Shown: positions 1 through 41,701 of the stretch, piece after piece
How the letters are laid out: every line of letters begins with the position of its first letter
How positions within the stretch are numbered: the first letter of the stretch is position 1
DNA from: Nanobdellota archaeon
GTDB taxonomy: Archaea > Nanobdellota > Nanobdellia > Parvarchaeales > Parvarchaeaceae
Direction: 5' to 3'
Length of the DNA stretch: 41,701 nucleotides
Assembly: GCA_021836125.1 (NCBI GenBank)
Contig: JAKBJF010000006.1
Location: forward strand, 1-41,701
The notes under the pieces: model-generated
Databases searched by the model: none
The model's input: the letters and a program-made list of their open reading frames with translations, nothing else
Told to the model about the DNA's origin: nothing
Translations under genes and position numbers: made by a program

Positions 1-1382
1 TAATAATGCTGCGGAAACCATCAGATGTATACAAAAGTACTACGGATTTAAGAAATTATTTCGCTAAGGACGCTTCTATATATTTCGTTTCAGAAGCGCT
101 TCAAAAATTCGTTGAAACTGACAGCAAATCTGATTTACTATTGGAACTAAAAATCCTAGATGTCCCGAAACGCATAAAATCGGGGGAAAGGTTGTCGGAC
201 GAAGAAAAGAAAAGCTTAAGGGAAAAAATTCCCGGCGGTTCTGGTTATAGCTATGATGTAGAAGAATTAGATTATGAATATGCAGGGTTAAAGTCGTTCT
301 TGTCTAGCATAGACGCAAATAAGTCATTTATGCTATGGAGATTACTTCTTAAAAGTATCGCCAACAAAACGGAATCCGACGCGAAAGATTTCTTCTCCGG
401 CAGTTATTCTTGGTTTTATTATAACGTTCACAAAACGCAATTCTATGCAAGTTTTGTAAAACTTCTTAGAAATGAAAGATGGCTTGCGAATAAAGATGGT
501 AATTTAAAGAGACCGGCCGACATGGCCTTTGAAGACTTATCGGATGAATACATTAAGGACGGAAATAATATGAGGATATTGTTTGAGGTTCTCGGCATAT
601 CAATGGCAAAAAATGACATAATCGAACAGTTACCTCAAGAAGAAAGAAAAAAACTTGAACTTACGGAAGGATACAGCAGTGCGCAACTTAGCGAAATATT
701 AAAAAACGCGGAGACTCTGACTAATCAAAATGAAATTAAGAATGAAAATGTAGAAACTTGGGCACCTAAAAACGCCCCCAACGAAATAAAAACTCCAATT
801 GAAATTATTGACCCAATCAAAATAAAACCTCCTGAGTTAGAGGGCCAAAGCAGCACATTAAATATAACGCCTGCTGAAGCACAAAGTAAAGAGGAAAATA
901 AAAGCGCAGAAGGGGAGCCCGGAATTTTAAATCTGACTGACAAGAAGGACATCGGAGATTGGGGAGAAAAGAAAGTCTATGAGGCCCTTAAAGAGAAATA
1001 CAAAGAGTCTGGCAGCATTAAAGAAACTGATTTTGGTTTTAGAGTTAGTGATGGCGTGGAGGTTGTTTGGCTAAATAAAAATGGAAACGTTGGAAAAGGT
1101 TGCGATTTTATAATAAAAAAAGGCGAAATAGAACTTGAGTACATTGAAGTAAAAACAACTAAGAGCGACGAACAAGAATTAATAGAAATTACTGGTGTTC
1201 AATGGGAGTTTGCTAGAAAGCTTTATGATAATAAAAAAGGTGAAAAATATTCTGTTTATGTTGTTACAAAAGCTGGTGAACTGGATGCTAGAATTATAAA
1301 GCTACAAAACCCGATTAGGCTTTGGCATGAAGGTAAACTTTATGCGCATCCAATAAATTTCAAGCTCCCCCCTCTTGTGTAA
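1..1382 (+). CDS. NOV_C/DUF3883 domain protein, 5'-partial (sacsin/NO VEIN-like)
   Basis: The visible part is at least 458 residues and the reading frame is open to the window edge, so the ATG at 6 may be internal. The C-terminal 150 residues look like the NOV_C (DUF3883) domain: a WGEKKVYEALKE helix near residue 316, GCDFII with Asp367, and IEVKTT with Glu381 and Lys383. This is a D...ExK arrangement typical of PD-(D/E)XK nuclease folds. The middle segment (RNERWLANKDG, then ILFEVLGI) resembles the region before this domain in large sacsin/NO VEIN-type GHKL ATPases, so an ATPase N-terminus is probably upstream. Residues 240-310 are a polar, Asn/Glu/Pro-rich linker. It lies directly upstream of vsr-dcm and a GHKL-nuclease gene, which points to a role in defence or modification. 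The domain call is fairly secure; the function is inferred. Confidence 0.75.
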   Translation, partial: IMLRKPSDVYKSTTDLRNYFAKDASIYFVSEALQKFVETDSKSDLLLELKILDVPKRIKSGERLSDEEKKSLREKIPGGSGYSYDVEELDYEYAGLKSFLSSIDANKSFMLWRLLLKSIANKTESDAKDFFSGSYSWFYYNVHKTQFYASFVKLLRNERWLANKDGNLKRPADMAFEDLSDEYIKDGNNMRILFEVLGISMAKNDIIEQLPQEERKKLELTEGYSSAQLSEILKNAETLTNQNEIKNENVETWAPKNAPNEIKTPIEIIDPIKIKPPELEGQSSTLNITPAEAQSKEENKSAEGEPGILNLTDKKDIGDWGEKKVYEALKEKYKESGSIKETDFGFRVSDGVEVVWLNKNGNVGKGCDFIIKKGEIELEYIEVKTTKSDEQELIEITGVQWEFARKLYDNKKGEKYSVYVVTKAGELDARIIKLQNPIRLWHEGKLYAHPINFKLPPLV

Positions 1383-1396
1383 ACAAATATATAAAC

Positions 1397-1412
1397 GTGC
1401 CTAGAAAGGCAC
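1397..1412 (+). terminator. 6-bp perfect stem-loop after the DUF3883 gene
   Basis: GTGCCT and AGGCAC form a perfect 6-bp stem with an AGAA loop, 14 bases after the stop codon at 1382 and before the vsr promoter region. No long T tract follows. It could be a transcript 3' end or processing structure; the terminator role is a guess. Confidence 0.35.
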
Positions 1413-1469
1413 TAAAGCCAGTTACCCATGCAAGGAAACTTATTTAACGTCCCCACCACTTAATTAAGT

Positions 1470-1901
1470 ATGACAGCAATAAAGTTCAGAGCTCCAACAA
1501 AATCGGTCTCTTTAAGAATGAGGCAAGTTAAAAGCAGTGGGACGAGCATAGAAAAACGAGCAGAACAGTTAATAAAGGAATTGGATTTAGACTACGAATT
1601 TCAGCCAAAATTATATGGCCATCCAGATTTTAGAATAGTTGGCACTAAAATATTGATATTTTGTGACGGTTCTTTTTGGCATGGCAGGAATAAATCCGAT
1701 TTAAATGGCGAATCGTTTGGCAGAAACGCAAAATTCTGGAAAGAGAAAATAAATTACAATTTAAAACGCGACTCAAAAATAAACCGCACGTTAAAAAAAG
1801 AGGGCTGGATCATTCTTAGATTCTGGGACACTGAAATAAACAAAAAACAAGAATACGTAAAATCAAAAATTATTGAAGAGGTTTTAGATGCAAGAAAATA
1901 G
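1470..1901 (+). CDS. vsr: Vsr-like very short patch repair endonuclease
   Basis: The 143-residue protein has the layout of Vsr family nucleases, which nick 5' of T:G mismatches produced by deamination of 5-methylcytosine. Visible features are an N-terminal RMRQVKSSGTSIEKRA segment, GHPDF with the likely catalytic Asp53, FCDGSFWHG (residues 64-72) matching the family FWHG motif, FWKEKI..N..RD (89-101), and GWIILRFWDTEI (112-123). Length is normal for Vsr. Its last 14 bases overlap the start of the cytosine methyltransferase gene, so the two are probably translationally coupled. This is the classic Vsr-Dcm partnership. An AT-rich box (cttatttaac) about 25 bp upstream suggests a promoter and leaderless start at 1470. 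In defence islands a Vsr homologue can also serve as the restriction nuclease, so repair versus restriction is open. Confidence 0.88.
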   Translation: MTAIKFRAPTKSVSLRMRQVKSSGTSIEKRAEQLIKELDLDYEFQPKLYGHPDFRIVGTKILIFCDGSFWHGRNKSDLNGESFGRNAKFWKEKINYNLKRDSKINRTLKKEGWIILRFWDTEINKKQEYVKSKIIEEVLDARK

Positions 1902-2973
1902 TGAGTTAACTGCTATAGACCTGTTTTCTGGAGCAGGAGGTCTTACTTTGGGTCTAAAAATGGCTGGTTTTAAAGTCGTCGCTGCGATTGAAGTAGAACC
2001 AAAAATAGCAAAAACTTATGCAAGTAATCATCCAGAGGCGGCTTTGTTAATTGAGGACATAAGAAAAGTAACCGCAAAGGAAATTTACAAAAAGACAGGC
2101 GTAAAGTCTATAGATTTAATAGCAGGATGTCCGCCTTGCCAAGGATTCTCTAAATTAACCGAAAAATACCATAGACAAGACGAGAGAAACGGTTTAGTTA
2201 TGGAAATGGGTAGACTGATAAAAGAGATACTGCCAAAAGCGATAATGATGGAAAACGTGCCGGGCTTGGCTAAACAAGATAATCCAATCTTCAATGAATT
2301 TCTGAATCTTATTCAAGCTATCGGATATAAAGTCAATTATTCAGTCCTCCAGCTCGCCGATTTCGGGATACCGCAGTCTAGAAGACGCTTGGTTCTGCTC
2401 GCGGGGCGACATTTTGAGATTAAACTCCCGAAAAGAGAGTACTCCCAAAAAGGCGACAAAAAGAAAGGCCTTAAACCGTGGCTTACCCTTAAAGATGCAT
2501 TGTCAGGATTTGATTCTAAGGATACACGAACTTTTGAAGAGACATTACCTTATGGTGGCCCCGCGAAATTTGATTGGAAGGTGGTTAGTAACATTAGTAA
2601 AATAAGTAGAAAACGCTTGGCCACTCTTAAGTCCGGACAAACATGCAGAGATCTGCCATTAAAATTACAGTTAGAATGCCAATCTCAGCCAAATGGTTTC
2701 AAAAACGTTTACGGAAAACTTAGTTGGAATAAGACGCCGCCAACCATAACGAGTGGCTTCAAAACGCCGTCCATGGGCAGATTCGGGCATCCTTCTAAAA
2801 CAAGAACAATTTCAGTTAGAGAGGCGGCACTTATACAAACGTTTCCAAAAGATTACAGATTCGAAACTACCTCCATAGGCACGGTGGCCGAAATGATTGG
2901 GAATGCACTGCCACCAAAATTCGCGAAAATCGTTAGTAAAACCTGTTTTGAAGCATTATTAAGCAAATCTTAA
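1888..2973 (+). CDS. dcm: DNA (cytosine-5-)-methyltransferase
   Basis: This 361-residue enzyme transfers a methyl group from S-adenosylmethionine to C5 of cytosine in a specific DNA sequence. Canonical motifs are in order: motif I DLFSGAGGLT (11-20), motif IV GCPPCQGF with catalytic Cys84, motif VI MENVPGL (Glu122), motif VIII QSRRR (163-167), a target-recognition region around 175-300, and motif X GNALPP near residue 340. It overlaps vsr by 14 bases and precedes the GHKL-nuclease gene. Together they look like a restriction-modification cassette in which this enzyme marks self DNA. The recognition sequence cannot be read from the protein. Motifs are intact, so it is probably active. Confidence 0.95.
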   Translation: MQENSELTAIDLFSGAGGLTLGLKMAGFKVVAAIEVEPKIAKTYASNHPEAALLIEDIRKVTAKEIYKKTGVKSIDLIAGCPPCQGFSKLTEKYHRQDERNGLVMEMGRLIKEILPKAIMMENVPGLAKQDNPIFNEFLNLIQAIGYKVNYSVLQLADFGIPQSRRRLVLLAGRHFEIKLPKREYSQKGDKKKGLKPWLTLKDALSGFDSKDTRTFEETLPYGGPAKFDWKVVSNISKISRKRLATLKSGQTCRDLPLKLQLECQSQPNGFKNVYGKLSWNKTPPTITSGFKTPSMGRFGHPSKTRTISVREAALIQTFPKDYRFETTSIGTVAEMIGNALPPKFAKIVSKTCFEALLSKS

Positions 2974-2986
2974 AAGATATATATTA
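2974..2986 (+). promoter_or_regulatory. Box A-like promoter for the GHKL-nuclease gene
   Basis: The AT-only stretch agatatata starts right after the dcm stop codon and is centred about 28 bp before the ATG at 3007. This is the spacing expected for an archaeal TATA box serving a leaderless mRNA. It suggests the effector gene can be transcribed separately from the methyltransferase. Confidence 0.45.
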
Positions 2987-3006
2987 GTGCATAATAAGTT
3001 GAGCCT

Positions 3007-5001
3007 ATGACCGACAACAAAAAATATACAATGATAGTAGATAAGATGATCGTAAATAAACTAGGATTTAAGTTATACGATAAAGTTTCTGCCGTAGTCT
3101 CAGAACTAATAGCAAATGCTTACGATGCAGATGCAGAACTCGTTACGATAAATTTACCAATTGGCAAGGTTCTAGGCTCTAACGATATTATAGAAGTTAT
3201 AGACGATGGCGTAGGCATGACTCCAGACGAGATAAATAATTTTTATTTGCCGGTTGGAGCAGAAAGGAGGCTAGATAAAAATCGCGGAGACCTTTCAATT
3301 GAAAAAAACAGACCAGTCATGGGCCGTAAAGGAATAGGAAAGCTGTCAGCGTTTGGCGTTTGTAAAACAATCGAAATAAAATCTTCCGGCGGGGAGAAAA
3401 CTAGCAAAGGTTACAGAGTTGCTCATCTAAAAATAGAGTATGATGAAATAATTGGAGATAAGAATAAGAATTTAGATTATCATCCAACTGTTCTTAGAGA
3501 TGATGAAACTTGGGCAGAAAGAAGAGGAACTACGATAACATTGAAAGACTTTCTTAAGAAAAGAGTACCAGACGCAGAAACTTTGGAAAGGCAACTAGCA
3601 TCTAGATTTTCGATTATACTGAATAAAGGGGATAAATTTGACGTAAAGGTTGTTGATACAAAGGAAATTCCAGAAGAAGAGTTCTACGTTAAAAACATAA
3701 AAATTGATGTGATGGACGGAACAAAGATAAGCGTTGACGATAGACCAATTAAACTGGAAAATGGAGAGGAACTAAAAGTTAATGGGTGGGCTGCCATGGC
3801 AAAAAGCCCGCACAAAAATCCAGAGACCGCGGGTGTAAGAATATATGTTAGAGGCAAGTTTGCTGCTACAACCAGAGATTTTAATCAACCTGCTGGATTC
3901 CAAGGAGAATTCGTTGCGAGATCTTATTTAGTTGGAGAAATACATGCGGATTGGTTAGATAAAACGGAAGATCTAATACAAACACATAGACAAGATATAA
4001 TCTGGGAATCTGAATACGGAGAGGCTTTTGCGGCTTGGGGCAGGGAATTAATAAAAGAAGTGGCAAAACGAGGGCGAGAACCGAGAAGAGAAAGAGTTCG
4101 GGATGCATTTTTAGCAGCGGCACAATTAGAAAAACGCGCGAGTGTTCGTTTCAATAACTCTGATTTAGAGAAAGAAGCAATAGAGGTCGGCAAACAACTT
4201 AGTGGCTTTGCATCAGAGGACGAGTTAGAAGACGAGGAATATGTAAAAGGTCTTTCAGAAATAATACTTATGCTTACTCCACATAAACTTCTATTTGATG
4301 CATTTAACAAGATAAAAGACATGGTAAAATCCGGGAGCATAAACTCGGCCGAACTAATAAAGTTATTCGAAACAACAAGAATTGCCCAATTAGCTTCATA
4401 TGGACAGATTGTAGAAGAAAAATTAAGTGCAATGGATACGTTCAAGGCGGCAATAAGAAATGATCAAACGACAGAACTAGAGCTTCAAACTATTCTAGAA
4501 TCGGCACCTTGGCTTATAAAACATGATTGGACAGTAATTACAATGAATCGGGCGTTGTCAACGTTTCAAGGCGCCTTTTCTTCATGGTACAAAAAGAATA
4601 CTGAAGAGGACATAATCTTTTTGACCGATGCCACCTCTTTAAATAAGCGACCAGACTTTATTTTCCTTCACGAAGACAATTCTTTAATAATAGTTGAAAT
4701 AAAGCCCCCGAAACGGGTTTTTGATGATTCAGATTGGAGCAGATTAGAAAAATATCATGATTATATAGAAAAGTTCTTTAAAGTGAATTCAAACTTTTTA
4801 AAGGATTTTCCGAATGGGTTTAAAACCATATTAATAAGAGATAATGAAAAAGTAAGCTCAACAGTAGAGAAGGCAATGAAGAATTTAAAAGAGCATAACA
4901 AGCTAGAAACATATACTTGGGAAGAGTTACTAAGAGAAACGGAAATAGCACATAAAGATTTTCTTCGCGCAAGAGATGAAATGGGATCTAAAACTAAATG
5001 A
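3007..5001 (+). CDS. GHKL (MORC/Hsp90-like) ATPase fused to Shedu-like PD-(D/E)XK nuclease
   Basis: The 664-residue protein has two recognisable parts. The N-terminus is a GHKL ATPase: the Mg-binding Asn box SELIANAYDAD (Asn37), the DDGVGM motif (66-71), and the glycine lid GRKGIGKL (106-113), as in MORC, MutL and Hsp90. Residues 120-340 fit the associated transducer-like region. Residues 380-480 are helical and charged. The C-terminus from about 480 (ESAPWLIK) resembles the Shedu/DUF4263 nuclease fold, with RPDF (Asp550), IVEIKPP (Glu564, Lys566) and a downstream WSRLEKYHDYIEKF helix. The likely role is an ATP-gated DNA-cleaving effector in a restriction system guarded by the upstream cytosine methyltransferase. 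GHKL ATPases of this kind near DNA methylases are known. The nuclease assignment rests on motifs only. Confidence 0.85.
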   Translation: MTDNKKYTMIVDKMIVNKLGFKLYDKVSAVVSELIANAYDADAELVTINLPIGKVLGSNDIIEVIDDGVGMTPDEINNFYLPVGAERRLDKNRGDLSIEKNRPVMGRKGIGKLSAFGVCKTIEIKSSGGEKTSKGYRVAHLKIEYDEIIGDKNKNLDYHPTVLRDDETWAERRGTTITLKDFLKKRVPDAETLERQLASRFSIILNKGDKFDVKVVDTKEIPEEEFYVKNIKIDVMDGTKISVDDRPIKLENGEELKVNGWAAMAKSPHKNPETAGVRIYVRGKFAATTRDFNQPAGFQGEFVARSYLVGEIHADWLDKTEDLIQTHRQDIIWESEYGEAFAAWGRELIKEVAKRGREPRRERVRDAFLAAAQLEKRASVRFNNSDLEKEAIEVGKQLSGFASEDELEDEEYVKGLSEIILMLTPHKLLFDAFNKIKDMVKSGSINSAELIKLFETTRIAQLASYGQIVEEKLSAMDTFKAAIRNDQTTELELQTILESAPWLIKHDWTVITMNRALSTFQGAFSSWYKKNTEEDIIFLTDATSLNKRPDFIFLHEDNSLIIVEIKPPKRVFDDSDWSRLEKYHDYIEKFFKVNSNFLKDFPNGFKTILIRDNEKVSSTVEKAMKNLKEHNKLETYTWEELLRETEIAHKDFLRARDEMGSKTK

Positions 5002-5135
5002 ACATAAAGATGGAAAAATACTCAAAAGCAAAATCAACCTTAGTTAAAAATCTAATAAAAGAAACGAGTTTCCCCAAGAAACGCCATTCTCCTCACAATA
5101 ATACATGTCCATCTACTAATATTGATGTGATCTAA
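4998..5135 (+). CDS. Possible 45-residue ORF coupled to the GHKL-nuclease gene
   Basis: An ATG at 4998 overlaps the TGA stop of the previous gene (ATGA) and opens a 45-codon frame ending at TAA 5133-5135. The peptide is basic (MNIKMEKYSKAKSTL..., then KKRHSPHNN) with one cysteine and no recognised domain. The stop-start overlap is typical of coupled genes, but the composition is unremarkable and it could be a decayed remnant. Its only support is position and frame. Confidence 0.3.
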   Translation: MNIKMEKYSKAKSTLVKNLIKETSFPKKRHSPHNNTCPSTNIDVI

Positions 5136-5175
5136 TTTGCTGTGCTGTTTCGTGTGCAAAAAGGCGATTTGTATA

Positions 5176-5565
5176 TTATAAGGGTCTTTTGTATACTCCC
5201 CTCTTTTTAACGTTTTGTTCCCTTGCGCTCACGACATTATAGCTACCGTCGTCCTTTCTTGATACGATTAAGTGTATATCGTGTCTCGCGTCTTTTTTGA
5301 ATAATATCATATATTTGAGACCCAGCCCGCTTCTTATCTCATCTCTCTCAGAGCGGTCTTCTATCGCGATTATTCCCTCTAATCCACCGTTTAGTACGCG
5401 TATTATGTCGTTTCTGTCAAGATTTCTTTCTTTTTCTCTGACTTTATAGTGTGCGCTGTAGCTTATACATCGTTGTGAAAACTCCTGAGAACAAGATATT
5501 TCCTGCTGTTTGCGGCTGCGATTTGTCTCCCAAAAGAAGATTATAACCTCTCTTGTCCATGCCAC
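5176..5565 (-). CDS. DUF4258-like small protein
   Basis: Residues 35-120 match the pattern of DUF4258 and related RelE-like small proteins: YSAHYKVREKERNLDRNDIIRVL near the start, then a beta-rich segment (KYMILFKK, DIHLIVSR, YNVVSA). Such proteins often occur next to mobile or defence genes, and some are toxin-like, but no activity is established for this one. The first 30 residues are unlike the family, and an AT-rich box lies only about 12 bp before the start. The true start may therefore be further in, or the 5' end may be altered. No antitoxin partner is visible. It faces the defence island from the other strand. Confidence 0.55.
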   Translation of the reverse strand: MAWTREVIIFFWETNRSRKQQEISCSQEFSQRCISYSAHYKVREKERNLDRNDIIRVLNGGLEGIIAIEDRSERDEIRSGLGLKYMILFKKDARHDIHLIVSRKDDGSYNVVSAREQNVKKRGVYKRPL

Positions 5566-5731
5566 TGTTTAAATCCGTTATCACAAAGTCATACATTATT
5601 CGTTTTACCATATCTTTATCACGCTAAGAACTTATCGGCTATTAATACTTTTGTACCTAATATCGCGACTATATTGCCTATAAGGAAAAAATTATTATAG
5701 CTGGCGACCATTATAAAAATGTGAATCAAAA

Positions 5732-6145
5732 ATGGAAGAAAAATACAAGACGCCTTCGATTACTGTAGACGGTGTGCTGATAAAAGATGGAAAAATACTA
5801 TTAGTAAGGCGCGGACATGCCCCTTACGAGGGAATGTGGGCTACGCCGGGTGGTTTCGTTGAATATGGTGAAACTACCGAGAATGCTGTATTAAGGGAAG
5901 TAAAGGAAGAAACTGGTTTAGAAAGTACTCTTGAGGCTTTAGTAGGCGTATATTCAGACCCTAAAAGGGATCCTAGAAAACACATTATTTCTATAGCTTA
6001 TCTGTTAAAGGATCCGATAGGAGAACCTAAGGGGGCTGACGATGCAAAGGAAGCGAAATGGTGGGACCTGGATTCGCTGCCACCCCTTGCATTCGATCAT
6101 GAAATGATAATTTCGGATGCAATAAAATTAAAATACAAGAAGTGA
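5732..6145 (+). CDS. Nudix hydrolase (ADP-ribose/NTP pyrophosphatase type)
   Basis: The 137-residue protein is a single Nudix domain, which hydrolyses a nucleoside diphosphate linked to another moiety. The full Nudix box is present: GGFVEYGETTENAVLREVKE followed by ETGL, with the metal-binding REVKEE glutamates. The preceding TPSITVDGVLIKDGKILLVRRG strand pair and the following DPKRDPRKHIISIAYL are typical of ADP-ribose pyrophosphatase or MutT-like enzymes. It sits before a phosphoribosyltransferase and close to the NAD salvage genes, so NAD or ADP-ribose breakdown products are plausible substrates. This is inferred from context only. Confidence 0.88.
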   Translation: MEEKYKTPSITVDGVLIKDGKILLVRRGHAPYEGMWATPGGFVEYGETTENAVLREVKEETGLESTLEALVGVYSDPKRDPRKHIISIAYLLKDPIGEPKGADDAKEAKWWDLDSLPPLAFDHEMIISDAIKLKYKK

Positions 6146-6202
6146 GTATTGTCCTTTAATCCGCATTTAAAACATTTAATCCTATAAAAATTATCATAAC
6201 TT

Positions 6203-6835
6203 ATGTTCACGGACAGAAGAGAAGCTGGCAAAAGGCTCTCGGCGCTTCTTTACAAGTACAAAGACAAGGACTGTGTAGTGCTTGCGATTCCCAGAGGAGG
6301 CGTCATAGTCGCTGACGAAGTCTGTGCCGCACTGAACGCAAAAATGGGACTTATTATAACACGAAAAATAGGGGCTCCTGATGACGAAGAACTTGCGATA
6401 GGTGCAATAGCGCCTGACGGTACTACTGTGCTTGATGGTGAACTGATAAGGAACCTGTTCGTTAGGGAAGACTATATACAAAAAGAGAAGAAAAAACAAT
6501 TGAAGGAGATATACAGACGCATAAAGAGATATCACGCGGACAAGTTGCCGTACACTATAAAAAAAAGAACTGTCATAGTAGTCGACGATGGCATGGCCAG
6601 CGGGTTTACAATAATAGCGGCGATACACTATCTTAAAAAGAAAGGTGCAAAAAGAATCGTAATAGGAACGCCGGTTGCTCCGATTGAGATAGTAAAAAAG
6701 ATTTCGGTAGAAGCTGATGAGATAGCGGTTCTTGACACTCCTAATCCCTTCTATGCGATAGGTCACTTCTACAAAAATTTTGAACAAGTTCCTGACGAGG
6801 AAGTACTTTCGGTTTTAAAGAAATACATTAACTGA
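6203..6835 (+). CDS. Predicted phosphoribosyltransferase (COG1926-like)
   Basis: This is a type I phosphoribosyltransferase fold of 210 residues. The PRPP-binding motif is VIVVDDGMASGFT near residues 128-140: two acidic residues and a small-residue loop. The N-terminal VLAIPRGGVIVADEV and TRKIGAPDDEELAIGAI are characteristic of the uncharacterised COG1926 family. The hood region does not identify a base substrate. Its stop codon abuts the 3' end of the convergent PRPP synthetase gene at 6836, placing a PRPP consumer and the PRPP producer end to end. An AT-rich box (tttaaaacattta) lies about 35 bp before the ATG. The family is clear; the substrate is unknown. Confidence 0.85.
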   Translation: MFTDRREAGKRLSALLYKYKDKDCVVLAIPRGGVIVADEVCAALNAKMGLIITRKIGAPDDEELAIGAIAPDGTTVLDGELIRNLFVREDYIQKEKKKQLKEIYRRIKRYHADKLPYTIKKRTVIVVDDGMASGFTIIAAIHYLKKKGAKRIVIGTPVAPIEIVKKISVEADEIAVLDTPNPFYAIGHFYKNFEQVPDEEVLSVLKKYIN

Positions 6836-7741
6836 CTATTTTTCCTTAAGCATTTCTGAACAGCATTTTGCCACCAGTGGTGATATGTCTACGATATCTG
6901 CCTTGTCATTTGGTACGCTATTAGACCCTATTATCTTTTCTACACCAGCGGCTTTCAGCTTATCAAACGCACCATTCAACATCAGAAGATGCGTTGCTAT
7001 AACAAAAATCCTTTTTGCACCTAGCTTCTTCAATTCTTCTGCAGCCAGGCGTATGGTCTCACCGGTGCTTATTATGTCGTCCACGATTATTATGTCATGA
7101 CCAGTAACGTCGGTCTCCGGATCTTTTGTTATTTTGACTTCTCCAGTCTGTTTATTTCTTTCCTTTCCGAGAAATGACGAGCTTGCCCCCAGCACTTTTG
7201 CTAGTTCGTCCGCTCTGCTTATACCCCCATTATCTGGTGAGATAACTATCGGCTTAACAAGGTCCTGAGGCAGAGATTTTGCCAGCAACGAAGAAGGATA
7301 TATTATTTTGGTCTTGCCGTTAAAGACCTTCAATGATTCCGGCCTATGCGGCTCCGCAACTACAAGTCCATCGGCTTTCAATCCGCCAAGTATTTTTAAA
7401 ATCGTTTCTATGCTTACGGCTTCTCCAGGCGTGAATTCCTTATTCTGCCTTGAATACGCGAGATAAGGCACGACTAGTATAGTCTTTCGCGCCTTAAGCC
7501 TCTGCATCAGATCTAAAATTAGAAATAACTGAATCAGTTTCTCGTCTTGAGGAGGCTGTGTTGATTGTACGAGTATGACATTCTTTCCAGCTATCTGCGG
7601 AGGCAATTTTATATAAGATTCTCCATCTGGAAGCTGTCTATAGTCTATAGCAAAAAAATCCAGATCGAGTGTCTCTGCGACAACTTCTCCTATACCGTTT
7701 GAGGCCGGTCCGCCAACAACTACGGTATCGCGTTCCTTCAT
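6836..7741 (-). CDS. prs: Ribose-phosphate pyrophosphokinase (PRPP synthetase)
   Basis: The 301-residue enzyme makes PRPP from ribose 5-phosphate and ATP. It shows family landmarks: a PDGESYIKLP strand, VQSTQPPQDEKLIQLFLILD, PYLAYSRQNKEF with the conserved Arg/Gln region, AEPHRPESLKVF, SPDNGG, the flexible-loop KERNKQTGEV carrying the catalytic Lys and Arg, and the ribose-phosphate binding IIIVDDIISTGET. Length and lack of an allosteric extension fit the archaeal class. It is the last gene of a minus-strand run pncA-nadE-prs (37 bp after nadE). PRPP is the co-substrate of the divergent nicotinate phosphoribosyltransferase, so the operon couples PRPP supply to NAD salvage. Confidence 0.96.
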   Translation of the reverse strand: MKERDTVVVGGPASNGIGEVVAETLDLDFFAIDYRQLPDGESYIKLPPQIAGKNVILVQSTQPPQDEKLIQLFLILDLMQRLKARKTILVVPYLAYSRQNKEFTPGEAVSIETILKILGGLKADGLVVAEPHRPESLKVFNGKTKIIYPSSLLAKSLPQDLVKPIVISPDNGGISRADELAKVLGASSSFLGKERNKQTGEVKITKDPETDVTGHDIIIVDDIISTGETIRLAAEELKKLGAKRIFVIATHLLMLNGAFDKLKAAGVEKIIGSNSVPNDKADIVDISPLVAKCCSEMLKEK

Positions 7742-7778
7742 ACTTTTAACAACGTTTTCCGTAAATTAAATCGTTTCC

Positions 7779-8618
7779 TTATGTAAGGTCCACACATCTT
7801 GGAGAAGGAGGTATGGCGTTCTTATGCGCATTTTTATTAATCATAAATTTTATTCTTTCAATCAGTTCTTTCTCCACTTTTAACTTTTCTGCCAATTTCG
7901 CAGGCGTAAATTTGGATTTTTTATTGTTAAGGCAAGATAAGACCATGTCCAGCGTAGCGTAATCGACATTTAATTCGTTCTCGGCGGTGTGTCCTGCCCA
8001 AAGCCGGGGCGAAGGCGGTTTTTCCGCTATTTCCTTGAACACTGGAAGATTATCCTTTTCAGCTATGTGCATAAGAAGCCCGCGTACCTGGGTCTTGTAA
8101 AGATATTCCGGCACGTTTATATCAACGCCCCCGTCTCCGTATTTTGTAAAATAACCGAGTATGTTTTCGCTTCTGTCATCTGTTCCAACGACCAGGGATC
8201 CTGCCTTATTTGCTTCCTTATACAACAATACCATACGTAGCCTTGCCTTTATGTTTGCGTAGGCTATCTTGTTGTCGGGTTTGCTTAGATCCGCATCCAT
8301 ATCATAGACTTGTTTAATGAGTGAAGTTATGTTTATGGTCTTCTTCCGCATTCCGAGTGACGATATCGTATTTTCCGCGTGTTCTACATCTTCTTTGGGA
8401 GTAATGTTGTCTTCAGGGAGCATAAGTCCAAGAACGTTCTGTGCACCTATTGCCTTGGACGTTATATAAGCAGTCAGTGCGGAATCGCTGCCTCCGGACA
8501 TCCCTATTACCGCCGTCTTCACTCCTGATTTGGAAAAGTATTCCTTTACCCAGTTTATTCCGTAGAAAAGTGATTTATCCCAATTAAGCTTGAGTTCTTC
8601 TGGAACTGAAAATAACAT
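7779..8618 (-). CDS. nadE: NH3-dependent NAD+ synthetase
   Basis: The 279-residue protein is a single N-type ATP pyrophosphatase domain that amidates nicotinate adenine dinucleotide to NAD+. The PP-loop SGGSDS is at 41-46, followed by the AMP/deamido-NAD binding region GTDDRSENILGYFTKYGDGGVD and the C-terminal KPPSPRLWAGHTAENEL. There is no glutaminase (nitrilase) domain, so ammonia is probably the nitrogen donor, as in many archaea. It starts 6 bp after the pncA stop, so the two are one transcription unit, with prs following. Assignment is firm. Confidence 0.96.
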   Translation of the reverse strand: MLFSVPEELKLNWDKSLFYGINWVKEYFSKSGVKTAVIGMSGGSDSALTAYITSKAIGAQNVLGLMLPEDNITPKEDVEHAENTISSLGMRKKTINITSLIKQVYDMDADLSKPDNKIAYANIKARLRMVLLYKEANKAGSLVVGTDDRSENILGYFTKYGDGGVDINVPEYLYKTQVRGLLMHIAEKDNLPVFKEIAEKPPSPRLWAGHTAENELNVDYATLDMVLSCLNNKKSKFTPAKLAEKLKVEKELIERIKFMINKNAHKNAIPPSPRCVDLT

Positions 8619-8624
8619 AAACGC

Positions 8625-9266
8625 CTACTGGACTTTAGTCGAGTCCTGTAGTTCCTTTTTCGCTTCTTCTAAACTTAGGATCTTTGCGCCGTAAAGAAAT
8701 TCAAGATTCGACAAACCTTTCTGGTTTTCCTCTTCAGTGAATGTATCCACGCCGTTTCTGACTATCTTTATCTTGTAGCCTCTAAAGAAAGCGCCTGCGG
8801 ATGTATGCATATCGCATATGTTGGTGCAAAGGCCCATTATATAGACGGTATTCACGCCCAGCTTCTTCAGAAGTTTATCGAGAGTTGTCTCGAAGAATCC
8901 GCTGTAGGTTCCCTTCTCAACGTTAAAGGCCTTAAATCCCGAAACATCAAATTTGTCATCCAAAGTTTCACCGCGCGAAAACGTCTTCATTCCTTCTGTC
9001 GGAAGCTCGGATATTATCTTGCTACCCTCTGTGCCCTGCATAGCATGGTCGTCCCATCTGCCGCCATTTCTCGTGAGTTCGTAGTCGCTGTGTATATGTG
9101 CATCACTGCAGTATACCAATGGGATATTGTTCGCTATTGCGTATTCTGTGAGTGCTTTTATGTTTCCTACGACATTGTTTGCGCGCTCGCAGTAAGCGCC
9201 CTGATTGTAACCTTTCTTGACGAAGTCATTTAACATATCCACTATCAACAATGCTGGTTTTACCAT
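8625..9266 (-). CDS. pncA: Nicotinamidase (isochorismatase-like hydrolase)
   Basis: The 213-residue protein deamidates nicotinamide to nicotinate. The Asp-Lys-Cys triad is visible: Asp10 in IVDMLNDF, Lys118 in EKGTYSGF, and Cys151 in GLCTNICDMHT. Asp55 and His57 (CSDAHIHS) fit the metal site, and HAMQGTEGSK is a family signature. I chose the ATG at 9266 because a strong AAGGAGG lies 4 bases upstream and the protein then begins with the family's MVKPALLIVD strand. An upstream ATG at 9308 and a further in-frame start at 9359 would add residues foreign to the family. It heads the pncA-nadE-prs operon. Part of the isochorismatase superfamily has other amide substrates, but the neighbours make nicotinamide convincing. 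Confidence 0.93.
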   Translation of the reverse strand: MVKPALLIVDMLNDFVKKGYNQGAYCERANNVVGNIKALTEYAIANNIPLVYCSDAHIHSDYELTRNGGRWDDHAMQGTEGSKIISELPTEGMKTFSRGETLDDKFDVSGFKAFNVEKGTYSGFFETTLDKLLKKLGVNTVYIMGLCTNICDMHTSAGAFFRGYKIKIVRNGVDTFTEEENQKGLSNLEFLYGAKILSLEEAKKELQDSTKVQ

Positions 9267-9270
9267 AACG

Positions 9271-9277
9271 CCTCCTT
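9271..9277 (-). promoter_or_regulatory. Strong Shine-Dalgarno site of pncA
   Basis: AAGGAGG on the minus strand, 4 bases before the ATG at 9266. It stands out because most genes here lack an obvious ribosome binding site. It decides the pncA start. Confidence 0.75.
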
Positions 9278-9332
9278 TTTTTCTTACTAATATTCTTTTG
9301 GCGCGCATATGATTTAATTTAAGCGTTAAAGG

Positions 9333-9394
9333 TATATAAGGCTCAAAAAATTTTAGCAAGGATAAATTTGCCTATTTTGTAAAGTTAATAAAAA
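9333..9394. promoter_or_regulatory. Divergent promoter region of pncA and pncB
   Basis: On the minus strand, CTTATATACC (about 9333-9342) lies about 70 bp before the pncA start, giving a leader that contains the Shine-Dalgarno site. On the plus strand, gttaataaaaa (about 9384-9394) lies about 28 bp before the pncB ATG, as expected for a leaderless transcript. Both halves of the salvage route could be controlled from this 150-bp region. Confidence 0.5.
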
Positions 9395-9416
9395 CCGGCT
9401 GCTTTACTCGTTTATT

Positions 9417-10847
9417 ATGGAAAAAAGAACTCCGAAATCAGATACTTTCGCAGACCGCGATATGGGGCTTTTCATGGATTACTATGAAATGACTGGCGGC
9501 AAAGCAGACTTAGACCACAATAACAAAGATATAATAACAGAAAACTATTTTTTCAGGAAGATGCCGGCGCAGCTCGGAAGTTATGTAATAACTGCTGGCT
9601 TAGAGCAGGTGATAAGATTTATAACTTCTTATAAACTGGAAAAATCCGACGGGAAGTGGCTTAAGCTGACTTCTGGAAAGGACATGAGCGATGGCTTTAT
9701 AAAATATCTTGAGAATTTCAAGTTCAAGGGAGACGTATATGCGGTACCGGAGGGGACTCCTGTCTTTCCGAACGAACCGATAATAAGCATAACCGGACCC
9801 ACTATAGACGTACAGCTGTTCGAAACCTACCTTTTGAACGTAATGAACTTTGAATCTCTTATAGCGACAAAAGCTTCGCGTGTCGTTACTGCGGCGCGTG
9901 GAAGGGGCGTGATGGAATTCGGTTCTAGACGCGCACAGGGAAGAGACGCGGCTATACTTGCCGCAAGGGCAGCGTACATTGGCGGTGCTGTAGGCAGCGC
10001 TCTCGTGCTTGCTGGCAGGGAATTTGGGATACCTTATTTAGGTACTATGCCGCATAAATTTGTACAAGAAAGACCATCTGAAATTCAAGCGTTCAGGGAG
10101 TATGCGCAGTCTTTTCCCTATAACACAGTATTATTGATAGACACTTACAACACTCTGGAAGGCGCTAAAAACGCATGTGTGATAGGAAAAGAGCTCAAGA
10201 AAAAGGGGTATGACCTCAAAGGAGTAAGAATAGACAGCGGCGATCTGCTCGTTCTAAGCAAGAAGGTCAGAGAAATATTGGATTCTGAAGGCATGACAAA
10301 TACCAAGATATTCGCAAGCAGCGATCTTGACGAGTACACGATAGACAAGTTGATAAAGGACGGCGCACCGATAGACAGCTTCGGCGTCGGTACAAGGTTG
10401 GTTACTGGCGCAAATTACAATCCTTTAACGGATAAAGGAAACGTGTCCGTACTCAACGGCGTCTACAAACTGGTCTCCGTAAGCAAAGCTGGAAAAGAGA
10501 TACCAAAAATAAAAATAAGCGATGACAAAGGGAAGACTACTCTGCCTGGGAAGAAACAGGTGTTTCGAAGAACTGAAGGCGAAAAATACATAGAAGATGT
10601 GATATGCCTACAAGACGAGAAACTTGGGAAAGGATGGGCACCGCTTTTAGTACCTATAATGAAAGCAGGGAAAATAGTGTACGACTTTCCAGACTTAAAG
10701 GAGCTAAGAAAATATTGCCTTGAGCAAGTACTCATGTTACCGGAAAGTTGTAAGGACATCCAGACTCCTGCAAATTATCCCGTAGGTATAAGCGAAAAAC
10801 TAAAGAACCTTCAGGAAAAGATGATAACTGAGTTTAGTAGTGTTTAA
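9417..10847 (+). CDS. pncB: Nicotinate phosphoribosyltransferase
   Basis: The 476-residue protein belongs to the NAPRT/NAMPT family and joins nicotinate (or nicotinamide) to PRPP. Recognisable segments are YEMTGGKADLDHNNKDIITENYFFR (ends of an N-terminal helix pair), MEFGSRRAQGRDAA, TMPHKFVQ with the conserved His, GVRIDSGDLLVLSKKVREIL, ASSDLDEYTIDKLI, and SFGVGTRLVTG for phosphate binding. It is divergent from the nicotinamidase-NAD synthetase-PRPP synthetase operon, which makes nicotinate the expected substrate. Length is within the range for archaeal members. Nicotinamide specificity cannot be excluded from sequence alone, but nicotinamidase next door argues against it. Confidence 0.94.
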   Translation: MEKRTPKSDTFADRDMGLFMDYYEMTGGKADLDHNNKDIITENYFFRKMPAQLGSYVITAGLEQVIRFITSYKLEKSDGKWLKLTSGKDMSDGFIKYLENFKFKGDVYAVPEGTPVFPNEPIISITGPTIDVQLFETYLLNVMNFESLIATKASRVVTAARGRGVMEFGSRRAQGRDAAILAARAAYIGGAVGSALVLAGREFGIPYLGTMPHKFVQERPSEIQAFREYAQSFPYNTVLLIDTYNTLEGAKNACVIGKELKKKGYDLKGVRIDSGDLLVLSKKVREILDSEGMTNTKIFASSDLDEYTIDKLIKDGAPIDSFGVGTRLVTGANYNPLTDKGNVSVLNGVYKLVSVSKAGKEIPKIKISDDKGKTTLPGKKQVFRRTEGEKYIEDVICLQDEKLGKGWAPLLVPIMKAGKIVYDFPDLKELRKYCLEQVLMLPESCKDIQTPANYPVGISEKLKNLQEKMITEFSSV

Positions 10848-11062
10848 TGGTAATAGAAACCTGTCAATTTCATTTTGAAGTGGCCTGTTTATTTTTTGAA
10901 GTTACTTACTCTTGATTTCTTAGATAAAATCCTAACATTCTAATAATGGAAAAGAAGAAGCGGTTTGGTAGGCTTCTCCTAGAAAAAGGCCAGTTGTTCT
11001 TGCAAAATCACGCATGCGATAAGTATTTATACTACTTATTCCCTATTACAAAGTAGAGAATT

Positions 11063-11827
11063 ATGACAATAGAAGACACTTTAGAAGAATCGGATCGCGC
11101 AATTGAAAATTACTTCAAGCGAAAGAAGGCTGAAACAATGGCAAAGTCACCTTACTCTCAGGGTGTTGCTGCCGGATCTAGCGAAACTGGCAACGCAAAC
11201 AAGTTTGAACACCAACTGGAAGGTCAGGAAGGCCAAGGCATTGGAGACATATACGCTAATCAGCAGCTGGCACAATTGAATGTCGCAGCTGAGCAAGGAC
11301 AGGCTAAAGTAGTCGGTGAAGAGGCCACTATAGCTGAGACGCGAAGGCTTTTATTGGAGGAAGAAGCATCCTTTATGCCTCCTTCAAAAATAGGTCCGGA
11401 TAAGAACGGCAATTATATGAGGTTGTTAGATTACAAAGTCACTCGTTTTGTAGTTGGCGGGAAAAAGCTATATCAATTAACTGCAACGTACGGAGAGCGA
11501 TTCTGGCAGTCTATGGAAGACAATAACAATGTAAGACAGATAGATAGAGACTCGCTAATCGACAACATTTATGAACATGCAAGGCGTATAGGTACTTACT
11601 TTGGAAACGGCCTGGAAAGAAACCTTCTTAACCCTGGGATTGTCGGCAAGGATTTGACACTCACAATCTACGGGTCATATAGGAGAGAACTAATAAAAGG
11701 CGCTTTCACTGGTACCCGCGCTGAACTTTATACCTCTGCAGTTTCTGAAGACAGAGTCAAGGGCATACTTGCAGCACTTGAACCAGAAAGCGTATCTGCT
11801 AGAGCAAAGGAACAGGAGGAAGGATAA
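11063..11827 (+). CDS. Hypothetical protein, Gln/Gly-rich N-terminus
   Basis: I do not recognise this 254-residue protein. The first 110 residues are polar and low in hydrophobics, rich in Gln, Gly, Ala and Glu (for example EGQEGQGIGDIYANQQLAQL), and probably flexible or helical. Residues 120-240 look globular, with aromatic positions (YMRLLDYKVTRFVVGGKKLYQL, RFWQSMED, ARRIGTYFGNGLERNL). There is no signal peptide or membrane segment. The next unrecognised gene starts 5 bases after its stop, so they form a pair. A box A-like sequence (agtatttatactact) lies about 35 bp before the ATG. Confidence 0.75.
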   Translation: MTIEDTLEESDRAIENYFKRKKAETMAKSPYSQGVAAGSSETGNANKFEHQLEGQEGQGIGDIYANQQLAQLNVAAEQGQAKVVGEEATIAETRRLLLEEEASFMPPSKIGPDKNGNYMRLLDYKVTRFVVGGKKLYQLTATYGERFWQSMEDNNNVRQIDRDSLIDNIYEHARRIGTYFGNGLERNLLNPGIVGKDLTLTIYGSYRRELIKGAFTGTRAELYTSAVSEDRVKGILAALEPESVSARAKEQEEG

Positions 11828-11832
11828 ATAAT

Positions 11833-12366
11833 ATGGGGAAAAACCAAACTGTGAGTGAGCTCGAGGAAACGCTTCGTAAAGTGCAACAGACTGCCGATGA
11901 ATCTATAAAGGAAGCGCTAGAAAAAGAAATTTATCGAAAGGCAGCATATATATTCAATAGCACCCCAGAATGCGACGGCCTTTCAGCCATAGAACGAAGA
12001 ATAGCCGGCGTCAAGTATCATAGAAGCGACTCTAGTTCTCGAGCACTTATTTTGGAAGATATAAGGATATGTTATCCGGTGGAAAATGGAAGCTTACAAA
12101 TATTTAAAGAAGTAAGAGAAAAAACTGAAATTGGACCATTAACCCGTGAAAAAACACTCTCTAAGTACTTGGTGTATAACGGTACACTGAATGAAATATC
12201 TTGCCATAAGCGGCCGCAAAGTTGCGGTGAAGCGGAAATGAACTGGCATACTGTACTGGATGGGGAATACATGCGTTTGCGTAAAGCAGAAGCTGACAAA
12301 GTCCGTGCTACAGAAATAACGGCCTTGAATCAGAAAATAAATTCTTTGACGCAAAACTTTAGCTAG
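11833..12366 (+). CDS. Hypothetical protein
   Basis: I do not recognise this 177-residue protein. It is highly charged, with helical ends (VSELEETLRKVQQTADESIKE at the start, KAEADKVRATEITALNQKI at the end) and a middle part with several Cys and Tyr residues (ECDG, ICYP, ISCHKRPQSCGE). The Cys/His cluster near residues 120-135 could bind metal or be incidental. No membrane segment. Start ATG is 5 bases after the previous stop, so it is probably co-transcribed and may work with that gene. Confidence 0.7.
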   Translation: MGKNQTVSELEETLRKVQQTADESIKEALEKEIYRKAAYIFNSTPECDGLSAIERRIAGVKYHRSDSSSRALILEDIRICYPVENGSLQIFKEVREKTEIGPLTREKTLSKYLVYNGTLNEISCHKRPQSCGEAEMNWHTVLDGEYMRLRKAEADKVRATEITALNQKINSLTQNFS

Positions 12367-12421
12367 TTATCTAAAAACTGGTGAGTCTGCATGTATGCTA
12401 CGATAAGTTAGGGGATATTGT

Positions 12422-13576
12422 TCAACTGCGTTCGTTTATCCATTTGGCTATTTTTGGCCATGCGATTCTAAGTGTTTTTGAGCCCATGAACAGCCCGATG
12501 TGGCCGCTTTCTACGGTCATCTTTTTTATTTCTTTTTTGTCTGTGCCAAGAACGTTGGCCGCATTTAAAACCTGTTCTGGTGGAGTTATATCGTCGCTTT
12601 TGCCGCCAAGCAAAAACACGGGGCATGAGATGTCATGCAAGTCGAGTCTTCTTCCAAGCCCGATAAAATCTCCCTTGAACAGTTTGTTGTACCTGAATAA
12701 GTCGGACACGGCCTGCAGATAAAATCTACCGGGTAAATCTATTGTATGTTCGTACCATCTTTCGAAGCTTTCAAAACGTTTAATGTACGCATCATCGTCT
12801 ACGTGTAAATAAAGATCGGCGTATTTCTCAAGATAGTGCTTATACGGGTGCATGGATTTAAAACCGTTTAGTATATAATCGCCGCGCATCAGCCCTCCAT
12901 TTATACTAACCAACTCATCAAAGAAATATTGCGGATATGTGTGGGCGAATTTCTTTATTGCGCCCTGTCCTGCGTCGGTATCGATTGGCGCACCTGCCAG
13001 AACCAGCGTATTCACCTTTTTTGGAAACTTGGCAGCGTACATTGCAGATAACCAGCCTCCCTGACACAGCCCTATGAGGTTCACGAATCCGCCAAGTTCG
13101 TTTACTGCCTTGTTTAAATCAGAGAGATAATTGTCTATAGAATAATCCTTCATCACATTAGTGGCGCTCTTCCAGTCGGTTACTGCCAATGTCCCGACGC
13201 GGTCTTTTATCAGTTCAGCGACGAGACTTTGTTCTTTTCTAAGATCTACGATTGTAGAAGTATGGCCCGCATATGGCGCGACTATAAGCGTCGGTATCTG
13301 ACTATGTTCAGCGCCAAACAGCCTTAACTGCATCGTCGGGGTATCTAATATCGTGCGGTTTCTGGTGCTCCAATACGGCTTTTCTTTTTTAAATTCGGTT
13401 TTGTATATTTCATTAAGAAATTTGGTGTTTTTCTTTGTGTAATAGGAATACATGTCTGCCAATAGCCGAAAAAAAGGAGGAATTTGCCACAAATTATCGC
13501 ACCCTAAATAACCGCTGCCTTGCGGAATCGCAGCTATTTTTTTCGCGTTTCTTGTGACTAAATCATCCAACCCCAT
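12422..13576 (-). CDS. PhaC-like alpha/beta hydrolase with Cys nucleophile
   Basis: The protein (384 residues from the ATG at 13576) is an alpha/beta hydrolase resembling polyhydroxyalkanoate synthase or related acyltransferases. The nucleophile elbow is IGLCQGGW with Cys171, the lipase-box variant typical of PhaC, where Cys carries the growing acyl chain. The likely acid is Asp328 or Asp329 (GGKSDDITPP) and the base His359 (ESGHIGLFMG). The N-terminal 80 residues (LWQIPPFFRLLADMYSYY) are also PhaC/DUF3141-like. An in-frame TTG lies 4 codons upstream. No phasin or phaE/phaR partner and no ketothiolase are nearby, so polymer synthesis is unsupported. A depolymerase, esterase or other acyltransferase is possible. 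It follows the NAD-kinase-like gene by about 70 bp. Confidence 0.8.
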   Translation of the reverse strand: MGLDDLVTRNAKKIAAIPQGSGYLGCDNLWQIPPFFRLLADMYSYYTKKNTKFLNEIYKTEFKKEKPYWSTRNRTILDTPTMQLRLFGAEHSQIPTLIVAPYAGHTSTIVDLRKEQSLVAELIKDRVGTLAVTDWKSATNVMKDYSIDNYLSDLNKAVNELGGFVNLIGLCQGGWLSAMYAAKFPKKVNTLVLAGAPIDTDAGQGAIKKFAHTYPQYFFDELVSINGGLMRGDYILNGFKSMHPYKHYLEKYADLYLHVDDDAYIKRFESFERWYEHTIDLPGRFYLQAVSDLFRYNKLFKGDFIGLGRRLDLHDISCPVFLLGGKSDDITPPEQVLNAANVLGTDKKEIKKMTVESGHIGLFMGSKTLRIAWPKIAKWINERS

Positions 13577-13645
13577 AAGTGGATACAATATTATACGTTA
13601 CCTTTGTTTATTAACTTGAGATAAAAATTATCAAATTTTTGTGCG

Positions 13646-14695
13646 TTAGACGGATTTTAGATAATATATCGTGTACCTTGCGTCCCTAAGCGAGGTCTGA
13701 GTTTCTATCACGCCGTGATCCGTTAGGTACTTGAGTGCAGATCTTACAGTTCTTGGAGGAAGAGATGTTACTTTTATGATCTCCTTTTGAGTCATGTTGC
13801 CTTCATATTGGAGCATACGCGCTATAAATTTTGCTGACGGTGGCGCAGTTTTGGAGACTTCAATACTTGTGTTTGTACGAAGTTTTAATTTGTTCATTAT
13901 GTCTTTTGTCAGACCCGGAACGCGCACAAAATACACCGGATAAGCGGAATTAGTGGCCTGAATCTCGCCGGATTTAATATTAACCCTGAAGCGGCCGTCC
14001 AATACTGCCTCGCATCCAGAAGGGCTGGATATCGCTTTTATTTTTACGGTATCATTTTCATCGATCACTATGGGTTTGTTATTATCCAACGAACACAGGG
14101 GTGTCAAAGAAAACGCCTTCGTTTTTGACAGGATTATTGGGCCACCTGCAGATGCGCTGTACGCGGTAGATCCTGTTGGTGTAGTTATTATAAGCCCATC
14201 ACCGGTGTCCTTAAAGAGCAACCTGTCACCAACAAAAAGAGAGTACGAGCAAATTGTAGAACTTGATTTAGACACTATAACTACGTCGTTTAGAACCGGA
14301 AGTTGTTCCTTACCATCTATTATTATTTTCAGTCTTGACAGTTGTTCGCTGAAGAACTCTCCTTTGGATATCTTTTCTATCGCCAGCTCAAACTCTGATA
14401 CATTAACTTCCGAAAGGAAGTTCTTTTTGTCTAAGGACACGCTTAGGACGGGCGTCTGTTTTTCGTATAGTTCCCTGAATATCCTAAGTATATTGAAACT
14501 GTCTCCGATTGCTATTATCATGTCAACGGACATTGATCTTAAAGACGAGACCTTAAGTTTTTTTGTTTTTTTGATTGAGTGTTCTAGCACTACTTCGTTG
14601 CCGGTCTTTCTTAGCGAGTCTATTATCTGGGGTATGCGCTCGTTGACATCCTTATTCTTCGGATCAAAAGCTATACCGAACTTCATCTTCACCAT
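13646..14695 (-). CDS. NAD kinase-like protein fused to a winged-helix domain
   Basis: The 349-residue protein has two domains. Residues 1-275 have the NAD kinase fold: LNDVVI (135-140) and the NAD-binding TPTGSTAYSASAGGPI (172-187) are intact, but the GGDGT/N motif that supplies the catalytic Asp reads GDSFN (64-68) followed by the conserved ILR. Residues 285-349 look like a winged helix-turn-helix (MLQYEGNMTQKEIIKVTSLP, TVRSALKYLTDHGVIE). The start ATG overlaps the previous stop by 7 bases (TTATGGTGA). Alternatives are a functional divergent NAD kinase with a DNA-binding tail, or an NAD(P)-sensing regulator with dead kinase activity. I favour the second but cannot prove it. The NAD salvage genes lie 3-7 kb away. 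Confidence 0.82.
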   Translation of the reverse strand: MVKMKFGIAFDPKNKDVNERIPQIIDSLRKTGNEVVLEHSIKKTKKLKVSSLRSMSVDMIIAIGDSFNILRIFRELYEKQTPVLSVSLDKKNFLSEVNVSEFELAIEKISKGEFFSEQLSRLKIIIDGKEQLPVLNDVVIVSKSSSTICSYSLFVGDRLLFKDTGDGLIITTPTGSTAYSASAGGPIILSKTKAFSLTPLCSLDNNKPIVIDENDTVKIKAISSPSGCEAVLDGRFRVNIKSGEIQATNSAYPVYFVRVPGLTKDIMNKLKLRTNTSIEVSKTAPPSAKFIARMLQYEGNMTQKEIIKVTSLPPRTVRSALKYLTDHGVIETQTSLRDARYTIYYLKSV

Positions 14696-15417
14696 AAGTG
14701 GAGTTGCCGTGTCGCGATACTAACGACACAAAATCCTATGAATACTCCTAAGGTAGCATAGAATGCACCATATAAGGTAATTGGTGCTAAGACGACAGTC
14801 AAAAACAAAATCAGTAAAAGTATTCCGTACAACAAAATATTATGATAAGCAAGAAGTGCGCCTTCGAATTTGTAATACGGCAAGAAACTTACGAAATTGA
14901 ATGCTATTAAAATGAATGCGGATTGAAGCAAGAATTGAAAATCGTACTTTGTAAACGCAAAAAGGAACAGCATACTTACGGCAAGCATAGCCATCGAAGA
15001 AAAGAGGGACACTGACCATCTCTCGTGAACTTTTATCTCATCTTTCTGCAGACCTGCCAAGGTCATCGCCCTGGAAAAGGATGGTGATTCCGAAACTAGC
15101 ACCGGAAGAGGCAGACCCGTTACTGCCGTTAATAAAAGAGTTACTACCACGGAAAAAATTACGCCCTCTGGCCATATCTTCTCCTTTAGACTTATATGAA
15201 ATGCCCTGGCTATTACCGTTCGCAGCCCAAATATTGAAGCGGCGACCGCTATCGCTGAGATTGCATAATAAAATAGTTGATTCGTCGGAAAAAAGAAATA
15301 TTCTATGCCAAAAAGAAGAACCACTACGCCTAATAGATAGCCAAAGTCCCTGAATTTCACCTTGTTTTTGTACAGAAAACTCGTCAATTTGCCGACGAAA
15401 TCCTTTTTTTCATCCAT
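14689..15417 (-). CDS. Multi-pass membrane protein, possible inactive site-2 protease homologue
   Basis: The 242-residue protein has about 6-7 hydrophobic helices. Its layout resembles archaeal M50 (site-2 protease-like) membrane proteins. A segment LRTVIARAFHISLKEKIWPEG occupies the place of the HExxH helix and following region, then a LPLPVLVSES turn, KDEIKVHERWSVSLFSS, and FNFVSFLPYYKFEGALLAYHN in place of the second metal motif (normally LPxPPLDG). Neither zinc motif is intact, so if the homology is right it is catalytically dead. It starts immediately after the secreted protein gene (1 bp apart) and overlaps the NAD-kinase-like gene by 7 bases. A membrane partner for the secreted protein is plausible. 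The family call is weak; membrane location is sure. Confidence 0.7.
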   Translation of the reverse strand: MDEKKDFVGKLTSFLYKNKVKFRDFGYLLGVVVLLFGIEYFFFPTNQLFYYAISAIAVAASIFGLRTVIARAFHISLKEKIWPEGVIFSVVVTLLLTAVTGLPLPVLVSESPSFSRAMTLAGLQKDEIKVHERWSVSLFSSMAMLAVSMLFLFAFTKYDFQFLLQSAFILIAFNFVSFLPYYKFEGALLAYHNILLYGILLLILFLTVVLAPITLYGAFYATLGVFIGFCVVSIATRQLHLW

Positions 15418-16527
15418 CTATTTTTTGCCACCTAATTTTGGCGTTCCCTTTTTAGCTCTTAGGTGCATAATTGCTATCATAATGATTATGGCTGCGGTGA
15501 GGGCGATATAAGCCATATCTGTGTATGACATCAGGGGATTCGTTATGTTTCCACCTTGTGGCGCCTGTCCAGAAAATATTTGGGTGCTAACCATCGATCC
15601 GTTGCTCGACGGGTACATTGCGCGAACTGACAATACCGAGCTGTTCGGTAGTGTTATGTTTATGTGCTTAGACGAGGAGGAAACAGGAACTGATTTGTTG
15701 TAAAAGAACACGTTGCATTGTCCATTACTCACTATACAGAGTTCGAACTCGAATGTTACGTTTATAGGTATATTATTGCTGTCAGAAATGTTTATTTGAT
15801 ATTCAGATTCGTTGCTATTTATTTGGTTTATCACGTTAAAACCTGTAAAATTTATATTTACCCGTGGGGATATCAACGTGCTCAAATAATTATTTCTTAC
15901 TGAATACTGAGAGAAATTAGCGATGAAAGAGAAATTCATGATTTCCGGCTGCGATGCTGTGCTTGATATGTTTATAGGGATGCTTTCAATTTTTCCCGGT
16001 GTCATTGAGAAACTCTGCATATAAAGCAAGGAAAAGTGCACTCCTGCGATATTTGGAAGCGACCAAGTTACGTCTATAGGTGTATTGCCGCTGTCTATCA
16101 ACGAGATGTCGAGAGTCGAACTGTTATTGTATAGCAAAGTGTAATTTGAATGCGCCAAAAATCCGAAATTTGTGGTCGGTACGATATAAAAAGTAGAATT
16201 TGCACATATTTCCCCCGTTATGAAAGAAAATCTTATGCAGGGCTTGTAATTTCCGAATAATGTGTTGGAAACGTTGAGTTTTGCCAAGGTGTATCCAGAA
16301 AATGCTGCGGGAATCTTGCCAGATAAGACCGGCGTATTGTTTAAGAGAACTACATATGAAGAATTCTGCGCGTAATATGCCGATATATTAAAGACTACAT
16401 TTTGGTTTATCCCTACTGAAGAATTAAGGGTATCAAACGTCGCACTCACGGATGTGGCATGCACTGACGAAACCGCCAGAAACAGGGATATAACCGACAA
16501 AGCTATCAATAAGTATTGCGCGCGCAT
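15418..16527 (-). CDS. Secreted, C-terminally membrane-anchored beta-rich protein
   Basis: The 369-residue protein starts with a signal peptide (RAQYLLIALSVISLFLAVSS, then VHA as likely cleavage site) and ends with one membrane helix (YIALTAAIIIMIAIMHL, about 338-354) and a basic tail (RAKKGTPKLGGKK). The body is Ser/Asn/Tyr-rich, predicted beta, with many N-x-S/T sequons suited to archaeal N-glycosylation. SLIDSGNTPIDVTWSLPNI and SMTPGKIESIPINIS resemble NEW3/Ig-like surface domains. It heads an operon with the membrane protein (start directly after this stop) and the NAD-kinase-like gene. It is probably a cell-surface structural or adhesion protein; no enzymatic motif is seen. Confidence 0.8.
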   Translation of the reverse strand: MRAQYLLIALSVISLFLAVSSVHATSVSATFDTLNSSVGINQNVVFNISAYYAQNSSYVVLLNNTPVLSGKIPAAFSGYTLAKLNVSNTLFGNYKPCIRFSFITGEICANSTFYIVPTTNFGFLAHSNYTLLYNNSSTLDISLIDSGNTPIDVTWSLPNIAGVHFSLLYMQSFSMTPGKIESIPINISSTASQPEIMNFSFIANFSQYSVRNNYLSTLISPRVNINFTGFNVINQINSNESEYQINISDSNNIPINVTFEFELCIVSNGQCNVFFYNKSVPVSSSSKHINITLPNSSVLSVRAMYPSSNGSMVSTQIFSGQAPQGGNITNPLMSYTDMAYIALTAAIIIMIAIMHLRAKKGTPKLGGKK

Positions 16528-16616
16528 AGAATTTATGGAAACGCGATAGATTTAAGTCTTAATTACGGCCCGCCGTGCGGCTTTAGATATTTATGCGGTC
16601 TACTGCTAATAATTAG

Positions 16617-17816
16617 ATGGTTGAACTTGACCCTAAAAAAATAAGAAAGGACTTTCCAATACTCAAGATGAAGGTAAACGGTTTTCCACTCGTTTATCTT
16701 GATTCTGCGGCCACGTCGCAAAAACCAGTAAAGGTGATTAATGCCATAAAGAGTTTCTATGATATAAACGCGAATCCGCGCAGGAGCATACACTACCTCG
16801 CAGAAAAGGCAGGGGAAGCCTATGAAAATGCCAGAAAACGCGTCGCCGATTTCGTGAATGCAGATCCGTCCGAAATAGTATTCACTAGAAATTCGACAGA
16901 ATCCCTGAATCTCGTGGCTAATTCGCTACAGATAAGGAAGGGAGAACGCGTCGCGACTACGTACATGGAGCATCATTCAAATATCCTTCCCTGGTTTAAC
17001 CTCAAAAACAAAGGTGTGGAGGTGGACGTAGTCGATGTTGACAATGACATGGAATTAGATATGGGCTATTATGAAGCTCTCCCACAGAACCTCCGCTTGG
17101 TAACGGTTACGCAAGAATCCAATGTTTCTGGTACGATTAACGATGTTCGCAGAATATCTCGATTAGCACATGATGGCGGTGCACTGTCGCTTGTCGATGC
17201 GGCCCAGTCTATACCGCACATGAAAATCGACGTAAAGGACATTGGCTGCGATTTTATGTGCTTTTCCGGTCACAAAATGCTCGGTCCGATGGGAATAGGC
17301 GTACTGTATATAAAGAAAGAAGTCGCCGATAAAATGCGGCCTTTTCTCCTTGGCGGCGAGATGATAAAGAGCGTTAAGTTAGATAAGGTGGAATATTCTG
17401 ATACTCCTGCAAAATTCGAAGCTGGCACTCCTAATGTAGAGGGTGCTTATGGTCTTGCTGCCGCAATTGATTACCTTGATTCGATCGGGTTGAACAAGAT
17501 TCAGGACTATGAGAAAAAGCTCGTGGATCATATTTATAATTGTGCAAAGGAATTGAAGAATCTTGAAGTTTACAGCGGCAAAAGCAAGGAATTCGGCGGT
17601 ATATTCTCATTTAACGTAAAGGGCCTGCATTCACATGATGTTGCTTACCTTCTTGACAGAAAGGGTATAGCGATACGCTCTGGTTTTCACTGTGCGCAGC
17701 CGTTCATAGAGGACAAACTGCACGCAAACGGAGCTGCAAGAGCCAGCATTTATCTTTACAATACTTATGAGGAGATAGACAAACTATTCAAAACGTTAAA
17801 AACATTGAAATTTTGA
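16617..17816 (+). CDS. sufS: Cysteine desulfurase (SufS family)
   Basis: This 399-residue PLP enzyme takes sulfur from cysteine for Fe-S cluster assembly. Visible are YLDSAATSQKP near the N-terminus, EHHSNILPW (118-126), DAAQS (194-198), the PLP lysine in SGHKMLGP (Lys220), and the active-site Cys in IRSGFHCAQP (Cys359). RSGFHCAQP is the group II (SufS/CsdA) signature. Length is normal. A box A (tttagatattta) lies about 35 bp upstream. A Nudix gene follows 16 bp downstream. The likely sulfur acceptor, a SufU/IscU-like scaffold, is encoded at 23399. Confidence 0.96.
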   Translation: MVELDPKKIRKDFPILKMKVNGFPLVYLDSAATSQKPVKVINAIKSFYDINANPRRSIHYLAEKAGEAYENARKRVADFVNADPSEIVFTRNSTESLNLVANSLQIRKGERVATTYMEHHSNILPWFNLKNKGVEVDVVDVDNDMELDMGYYEALPQNLRLVTVTQESNVSGTINDVRRISRLAHDGGALSLVDAAQSIPHMKIDVKDIGCDFMCFSGHKMLGPMGIGVLYIKKEVADKMRPFLLGGEMIKSVKLDKVEYSDTPAKFEAGTPNVEGAYGLAAAIDYLDSIGLNKIQDYEKKLVDHIYNCAKELKNLEVYSGKSKEFGGIFSFNVKGLHSHDVAYLLDRKGIAIRSGFHCAQPFIEDKLHANGAARASIYLYNTYEEIDKLFKTLKTLKF

Positions 17817-17832
17817 CTGTTGGCAAAAACGT

Positions 17833-18384
17833 ATGGCGGATGAGCTTATTGATATATATGACAAAGATAACAAACCGCTCGCTGTCACGAAATTAAAGAG
17901 CGAGGCCCATAGAACGGGCTTATGGCACCGCGCTTCACACGTGTGGATTTACAATGATAAGGGAGAGATACTAATGCAAAAGAGAGCAAAAACAAAGGAC
18001 CTTTTCCCAAATAGATACGACATATCCGCTGCAGGTCACATAGCAGCCGGTGAGGATCCAATATCCGCGGCGATAAGGGAGACAAAGGAAGAGCTGGACA
18101 TCGACATAAAGAAGGAAGACATGCAGTTATTCGGCGTAATAAAGACGCAATCCGTTTATGAAAAAATACGCAACAATGAGTTCTGCTATGTGTATCTTCT
18201 GAAGCTAGACATAGATCCCAAGTCTCTAAAACTCCAAATTGAAGAGGTGTCTGGGATTAAGATATTCAAAATTGATGAATTGCTAAAAGACTTAAAGTCA
18301 TATCCAGACAAGTTCGTACCGCACGCTTACTTGAACGATTTGATAGTAGAAATGCGCAGGCAATTGCGCTCAAAAACATATTAA
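17833..18384 (+). CDS. Nudix hydrolase, YfcD/IPP-isomerase-like subfamily
   Basis: This 183-residue Nudix protein resembles type 1 isopentenyl-diphosphate isomerase and YfcD-like hydrolases: LIDIYDKDNKPL, HRTGLWHRASHVWI, QKRAKTKDLFPNRYD, and the Nudix box GHIAAGEDPISAAIRETKEE. In IPP isomerase the residue before GH is the catalytic Cys. Here it is Ala (ISAAGH), so isomerase activity is unlikely and a pyrophosphatase is the better call. It is 16 bp downstream of sufS and probably co-transcribed. The substrate is unknown. Confidence 0.87.
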   Translation: MADELIDIYDKDNKPLAVTKLKSEAHRTGLWHRASHVWIYNDKGEILMQKRAKTKDLFPNRYDISAAGHIAAGEDPISAAIRETKEELDIDIKKEDMQLFGVIKTQSVYEKIRNNEFCYVYLLKLDIDPKSLKLQIEEVSGIKIFKIDELLKDLKSYPDKFVPHAYLNDLIVEMRRQLRSKTY

Positions 18385-18414
18385 TGAATAAGGCGCAAAA
18401 TTTATTATAACGTT

Positions 18415-18876
18415 ATGTCATACAAAGAACGGCTGTTCCGAAATAAATTGTCGATATTGTATTTAGAACTAAGAATGATGCAAAACACGATGGATAAATA
18501 CGACGGCCTAATATTCCAAATACGCGGGTGGGAGATCTCCATCTGGTCTGCTCTTATGGTGATAGCTTTGGAATTTGGGAGACCGCAGATACTTTTACTC
18601 GCCATACTTACTCCTTTCGTGTTCTGGGCTTTTGACGGGATGTACAAGACTTACCGTGAGAACTACAAAAAAAGAAGGGATGAGATCGCCTCATTCTTAA
18701 ATTCCGACGATTTCTCGAAATCCTTCAAATTAGAAACTATTAATTTCAAAACGCCGGCCTTTCCGATTCACTCACAACGTAATATGACTAGGCTAATGCT
18801 GAAACCTCACATATTTGCTTTGCATATAACCCTGTCGCTTATATCTGCTGTAGCGTTTGTATTGATTGCATTATAA
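18415..18876 (+). CDS. Small membrane protein with three predicted helices
   Basis: The 153-residue protein is unrecognised. It has a helical N-terminus (LSILYLELRMMQNTMDKYDG), two close membrane helices around residues 42-75 (WSALMVIALEF and ILLLAILTPFVFWAF), a basic cytoplasmic stretch (YRENYKKRRDE), and a C-terminal membrane helix ending the protein (LSLISAVAFVLIAL). The layout vaguely recalls SLATT-type two-helix proteins, but I would not assign it. It follows the Nudix gene by 30 bp, with an atttattata box in the gap. Confidence 0.65.
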   Translation: MSYKERLFRNKLSILYLELRMMQNTMDKYDGLIFQIRGWEISIWSALMVIALEFGRPQILLLAILTPFVFWAFDGMYKTYRENYKKRRDEIASFLNSDDFSKSFKLETINFKTPAFPIHSQRNMTRLMLKPHIFALHITLSLISAVAFVLIAL

Positions 18877-18879
18877 TGA

Positions 18880-20004
18880 TTAGTCTTTAGTCAACACAGA
18901 GGTTATCTTATCCCAAAAACGCAAGGGTTCTTTTTCGCTTTTTGCTGTAACCTCTAGATTGGGCACATTTTTATTTACCCTGGTCCCAGGCGCCCAATAA
19001 AGAAAATCATCAACTCTTTCGACTTTTATGCCGCGAAGTTTAAGCAGTTTACCTTCGTATCTGTTCTCTGCTTGTTTAGTCTTAAAAGCTAACATCACCC
19101 ATGGCTCTACGGCATCCCTTGTTATGTACTGCCCAGAATGGTCCCCGGAACATGATCCGACGGTCGTAGTGTCGGGATTCTTGTTTATCGCAGCCAAATA
19201 TTCAATGATACTCTTGTCCAGAGGCACACTCTTTTTTAGGATTGTTTCCTTGACAATTCTATTGGTTGCCTTACTAAACTTATTTATGTGTTTGTCCATC
19301 ACATTTAGAATCGAGGCACCTTTTAGTCCAGCTGGACCGCCTTTGCTCCCAAAATACGAATGGTAAAGTTCAGACGCCTTTATTTGTTTGTAGTTTAATT
19401 TCTTCATGTACGAAAAAACCTTTGCTGGCTTAGCACGCTTTGAGCTTATGTATCTTTTTAGCGGAACGCCAAGCACCGAGGTTATACTCTGCCAAAAATC
19501 TGGCGCTTTGAGGGTATTTGCGAAGACCGAAAGCGCATCGATTCTTTCTGTGGGGACCCGGCCGATTTCGTTATGTATTACTATTCCAGGTAGTCTGCGA
19601 AGGCGTTCCTCATAATATTTTTCCACCTTCTCACTCCTGAATAAAAATATTGCGCCAGCTTTCATAGTAATTATATCCTCCCCGGAGAAAGGCTGCTGAA
19701 ATGTTACGTATTCATTTGAATTTATTGTCTTTAGGTCTCTTAGTATGGATTTCTCGAAAAACCAAGTCTCCAGCCCAATAGTTTTGCGTACTTTCTTAAA
19801 CGTGTTTTGACTTAACTTGTTTATTTTTTTGTTTGTTAAAACCTCTGCGGATTCAAAATCAAATCCTGTTGGGCCTCCGAGCCTCCCGAAACTCGCATGA
19901 TACCTTTTTGATGCCAATATCAGTTCCGCTGTTTTTTTCTTTTGTAAGAAGAAGTCTTTATCCGAGCTTTCCATGTCAAAAACTGTTTTATACCGAATCG
20001 TCAA
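18880..20004 (-). CDS. Hypothetical protein with an internal tandem duplication
   Basis: The 374-residue protein consists of two copies of a roughly 185-residue unit of unknown function. Matching blocks are YHASFGRLGGPTG (35-47) with YHSYFGSKGGPAG (214-226), KKINKLSQNTFKKVRKTI with KHINKFSKATNRIVKETI, YEERLRRLPGI with YEGKLLKLRGI, and FWQSITSVL (170-178) with FWDKITSVL (363-371). Copy 2 carries TVGSCSGDHSGQYITRD, where copy 1 has TFQQPFSGEDIITMKA; so a Cys/His-bearing motif survives only in copy 2. The TTG start overlaps the upstream stop (TTGA); an ATG at 19974 is the alternative. It forms an operon with the 179-residue gene upstream. Confidence 0.75.
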   Translation of the reverse strand: MTIRYKTVFDMESSDKDFFLQKKKTAELILASKRYHASFGRLGGPTGFDFESAEVLTNKKINKLSQNTFKKVRKTIGLETWFFEKSILRDLKTINSNEYVTFQQPFSGEDIITMKAGAIFLFRSEKVEKYYEERLRRLPGIVIHNEIGRVPTERIDALSVFANTLKAPDFWQSITSVLGVPLKRYISSKRAKPAKVFSYMKKLNYKQIKASELYHSYFGSKGGPAGLKGASILNVMDKHINKFSKATNRIVKETILKKSVPLDKSIIEYLAAINKNPDTTTVGSCSGDHSGQYITRDAVEPWVMLAFKTKQAENRYEGKLLKLRGIKVERVDDFLYWAPGTRVNKNVPNLEVTAKSEKEPLRFWDKITSVLTKD

Positions 20005-20540
20005 CGCAGTGCATTATATGCACGCTCTAATGCGTCTCTGTAAGGTGCAGAAGCCTCTGTAAGTCTAAGGACATTATAAAGTTGTCCCTTGCTCGCTTTC
20101 GGTTTGTAGGCTAAAAACCAAGATCTTGGATTTATAATGCTGCAGTCCTTATTACAAGCGGCTTCATCTGAGTAGTCTGCTCTGGCATAGACTTCGAGCA
20201 TGGGTTTTTCAGGCCCGTCTATCGATTCCTTTGTATAATAAGTGAGTATTATGAAGGGGACTGCCGATCCGGCGCGTGTCTTTCTTATAACCTGCGTGGC
20301 CACGGAAGTGAATCCATCTATATCGACGTTCGGTAATAGGTCTATTGTCTCGTCCTCCTTAATTAGTCCTAACTGCGAAGCTACGTCTATCAACTTGCTT
20401 AGAGGATAACATATTTTAACTAAGCTGTAGTTTATGCCATCCTCATATTTGTCTGGTTGATGAACGTGTAATGCACCGGAACTCAATTTTTTGTTTATTT
20501 CGTCTTTTCGTTCGCTTAATATTTCCAGTAGACTTGTCAT
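20001..20540 (-). CDS. Hypothetical protein
   Basis: The 179-residue protein is not recognised. It is soluble with mixed structure: an N-terminal helix (SLLEILSERKDEINKKL), HVHQPDKYEDGINYSLVKICYPL, a strand pair (VPFIILTYYT, MLEVYARADY), a short Cys pair (ACNKDCS) and a C-terminal helix. It overlaps the duplicated-domain gene by 4 bases, suggesting translation coupling and a shared task. No signal peptide or membrane helix. Confidence 0.7.
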   Translation of the reverse strand: MTSLLEILSERKDEINKKLSSGALHVHQPDKYEDGINYSLVKICYPLSKLIDVASQLGLIKEDETIDLLPNVDIDGFTSVATQVIRKTRAGSAVPFIILTYYTKESIDGPEKPMLEVYARADYSDEAACNKDCSIINPRSWFLAYKPKASKGQLYNVLRLTEASAPYRDALERAYNALR

Positions 20541-20579
20541 AAATTATGATAAGAAAGCCGACTCTATTTAACCGTTACT

Positions 20580-22313
20580 TCAATTTATAGGAAGACCGTT
20601 TGCCTCTCTGTATCTTATGTTCAGGTCTATTCTTTCTAGCGCCTGCTTAAGTGGGGATTTAAGATCTTCACGCGTGTTCGCCGGGTCTGCGAAGAAAGTG
20701 GATATCTCTTCCTTCTGGTTTATAGTGTAAGTAGCTGACAATAATTCTACGTATTTGCTTAACAACCCGGTTCCTTCGCCGTATCTGCCCTTCAAAACCT
20801 GCCAGTTCGGCCTAAGCCAGTCCCAAAACACTTTCAAGCCCTCTTGTGTCGCTATAGTGCCCATCGCGACCCTGAATGAGTCCTGTGGCCTTACTTCTGC
20901 TGAATGAGCGAACTCTAATGCTTCCTTTATTATCGCTGGGTCTCTGAAAAAGCCTAAAGCACTGAGAAGCGATAGCTTATCCATATGGTCGCTTGCATTG
21001 TTGTAACATTTTATCAAGCGTTCGTACTCATTGTGGCCGCCGTTCATCGCCACTACCGAGTATATAGTACCTCTTAAATTCGGGTCTATGTTTTGGCTGT
21101 TTACATAAGATTCAAAGATGGAATTTGCTTTGTTTACAGTCGACTTTACTCCTGAACCGCCCAAAGCGCTCACTGCTATATTCCTCTGCGATATGTCTAA
21201 GCTTGTGTCCTCATTTGACTTGGAGAAAGTAAGCTTTTCGAGCAAAGAAAGCCCTATAGAGACCTTAAGACTCTTCATATCCTCGTCTCCGTGATCTTTA
21301 TGCTGGTATAATAACCATCCTAAACTACCTATTATCGAGGATGCAAGTGGATACTCACTCGATTCTGCGAATTTGCTTGCAAAATTCATATATTGGGACA
21401 CTGGTATCCTCGAACCCCTTACAAGGGCAAACATGTCGTTTTCGATTCCCCACGCATCCAAAGCAGATAATTCTCCGGTTTTGATTGCAGCTGCCAATTT
21501 ATCCACCATAAGTTGTTCATAGGACACTCTATAAAATCCGTGCTGCCCGTAATTCAGTTTTATCCAGTCCGCGTCCAAATCCAATACTTTTTCAGCCTCG
21601 TCCATCATAAGAAAGCCCTCTCCTTTATTTGTTTTGTAATGTACTGGGATAGGCCATGTGCCGTTCGCATCTTCAGACCTAAGGAAACGCCGTTGCCTAA
21701 GGACGAATTTGCCGTCTTCGCGCCTGCTTACGTAGACTATCGGGTAGCCGGGTTGCTCTACCCAAGCCTTCATTATTCGTTTAGCGTCTACGCTGTGCCC
21801 TGTTGATGCATCAGATATTGCGTCCCAAAGGTCAGATCTGGTCGCATTGGAATATTTGTGTTTTTTCATATAGTGCCTTAATCCATCTCTAAACGTGTCC
21901 TTACCGACGTAATCTTCTATCATGTGAAGTATGCTTCCGCCTTTCGAATAGCTTATGGCATCGAAAAGGGCATTTGATTCTTCCGCCCTATCAATCTTCA
22001 CTCCGACAGGATGCGTATTGATCAATTCGTCGTAAGAAAAGGCTCTTCCGAACGTAGTTGGAATATAGCTGATGCTACTCTTCCACTTTGGAAATAATGC
22101 GTCTAATGCTTTGTCTGCCATCAATGTCGCAAAGCTCTCATTTAGCCACAAGTCGTCCCACCAAGCCATCGTCACGAGGTTGCCAAACCACTGGTGAGCA
22201 AGCTCATGGGCTGTAACACTTGTTGAATTGTTTATAGCTAACTCTGGCGAATTTTCATTGCAAAGGACATTGCTCTCCCTGAAGGTTATCGCCCCCCCAG
22301 TTTTCCATCGCAC
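20580..22313 (-). CDS. M1 aminopeptidase, C-terminal portion after a frameshift
   Basis: This frame carries the catalytic half of an M1 zinc aminopeptidase (tricorn-interacting factor F2/F3-like), which trims peptides from the N-terminus in the cytosol. HELAHQWFGN with the two zinc His, and LNESFAT with the third ligand Glu 18 residues later, are intact, followed by the M1 linker and an ERAP1-like helical C-terminal domain. The GTG at 22313 is not a natural start. The frame continues the N-terminal half encoded at 22255-23109 once one G of a 7-G run is removed. Together the two make about 842 residues, the normal size of the family. As given the gene is broken; a sequencing error is equally possible. 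Confidence 0.9.
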   Translation of the reverse strand: MRWKTGGAITFRESNVLCNENSPELAINNSTSVTAHELAHQWFGNLVTMAWWDDLWLNESFATLMADKALDALFPKWKSSISYIPTTFGRAFSYDELINTHPVGVKIDRAEESNALFDAISYSKGGSILHMIEDYVGKDTFRDGLRHYMKKHKYSNATRSDLWDAISDASTGHSVDAKRIMKAWVEQPGYPIVYVSRREDGKFVLRQRRFLRSEDANGTWPIPVHYKTNKGEGFLMMDEAEKVLDLDADWIKLNYGQHGFYRVSYEQLMVDKLAAAIKTGELSALDAWGIENDMFALVRGSRIPVSQYMNFASKFAESSEYPLASSIIGSLGWLLYQHKDHGDEDMKSLKVSIGLSLLEKLTFSKSNEDTSLDISQRNIAVSALGGSGVKSTVNKANSIFESYVNSQNIDPNLRGTIYSVVAMNGGHNEYERLIKCYNNASDHMDKLSLLSALGFFRDPAIIKEALEFAHSAEVRPQDSFRVAMGTIATQEGLKVFWDWLRPNWQVLKGRYGEGTGLLSKYVELLSATYTINQKEEISTFFADPANTREDLKSPLKQALERIDLNIRYREANGLPIN

Positions 22314-23109
22314 CCATCGGGAAGTCGGGCACAGCGATGAGGTCTATTTTAGGCAAAGGGAACTTCATACCGAAATAATTTTCAAAGAATCGCAGTACCT
22401 TTCCGGCGTTTTTCCTTGGTAGCACAAGCTCTTCCTTCCTGCCAGGCACCGCTACAACGCTAAGCTTAGTTTTTCCACTTTTTCCTGTTGAGCGTTCGAA
22501 ATGCCCTACGCCTGCATAGAGCAGATATGTAGACATCTTAGGTGTCCTATAGAAGTGCACATCTTTCTTGCCACTTAAGACCCCATCTAGTCTTTTTACT
22601 TTTTTCTGGGGCATGTTTGATATTGTATCCATATCATCGTTAACACGCAGTATAACGTCTAGAGTCGCCTTGAACTCTGGTTCATCAAAACACGGAAAGG
22701 CTGTCCTTGCATCTATCGGCTCGAAGTGCGTAGTCAGAATGTGCTTATTTTCACCACTTGATTTGTACTCGCTTCTGTAGAATCCGTGCATTTTATCATT
22801 GTTTTCCGCGGTAAAGTCTATTTTTAGCTTAACCCTGCCGGAAAATTCATTTGGAAAACCCAGGCTCAACAGTCCATCCGCTTCGTTTAACTTTATATCG
22901 GCGGCTGTATAGCTTTTTCCGTCGACCTCTATCCATGCGTTGTTTATCTGCATTTCAGAGGCGTTAAGCAAAACTGTGTTCGTTGGCTCGTTTACATCTA
23001 AATCTATAGTCTCTTTTCCATAAGTCTTAAATTTCTGAGAATCTGGCTCTAAAAGAAGTTTATATTTACGCGGTACTACTTTGTGTCCAAGCGTCTTATG
23101 GTCCGCCAT
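22255..23109 (-). CDS. M1 aminopeptidase, N-terminal portion before a frameshift
   Basis: This frame begins at a good ATG (MADHKTLGHKVVPRKYKL) and holds the beta-rich N-terminal domain of M1 aminopeptidases: THFEPIDARTAFPCFDEP (the ARxAFPCFDEP signature) and the exopeptidase motif GAMENWG. Directly after GAMENWG the frame leaves the family sequence and stops 13 codons later. The continuing AITFRES and HExxH are in the other frame. So this is the N-terminal third of the gene. Translated alone it would lack zinc ligands and have no peptidase activity. Confidence 0.9.
   Translation of the reverse strand: MADHKTLGHKVVPRKYKLLLEPDSQKFKTYGKETIDLDVNEPTNTVLLNASEMQINNAWIEVDGKSYTAADIKLNEADGLLSLGFPNEFSGRVKLKIDFTAENNDKMHGFYRSEYKSSGENKHILTTHFEPIDARTAFPCFDEPEFKATLDVILRVNDDMDTISNMPQKKVKRLDGVLSGKKDVHFYRTPKMSTYLLYAGVGHFERSTGKSGKTKLSVVAVPGRKEELVLPRKNAGKVLRFFENYFGMKFPLPKIDLIAVPDFPMGAMENWGGDNLQGEQCPLQ
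22292..22298 (-). repeat. G7 homopolymer at the aminopeptidase frameshift
   Basis: Seven C on the plus strand (G7 in the gene). Six would give Asn-Trp-Gly-Ala-Ile-Thr-Phe, the expected M1 sequence after GAMEN. The extra base shifts the frame. This could be a sequencing artefact, a true mutation or slippage-based phase variation. Confidence 0.9.
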
Positions 23110-23200
23110 AAAAGATTATTATGAATATTTTTTATATTTATAGCTTTAAAGGATGCTATATGTAACCATAGAATTCTTACGAATTTCTTTTGATTGCTAA

Positions 23201-23296
23201 TTATTTAGCATGACCGCATCTTGGACAAAAACTCTGGCCAAATGCATATGTTGTGCAATTGCATTTGCAGTTTCTTTCCGAACATTTTGCGCACAT
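23201..23296 (-). CDS. 31-residue cysteine-rich microprotein
   Basis: A short frame, ATG at 23296 and TAA at 23201-23203, encodes a 31-residue peptide with seven cysteines: MCAKCSERNCKCNC, then SFCPRCGHAK. The C-terminal CPRCGH looks like half a zinc ribbon, and the N-terminal CxxCx4CxCxC could bind more metal. The same N-terminal pattern occurs in the 61-residue protein at 25218 (MCNGCENETCSCDC), which makes chance unlikely. A tttaagta-like box A lies 20-30 bp upstream. It fills most of the gap between the aminopeptidase and the Fe-S scaffold gene. A metal-binding role is inferred. Confidence 0.65.
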   Translation of the reverse strand: MCAKCSERNCKCNCTTYAFGQSFCPRCGHAK

Positions 23297-23398
23297 AATT
23301 ATATGTGTATTTACTTAAATTAAAGGTTTTAAGCAATAATTTCCGCTTTGTTTATTGCGAAAAAGTATTAAAATTATGCGTGTTCCTTAAGCAAGAAT

Positions 23399-23773
23399 AT
23401 GGATGAGATGGCTTATTACGATATGATAGACCTTTACAAGAGTCCGCATCATTTCGGAAAACTCAAAAATTTTGATTTGCAATCGGATGAAAGCTCTGAA
23501 TCCTGCGGTGACGCCTTTTCGATTTACATAAAAACATCAAATGGAAAGATAGACGATATATCCTTCCAGGGAAACGGGTGCGTGATATCGACGGTATCAC
23601 TTTCAAAGTTGTGTGATTTCCTTGTTGGAAAAGCAATTTCCGTAGTTGATGGCCTTGGATTAGAGGACATTAAAAGACTTATTGGGATAAGCAAGATAAG
23701 CGCGAACAGAATAAACTGTGCAATGATAGGGCTTGAAACCGTAAAAAAAGCCGTGGGAAAAAATAAAAACTAG
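23399..23773 (+). CDS. Fe-S cluster scaffold (SufU/IscU-like)
   Basis: The 124-residue protein is an IscU/SufU/NifU-N scaffold on which Fe-S clusters are built. The three ligand cysteines are Cys36 in SCGDAF, with the adjacent Asp38, Cys61 in GNGCVIS, and Cys107 in NCAMIG. Order and spacing match the family, and YDMIDLYKSPHHFGKL is the usual N-terminal segment. It presumably receives sulfur from the SufS encoded at 16617. It has no close co-directional partner. Whether it is a scaffold or a zinc-dependent sulfur acceptor (SufU) cannot be decided from this sequence. Confidence 0.92.
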   Translation: MDEMAYYDMIDLYKSPHHFGKLKNFDLQSDESSESCGDAFSIYIKTSNGKIDDISFQGNGCVISTVSLSKLCDFLVGKAISVVDGLGLEDIKRLIGISKISANRINCAMIGLETVKKAVGKNKN

Positions 23774-23876
23774 ATACAAAAAGGAATTAAACTTTAGTTC
23801 GTTTGTTTGATAAAAATGCCTAAAATCGGCGCGTCTTCTACTTAAAGTTTAAAACTCTGCTTAAACAATAAATTAA

Positions 23877-24212
23877 ATGAAAGGCCAGGGTCTCCCGATA
23901 AGTTCTGTTATTCTCATAATTATAGCGATAGTTGTACTGATATTGGCGATAGTTTTCATAATACTCCCTATATTCAAGTTTAGTCCGCCTTCACCGCAGA
24001 ACGGCGATATACAGACTTTCATACACAACTGCGGGGACTATTGCTATGAAGCATCGACGAACCCAGCTTATTACACAAACCAGTTCTGTACTGCATCGCT
24101 TACTTATCAAGGAACAACTTACTATTGCTATCAGTCTAATGTCTATGGTACGTGTAGCTATAAAGCTCCAAATGGGACCCAGGAGACTATAAGCCAGTCT
24201 AATTGCCCATAA
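23877..24212 (+). CDS. Small pilin-like exported protein with six cysteines
   Basis: The 111-residue protein starts MKGQG and then has one long hydrophobic stretch (ISSVILIIIAIVVLILAIVF). This is the layout of archaeal class III (type IV pilin-like) signal peptides cut by a PibD/FlaK peptidase near the Gly-Gln. The outside part is short, Tyr/Thr/Asn-rich, and has six cysteines (NCGDYC, FC, YYC, TC, NC), enough for three disulfides. No enzyme motif. It is probably a surface anchor or minor pilin-like subunit. A box A (ctacttaaagttta) lies about 35 bp upstream. Confidence 0.7.
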   Translation: MKGQGLPISSVILIIIAIVVLILAIVFIILPIFKFSPPSPQNGDIQTFIHNCGDYCYEASTNPAYYTNQFCTASLTYQGTTYYCYQSNVYGTCSYKAPNGTQETISQSNCP

Positions 24213-24254
24213 CACAAAAATCAGATTTATATTTTAAAAAAAATAAACTTATAA

Positions 24255-25055
24255 ATGCCTCTAGACTTGCTCGTAGAACATTTTGACCCGGGACTGTTTT
24301 TCAAGTCAAATAAAGAAGTGAGAGACTGGGTGATATCAAATCTCGACCTTACTAACTTAAAACAAAACGTCACAAGAGCCGAGTTAGATGGGATGTTAAA
24401 CAAGGCTTCTGAACTTGGTTTCAAGCAGGTTGTTGTACCGCTTGCTAACCTTGATTCTGCCGCTGAGACAATTACGAAGAATAGTTTTCAAATAAAAACC
24501 GTCGCTGTTGTCGGATATCCATATGGCAATTCCACTACTAGCAAGGCTAAAGCTGTGGAAGCAGAGGAAGCTGTGGCTTCCGGTGCCTCCACCGTCGAGA
24601 TTAACGTAAATTTGTCATATGCCAAATCCGGAAAGGACATGGTAGTGGCGGACATTTCTGAGGCAGTAAAGGCCGTAAAATCGCGCGATAAAAAATGCGG
24701 GGTTATAATAGAAAGCAGATACGTAGAAGAAGACATAATGAAAATTGTTTATGACGCCGTCATAGAACTCGGTGTGGATTACCTTAGTATAAGCACCGGT
24801 ACCCCTGTTTTTGACGATGAACACGGAGATTATAACGGCATAGACACATATGAAAAAATAATATCGAATTTAGGAAAGATTGCCATCGATAAAAGTCGTC
24901 TGGGTTTAAAGGTTTCTAGTGGAATAAACGATAACGACTCCTTGATGGAGGCGCTGTTCTATTGTACGAAAGCGGGTTGGCCTGTTGAAAACATAAGATT
25001 AGGAAGCGAAGCAGGCATTGATATAGCTGATAATATAGCTACAACGCTGGTTTGA
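24255..25055 (+). CDS. DeoC-family aldolase-like protein lacking the Schiff-base lysine
   Basis: The 266-residue protein has the DeoC (deoxyribose-phosphate aldolase) TIM-barrel pattern: TVAVVGYPYGNSTTSKAKAVEA (core at 82-90), GASTVEINVNL, CGVIIES, YLSISTG, GLKVSSGIND and a phosphate-site RLGSEAG. The family's Schiff-base lysine (KTSTG) is Ser178 here (SISTG), and the catalytic Asp of the EIDxV strand is Glu115. The second lysine, Lys219, is kept. So classical aldolase chemistry is doubtful. It could use Lys219 or a different mechanism, or act on another phospho-sugar. A hairpin follows the stop. Family confident, activity not. Confidence 0.85.
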   Translation: MPLDLLVEHFDPGLFFKSNKEVRDWVISNLDLTNLKQNVTRAELDGMLNKASELGFKQVVVPLANLDSAAETITKNSFQIKTVAVVGYPYGNSTTSKAKAVEAEEAVASGASTVEINVNLSYAKSGKDMVVADISEAVKAVKSRDKKCGVIIESRYVEEDIMKIVYDAVIELGVDYLSISTGTPVFDDEHGDYNGIDTYEKIISNLGKIAIDKSRLGLKVSSGINDNDSLMEALFYCTKAGWPVENIRLGSEAGIDIADNIATTLV

Positions 25056-25056
25056 A

Positions 25057-25074
25057 CCGGTTAGGACTAACCGG
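25057..25074. promoter_or_regulatory. Perfect 8-bp inverted repeat after the deoC-like gene
   Basis: CCGGTTAG-GA-CTAACCGG begins 2 bases after the stop codon. It is near-palindromic with a 2-base centre and has no T run after it. It may be an operator or a transcript-end hairpin; the role is unknown. Confidence 0.5.
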
Positions 25075-25217
25075 ATAGATCTGTATACTCCTGCCTGTTA
25101 AAATCATGTCTAGTTTAGAGTTAAAAACCATACGTTTTGTTGCTTAGCAGGGTATTAATCTTTAAGTTTCGGTTTTGCCGTCGTGAAACTTAAATATTTC
25201 AGTGACCATTAAATCTT

Positions 25218-25403
25218 ATGTGCAACGGTTGTGAGAATGAAACGTGCAGTTGCGACTGTCTGCGTAACATCCCTTCGGAAGGGATGGCAATTAACAAAGA
25301 AACGGGCGTACCGACGTTTGTCTGCGCAAAATGCAGCCATACTGTCGTCATTTATGATCCGCCGGGCGACAAAAAATCTCAAAAAAAGAAACACAAAAAT
25401 TAG
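25218..25403 (+). CDS. 61-residue cysteine-rich protein
   Basis: The small protein starts MCNGCENETCSCDC, then has a middle segment (EGMAINKETGVPTF), a second Cys pair VCAKCSH and a Lys-rich tail (KKSQKKKHKN). Eight cysteines arranged as CxxCx4CxCxC and CxxC suggest zinc or Fe-S binding. The basic tail could contact nucleic acid. The N-terminus matches the 31-residue protein at 23201-23296. A box A (cttaaatattt) lies about 25 bp before the ATG, as for a leaderless mRNA. Not a family I can name. Confidence 0.75.
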   Translation: MCNGCENETCSCDCLRNIPSEGMAINKETGVPTFVCAKCSHTVVIYDPPGDKKSQKKKHKN

Positions 25404-25592
25404 CGACTAGCACGAGTTCGATTTCGCGTTTAAGTAAGTACAGTTGAGATTTATATCTATGGATATCGTTCACTGATTTTTACGTCCGGTTCGAGTTTGT
25501 AAAGTTTAGCAGTTACTATATAAAAATGGCAAAACGTTAATGATTTTCATGCGTGTTATGTTTTATATAGAAAGTGCAAGCTAAGAGAAGAC

Positions 25593-25814
25593 ATGGTGTC
25601 AAGATTATGCAGGTTGCTTGAAATAAAGAGTGGGCTAAGTAACTCTCTTCCGATAGCGATGGCAGGAAGCATCCTTGCTGATTCACAAATAGAAAACATA
25701 AAAAACGTTGGTTACATAGCCTTCGGTGGCATGGTAGTTATTACGGTTGCCGGCGCAGGTTACGTTCTATATAGGTATTATAAGAGCCTAAGGGAACCTT
25801 CACGTTATTATTAG
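25593..25814 (+). CDS. Small single-pass membrane protein
   Basis: The 73-residue protein has one clear membrane helix (YIAFGGMVVITVAGAGYVLYRYY, about 42-64) followed by a basic end (KSLREPSRYY). The first 40 residues are moderately polar. Unrecognised. It precedes the SIS gene on the opposite strand, with the 3' ends facing. The 190 bases before it (25404-25592) hold no gene I can support. Support is composition and a clean frame only. Confidence 0.5.
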   Translation: MVSRLCRLLEIKSGLSNSLPIAMAGSILADSQIENIKNVGYIAFGGMVVITVAGAGYVLYRYYKSLREPSRYY

Positions 25815-25826
25815 TATAAAGGTAAC

Positions 25827-26402
25827 TTAGCCATCTACTGTATCTTTTTTAAGTCTTTTGTCTAGCACAAGGCAGATCAAATGTATCACGGCGACGTGTA
25901 CCTCTTGTATTATTGGCGTTGTTTCTGATTCTACGCGTATTACGCTGTCTGCGTGATCTTTAATCTTTCCGCCTTTCTTGCCGGTGAGCGCGAGAGTAAA
26001 CGCGCCTTTAGATCTCGCTGCGTCCAATGCGTTTATCACATTCTGCGAATTTCCAGACGTGCTTATGCCGACGACAAAATCTCCTTTCTCGACAAGCCCG
26101 TCAACTTGTCTTGAGAAGACCTCATCATATGAGTAGTCGTTTCCTATTGCCGTAAGCGCGGAGGTATTTGTCGTAAGTGCTATAGCTGGTAGGGATTTTC
26201 TTTCGAATGAAAACCTCCCGGTTAGCTCGGCTGCCATGTGCTGTGCATCAGCGGCAGAACCGCCGTTTCCGAACGTAATTAGTTTGTGTCCAGATTTTAT
26301 AGCCGAGTATAGCCTGCCTCCTAAGACTTCTATATTTTCAACGTTGATGGCCTTCCTTGCTTCAGCGCCCTCGTTAATGTACGCTCTTATGTCCTCTTCC
26401 AC
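25827..26402 (-). CDS. gmhA: SIS-domain phosphoheptose isomerase (GmhA-like)
   Basis: The 191-residue protein is a single SIS domain close to GmhA, which converts sedoheptulose 7-phosphate to D-glycero-D-manno-heptose 7-phosphate. Signature parts: TFGNGGSAADAQHMAAELTGRF, with the active-site His and Glu; GISTSGNSQNVINAL, the phosphate-binding SIS loop; and IIQEVHVAVIHLICL, with Gln and His at the zinc/active site. It uses a GTG start, with box A (ttaaaataatag) about 25 bp upstream. The rest of the heptose pathway (HddA, GmhB, HddC) is not in the window. If active, it would supply heptose for surface glycans. A DiaA-like role is possible but the catalytic residues argue for an enzyme. Confidence 0.88.
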   Translation of the reverse strand: MEEDIRAYINEGAEARKAINVENIEVLGGRLYSAIKSGHKLITFGNGGSAADAQHMAAELTGRFSFERKSLPAIALTTNTSALTAIGNDYSYDEVFSRQVDGLVEKGDFVVGISTSGNSQNVINALDAARSKGAFTLALTGKKGGKIKDHADSVIRVESETTPIIQEVHVAVIHLICLVLDKRLKKDTVDG

Positions 26403-26496
26403 TATAATAGCAGAAATATTCTATTATTTTAACCTTAACGTGCCGTAAATGAAAACTACTTGAGCAAAGACTAGCGAAGCGTGCTGCTTAATGAAT

Positions 26497-26898
26497 TTAG
26501 GCGTACAAGCTCGCAACATCCGGATCTTTATCAGAGCTTTTCGAAAAATGCCTAAATTGAGCATCAAATAATGAATAAACTCCGGGCTCCATGCCTTTTA
26601 TCTCACGATTCGGTTTGAATATGAAACCTTCGCCAACACGCGTAGCAATCATATATATTTCACGCCCCATTGCTTGGCTTATATAAGGCATGTCGTTTAG
26701 TATCTCGTCAGTCGTAACGCCATTGTCCTTTAAGTCGCCGAGAGAGACCAAAAATCCGCTTTCTAGTTGTACGCCGCTTGATTGTATCGTGTCAACTATT
26801 TTTGTCAAAAGTGAAGACCTGGGCGTTCCTAATGCCTCGCACGCCTTCTTTGTATTGTCAAAAACGTTTTCAAGTTTTTCCATATCTTCATTCACCAC
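26497..26898 (-). CDS. Hypothetical protein
   Basis: The 133-residue soluble protein is not recognised. It is acidic, with an N-terminal helix (EDMEKLENVFDNTKKACEAL) and a C-terminal part with FIFKPNREIKGMEPGVYSLF. The GTG at 26898 fits a box A (ctatttatact) about 25 bp upstream and a leaderless start; an ATG at 26883 is the alternative. No partner gene nearby. Confidence 0.6.
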   Translation of the reverse strand: MVNEDMEKLENVFDNTKKACEALGTPRSSLLTKIVDTIQSSGVQLESGFLVSLGDLKDNGVTTDEILNDMPYISQAMGREIYMIATRVGEGFIFKPNREIKGMEPGVYSLFDAQFRHFSKSSDKDPDVASLYA

Positions 26899-27107
26899 AT
26901 ACTAGTAGTGATTGTATCTAGTATAAATAGATTAATTTTGTGATTTTTACAAATAAATGACACTTAATCTTGTAATACTTTTAAAGCGAGATTTGCTTAA
27001 ATTTTTGCGATGTAGCTCAGAGTTACGTAATTTTTATTGGTAACTTGGTGAGTAACGACTATCGATGTTTAAAAGATAAATATCTCTAACAGTATGTAAG
27101 AGTTATC

Positions 27108-29948
27108 ATGCCAAGAAAAGAAGCTGATGAGAAGATTTCCGAATTCTGGAAAAGGAACAAAATATTCGAGAAATCGATTGAAAGTAAGCCCGCAGATAAA
27201 GTTTACATATTCTATGATGGTCCGCCTTTCGCTACTGGTACGCCACACTATGGTCACTTACTGGGACTTACTAGCAAGGATCTTTTCCCAAGGTTCTGGA
27301 CTATGAAAGGATACAGAGTTGAAAGACGTTGGGGGTGGGATTGCCATGGATTACCGATAGAAAACATAGTCGAAAAAAGCCTTAGCATAAAGAACAAGAA
27401 AAAAATAGAAGAGATGGGCGTACAGAATTTTAACCAAGCCTGCCGATCAAAGGTGCTGTACTTTGCACATGAATGGAAGAAAACCGTCGAAAAACTTGGT
27501 AAGTGGATAGAATTCGACAACGCGTACAAAACTATGGACACCGAATACATGGAGTCTGTATGGTATATCTTCAAAAGATTGTACGACGAAAAGTTAGTGT
27601 ATGAAGATAAAAAGATACTCATGTACTGTCCAAGATGCCAGACTCCTCTTGCAAAAGCTGAGACAGCTATGGACAACAGCTATAAAGAGGTCACGGAAAG
27701 AACGGCAGTAGCTAAATTCAAGTTAAAAGGCGATAGTGAAACTTACCTTCTGGCATGGACCACTACGCCGTGGACACTCATAGGTAATGTTGCACTAGCA
27801 GTAAATCCAAACATGAAATATGTCAAACTACAAGTCGGTAAAGAGAAGCTTATACTCGCAAAAGCGAGACTCTCCGAAGTAAATGCGGAGCATAGCGTTA
27901 TATCAGAATTCGATGGCCGTGACCTGCTGGGTAAAGAATACTATCCATTATACGATTTAGCCAAGAAAGACGAGAAAGCTTATGTAGTAATCGACGGCGG
28001 AGAAGGCGTTTCATCTGAAGAAGGTACTGGGATAGTGCATCTTGCGCTCTATGGTGAGTTCGACTATGATATGATAAAAAGATATGGGCTGGCGTTGGTG
28101 CAGCACATTGGCAGTGACGGTGAACTTAAGCGCGGCCCAAAGGAATGGTTGGGTATGTGGTTCAAGGACGTCGATAAGCTCGTCATAGACGACCTAAGCA
28201 AAAGAAGCTTGTTGTTCAAAGCAGATAATTATTCGCACTCCTATCCTTTTTGTTACCGCTGTGAAACTCCTTTGTTCTACCATGCTGTCGATTCTTGGTT
28301 CATAAATATACAAAAAATAAAGGACAAGGCACTTAAAAGGAACGAAGACATAAACTGGTATCCCGCGCACTTAAAGGAAGGTGCTTTCAAGCATAATATT
28401 GAAACTGCACCCGACTGGACAATTTCCAGGAATCGATTCTGGGCCACTGCTATGCCGGTTTGGAAATGCACTTCATGCAATGAGATGAAGATAATCGGTA
28501 GTATAAACGAACTAAAAGAGAACGCAGTTGAAAAAATAACTGACAACGTAGATCTTCATAAGGATTATATGGATGGCATACACGTTAAGTGCGGAAAATG
28601 TAAAGGAGTCATGAACCGTATACCCGAAGTTTTCGATTGCTGGCTTGAATCCGCAAGCATGCCATACGCTTCTAAACATTATCCTTTCGAGCACAACACT
28701 GACTTTGACAGGATATTCCCTGCCGACTTTGTATCAGAGTATATCGGACAAATAAGGACGTGGTTCTATTATATGCACGTTATAGGAGTTCTATTATTTG
28801 ATAGCCCTCCCTTCAAGAACGTAGTCGTCACCGGAATCGTATTGGCCGAAGACGGGGCTAAGATGTCGAAATCCAAGCACAATTTCCCCGATCCAGATAT
28901 AATCCTAGATAAGTATGGCGCGGATGCATTAAGATTCTATTTTATGGAATCACCACTAATGCTCGCCAGAGATCTTAATTTCAGCGAAAAGAACCTTAAG
29001 GTGACATACCAAAAGATCGTTGACAGGCTGTCTAATGTGGAAAATTTTTACAGAATATTCGCAGCAGGAAGAGCTAAATCTGCCAATGGTACTTCGAAAA
29101 ACATACTTGATATGTGGATAACAAACCGGCTTAATTCATTCATAAAAAATTCTACAGAATACTTAGATAAATATGATACAGACGCATACTGCGGTGAAAT
29201 AGCAAAAATAATAGAGGATTTGTCCGTATGGTACGTAAGGGAAAGCCGCGACCGTTTCAGAAGCGATGATGAAAACGTGAAAGATGCCGCCGTTTTAACA
29301 CTGCGAAAAGCGTTATTGGTAATTTCAAAGGTAAGTGCGCCGCTCATGCCCTTTGTATCTGAAGAGGTATATCAGATGCTGAAAAACGACGAAAAAAACC
29401 TGTGTGAATCCGTGCATTTGGATTCGTGGCCGTCGGAGCAAAAAGCGGAAATCGACGAGAAATTAGAAACTGACATGGCCTATGTGCGAGACATCGTAAG
29501 CCGCGGAAGGGAATTTAGGGATTCGAATAAATTACCGGTAAGGCAGCCTTTAAAGAAAGTAGTGGTGAGGGGCAGGGAGATTGATGAAAAATATACCGAA
29601 CTCATAAAGGCAGCTCTAAACGTAAAGGGCGTAGAAATTGTGCCGTCTGATAAAATGGAAGTTTCTATCGACAAAGAAATAACGAAAGAGTTATTGATGG
29701 AAGGGATTGCAAGGGAATTCATACGAAACATAAACGACTACAGAAAAGAACTAAAGATGACTATATCGGAGAAGGTTGTTATGGACGTAAATACCAGTAG
29801 TCACGACTTGATGGCAGGAATAAAAATGTTCGAAGGCACTATAAAGAAAAGCACTCAAACTGAAGAAATAGTTTTTAGTACAAATAAAACTGGCAAAGAC
29901 GTGGAAATCGGCGAATACAAAGCGGTTGTATCTCTTAAAAAGACCTGA
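27108..29948 (+). CDS. ileS: Isoleucyl-tRNA synthetase
   Basis: The 946-residue class I synthetase charges tRNA-Ile. It shows FYDGPPFATGTPHYGH with the HIGH-equivalent HYGH (47-50), the WGWDCHGLPIE segment, an editing (CP1) domain with TTTPWTLIGNVALAV, and KMSKS at about 585-589 (GAKMSKSKHN). A Cys-rich part, CTSCNEMK plus CGKC, is a zinc-binding insert. CWLES, SEYIGQIRTWFYY and the helical anticodon-binding domain follow. Length is usual for archaeal or eukaryote-like IleS. A box A (tttaaaaga) lies about 37 bp upstream. The 209-bp intergenic region before it shows no recognisable gene. Confidence 0.97.
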   Translation: MPRKEADEKISEFWKRNKIFEKSIESKPADKVYIFYDGPPFATGTPHYGHLLGLTSKDLFPRFWTMKGYRVERRWGWDCHGLPIENIVEKSLSIKNKKKIEEMGVQNFNQACRSKVLYFAHEWKKTVEKLGKWIEFDNAYKTMDTEYMESVWYIFKRLYDEKLVYEDKKILMYCPRCQTPLAKAETAMDNSYKEVTERTAVAKFKLKGDSETYLLAWTTTPWTLIGNVALAVNPNMKYVKLQVGKEKLILAKARLSEVNAEHSVISEFDGRDLLGKEYYPLYDLAKKDEKAYVVIDGGEGVSSEEGTGIVHLALYGEFDYDMIKRYGLALVQHIGSDGELKRGPKEWLGMWFKDVDKLVIDDLSKRSLLFKADNYSHSYPFCYRCETPLFYHAVDSWFINIQKIKDKALKRNEDINWYPAHLKEGAFKHNIETAPDWTISRNRFWATAMPVWKCTSCNEMKIIGSINELKENAVEKITDNVDLHKDYMDGIHVKCGKCKGVMNRIPEVFDCWLESASMPYASKHYPFEHNTDFDRIFPADFVSEYIGQIRTWFYYMHVIGVLLFDSPPFKNVVVTGIVLAEDGAKMSKSKHNFPDPDIILDKYGADALRFYFMESPLMLARDLNFSEKNLKVTYQKIVDRLSNVENFYRIFAAGRAKSANGTSKNILDMWITNRLNSFIKNSTEYLDKYDTDAYCGEIAKIIEDLSVWYVRESRDRFRSDDENVKDAAVLTLRKALLVISKVSAPLMPFVSEEVYQMLKNDEKNLCESVHLDSWPSEQKAEIDEKLETDMAYVRDIVSRGREFRDSNKLPVRQPLKKVVVRGREIDEKYTELIKAALNVKGVEIVPSDKMEVSIDKEITKELLMEGIAREFIRNINDYRKELKMTISEKVVMDVNTSSHDLMAGIKMFEGTIKKSTQTEEIVFSTNKTGKDVEIGEYKAVVSLKKT

Positions 29949-29957
29949 ATTTTTGCG

Positions 29958-30722
29958 TCATTTTATTTCAAATTCTATAGAAAGAGGAAGATGGTCAGAC
30001 ACTTCTTCCTTCATGACCTCAAAATTTTTGACTGTTATGCCCTCCGAAACGAGTATGTGATCCGTTATTTCCGCGCCGTTTGCGTATTTTGCATTTTTTA
30101 GATAGTGTTCGCTTCGCGTATTATGTATGTCATATTTTGTTATCATGTTGTCCATATTTTTGCCGAGCATACTCATGGTCTCCGTGTTTGGCGGGAGATT
30201 AAAGTCGCCGCAGAGGATTTTCGGCCCATCTAATTTTGACAGCGTAGAAAGCGTACTCTTCGACTGCAGAATGCGTTCGGGAGTGTCTTCCCTCCATTTG
30301 CCGCTGACGAGCAGGCCGTGCGTGTCGCACACCCAAAATGTATCTTCTCCTGAATGCACCCTTAAGCACAAAAGTTTTGATATTGTAGTGAACCCAAAAA
30401 GCTTGACCCTACCGGTTAAGGCTACCGTAAGTTTTTTGTCGACATTGAGAGTTCTACGCACAAATATGGAAAGGAATGTGCCCAACTGAGGTATATACAC
30501 ACCGGACTTATATGCTATAAAATCCTTCAATGCAGTCTTTATTGACGAATATGATTTAGCGGCGCCGGGCCTGTCAGAAGGACCCCCTACATTCTTAGGT
30601 TTGTCCCACTCGTCCATTTCCTGAAAAACGAAAATGTCGGTATTTGATGATTCTTTCTTAAGGAAGTCTAACAATTCTTCGAGGAGCGTCCCATGCCATA
30701 TGTTCAGAGAAACTAGCCTCAT
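29958..30722 (-). CDS. Endonuclease/exonuclease/phosphatase (EEP) family protein
   Basis: The protein (254 residues) belongs to the DNase I-like EEP superfamily of Mg-dependent phosphoesterases. Motifs: LNIWHG at the start, VFQEMDEWD with the metal Glu, CGDFNLPPNT with the catalytic Asp/Asn, ITDHILVSE, and SDHLPLSIEF with the final Asp-His. I start it at 30722, because the protein then begins MRLVSLNIWHG as in the family, and this ATG overlaps the end of the helicase gene (stop 30724-30726). A longer reading would run into the helicase tail. It may act on nucleic acid or phosphorylated metabolites; coupling to an RNA helicase favours nucleic acid. Substrate unproven. Confidence 0.87.
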   Translation of the reverse strand: MRLVSLNIWHGTLLEELLDFLKKESSNTDIFVFQEMDEWDKPKNVGGPSDRPGAAKSYSSIKTALKDFIAYKSGVYIPQLGTFLSIFVRRTLNVDKKLTVALTGRVKLFGFTTISKLLCLRVHSGEDTFWVCDTHGLLVSGKWREDTPERILQSKSTLSTLSKLDGPKILCGDFNLPPNTETMSMLGKNMDNMITKYDIHNTRSEHYLKNAKYANGAEITDHILVSEGITVKNFEVMKEEVSDHLPLSIEFEIK

Positions 30723-30723
30723 A

Positions 30724-32082
30724 TTATTGTTCTTGATTATTGCCCCATAAGCCATGTCTGTTATTTCTGCGCCTAAAGTTTCTGTGTGGATTAGCATATG
30801 ACGGTCTATTCTGGCTTTGCCATCCGCGATTTTGGTTGTGTGGGCTACCTTCATGTCCGTATCCTGCTCTGTGGCCGCCCCTCTGCATCCTGTTGCCATA
30901 GCCTCCTCTGTGCTGCTGGTATCCGCTGTAATAAGTATGCTTTTGAAACTTCGATTTATCTATGCCAGTGGTGTTCAGGTTTATGTACTGCATGTCGATG
31001 TTTGCTGTCCTCTTTATGTCTTCTATAAGACCCTTCTGCTTGCTCGAGAATATTGTGAAAGCTCTGCCCTCTTTATGCATCCTCGCTGACCTTCCTACAC
31101 GATGTATATAGACAAAGGGGTCATCTGGTGCATCAAAATTTATTATATCGGTTACATCTCTTATGTCCAGCCCTCTCGCCGCTATATTTGTTGATATCAT
31201 AAATCTTGAGCCGCTTTTGAAGTTACTAAGTGAATGTTCGCGCTTTGCTTGGGTCATGCCCCCGTGTAGCGGCGTCACATCCATGCCTTCGTCTGAAAGA
31301 ACGCTGAAAAGCCTGTCTGCGCCCATCTTCGTCATTGTGAATATTATTGCCTTTGCTGGCTGGTACTGGTTTATATAAGCGATTAGTGATGCAAATTTTT
31401 CAACGCCGTCGGCTATCGCGTAGAAATGAGATATTCCTGCTGCGGTTATATCCTCCTCTTTTCCTATAGTTAGCACGACTTTGTCTGCTTTAAGGTGTTT
31501 GTCTACTATTGACATTATCTGTTTCGGAAACGTCGCAGAAAAAAGCATTGTCTGTTTGTCTTGGGGGGTTTTGTTTAGTATGTAGTCTACGTCCTCTATG
31601 AAACCCATGTCGAGCATCGTATCGGCTTCGTCTAGGACCAGGAACTTTATACCCTTAAGGTCGAGCGCCCCTCTCTTTATCAGATCTATTACTCTTCCCG
31701 GCGTGCCCACTATTATGTTTGGCAGGTTCCTTAGGGCACTTATCTGCATATTGATAGATGCGCCACCATACACTGTTGTTGAGGTTATATTTAGTGGTTT
31801 GCCTATTTTGCGCATTACGTCATAAACCTGGAGAGCAAGTTCCCTTGTCGGAACAAGAACGAGAACGCCCATTGACCTGTGCTTTTCCAGCAACATCTGT
31901 ATTAAGGGTATTGCAAAGGCACCTGTCTTCCCTGTACCGGTTCTAGCGCGAACGGCTACGTCCTTGCCAGCTAATACGACGGGGATAGTTTCCTTCTGAA
32001 CGTCGGTGGGCGAATTGAAGCCCATGTTCTTAAGTGACTCTATCAATTCGTTTTTCAATGACATTTGTCCAAAATCTTCCAT
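30724..32082 (-). CDS. DEAD-box RNA helicase with RG-rich tail
   Basis: The 452-residue protein unwinds RNA using ATP. In order: the Q motif (MGFNSPTDVQKETIP), Walker A ARTGTGKT (46-53), PTRELALQ, TPGRVID, LDEADTML (DEAD), SATF, then domain 2 with AIIFTMT, PLHGGMTQAKRE, ARGLDIRDV and HRVGRSAR. The last 70 residues are Gly/Arg/Asn/His-rich (HRGGYGNRMQRGGHRAGYGH), a disordered RNA-binding tail of the kind in CshA/DeaD-like cold-shock helicases. The EEP phosphoesterase gene follows with overlapping signals. It is probably a general RNA chaperone for ribosome assembly or mRNA turnover. Confidence 0.95.
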   Translation of the reverse strand: MEDFGQMSLKNELIESLKNMGFNSPTDVQKETIPVVLAGKDVAVRARTGTGKTGAFAIPLIQMLLEKHRSMGVLVLVPTRELALQVYDVMRKIGKPLNITSTTVYGGASINMQISALRNLPNIIVGTPGRVIDLIKRGALDLKGIKFLVLDEADTMLDMGFIEDVDYILNKTPQDKQTMLFSATFPKQIMSIVDKHLKADKVVLTIGKEEDITAAGISHFYAIADGVEKFASLIAYINQYQPAKAIIFTMTKMGADRLFSVLSDEGMDVTPLHGGMTQAKREHSLSNFKSGSRFMISTNIAARGLDIRDVTDIINFDAPDDPFVYIHRVGRSARMHKEGRAFTIFSSKQKGLIEDIKRTANIDMQYINLNTTGIDKSKFQKHTYYSGYQQHRGGYGNRMQRGGHRAGYGHEGSPHNQNRGWQSQNRPSYANPHRNFRRRNNRHGLWGNNQEQ

Positions 32083-32174
32083 AAATCATTATTGCTTTAT
32101 TATCTTAGTCGCCAGCACTGGTTAAATAGTTGTTGATACTCATTTAAAGAAGCCGCTGAGCTTATCATTATAAT

Positions 32175-33059
32175 CTATACCTGTTCCAGTTTAAGGTCCA
32201 GCCTCTTGTTGTGGTCTAATTTGTGTGCATCTCTATAGCTGTCCACCGCGTTTTTCCCATAGAGCACTTCTGCGTGTTTTAAAGCCCTGTAGCGCATATA
32301 CCTAGTTACAAACAAGAAGGAATTAGCAAAAACCGTGCCTAAATTTTGGTAAGTTAACAAAGCTTCTACGCTATCCGTATTTACTTGTTTTTCATTAACG
32401 TTCTTCTTTATTCCTAAATCTATGCCTACCTTGACCAATTTCGCAGTGTCATATAGTAACTCGTCACTTGTGGTTGACATGTAGTCATCGACTGTCGGGT
32501 AAAGCTTCTTTTCTTCTTCCAATATTGTCCTTTCTTCAAGCGCCGAGTTAAGGTCGTAAGATTTTGCGTGCGAAGCCAAGCTGGAAACCATTGCGTCCTG
32601 TGCGGCGTACTCCTTATCCACTACAGAAATCACGCGGCTTATCGCCTCCTTTGAATCGGTATCAATATCACCTGAAAGAAGCGATTCTAGCGCGAGTAAG
32701 TTCTCTTTTCTACTTGCCGGAGTGTAAGTGCGTCTTATGTCTTCCTTTAAACGTGCTGGCTGCAATCCCTCTAAAATAGCCGCTGCGCCGGTAGAAATAC
32801 CAATATACTCCCCTATCTCCTCCAGTAATTTTTTATTTGATATTATTGGTTTTAGCAAGGCATCCCCGAGGGTCAAAACCTTTTTTATAGGAACTTTGGG
32901 ATCATAAACCGAGGCATAAGCGGATAACTTGACTATTTCCCTAAGAAAATAGCCCTTTGATTTGCGAAGCACTCTTGCATAGTCCTCGCTGTCGTAGGAC
33001 ATCATATTTATATAACGCTCGGCAAGTTCTTCTCTGATTTTATCTTCGGTATTATCCAT
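32175..33059 (-). CDS. Hypothetical all-helical protein
   Basis: The protein is 294 residues from the ATG at 33059 (a TTG three codons earlier is also possible). It is almost entirely helical and charged, with no membrane segment and no motif I recognise. Segments such as IREELAERYINMMSYDSEDY and LALESLLSGDIDTDSKEAI suggest a helical bundle. Its 5' end faces the GGCT-like gene, sharing an 84-bp promoter region. Confidence 0.7.
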   Translation of the reverse strand: MDNTEDKIREELAERYINMMSYDSEDYARVLRKSKGYFLREIVKLSAYASVYDPKVPIKKVLTLGDALLKPIISNKKLLEEIGEYIGISTGAAAILEGLQPARLKEDIRRTYTPASRKENLLALESLLSGDIDTDSKEAISRVISVVDKEYAAQDAMVSSLASHAKSYDLNSALEERTILEEEKKLYPTVDDYMSTTSDELLYDTAKLVKVGIDLGIKKNVNEKQVNTDSVEALLTYQNLGTVFANSFLFVTRYMRYRALKHAEVLYGKNAVDSYRDAHKLDHNKRLDLKLEQV

Positions 33060-33143
33060 TGAATACAATAAGAAAATGCATAGTATTTATAAGTTATGGC
33101 ATTATATTTTTGAGTTTTTAACTCTTTGGTGCTTATATGTGAC

Positions 33144-33752
33144 ATGCAAAAAGGAAACCTTAATGCGAAAAATGGCGCTGAGAAAGATAAAACGGCTAGT
33201 TTCTTTGCCTACGGTCCTGCAGCTGATCCTGACGTAATAACGGCGATAACCGGGAGAAAGCCATTGGATAGCAGGCCTGCGATTTTGAGCGGTTTTGTCC
33301 TCTGCATACAAGGAGTAAACGATATACCGGACTTAAAAATCCCCGGTCTGCCGCAAACTGCAAGACAAATAATAAGGGAGTCTTGGGGGGCTGACTTCAA
33401 AATGTATGTTATACGCAAAGGCGATGGCAAGGTGAAGGGGGTCGTATATACGATTAGAAAAGAGGATATGGGTGCGATGGAAGACTGGGAGCTGGTAAAT
33501 TTCAAATGGTACAGCGTTATGAATGGAAATGCGACTTTTGACGACGGGTCAACTCGTGAAGTCATTGCTGTTGCGATAAAAGACCAAAGCATTGAAAAAG
33601 AGGTCGATGGGTTAGATTATGACTTATTCTTAGGTTTGGGTGAAGCGTTTAAACAACTGTTCATCAAGCACGTAAATGCGGCCAGGCGCCTATATCTAAA
33701 AAGAGAATCCATTAGAAGCGACTCAAACTGGGTTGTGCACGTACAGAATTAG
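33144..33752 (+). CDS. Gamma-glutamylcyclotransferase-like (AIG2/GGCT fold) protein
   Basis: The protein (202 residues from the ATG at 33144) has the GGCT fold pattern: FFAYGPAADPDVI for the family FxYGS phosphate/carboxylate-binding loop, RPAILSGFVLCIQG, a KGVVYTIRKEDMGAMEDWE segment with the candidate catalytic Glu, and WYSVMNGNATFDDGSTREVIAVAI. Such enzymes cleave gamma-glutamyl-amines or peptides, releasing 5-oxoproline; others have unknown roles. I prefer the ATG over an in-frame TTG at 33126. The substrate is unknown. Confidence 0.75.
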   Translation: MQKGNLNAKNGAEKDKTASFFAYGPAADPDVITAITGRKPLDSRPAILSGFVLCIQGVNDIPDLKIPGLPQTARQIIRESWGADFKMYVIRKGDGKVKGVVYTIRKEDMGAMEDWELVNFKWYSVMNGNATFDDGSTREVIAVAIKDQSIEKEVDGLDYDLFLGLGEAFKQLFIKHVNAARRLYLKRESIRSDSNWVVHVQN

Positions 33753-33787
33753 AAAGTCTATTTAAATTTAGCCGTACCAGAGATTGA

Positions 33788-34510
33788 ATGCACCAAACTG
33801 TGAAATACGTTATTATAATTATAATAGGGGTCGTCTTAGCGTTTAATCCATTTAAAATGTTTGCATCAGCAGACGCAACTTCTTTGTTCGCCGTTGTCGG
33901 CATAATATACGGAGTAATAGCTGCTTTTTTCATAACCGCTGCAAGTGATCGCTTGGATAATATGCGCCGCGGTATTTCGGAGGAGGTAAATTCATTGATC
34001 GCATTGAGTATAGTGGCGAGGCGCATCTCTGACAAGAATTTCTTTACCAAAAAATTGCTGCCTGCGATATCCTTTTTCTGCAAAGAAGTTATAGCGCTCG
34101 GTTCCCATTGGGATGACGAACGGGTATATATTGCATTAAGGAAGTTAACGAACGCCGTCGCGGATGCACCGTTAAAAACGGCGAAGGATTCCAGTCTCTT
34201 CGATAGTTTGGAATCGGAAGCAAGGGTCTTAAGCTCCGCAAGACAGATGCAAAAACTCCTGTTAGAATCGAGAACATCGATTTCCGAGTGGATTTTGATC
34301 GTCTTTTTTTCCGCATTTTTGCTGTTTTTAGTGAACGCTGTCGGTCTCAGTACTGTTTACCTTGCCACGATACTACCTTCGATAGGGACAAACATTGCAA
34401 TATTGCTCATACCTTTAGTCCTGTACAAGATTGATTTTCTCGATATAAATGAAGAAAAGATATCGAAAAAACCTTACGAACTTGTTCTAGACATCGTGAA
34501 TTCCAAATAA
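33788..34510 (+). CDS. Membrane protein, bestrophin-like (DUF4239-type)
   Basis: The 240-residue protein has two N-terminal membrane helices (VIIIIIGVVLAFNPF and LFAVVGIIYGVIAAFFITAA), a cytoplasmic region (SDRLDNMRRGISEEVNSLIAL to about 165), and two C-terminal helices (WILIVFFSAFLLFLVNAVGL and IGTNIAILLIPLVLY). This 2+2 arrangement with a conserved ISEEVNSL helix resembles DUF4239/bestrophin-like proteins, some of which are anion channels. The match is by pattern only. It starts 35 bp after the GGCT-like gene. Confidence 0.65.
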   Translation: MHQTVKYVIIIIIGVVLAFNPFKMFASADATSLFAVVGIIYGVIAAFFITAASDRLDNMRRGISEEVNSLIALSIVARRISDKNFFTKKLLPAISFFCKEVIALGSHWDDERVYIALRKLTNAVADAPLKTAKDSSLFDSLESEARVLSSARQMQKLLLESRTSISEWILIVFFSAFLLFLVNAVGLSTVYLATILPSIGTNIAILLIPLVLYKIDFLDINEEKISKKPYELVLDIVNSK

Positions 34511-34555
34511 CGACGGGTTAATCGCAAGTGACGATACGGAGAGCTTATTAACTAA

Positions 34556-35059
34556 TTGCAATCTATATCTATTGTGGAAAAAAATCCCCAAAAATCCAGA
34601 CTGGAAAAGCTATTGGAGAACACAGCTCCAATAACCGCAGAAGAACGAATAAATTTTCTAAAGGAAAAAGAAAATCTGGATAAAGAGCTTTTTAATACGA
34701 TTTTATCGCAAAGTGAAAGGCTTGGAGGCCCGGAACTGTTAACAAACGACGGAGTAATCTCGAAAGCGAACGGTAAAGCCTACGTTTGCAAAGAAGAGAT
34801 AGAAAACACTTACATAGTAGATTATTACAAATTAAAAGGCGTTGGCGTAGACATATACAAGATAAGAATCCCGTCATTGGCAAAGATAGCGCTAGAAGCG
34901 AAAGCGGTAATTTATGTTCTGGAAAAAGGTCAAAACGGCAATGAATCTGTGTATAAGATAACTCCCCTTGGAATGTCAAAGGTAGATTCTAGCTACGTTG
35001 ACCGCCTGCGTTCGGCAAAAAAGCGGGAGACAAAAAAGAATTTAGAAGGATACGCCTAA
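34556..35059 (+). CDS. Hypothetical protein
   Basis: This 167-residue protein is unrecognised. It has a charged helical N-terminal half (RLEKLLENTAPITAEERINFLKEKENLDKE, spread over residues 15-45) and a C-terminal half with alternating strands (IVDYYKL, VDIYKIRI, AVIYVLEK, SVYKITPLG). There is no ATG near the start; TTG at 34556 or GTG at 34574 must be used. Composition matches its neighbours, so it is probably real but poorly placed at its 5' end. Confidence 0.6.
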   Translation: MQSISIVEKNPQKSRLEKLLENTAPITAEERINFLKEKENLDKELFNTILSQSERLGGPELLTNDGVISKANGKAYVCKEEIENTYIVDYYKLKGVGVDIYKIRIPSLAKIALEAKAVIYVLEKGQNGNESVYKITPLGMSKVDSSYVDRLRSAKKRETKKNLEGYA

Positions 35060-35127
35060 GCACGCCGTATATCTCTACAGAATTTTAATTGATTGATAGT
35101 CCGTTTTTGTAATCGTCAGCTTTAATT

Positions 35128-35198
35128 TGGGCACTGGGGGATTTGCACCCCCGTAGTCCGAGCTTCAGTCGGAGACTCTCCTGTTAAGCTAAGCGCCC
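35128..35198 (-). tRNA. tRNA-Phe (GAA)
   Basis: It folds as a full cloverleaf: acceptor GGGCGCT/AGTGCCC (one G-T pair), D-stem GCTT/GAGT with a loop containing GG, anticodon stem TCCGA/TCGGA with loop CTGAAGC (anticodon GAA, Phe), a 4-base variable loop, and T-stem GGGGG/CCCCC. No intron; discriminator A; CCA is not encoded. The T-loop reads TGCAAAT, so position 55 is G where T (pseudouridine) is expected, which is unusual. A box A lies upstream at 35224-35235. Confidence 0.93.
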
Positions 35199-35223
35199 GA
35201 TAAGAGTAATTATATGGTTTCAT

Positions 35224-35235
35224 TATTTAAGTATA
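35224..35235 (-). promoter_or_regulatory. Box A promoter of tRNA-Phe
   Basis: Minus-strand TATACTTAAATA, centred about 31 bp before the tRNA 5' end, matches the archaeal TATA box and spacing. Confidence 0.6.
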
Positions 35236-35303
35236 GTATTTTTGCATTATAGACTTTAAGTTTGTACTTTCATTCTATTGGTCCTATGAAGACTCTGGTC
35301 GCG

Positions 35304-36338
35304 CTATCCGAATATAAAACTACAATAGGTATTATTAACTGCCTGACAGCCGGACTCTTTTAAACTCATATTATAGCCTGCAAGTTTAAATGACATGAAA
35401 CTTAATAATCCGGAAAGCAAGCTGCATCTTTTTTCTAGTTGGTTGTCGACATGTAATGCGTTGAAACTGTCATAGACTTGGATTTCGCTCATATTCCCCT
35501 GCTCGTTCAGCACTGTGGTTACCCTTCCGACGCCCATCACCGGAGAAAGTGCCTCGACCCCTCTAAGTCCGTACTTCGACTTTATATCAAACACTTGTGC
35601 TGCCGGAAAAAGTCTTGCCAAAGGTTCTGCCATGCCGTATTCTAATCCGTAAACGCTCACCCCTATTATGCTCCTCAGCCTGCTGAAGAAATAAGGCAAG
35701 AACGTAATCGGTATTATTTCAACGGGTATATCGTTTACCATCGTAGAAACGCCGTCGAAAGTGAACTTTATGTGCTCCATATCCTTAGGATCTATGTTAT
35801 ACGCTCCGAGGCTAACATAGTTGAAGGTGGCTTGCTGATTGGTGAACGTCGCTTTAAATTTGTCTACATCCGAGTCGCCGGCGCTCCTACACGCAGATTC
35901 TTCGATTGTCGAGGCTTTGCCGAATATTGCCTGTGAAATCGCGTTTAGGACTCCTTCTGACAAAAAACAGTAATTCATAGGCTTTATCAGTCGAAGTATG
36001 GAATTTGAATTTGACTCTATTATAACGTCAAAACTCGCGAAGTCGCGGGTCATCAACTTAAACTTACCGAAGCCGATAAACGAGAGCAAGTCTGCGATTT
36101 CTACAAACATCTTTTCAGGCGAGGTTTTTTTTAACTTGCCAGACTTTAAGAAATCGGTTAGAAGCGAAAATACGGCCGTCTGCATGGCGTCTCTTAATAA
36201 GCTCTTTGTCGCAAGCCCAAGTATCCCATTAACATAATCCTGTATGGTTTCTAGACTGCCCCTTGGGAATAACAGCACCCTTGTGCCGTTCAACAGGTAC
36301 ATTCCTCTCGATATGCTATACGTAAGGTCAAACTCCAT
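35304..36338 (-). CDS. Tandem V4R-domain protein
   Basis: The protein (344 residues from the ATG at 36338) appears to contain two V4R units, small-molecule-binding domains of the 4-vinyl reductase/BchJ type. Unit 1 has IGFGKFKLMTRDF (88-100), Cys124 and EESACRSAGD (146-155). Unit 2 has MGVGRVTTVL (268-277), Cys305 and KESGCQAVNNTYCSF (327-341). Each is preceded by a helical half (30-65; 210-245). V4R domains are sensory or redox modules with conserved Cys. I chose 36338 because box A (aaaagatataaa) is about 35 bp upstream; the longer frame starting at 36395 would overlap that promoter. A one-unit relative is encoded at 39472. Confidence 0.7.
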   Translation of the reverse strand: MEFDLTYSISRGMYLLNGTRVLLFPRGSLETIQDYVNGILGLATKSLLRDAMQTAVFSLLTDFLKSGKLKKTSPEKMFVEIADLLSFIGFGKFKLMTRDFASFDVIIESNSNSILRLIKPMNYCFLSEGVLNAISQAIFGKASTIEESACRSAGDSDVDKFKATFTNQQATFNYVSLGAYNIDPKDMEHIKFTFDGVSTMVNDIPVEIIPITFLPYFFSRLRSIIGVSVYGLEYGMAEPLARLFPAAQVFDIKSKYGLRGVEALSPVMGVGRVTTVLNEQGNMSEIQVYDSFNALHVDNQLEKRCSLLSGLLSFMSFKLAGYNMSLKESGCQAVNNTYCSFIFG

Positions 36339-36403
36339 AGATATCCAATATCTGCATCTATGGAGATTTATATCTTTTAATAGTTTATTGCACAAAAAGA
36401 TAA
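36339..36403. promoter_or_regulatory. Shared bidirectional promoter between the V4R and DUF929 genes
   Basis: A single AT-rich element, tttatatcttttaa (36367-36380), reads as a box A on both strands. It lies about 31 bp before the ATG at 36404 and about 35 bp before the ATG at 36338. Confidence 0.45.
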
Positions 36404-37225
36404 ATGACAGAGCAAGGTAAAACGTATAAGATAAAGATGTGGCAACTTTTAGTAGTGATGTTGGTGATAGTGATCTCTTCTGTTATTGGTTTTCTCTATT
36501 TTAATTCTCCCTCTACGGGAAAGTATGCCTCAATAGGTAACGGCTGGAATTATATAAAAGGAAATGCACCTGTGCTCAATGGCGGTGCGTTGCAAGTTGA
36601 TTTTGTAGGAATAGAGAGCTGCGAGTTCTGCGCAATTGAAAGATATGCGCTTTTCTATGCACTTAGTAACTTCGGCAATTGGACTTATTATGGCGTTCCC
36701 GTGACTCTAAGTTCTCTTCCTACGTTAAACGCTACATATTCAAGTGCGCCGCAAAACGATGCGCTATTCTATAAAGCGAGCGAAGGGGATTGGACCCTGA
36801 ACTTCCTGAATCCAAATCTGAAGTACTCCTCCAATAAAGTTGATTTTATAACTCGCGAAACCGCAAATAACCAAGGCCAGCCGTTGCAACAGATGACGAC
36901 ATACGAGAGCCAGTATCTAAATAATTACGATCCATTGGGCTATGTGCCATTTTCCATAGTTGGTGGTAATTTCTTTGAAACTGGTGCTGGTATTAGTCTT
37001 ACGCGGGGTGGAGTACCGATAATATTCGCACAAAACGGCAGCGGCATGTCTCCCGAACAGATACTTTCTGCGTTTAACTTAAGCGGCTCGGAAATAAACG
37101 TCGGAATAACTACCGAAGCGAATTACATAACTGCGGAAATATGTTATAATATCAACGACTCTGCACCTATCTGCTCTGCGTCCGCAATAAAATCTATAGA
37201 AAACAACATAAAATCGGCCTCTTAA
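36404..37225 (+). CDS. DUF929 membrane-anchored thioredoxin-like protein
   Basis: The 273-residue protein has one N-terminal membrane helix (about 13-33, MWQLLVVMLVIVISSVIGF) and an extracellular domain with FVGIESCEFCAIERYAL, a CxxC (Cys73, Cys76) at the start of a thioredoxin-like fold. This pattern fits DUF929 proteins known from Sulfolobales and other acidophilic archaea. Two further cysteines near the C-terminus (EICYN, PICSA) probably form a disulfide. It may handle disulfides of secreted proteins, and several Cys-bearing exported proteins are nearby. Its stop abuts the convergent PAP2 gene. Confidence 0.85.
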   Translation: MTEQGKTYKIKMWQLLVVMLVIVISSVIGFLYFNSPSTGKYASIGNGWNYIKGNAPVLNGGALQVDFVGIESCEFCAIERYALFYALSNFGNWTYYGVPVTLSSLPTLNATYSSAPQNDALFYKASEGDWTLNFLNPNLKYSSNKVDFITRETANNQGQPLQQMTTYESQYLNNYDPLGYVPFSIVGGNFFETGAGISLTRGGVPIIFAQNGSGMSPEQILSAFNLSGSEINVGITTEANYITAEICYNINDSAPICSASAIKSIENNIKSAS

Positions 37226-37897
37226 CTACCAAGAGGGGATTATTCTGTGAAGAACTTTGTTATACTTCGACAATATAGTATCGGTAAATTTTTCTAATTT
37301 TTGGGATTTCATTACATAAACAACTAAAAATGCTATGCCCGCACCGAGAAGTGCACCGCCGACAACGTCTAAGGGATAGTGCATGCCTACATAAATCCTG
37401 GAATAACAAACGACAATTGCTTCCACGAGCAAGGGTATTGAATAGCGTTTCCTAAGCATTAAAAGGGATACTATCGCACCAGCCATAACTATCATAGCAT
37501 GGCCTGAAGGGAAAGACGAGTCCATATCCGGAGTTACCAAGAGTATTGTTGACGGCACAGTTAGGAACGGCCTAGGCCTGTAATATGCTTCCTTAAGCAG
37601 CAAGCCCACTATTATTACAACTACAAACGCAACGGCAAGCAATACAGCGGCTTTTTGTTCTTTAGTCTTGCCAAACAGCAAAAGCAAAGCTACAACAGGT
37701 ATCCAGAAGAACTCTCTGCCGTATACGGATATAAAAGCAAATGCGTAGTTAAGTTGCGGTACGTTTAGTGTTTCATTTAAAAACATAAAAGCCGCAGTGT
37801 CAAACCCGGAACTTATCCCCGAATATATCAGCAGAAACAAAAGCACGAAAGCCAGCAGACTGACTAAAGATGCATAGAGCAGTAGATTGCGATCCAT
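37226..37897 (-). CDS. PAP2-family membrane phosphatase
   Basis: The 223-residue protein has about six membrane helices and all three PAP2 phosphatase motifs: KEAYYRPRP (102-110), FPSGH (129-133) and SRIYVGMHYPLD (166-177), with the catalytic His residues. Such enzymes remove phosphate from membrane lipids. The likely substrate in archaea is dolichyl or polyprenyl diphosphate, recycling the glycan carrier used for protein N-glycosylation. It is transcribed toward the DUF929 gene, with no gap between the 3' ends. Confidence 0.92.
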   Translation of the reverse strand: MDRNLLLYASLVSLLAFVLLFLLIYSGISSGFDTAAFMFLNETLNVPQLNYAFAFISVYGREFFWIPVVALLLLFGKTKEQKAAVLLAVAFVVVIIVGLLLKEAYYRPRPFLTVPSTILLVTPDMDSSFPSGHAMIVMAGAIVSLLMLRKRYSIPLLVEAIVVCYSRIYVGMHYPLDVVGGALLGAGIAFLVVYVMKSQKLEKFTDTILSKYNKVLHRIIPSW

Positions 37898-38022
37898 AAA
37901 TTAGATTAAAAGCGAAGTCTTTAAATCCTTTTCTATACGATACTCTTTTTGCGCGTTAACCGTCAATTTCTCCTAAATATAAATAGTATAAATTGTATTT
38001 CAATCAGATAAAACGATTGCTT

Positions 38023-38724
38023 ATGGAAGAAGATATCACCAACAACATAATTGATGTGGATGTTGGTGCGGTGGTAGACGAGTATCTAGACGAAGAAGAG
38101 CGGCCAAGGAAACTTGGCGTTTATTTTCCTAGCGAAATAGGTTCGTGCATACGCAGAAGTTATTACGGTTATCTTAGTCCAAAGCCGGTAGACGCCTCGG
38201 CAAGACGTATTTTCGCTCTGGGTAACAACTTGCACTCCTTTCTTGCCGAAGCTCTAAAGGCGTCCAGTGCATTCAGTCTTGTTGAAGATGAAAAACCCAT
38301 AAGAATAGACCACAAGGACGATGACGCTTCCTTCTCTATTTTTGGGCGTTTAGACGACTATGTTGTCACCCTGAGCGGAAAAAAGATAATAATCGAGGCT
38401 AAGACAGTTTCTGACGTGTCAAAGGTAGAAAAACCGGAAGATAAGCACGTAATGCAGATAATGCTATACCTCAACGCAAAGGAAGCAGACTACGGTCTGC
38501 TCGTATACATAGACAAAAAGAACATGAGGATAAGACAGTTTAGAGTCGATTACGATGACAATGCGCACAAAAAGGTTATGGCTAGGTTCAAAGACTTGGA
38601 TTTACACTTAAGAAGCAAGAAAATTCCGCCCGCAGAATACTATTTCGACGACGAGAAGGTATGGGAATGCAAGTATTGCCCATATTATAATGAATGCATG
38701 AAGGCGATACTGGAAGATAGATAA
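38023..38724 (+). CDS. Cas4-like PD-(D/E)XK nuclease with an Fe-S cysteine set
   Basis: The protein (233 residues from the ATG at 38023) matches the Cas4/RecB-like exonuclease layout: SEIGSCIRRSYYGY (Cys42), His71, FGRLDDYV (Asp111), IIIEAKT (Glu125, Lys127), MQIMLYL (Gln145) and a C-terminal CKYCPYYNEC (Cys216, 219, 225). The four Cys probably hold a 4Fe-4S cluster. There is no CRISPR array, cas1 or cas2 nearby, so this is a solitary Cas4-like nuclease, probably for DNA repair or recombination. An in-frame TTG at 37993 sits inside the box A region and is unlikely to be the start. Confidence 0.88.
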   Translation: MEEDITNNIIDVDVGAVVDEYLDEEERPRKLGVYFPSEIGSCIRRSYYGYLSPKPVDASARRIFALGNNLHSFLAEALKASSAFSLVEDEKPIRIDHKDDDASFSIFGRLDDYVVTLSGKKIIIEAKTVSDVSKVEKPEDKHVMQIMLYLNAKEADYGLLVYIDKKNMRIRQFRVDYDDNAHKKVMARFKDLDLHLRSKKIPPAEYYFDDEKVWECKYCPYYNECMKAILEDR

Positions 38725-38818
38725 AGCTCTCATACACGCTTTTAAAGCCCCTTAAGTATGCAGTGTAGTATTACTCATTTAAATTTATATTCTTAAACTT
38801 CCTAATCTATATTACAAT

Positions 38819-39475
38819 ATGCAGTTTCTTAGAATAAAAAGCGGGATACCTGGATTAGATGGGAAAATGGAGGGGGGCTTTGAAAAGGGCTCTGCAGTAA
38901 CGGTTAGTGGGGGTCCTGGAAGCGGAAAGACGATATTCGGAATAGAATTTCTAAAACAGGGACTTGAAGAGGGCGAGAACTGCGTTTATCTGACCTTCGA
39001 GGAGTCTGAGACGGACATAAAGAATGACATGATGACAATGGGGATAGACGCAGAAAAACACATCAAGTCTGGTAGATTAAGGATAGTATTTTTGTCGCCC
39101 ATAAATTTTGAATATCTAGACGTCCTTTCTTCATTAAAGAACAGGAACATAAACAGACTTGTTGTAGACTCCGTATCTTCACTTTATCTTTATTTTAAGA
39201 ATGAGTTCGAATTCAGGAAATTCATTCTAGATTTTATACGCGCCCTTAAAACAATCGATATTACTTCAATTATGATCTATGAACTTGAGAATGGACTTTT
39301 AGAAGCGAATTTCATGAGCCTGCAATACTTGTGCGACTCTGTAATAAGCCTGTCTTATACGGGTATGGGCGGGGAGTATGATAGAAGTCTTAGGATAATA
39401 AAAGCAAGAAGAACCGACCACTACAGAGAGCTCATACCTATGAAGATAGACCATAATGGGCTAGTTACAAAGTGA
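38819..39475 (+). CDS. KaiC-like RecA-superfamily ATPase
   Basis: The 218-residue protein is a single KaiC/RadA-like ATPase domain: SGIPGLDGKMEGGFEKGS, Walker A GGPGSGKT (31-38), FEESE (60-64) with catalytic glutamates, Walker B RLVVDS (113-118) and a C-terminal KARRTDHYRELIPMKI. Archaeal KaiC-like proteins act in signalling and in control of motility or pili; the precise job is unknown here. Its stop overlaps the start of the V4R gene by 4 bases (GTGA), so the two are probably co-expressed. Confidence 0.9.
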   Translation: MQFLRIKSGIPGLDGKMEGGFEKGSAVTVSGGPGSGKTIFGIEFLKQGLEEGENCVYLTFEESETDIKNDMMTMGIDAEKHIKSGRLRIVFLSPINFEYLDVLSSLKNRNINRLVVDSVSSLYLYFKNEFEFRKFILDFIRALKTIDITSIMIYELENGLLEANFMSLQYLCDSVISLSYTGMGGEYDRSLRIIKARRTDHYRELIPMKIDHNGLVTK

Positions 39476-39993
39476 ATATGGCAGAGAACCCAACAGATTT
39501 CATACAGAAAATGCTATCTACAAATACAATACAATATAAAAACTACCACTTAGACTTATTTGGAAAGACCGGTGTTATGCTAAATATGCGTCTATTCGTA
39601 CAATTAATGAAACATTTTATAGACAAAGAACCAGTCTTGCTTGAAAACACCATGTATGAAAGTATCAAATTTCTCGTCGAAGAGTATGAACAACGACAAG
39701 GTAACTTAGAAGGTTTTGTGTCTATGTCTGAAAATATTATCGCTGCTACTGGTTTGGGTTTCATACAATTAGATATTGGAAAAACTGATGCTATCGCAAG
39801 ATGCGAAATTAACCCTTTTGCTGAAGAGTATGTTAAATTTTATGGTGTAAATGCATCGCCAATATGTTATTTGACAAAGGGCGCAATAAGGCTATTATTT
39901 GATGAGGTTTTCAAAACAAAGGGCAAAATAGAAGAAATTGAATGTATTGGCCAAGGTAAGCAACAATGCATTTTTAGATATAATACAACATAA
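39472..39993 (+). CDS. Single V4R-domain protein
   Basis: The 173-residue protein resembles one unit of the tandem V4R protein at 35304: a helical N-terminal half (LFVQLMKHFIDKE), then GLGFIQLDIGKTDAIARCEI, SPICYLTKGAIRLLFDEVF, and IEEIECIGQGKQQCIF with the V4R end pattern of Cys...Cys. It is probably a ligand or redox sensor. The GTG at 39472 overlaps the KaiC-like stop; an ATG at 39478 is equally good. Composition is more AT-rich than its neighbours upstream, and this continues into the next gene. Confidence 0.65.
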   Translation: MNMAENPTDFIQKMLSTNTIQYKNYHLDLFGKTGVMLNMRLFVQLMKHFIDKEPVLLENTMYESIKFLVEEYEQRQGNLEGFVSMSENIIAATGLGFIQLDIGKTDAIARCEINPFAEEYVKFYGVNASPICYLTKGAIRLLFDEVFKTKGKIEEIECIGQGKQQCIFRYNTT

Positions 39994-40028
39994 TTACATT
40001 TTAATATAGATTCCTTTCTTGTTAGTGT

Positions 40029-41339
40029 ATGGCGAAACCAACTTTAGAAAACACCTTGCTCGAATGTATAGACAATATTCCTTTTTACTCAAAGGAAGAA
40101 TACCAAAAAGCGAAAAACAAAATTAAACAAAATATTCCAATAGATGACATATTGTTGGAGCTACCGGAAATTGATGGTAAAACTTTAATCACTTCTACGC
40201 AAAGCGAATTTGTTCCGAGAAGAAAGGGTTACTATGTTATACTACAAACATCAGGAAGCACCGGAAAACCAAAAAAAATATATTATAGTCCTGCTACATC
40301 TCAAGACTTAAATGTACTAGGTATAAAAATGTTAAGGGCGATGGGCGTGCGAAAGGACTCAGTAGTAGTCACAAACCTCCCAAGAGAACCCGCAGCCAGT
40401 GGTTACGGTTTCAGAGAATTTATAAAAAGATTTGGATTAGTTGATATGGTATTATGGCCAGGACAAAATATAATGGATATGCTTAAATACGTTGATGAAG
40501 TTGTCCCATCAAACAAAGAATTGCTTCTGTGCGGGGCAACTTCGATGATTATAAGAAACTTCTACAGCATGCCAGAAAATGAGCAAAGGGAATTTTCTCG
40601 TATACTTAAAAAGTACAAAGCGAAGGTAGTAGTTGGCGGGGAACCAATAAATTCGGAGAGAGTAGAAATACTGAAAAATGTTATAGGATATTCCGTAATA
40701 AATAATCTTTTCGCGTGCACGGAAGGCGTATTAAGTTGCGGTCACAGTGAGACAAGTGACAACCTCCTCCTTTCCAGTTACAATTTTCATTATATGTTAA
40801 AGGACAATGATGGTAAAATATATGGATTAAACGAAATGAAAGGAAAAACTGGCGAATTGATAATAACGAGCAAAACTAGACACAAAAAAAGATATGGCAT
40901 GGTCTTCATAAAATATAATTTACATGATGTTTTTGAAATAAAAGAAGTTTTTAAAGATGGCACAATTTTGTGTAGATATTTAGATAGATCAGATGATATA
41001 AAACACATAGGAGTCGGAAAGGTTACTGCAAATTCGCTAGATGAAGTTGTAATGCATATAGGGAAAACTTATGGTACAAAGGAATGGTACGCCGAAATAT
41101 CTCAGAAAAACGGTCTTGATGATTTGCACTTTTATATAGAACGTGGGGATTACAAAGGCGATCAGCATGAAATCGAGCACGCTTTAAAATTAGAGTTACA
41201 AAAGCGCATGCTGGAATTTGAATTTATGTTTAAAGATAATTTAATAAGCGTGTCTTTGAATTTAGTCTCTAAGGAAGATGTGCCTTTCTATAAAGAAAAA
41301 TATAAAGCAAAAAGATTGTTAGATCTAAGATCTCATTAA
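40029..41339 (+). CDS. Acyl-adenylate-forming enzyme (PaaK/CapK-like ANL family)
   Basis: The 436-residue protein belongs to the ANL superfamily, closest in layout to phenylacetate-CoA ligase (PaaK) and CapK. It has the phosphate loop TSGSTGKPKK (74-83), VVVGGEPIN, FACTEG for adenine/acyl binding, YNLHDVFEI with the ribose-binding Asp, and a C-terminal lid ending KAKRLLDLR. It activates a carboxylic acid as an acyl-AMP. Whether it transfers to CoA, a carrier or an amine cannot be told. It follows the V4R gene by 35 bp and shares its AT-rich composition. A role linked to a V4R-sensed ligand is speculative. Confidence 0.85.
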   Translation: MAKPTLENTLLECIDNIPFYSKEEYQKAKNKIKQNIPIDDILLELPEIDGKTLITSTQSEFVPRRKGYYVILQTSGSTGKPKKIYYSPATSQDLNVLGIKMLRAMGVRKDSVVVTNLPREPAASGYGFREFIKRFGLVDMVLWPGQNIMDMLKYVDEVVPSNKELLLCGATSMIIRNFYSMPENEQREFSRILKKYKAKVVVGGEPINSERVEILKNVIGYSVINNLFACTEGVLSCGHSETSDNLLLSSYNFHYMLKDNDGKIYGLNEMKGKTGELIITSKTRHKKRYGMVFIKYNLHDVFEIKEVFKDGTILCRYLDRSDDIKHIGVGKVTANSLDEVVMHIGKTYGTKEWYAEISQKNGLDDLHFYIERGDYKGDQHEIEHALKLELQKRMLEFEFMFKDNLISVSLNLVSKEDVPFYKEKYKAKRLLDLRSH

Positions 41340-41371
41340 AGACCTTTTAAAATTAAGTAGCATTGCGATTT

Positions 41372-41701
41372 TTAGATATAAAATTCTTCATCCCTTTTCG
41401 GGATATGCACCGTGTAACCGAGTGTCTTTAATCTTGAATACAGTGCCTTTTGCGGCTCGTCCTCGCCGTGTACGAGAAGAATCTGCGTTTTCTTTGAAGG
41501 ACATATTGCCTCAACTATATTTACAAGCCCGTTCTGATCGGAATGTGCACTAAGCGAAACCTGTTTTATATCTGCTTTAAGTTCTCTTCTTTCGACGTTA
41601 TCCTTATATCTAAATTCTGCCTTTCCCGTTTCAATGGCCGATTTTAAAGGAGACTCTTGGGGCAAGAATGAACTAGGGATTATTATAGTGTAATTCTTTT
41701 C
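41372..41701 (-). CDS. Beta-CASP metallo-beta-lactamase RNase, C-terminal end (partial)
   Basis: The frame is open to the window edge on the minus strand, giving 109 residues of the C-terminus. NYTIIIPSSFLPQESPLKSA corresponds to the beta-CASP segment normally reading GYQAEGTLGR. LSAHSDQNGLVNIV is the conserved SAHxD motif, and ILLVHGEDEPQKALYSRLK the HGE helix near the end. These are typical of archaeal RNase J/CPSF-like enzymes that process or degrade RNA. The metal-binding HxHxDH part is outside the window, so activity cannot be judged. Confidence 0.85.
   Translation of the reverse strand, partial: EKNYTIIIPSSFLPQESPLKSAIETGKAEFRYKDNVERRELKADIKQVSLSAHSDQNGLVNIVEAICPSKKTQILLVHGEDEPQKALYSRLKTLGYTVHIPKRDEEFYI

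What the first reader, a model, noticed from the sequence alone, without database searches (positions are those of the whole stretch)
1..5001. Restriction-type island: DUF3883 protein, Vsr, Dcm and a GHKL-Shedu effector
Four adjacent plus-strand genes carry a NOV_C nuclease-like domain, a Vsr-like nuclease, an intact C5-cytosine methyltransferase and a GHKL ATPase with its own nuclease-like domain. No classical restriction enzyme is present. GHKL/MORC-like ATPases near DNA methylases are known (established). That these four form one system, with cytosine methylation as self-mark and ATP-driven cleavage, is inference. It does not fit DISARM or BREX, whose core genes are absent.
Basis: partly seen in the sequence, partly recalled or inferred. 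Interest (0 to 1): 0.75.

Follow-up and report, generated by a model that had tools for sequence, protein, structure and literature searches.

The report
Archaeal restriction-modification cassette with ATPase nuclease
Three of the four genes form a restriction-modification system in an archaeal genome, in which one enzyme marks the cell's own DNA with methyl groups and an ATPase-nuclease probably cuts unmarked DNA; the fourth gene is the broken-off end of a neighbouring, separate defence gene, so the find is a new member of a known kind.

Summary
All four domains are present, but two points of the reading change. (1) The "DUF3883 gene" (3-1382) is only the C-terminal part of a gene cut by the contig edge. 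Its front half ends contig C14, which overlaps window 5-68 exactly (64 bp). The joined protein (1055 aa) is a sacsin/Hsp90-type, Tiamat (TmtA)-like defence protein. It lies beside none of the 79 homologous nuclease loci examined, so it is most likely a separate neighbour. (2) A restriction enzyme is present. The GHKL protein aligns over its full length with the NCBIfam BbrUII/HgiDII restriction-enzyme model, at 269 bits against a cut-off of 550, so it is a sister clade. Its architecture is paraMORC3 (GHKL + S5 + E-D-ExK nuclease), recently also called Shedu type I-D. In 79 homologous genome loci, 48 have a 5mC methyltransferase within 1.5 kb and 22 also a Vsr. The order Vsr-MTase-GHKL recurs in a candidate division LCP-89 bacterium at about 50% identity. 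Best reading: a type II-like restriction-modification system with a repair Vsr, beside a Tiamat-like gene. Less expected: MTase and Vsr travel together but have been exchanged relative to the nuclease (AU tests), so the source of its specificity is open.

The parts
1..1382 (+). C-terminal ~458 residues (NOV_C/DUF3883) of a Tiamat/TmtA-like, sacsin-type Hsp90 ATPase protein cut by the contig edge; N-terminal half is on contig C14 (L010:3641-5491). Probably a separate defence gene, not part of the restriction-modification system
   Evidence: Pfam NOV_C E 1.3e-12; PADLOC TmtA E 3.7e-28; N-half TmtA E 4.9e-70 and SACS domain E 6e-16; 64-bp exact overlap and chimeric 21-nt tail
1470..1901 (+). Vsr-like endonuclease (143 aa), zinc ligands of E. 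coli Vsr replaced; probable T:G mismatch repair nuclease of the system
   Evidence: Pfam Vsr 2.5e-12; PDB 1cw0 E 1.2e-12 with alignment; 50% identical to Vsr of L031 and L039; tree clade 100/99
1888..2973 (+). C5-cytosine DNA methyltransferase (361 aa), all catalytic motifs present; overlaps vsr by 14 bp; probable self-marking enzyme
   Evidence: Pfam DNA_methylase 3e-68; PADLOC MTase_II 1.9e-92; motif alignment
3007..5001 (+). paraMORC3-type GHKL/S5 ATPase with C-terminal PD-(D/E)XK nuclease (664 aa); probable restriction enzyme, sister clade of BbrUII/HgiDII
   Evidence: NF050001 E 9.4e-80, 268.9 bits (cut-off 550) over 7-661; invariant ATPase and nuclease residues; AlphaFold2 model pLDDT 86.4, ATPase half similar to Hsp90, MORC3 and SMCHD1
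1434..1469 (+). possible archaeal promoter (AACTTATTTAAC, about 30 nt before the vsr start), suggesting vsr-MTase-GHKL is transcribed apart from gene 1
   Evidence: read by eye; inference only, no statistic computed

Best explanation
Vsr (1470-1901), 5mC MTase (1888-2973) and GHKL-nuclease (3007-5001) are one type II-like restriction-modification system. The MTase methylates a cytosine in an unknown recognition site on host DNA. The GHKL protein is the restriction enzyme: it probably dimerises through its ATPase domains when it binds ATP, clamps DNA, and cuts unmethylated foreign DNA with its C-terminal PD-(D/E)XK domain. Vsr repairs the T:G mismatches that arise when the 5mC marks deaminate. 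The gene at the window's left edge is the tail of a separate Tiamat/TmtA-like (sacsin-Hsp90 ATPase + DUF3883) defence gene that shares the island. Shown: gene content, intact motifs, recurrence of the three-gene unit, the cut gene. Inferred: site, methylation-gated cleavage, ATP role, Vsr repair role.
For: Full-length match of the GHKL protein to the BbrUII/HgiDII restriction-enzyme family. Full catalytic sets of both enzyme halves conserved in 39-40 of 40 relatives. MTase within 1.5 kb in 48 of 79 loci and Vsr as well in 22; density near versus far in the same loci 19-fold (MTase) and 20-fold (Vsr). Exact order Vsr-MTase-GHKL in L031, with 50/52/51% identity. MTase + GHKL pairs on Halobaculum, Haloplanus, Rhizobium and Pantoea plasmids. 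Literature: paraMORC3 with an E-D-ExK nuclease, and MORC/paraMORC neighbourhoods with cytosine methylases and Vsr (PMC2292703); M.HgiDII methylates GTCGAC (PMC5867850); VcSduA, a GHKL+DUF4263 protein, stops phage and needs both its ATPase glutamate and nuclease lysine (PMC12137116). NOV/TmtA absent from all flanks.
Against: The window protein is below the curated BbrUII/HgiDII cut-off. About 30 of 79 loci, mainly Nocardia, carry the GHKL gene with no MTase nearby, so it can exist without one. No avoidance of GTCGAC or a clear 6-bp site in the bin. The nuclease fold search gave no match with E below 0.001. The bin is 66% complete and the contig could not be checked against the same-species genome, which lacks the region.
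Confidence: 0.75

Rival explanations
1. The GHKL-nuclease is a stand-alone Shedu type I-D effector like VcSduA that senses a phage feature, and is not gated by methylation; the MTase and the Vsr-like nuclease form a separate small modification/repair or R-M pair next to it.
For: VcSduA has the same domain plan and works alone; Nocardia and a few other relatives lack an MTase; MTase+Vsr have been exchanged relative to the GHKL gene; SduA_C profile in 14 of 45 relatives.
Against: 48 of 79 relatives keep an MTase within 1.5 kb, often overlapping by 3-4 bp, with 19-fold enrichment over the same loci's far flanks; NCBI files the nearest characterised relatives as restriction enzymes.
Confidence: 0.13
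2. All four genes are one composite system, with the DUF3883/Hsp90 protein as an extra sensor or nuclease subunit.
For: All four lie on the same strand within 5 kb; a helicase fused to DUF3883 occurs in some R-M operons (PMC3710099).
Against: TmtA-like gene in none of 79 homologous loci; its relatives have other neighbours; 87-bp gap with a possible own promoter before vsr.
Confidence: 0.06
3. The Vsr-like protein is the actual restriction (nicking) enzyme of the MTase, and the GHKL protein is an accessory clamp.
For: All four zinc ligands of E. coli Vsr are replaced in window, L031 and L039, so its role may differ; MTase and Vsr share one tree history.
Against: Many systems have GHKL+MTase and no Vsr (26 of 79); the GHKL proteins carry a conserved nuclease centre of their own.
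Confidence: 0.05

Closest known systems
BbrUII/HgiDII family restriction enzymes with their 5mC methyltransferases (NCBIfam NF050001)
   Same: Same full-length architecture of the nuclease and the same pairing with a C5 methyltransferase
   Different: Window protein 268.9 bits against a cut-off of 550, while plasmid relatives L011, L013, L014 and L016 score 767-831; separate tree clade; its MTase does not group with the MTases of those systems; specificity unknown
paraMORC3 GHKL ATPases of restriction-modification neighbourhoods (Iyer, Abhiman and Aravind 2008)
   Same: GHKL + S5 + C-terminal RE-fold nuclease with E-D-ExK; contexts with cytosine methylase and Vsr
   Different: Nothing essential; an archaeal example in a clade with its own relatives
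VcSduA, Shedu type I-D (Vibrio cholerae, 2025)
   Same: GHKL ATPase plus PD-(D/E)XK nuclease with the same two catalytic centres
   Different: VcSduA is described as acting alone; here an MTase and Vsr are linked, and the Shedu profile does not reach the window protein itself
Tiamat (TmtA)
   Same: Gene 1: sacsin-type ATPase N-terminal part and DUF3883 C-terminal part matching PADLOC TmtA at both ends
   Different: About 1055 aa against 1302 model positions; split over two contigs; part of the island, probably not of the R-M system. Reading TmtA as Tiamat is from my own knowledge of PADLOC naming
E. coli Vsr
   Same: Vsr fold family, next to a 5mC MTase
   Different: Aligned positions of the zinc ligands and of H64 are replaced

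Membership tests
Type II restriction-modification system | MTase gene adjacent to a cognate endonuclease gene, recurring together | tested here: met
Type II restriction-modification system | intact catalytic motifs in both enzymes | tested here: met
   MTase motifs; E490-D550-E564xK566
Type II restriction-modification system | both enzymes act on the same site; cutting blocked by methylation | not testable with these tools
   needs biochemistry; no clear site avoidance in 693 kb
BbrUII/HgiDII family (NF050001) | score above curated cut-off 550 bits | tested here: not met
   268.9 bits
BbrUII/HgiDII family (NF050001) | GTCGAC specificity | tested here: inconclusive
   MTase separate from the BbrUII-type partners' MTases; GTCGAC not avoided, 105 observed versus 110 expected
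paraMORC3 | N-terminal GHKL with conserved ATP motifs, S5 domain, C-terminal RE-fold domain with E-D-ExK | tested here: met
   definition from PMC2292703
Shedu type I-D | C-terminal DUF4263/SduA_C domain | tested here: inconclusive
   14 of 45 relatives, window protein not; fold search found only weak nuclease-like hits, none of them Shedu
Vsr endonuclease | Vsr fold family | tested here: met
   Pfam 2.5e-12, 46.9 bits against cut-off 27; 1cw0; TIGR00632 87.5 bits, below its cut-off 97.85
Vsr endonuclease | zinc site and active-site histidine of E. coli Vsr | tested here: not met
   C66, H71, C73, C117 and H64 positions replaced in the alignments; which residues bind zinc is from my own knowledge
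Tiamat (TmtA) | N- and C-terminal match to TmtA profile | tested here: met
DISARM / BREX | core genes (DrmA/B; BrxC, PglZ) | tested here: not met
   no such profile among the best PADLOC matches of the four proteins or the downstream gene (DrmMII hits are general 5mC MTase matches). The other genes of the window were not scanned against PADLOC

The most novel reading that the evidence does not exclude
GHKL-nucleases of this clade do not carry a fixed sequence specificity of their own: they work with whatever methyltransferase (and its Vsr) lies beside them, reading the partner's recognition or the methylation state. This would explain why the modification pair has been exchanged repeatedly against the nuclease (L039, L076, and the L035/L041/L026 group) and why some relatives have no methyltransferase nearby.
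Probability: 0.13. Interest if true: 0.7.

Novelty: new member of a known kind. Interest (0 to 1): 0.38.

Why it matters
The locus gives an archaeal member of a little-studied class of ATPase-type restriction enzymes for which I found no full-length solved structure. It links two literatures: paraMORC3/BbrUII restriction enzymes and Shedu type I-D (VcSduA). The partner exchange between modification genes and nuclease makes a concrete question testable: is sequence specificity in the nuclease or taken from its partner? It also shows a contig-edge artefact that made a 1055-residue defence ATPase look like a small nuclease gene.

Tried and rejected
Four-gene system: rejected, TmtA absent from all homologous loci. 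HgiDII proper with GTCGAC: score below cut-off, no GTCGAC avoidance. Motif avoidance as a guide to the site: only 4-mers such as GATC (0.63) and GGCC (0.75) low, not specific. Integration at the tRNA beside the island (L010:2484-2557): no repeat of the tRNA end found at the other side; the longest match was no longer than in random pieces. Empty-site comparison in the genus: agmatinase and prs markers are 34-48% identical at best and lie on different contigs, so no usable site. Contig contamination: IleRS is 35-36% identical to the genus while genus members are 61-87% identical to each other, but tetranucleotide make-up fits the bin (r 0.991 with C22) and other contigs are about 99.6% identical to a same-species genome; transfer of IleRS is more likely, contamination not excluded. 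Chimera in L039 as the cause of the apparent partner exchange: its N run is 2 bases and the part beyond it is also closest to L029. Nuclease fold search against PDB: nothing below E 0.001. Papers on BbrUII (PMC3815753) and Shedu classes (PMC11805627) are not held.

Full report
Observation. The window is a complete contig (C29, 41701 bp) of an 800-kb, 66% complete bin. Other contigs of the bin carry archaeal-type V-ATPase subunit A, CDC48 and LonB, so the host is very probably an archaeon.

Gene 1 is a fragment. A search of the bin with the TmtA profile found the missing front half at the end of contig C14 (model positions 23-630). C14 5428-5491 is identical to window 5-68, and the last 21 bases of C14 are the reverse complement of window 665-685. 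So assembly broke at a chimeric end inside the gene, and that chimera itself ties the contigs together. The joined protein has 1055 residues, with a sacsin-type ATPase domain (SACS, E 6e-16) and NOV_C at the end. PADLOC calls both halves TmtA, which I take to be Tiamat.

The GHKL protein is the restriction enzyme. It matches NF050001 (BbrUII/HgiDII family restriction enzyme) over residues 7-661 with E 9.4e-80 but 268.9 bits against a cut-off of 550; plasmid relatives L011, L013, L014 and L016 score 767-831. In a 75-row tree it lies with L031 (99) inside a 28-row clade (100) apart from the BbrUII/HgiDII clade. In 40 aligned relatives the ATPase residues E33, N37, D66, G68, G70 and the lid, and the nuclease residues E490 and D550, are invariant; E564 and K566 are kept in 39. 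The AlphaFold2 model (pLDDT 86.4) resembles Hsp90, MORC3 and SMCHD1 ATPase modules. The C-terminal domain alone (pLDDT 90.6) has only weak nuclease-like fold matches. This is the paraMORC3 plan defined in 2008 (PMC2292703), and that of VcSduA, shown in 2025 to need both centres for phage defence (PMC12137116).

Recurrence. A scan of 84,980 species genomes gave 79 loci. A 5mC MTase lies within 1.5 kb in 48, and a Vsr as well in 22. The density of MTase and Vsr near the GHKL gene is 19- and 20-fold that in the far flanks of the same loci. L031 (candidate division LCP-89) has the same order Vsr-MTase-GHKL with 50, 52 and 51% identity. Pairs of MTase and GHKL also occur on archaeal and bacterial plasmids and beside the homologues in viral contigs. 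Nocardia loci lack an MTase, so the gene can exist without one. The NOV/TmtA gene was found in none of the flanks. Elsewhere it sits beside Qat or without R-M genes. In 371 genomes of the phylum sample, 3 have the TmtA gene and 7 the GHKL gene; only the window's own genome has both.

Partner exchange. Trees of MTase and Vsr both group window, L031 and L039 (100/98, 100/99), while the GHKL of L039 groups with L029 (96/95), whose MTase belongs to another class. AU tests reject window+L031+L039 for the GHKL (p 7.8e-6), L076+L055+L087 for the GHKL (p 3.2e-4), L039+L029 for the MTase (p 2.7e-46) and L041+L035+L026 for the MTase (p 1.2e-3). These groups were named after seeing the trees, which the test assumes against, so the p-values are somewhat generous. 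L039 is not a chimera. The MTase and Vsr thus move as one module relative to the nuclease. Either the nuclease is re-tuned at each exchange, or the two MTase classes share a site, or the nuclease's specificity does not lie wholly in itself.

Mechanism. Shown: gene content, motifs, recurrence, co-inheritance of MTase and Vsr. Inferred: the MTase marks host DNA at an unknown site; the GHKL dimer closes on DNA with ATP and cuts unmarked DNA; Vsr repairs deaminated 5mC. The Vsr of this trio has lost the positions of the E. coli zinc site, so its exact activity is open. No hint of the site came from word counts.

Verdict. An ordinary but well-supported new archaeal member of a known kind (a paraMORC3-type restriction-modification system) beside a separate Tiamat-like gene. 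The interest lies in the partner exchange and in the bridge to Shedu type I-D.

Noticed in passing
L010:5492-5512 and window 665-685: Last 21 bases of contig C14 are the reverse complement of window 665-685, an inverted chimeric end of the kind seen in amplified single-cell DNA
   Followed up: yes
window 27108-29945: IleRS is only 35-36% identical to the genus versions (61-87% among themselves) but 54-59% to other families of the class; likely horizontal transfer or, less likely, a binning error
   Followed up: partly
L010:2484-2557 and window 35128-35198: tRNA genes found by Rfam; ARAGORN listed none in the window. The first lies just before the island, but no matching repeat was found on the other side
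   Followed up: partly
L010:2726-3535: 269-aa protein with several HTH repeats weakly like transposase or Cbp1 HTH domains, directly before the TmtA-like gene
   Followed up: no
L019, L020, L022, L023, L024, L027, L090: Recurring arrangement with a second, convergent GHKL gene on the far side of the MTase (and Vsr where present), two GHKL proteins flanking one modification module
   Followed up: no
L012:6243-9263: Sulfuricurvum plasmid TmtA-like DUF3883 gene sits between a NERD-domain gene and a complete Qat system
   Followed up: no
bin G000 (693 kb read): GATC occurs at 0.63 and GGCC at 0.75 of expectation
   Followed up: no
window 5176-5565 (-): DUF4258 gene directly downstream of the cassette on the opposite strand
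   Followed up: no

Follow-up and report, generated by a model that had tools for sequence, protein, structure and literature searches.

Background

The known regulators of NAD biosynthesis, NadR, NiaR and NrtR, are all bacterial, and to our knowledge no NAD regulator is known from archaea. NadR combines NMN adenylyltransferase and ribosylnicotinamide kinase domains, and NiaR is a repressor that responds to nicotinate (PMC6800001, PMC7713382). NrtR carries a Nudix fold which senses ADP-ribose and a C-terminal DNA-binding domain, is encoded beside NAD genes, and recognizes a 23-bp palindrome; its catalysis is dispensable or lost in some cases (NrtR of M. smegmatis and S. suis; PMC6800001). In archaea, RbkR consists of a riboflavin kinase and a winged helix and regulates the genes of its own cofactor (title cited in PMC8305020).

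We analyzed a stretch of 41,701 nucleotides (the window) from a Nanobdellota archaeon (contig JAKBJF010000006.1). A gene on its minus strand (13646-14695) encodes a protein of 349 amino acids, the fusion, in which an NAD-kinase-like, putatively sensory domain is followed by a C-terminal winged helix. As in NrtR, an enzyme fold of NAD metabolism is joined to a C-terminal DNA-binding domain, the gene lies among NAD genes, and a palindromic operator can be proposed. The fusion differs from NrtR in its NAD-kinase fold, its palindrome of about 13 bp and its archaeal-type promoters, and the two share no sequence kinship. By analogy, NrtR is the nearest working analogue of the fusion, which is not an NrtR member as the folds differ. 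RbkR likewise combines an archaeal cofactor kinase with a winged helix, but its kinase fold is unrelated, its kinase is active and its winged helix is N-terminal. NadR and NiaR also regulate NAD biosynthesis but have no NAD kinase fold. NAD kinase (NadK) itself shares a homologous domain, the same fold and the pocket residues, whereas the fusion lacks the GGDG loop, has a winged helix and is linked to operators. No NAD regulator with an NAD kinase fold, nor any archaeal one, was described in the literature searched, which did not cover most subscription papers.

Domain composition of the fusion protein

Both NAD kinase models of Pfam exceeded their cut-offs (NAD_kinase_C, E-value 3e-26; the N-domain model NAD_kinase, E-value 5e-10), and the two-domain NAD kinase fold (PF01513/PF20143) was recognized by Pfam and Foldseek over residues 1-275 (13871-14695, minus strand). 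The winged helix-turn-helix (wHTH) was assigned to residues 285-347 (13655-13843, minus strand) on the basis of Pfam, the family alignment and the AlphaFold2 (AF2) model. Several HTH models matched the C-terminus with E-values of 1e-2 to 1e-4, among them HTH_24 and MarR_2 (both 2e-4, residues ~291-345). These were slightly below the cut-offs in the window copy (21.3 bits against a cut-off of 21.9), while the homologue L139 scored above it (23.5 bits, HTH_24).

The AF2 model, for which a family alignment of 13 sequences was used as input, reached a pLDDT of 84.5 and a pTM of 0.74. Its best Foldseek matches were NAD kinases (E-value ~1e-25), to which the model adds three C-terminal helices (residues 286-298, 303-310 and 314-326) and a beta wing. 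Apart from the NAD kinase domains, the Pfam scan of the protein found no NUDIX, NMN adenylyltransferase/RNK, nicotinate-binding or CTP-dependent riboflavin kinase domain.

Loss of the GGDG loop and conservation of the pocket

The GGDGS block of solved NAD kinases aligned to G64-D65-S66-F67-N68 of the fusion (14492-14506, minus strand), so that Ser66 occupies the position of the catalytic Asp. GGDG was absent from every fusion covering the loop and present in 13 of 13 canonical kinases compared. Within the genus of the window the motif found instead, G[DNS]S[FS]N[IV]L, shows conservation of its own, with Ser at the catalytic position in every member covering the loop. The fusion of genome G035, from another family (f6), has GGTDL and thus Thr at this position, and those of a further family of the same class, f72, have G[DN][DN][NRK]x, most of them keeping the Asp (GDDNF, GNDRF). 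Hence the rule across the fusion family is loss of the GGDG loop, while loss of the catalytic Asp holds for the genus. Given the absent GGDG and the conserved genus replacement, the change is neither chance nor decay. Loss of kinase activity is inferred from this, without enzyme data. As the fusion fails the GGDG test, the name "NAD kinase" is unsuitable for it despite the homologous fold.

The substrate pocket is retained. Alignments placed the NAD pocket signature (N-E/D, DG, GST-A/G-Y) in the fusions, and F93, N136, D/E137, D166-G167, S176-T177, Y179 and D233 were conserved across them. N136-D137 (14285-14290, minus strand) is the counterpart of the ribose-contacting NE/ND pair of NAD kinases, and the nicotinamide/adenine-contacting motif TPTGSTAY is intact at residues 172-179 (14159-14182, minus strand; roles from PMC12052686). 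In human NAD kinase, N284, E285, D314 and Y327 contact NAD (PMC12052686); they correspond to N136, D/E137, D166 and Y179 of the fusion, all conserved.

A first-pass annotation, made from the sequence alone, had described 13646-14695 (without giving the strand) as an NAD-kinase fold with a C-terminal winged helix, an intact TPTGSTAY and a GGDGT motif changed to GDSFN with loss of the catalytic Asp position. These claims held, the last one for the window and the genus only.

Canonical NAD kinase and origin of the fusion

The same annotation had proposed looking for a second, canonical NAD kinase, and one was found in the same genome (G000, contig C12; 256 amino acids, GGDGT). The other fusion-bearing genus genomes also contain one, except where the contig ends, and the kinase job therefore appears to be covered. 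The fusion is only ~22 % identical to its partner kinase, and the two genes lie on separate contigs in G000, G004 and G012.

In the phylogenetic tree the fusion domains formed a single clade separate from the kinases (support 97/94), which shows that the fusion arose once. The placement of the two G035 proteins is uncertain due to long branches. Recent duplication of the neighbouring NAD kinase was also considered as the source of the fusion and was ruled out by the tree. A contig scan for related sequences returned only distant bacterial NAD kinases.

As a separate observation, the canonical kinases of the genus (G000:C12, L002:1546-2316 and orthologues) keep GGDGT and lack the P-T that is usual in PTGSTAY (ANVGSTAY, SAIGSTAY), in contrast to the fusion, which retains it.

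NAD gene neighbourhood

The window contains an NAD salvage cluster at 6836-10847. Nicotinate phosphoribosyltransferase (NAPRTase; 9417-10847, plus strand; assigned by Pfam) is divergent from an operon of a nicotinamidase-like isochorismatase (8625-9266, minus strand), NAD synthetase NadE (7779-8618, minus strand; Pfam) and PRPP synthetase (6836-7741, minus strand; Pfam and synteny). NAPRTase and nicotinamidase are the proposed targets of the fusion. For PRPP synthetase and NAD kinase, archaeal-type models were the best matches. Along with the small size of the genome and the leaderless promoters of TATA type, this led to the inference of an archaeon with a small genome; a search of the assembly for 16S returned nothing. 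The listed nicotinamidase ORF (8625-9359) begins at a TTG (9359) and would overlap the proposed operator; the ATG at 9266-9264, after the Shine-Dalgarno sequence AGGAGG, is the likelier start.

Three inserted ORFs (11063-13588) separate NAPRTase from the fusion in the window. In genus relatives the fusion directly abuts NAPRTase in convergent orientation, and NAPRTase is divergent from nicotinamidase, NadE, in some cases PRPP synthase, and NAD kinase. The fusion of G035 is syntenic with the same genes (NAPRTase, nicotinamidase, NadE and NAD kinase). In f72, the fusion is divergent from nadA (E-value 8e-118), followed by nadC and, in three genomes, aspartate dehydrogenase; nadA/nadC lie beside the fusion in five of the seven f72 genomes. 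The strongest indication of an NAD role is the presence of the same protein beside two NAD pathways that are not homologous to each other.

One of the ORFs between NAPRTase and the fusion (12422-13588) encodes an alpha/beta hydrolase similar to class III PHA synthase (PhaC), with a lipase-like G-L-C-Q-G box, and is not at that spot in relatives.

Distribution and co-occurrence with NadE

The two-domain fusion was found in 15 of the 28 genus genomes (some copies being broken or cut by contig ends), in G035 and in seven f72 genomes, and no others were seen in a phylum-wide sample of 371 genomes. Most genomes carry it as an intact full-length ORF, with 40-50 % identity among members. A true NadE was present in 16 of the 28 genus genomes; the fusion occurred in 15 of these 16 versus none of the 12 without NadE (Fisher, 4e-7). 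This value ignores relatedness, and p-values here overstate independence because the genomes are related.

G275 has an intact fusion, yet neither NadE nor an adjacent nadA was found there, and the fusion may possibly serve another role in that genome. Broken copies were observed at L141 (G286), where the wHTH no longer shares the reading frame of the kinase domain and neither NadE nor an adjacent nadA is present, and at L142 (G402) and L046 (G010), where the fusion is truncated. G023 (L083; 98 % complete) has the same divergent NAD salvage cluster with no fusion; its intergenic region is very short and lacks an operator, and we regard this genome as a natural negative control. No part of the window's first 20 kb matched the DNA of G155, which is labelled as the same species; this genome is uninformative on gene loss.

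Proposed operators

A GGCAAA(A)TTTGCC-like palindrome was found 12-14 bp upstream of a TATA box in both the genus salvage and the f72 de novo settings. In f72, the intergenic region between nadA and the fusion contained the exact palindrome, GGCAAAATTTGCC or GGCAAAAATTGCC, in 7 of 7 genomes. It lies 14 bp ahead of the TATA-like box of the fusion, and a GGCAA half-site about 30 bp from it adjoins the nadA TATA box. The NAPRTase-nicotinamidase region of the genus contains two sites. In clade A of the genus these are inverted copies of AYRGGAAAWWWTTGC, one beside each promoter, and in clade B they are GGTAAATATTGC and GGNAAAAATTGCC, with a span of 44-45 bp and 14 bp to the TATA box.

In the window, proposed operator site 2 (GGATAAATTTGCC, 9360-9372) matches the f72 palindrome GGCAAAATTTGCC at 11 of 13 positions. 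Proposed site 1 (AAGGTATATAAGGC, 9329-9342) is weak alone and was assigned by span comparison; the span from it to the end of site 2 is 44 bp, as in the relatives (44-45 bp). The NAPRTase TATA box was inferred from the sequence as TTAATAAAAA (9385-9394, plus strand), about 28 bp before the ATG of a leaderless transcript. There are no binding data for either site.

A single-site position weight matrix (PWM) from clade A gave only p 0.11 on the window, and a two-site test derived from clade B and a PWM trained on f72 were used instead. The joint score of the two window sites was matched by 0-1 of 1000 dinucleotide shuffles. With the f72-only PWM, the NAPRTase promoters of all 15 fusion-bearing genomes (4.4 to 13.4) scored above those of all 16 fusion-free genomes (at most 3.8), and the window promoter had the highest score (13.4). 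Thus operators accompany the fusion gene, although they differ from subclade to subclade.

A wider regulon was considered and rejected. Further exact matches to RGGAAAWWWTTGC and GGCAAAWWTTGCC in the genomes scanned were inside ORFs, apart from one or two intergenic ones in G275 that did not recur, and the regulon therefore looks local. No motif was seen near the promoter of the fusion itself in the genus, so that autoregulation is suggested only in f72.

Proposed function

We consider it likely that the fusion has given up kinase activity, senses NAD(P) and controls the two divergent NAD promoters. This rests on the linkage to different pathways in two families, the single-origin phylogeny, the co-occurrence with NadE and the conserved palindrome; contact with DNA, the ligand and kinase inactivity are inferred, and there are no binding or expression data. 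Against it stand the weak site 1 of the window, G275 without NadE or adjacent nadA, the G023 cluster without fusion, and the operator differences between subclades.

In the proposed mechanism, an NAD kinase would have become a transcription factor by losing the GGDG phosphate loop, keeping the NAD(P) pocket and gaining a C-terminal winged helix. NAD kinases are dimers of dimers, and a dimer of the fusion is predicted to bind GGCAAA-A-TTTGCC-type sites via its winged helices, adjacent to the BRE/TATA elements. Its targets would be, in the window, the NAPRTase promoter and the divergent one of nicotinamidase-NadE-PRPP synthase, and, in f72, that of nadA-nadC-aspartate dehydrogenase. NAD(H) or NADP(H) in the old substrate pocket may act as the effector and alter DNA binding, and a full NAD pool would lower NAD synthesis. 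Archaeal activators commonly have their sites just upstream of BRE/TATA. Because the proposed sites have this position, a ligand-free activator is preferred to a ligand-bound repressor by a narrow margin only, the direction being inferred from site position.

The first-pass annotation had suggested a transcription factor sensing NAD or NADP, with the divergent promoter region at 9267-9416 as its target. The former is supported by linkage, phylogeny, co-occurrence and operators, with ligand, wHTH-operator binding and kinase loss inferred; the latter is supported by the conserved palindrome in exactly that region, without binding data. It had also placed the NAD salvage operon close to the gene and not adjacent, which is true only in this window, as the fusion abuts NAPRTase in relatives.

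A bolder reading, which we favour with limited confidence, is that of a new archaeal transcription factor family: an NAD kinase devoid of kinase activity would directly sense the NAD(H)/NADP(H) pool and control whichever pathway the lineage has, de novo synthesis (nadA-nadC) or salvage (NAPRTase-nicotinamidase-NadE-NadK). Should this hold, archaea would have their first known NAD regulator, and the NAD kinase fold its first known use as a transcriptional sensor. Tiny-genome archaea would then possess a circuit dedicated to NAD control, and one more enzyme would have been recruited as a sensor of its own pathway. The fusion would also be a small, testable protein with an effector expected to reflect NAD(P) levels. 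Annotation from domains alone would label the fusion as an NAD kinase and mislead metabolic reconstructions.

Alternative explanations

The alternative that survives best is a regulator of the NAD genes with another ligand in the old pocket, such as ATP/ADP, nicotinate, NaMN or another adenine nucleotide. It remains possible, as NAD kinase pockets also accept adenosine moieties and the known NAD regulators differ in their ligands (NadR responds to NAD, NiaR to nicotinic acid and NrtR to ADP-ribose; PMC6800001). However, the residues contacting both ribose and nicotinamide in NAD kinases are conserved.

A bifunctional enzyme-regulator like RbkR or NadR, still phosphorylating NAD with a remodelled loop, was judged unlikely. 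Most f72 members have Asp at the catalytic position, and RbkR is an archaeal precedent (cited in PMC8305020). However, no loop-covering member retains the GG.G glycines, the catalytic Asp is Ser in all such genus members and Thr in G035, and a canonical kinase is already present.

Even less support was found for a pseudo-kinase partner whose binding would modulate the canonical NAD kinase, with the winged helix as a protein-contact module. The gene is close to the NAD kinase gene in most genus genomes and in G035, but the low identity to the partner kinase and the separate contigs in the three genomes named above speak against it, and the fusion-linked operators are left unexplained. A functionless, decaying NAD kinase duplicate is practically excluded: the copies in G286, G402 and G010 are broken, but the ORFs are mostly intact and full-length, the new motif and the wHTH are conserved, and purifying selection on the wHTH and loop is already evident.

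Compared with these alternatives, the kinase-dead NAD(P)-sensing regulator remains our preferred reading.

Other loci in the window

The region 6-5001 is likely a type II restriction-modification locus, containing a NOV_C/TmtA-like protein, a Vsr nicking endonuclease, a C5 cytosine methylase and an HATPase-type REase-like protein. At 20580-23109, an M1 aminopeptidase is divided between two ORFs that overlap in different frames, and its Peptidase_M1 domain is split between the two, possibly due to a frameshift, a split gene or an assembly error.
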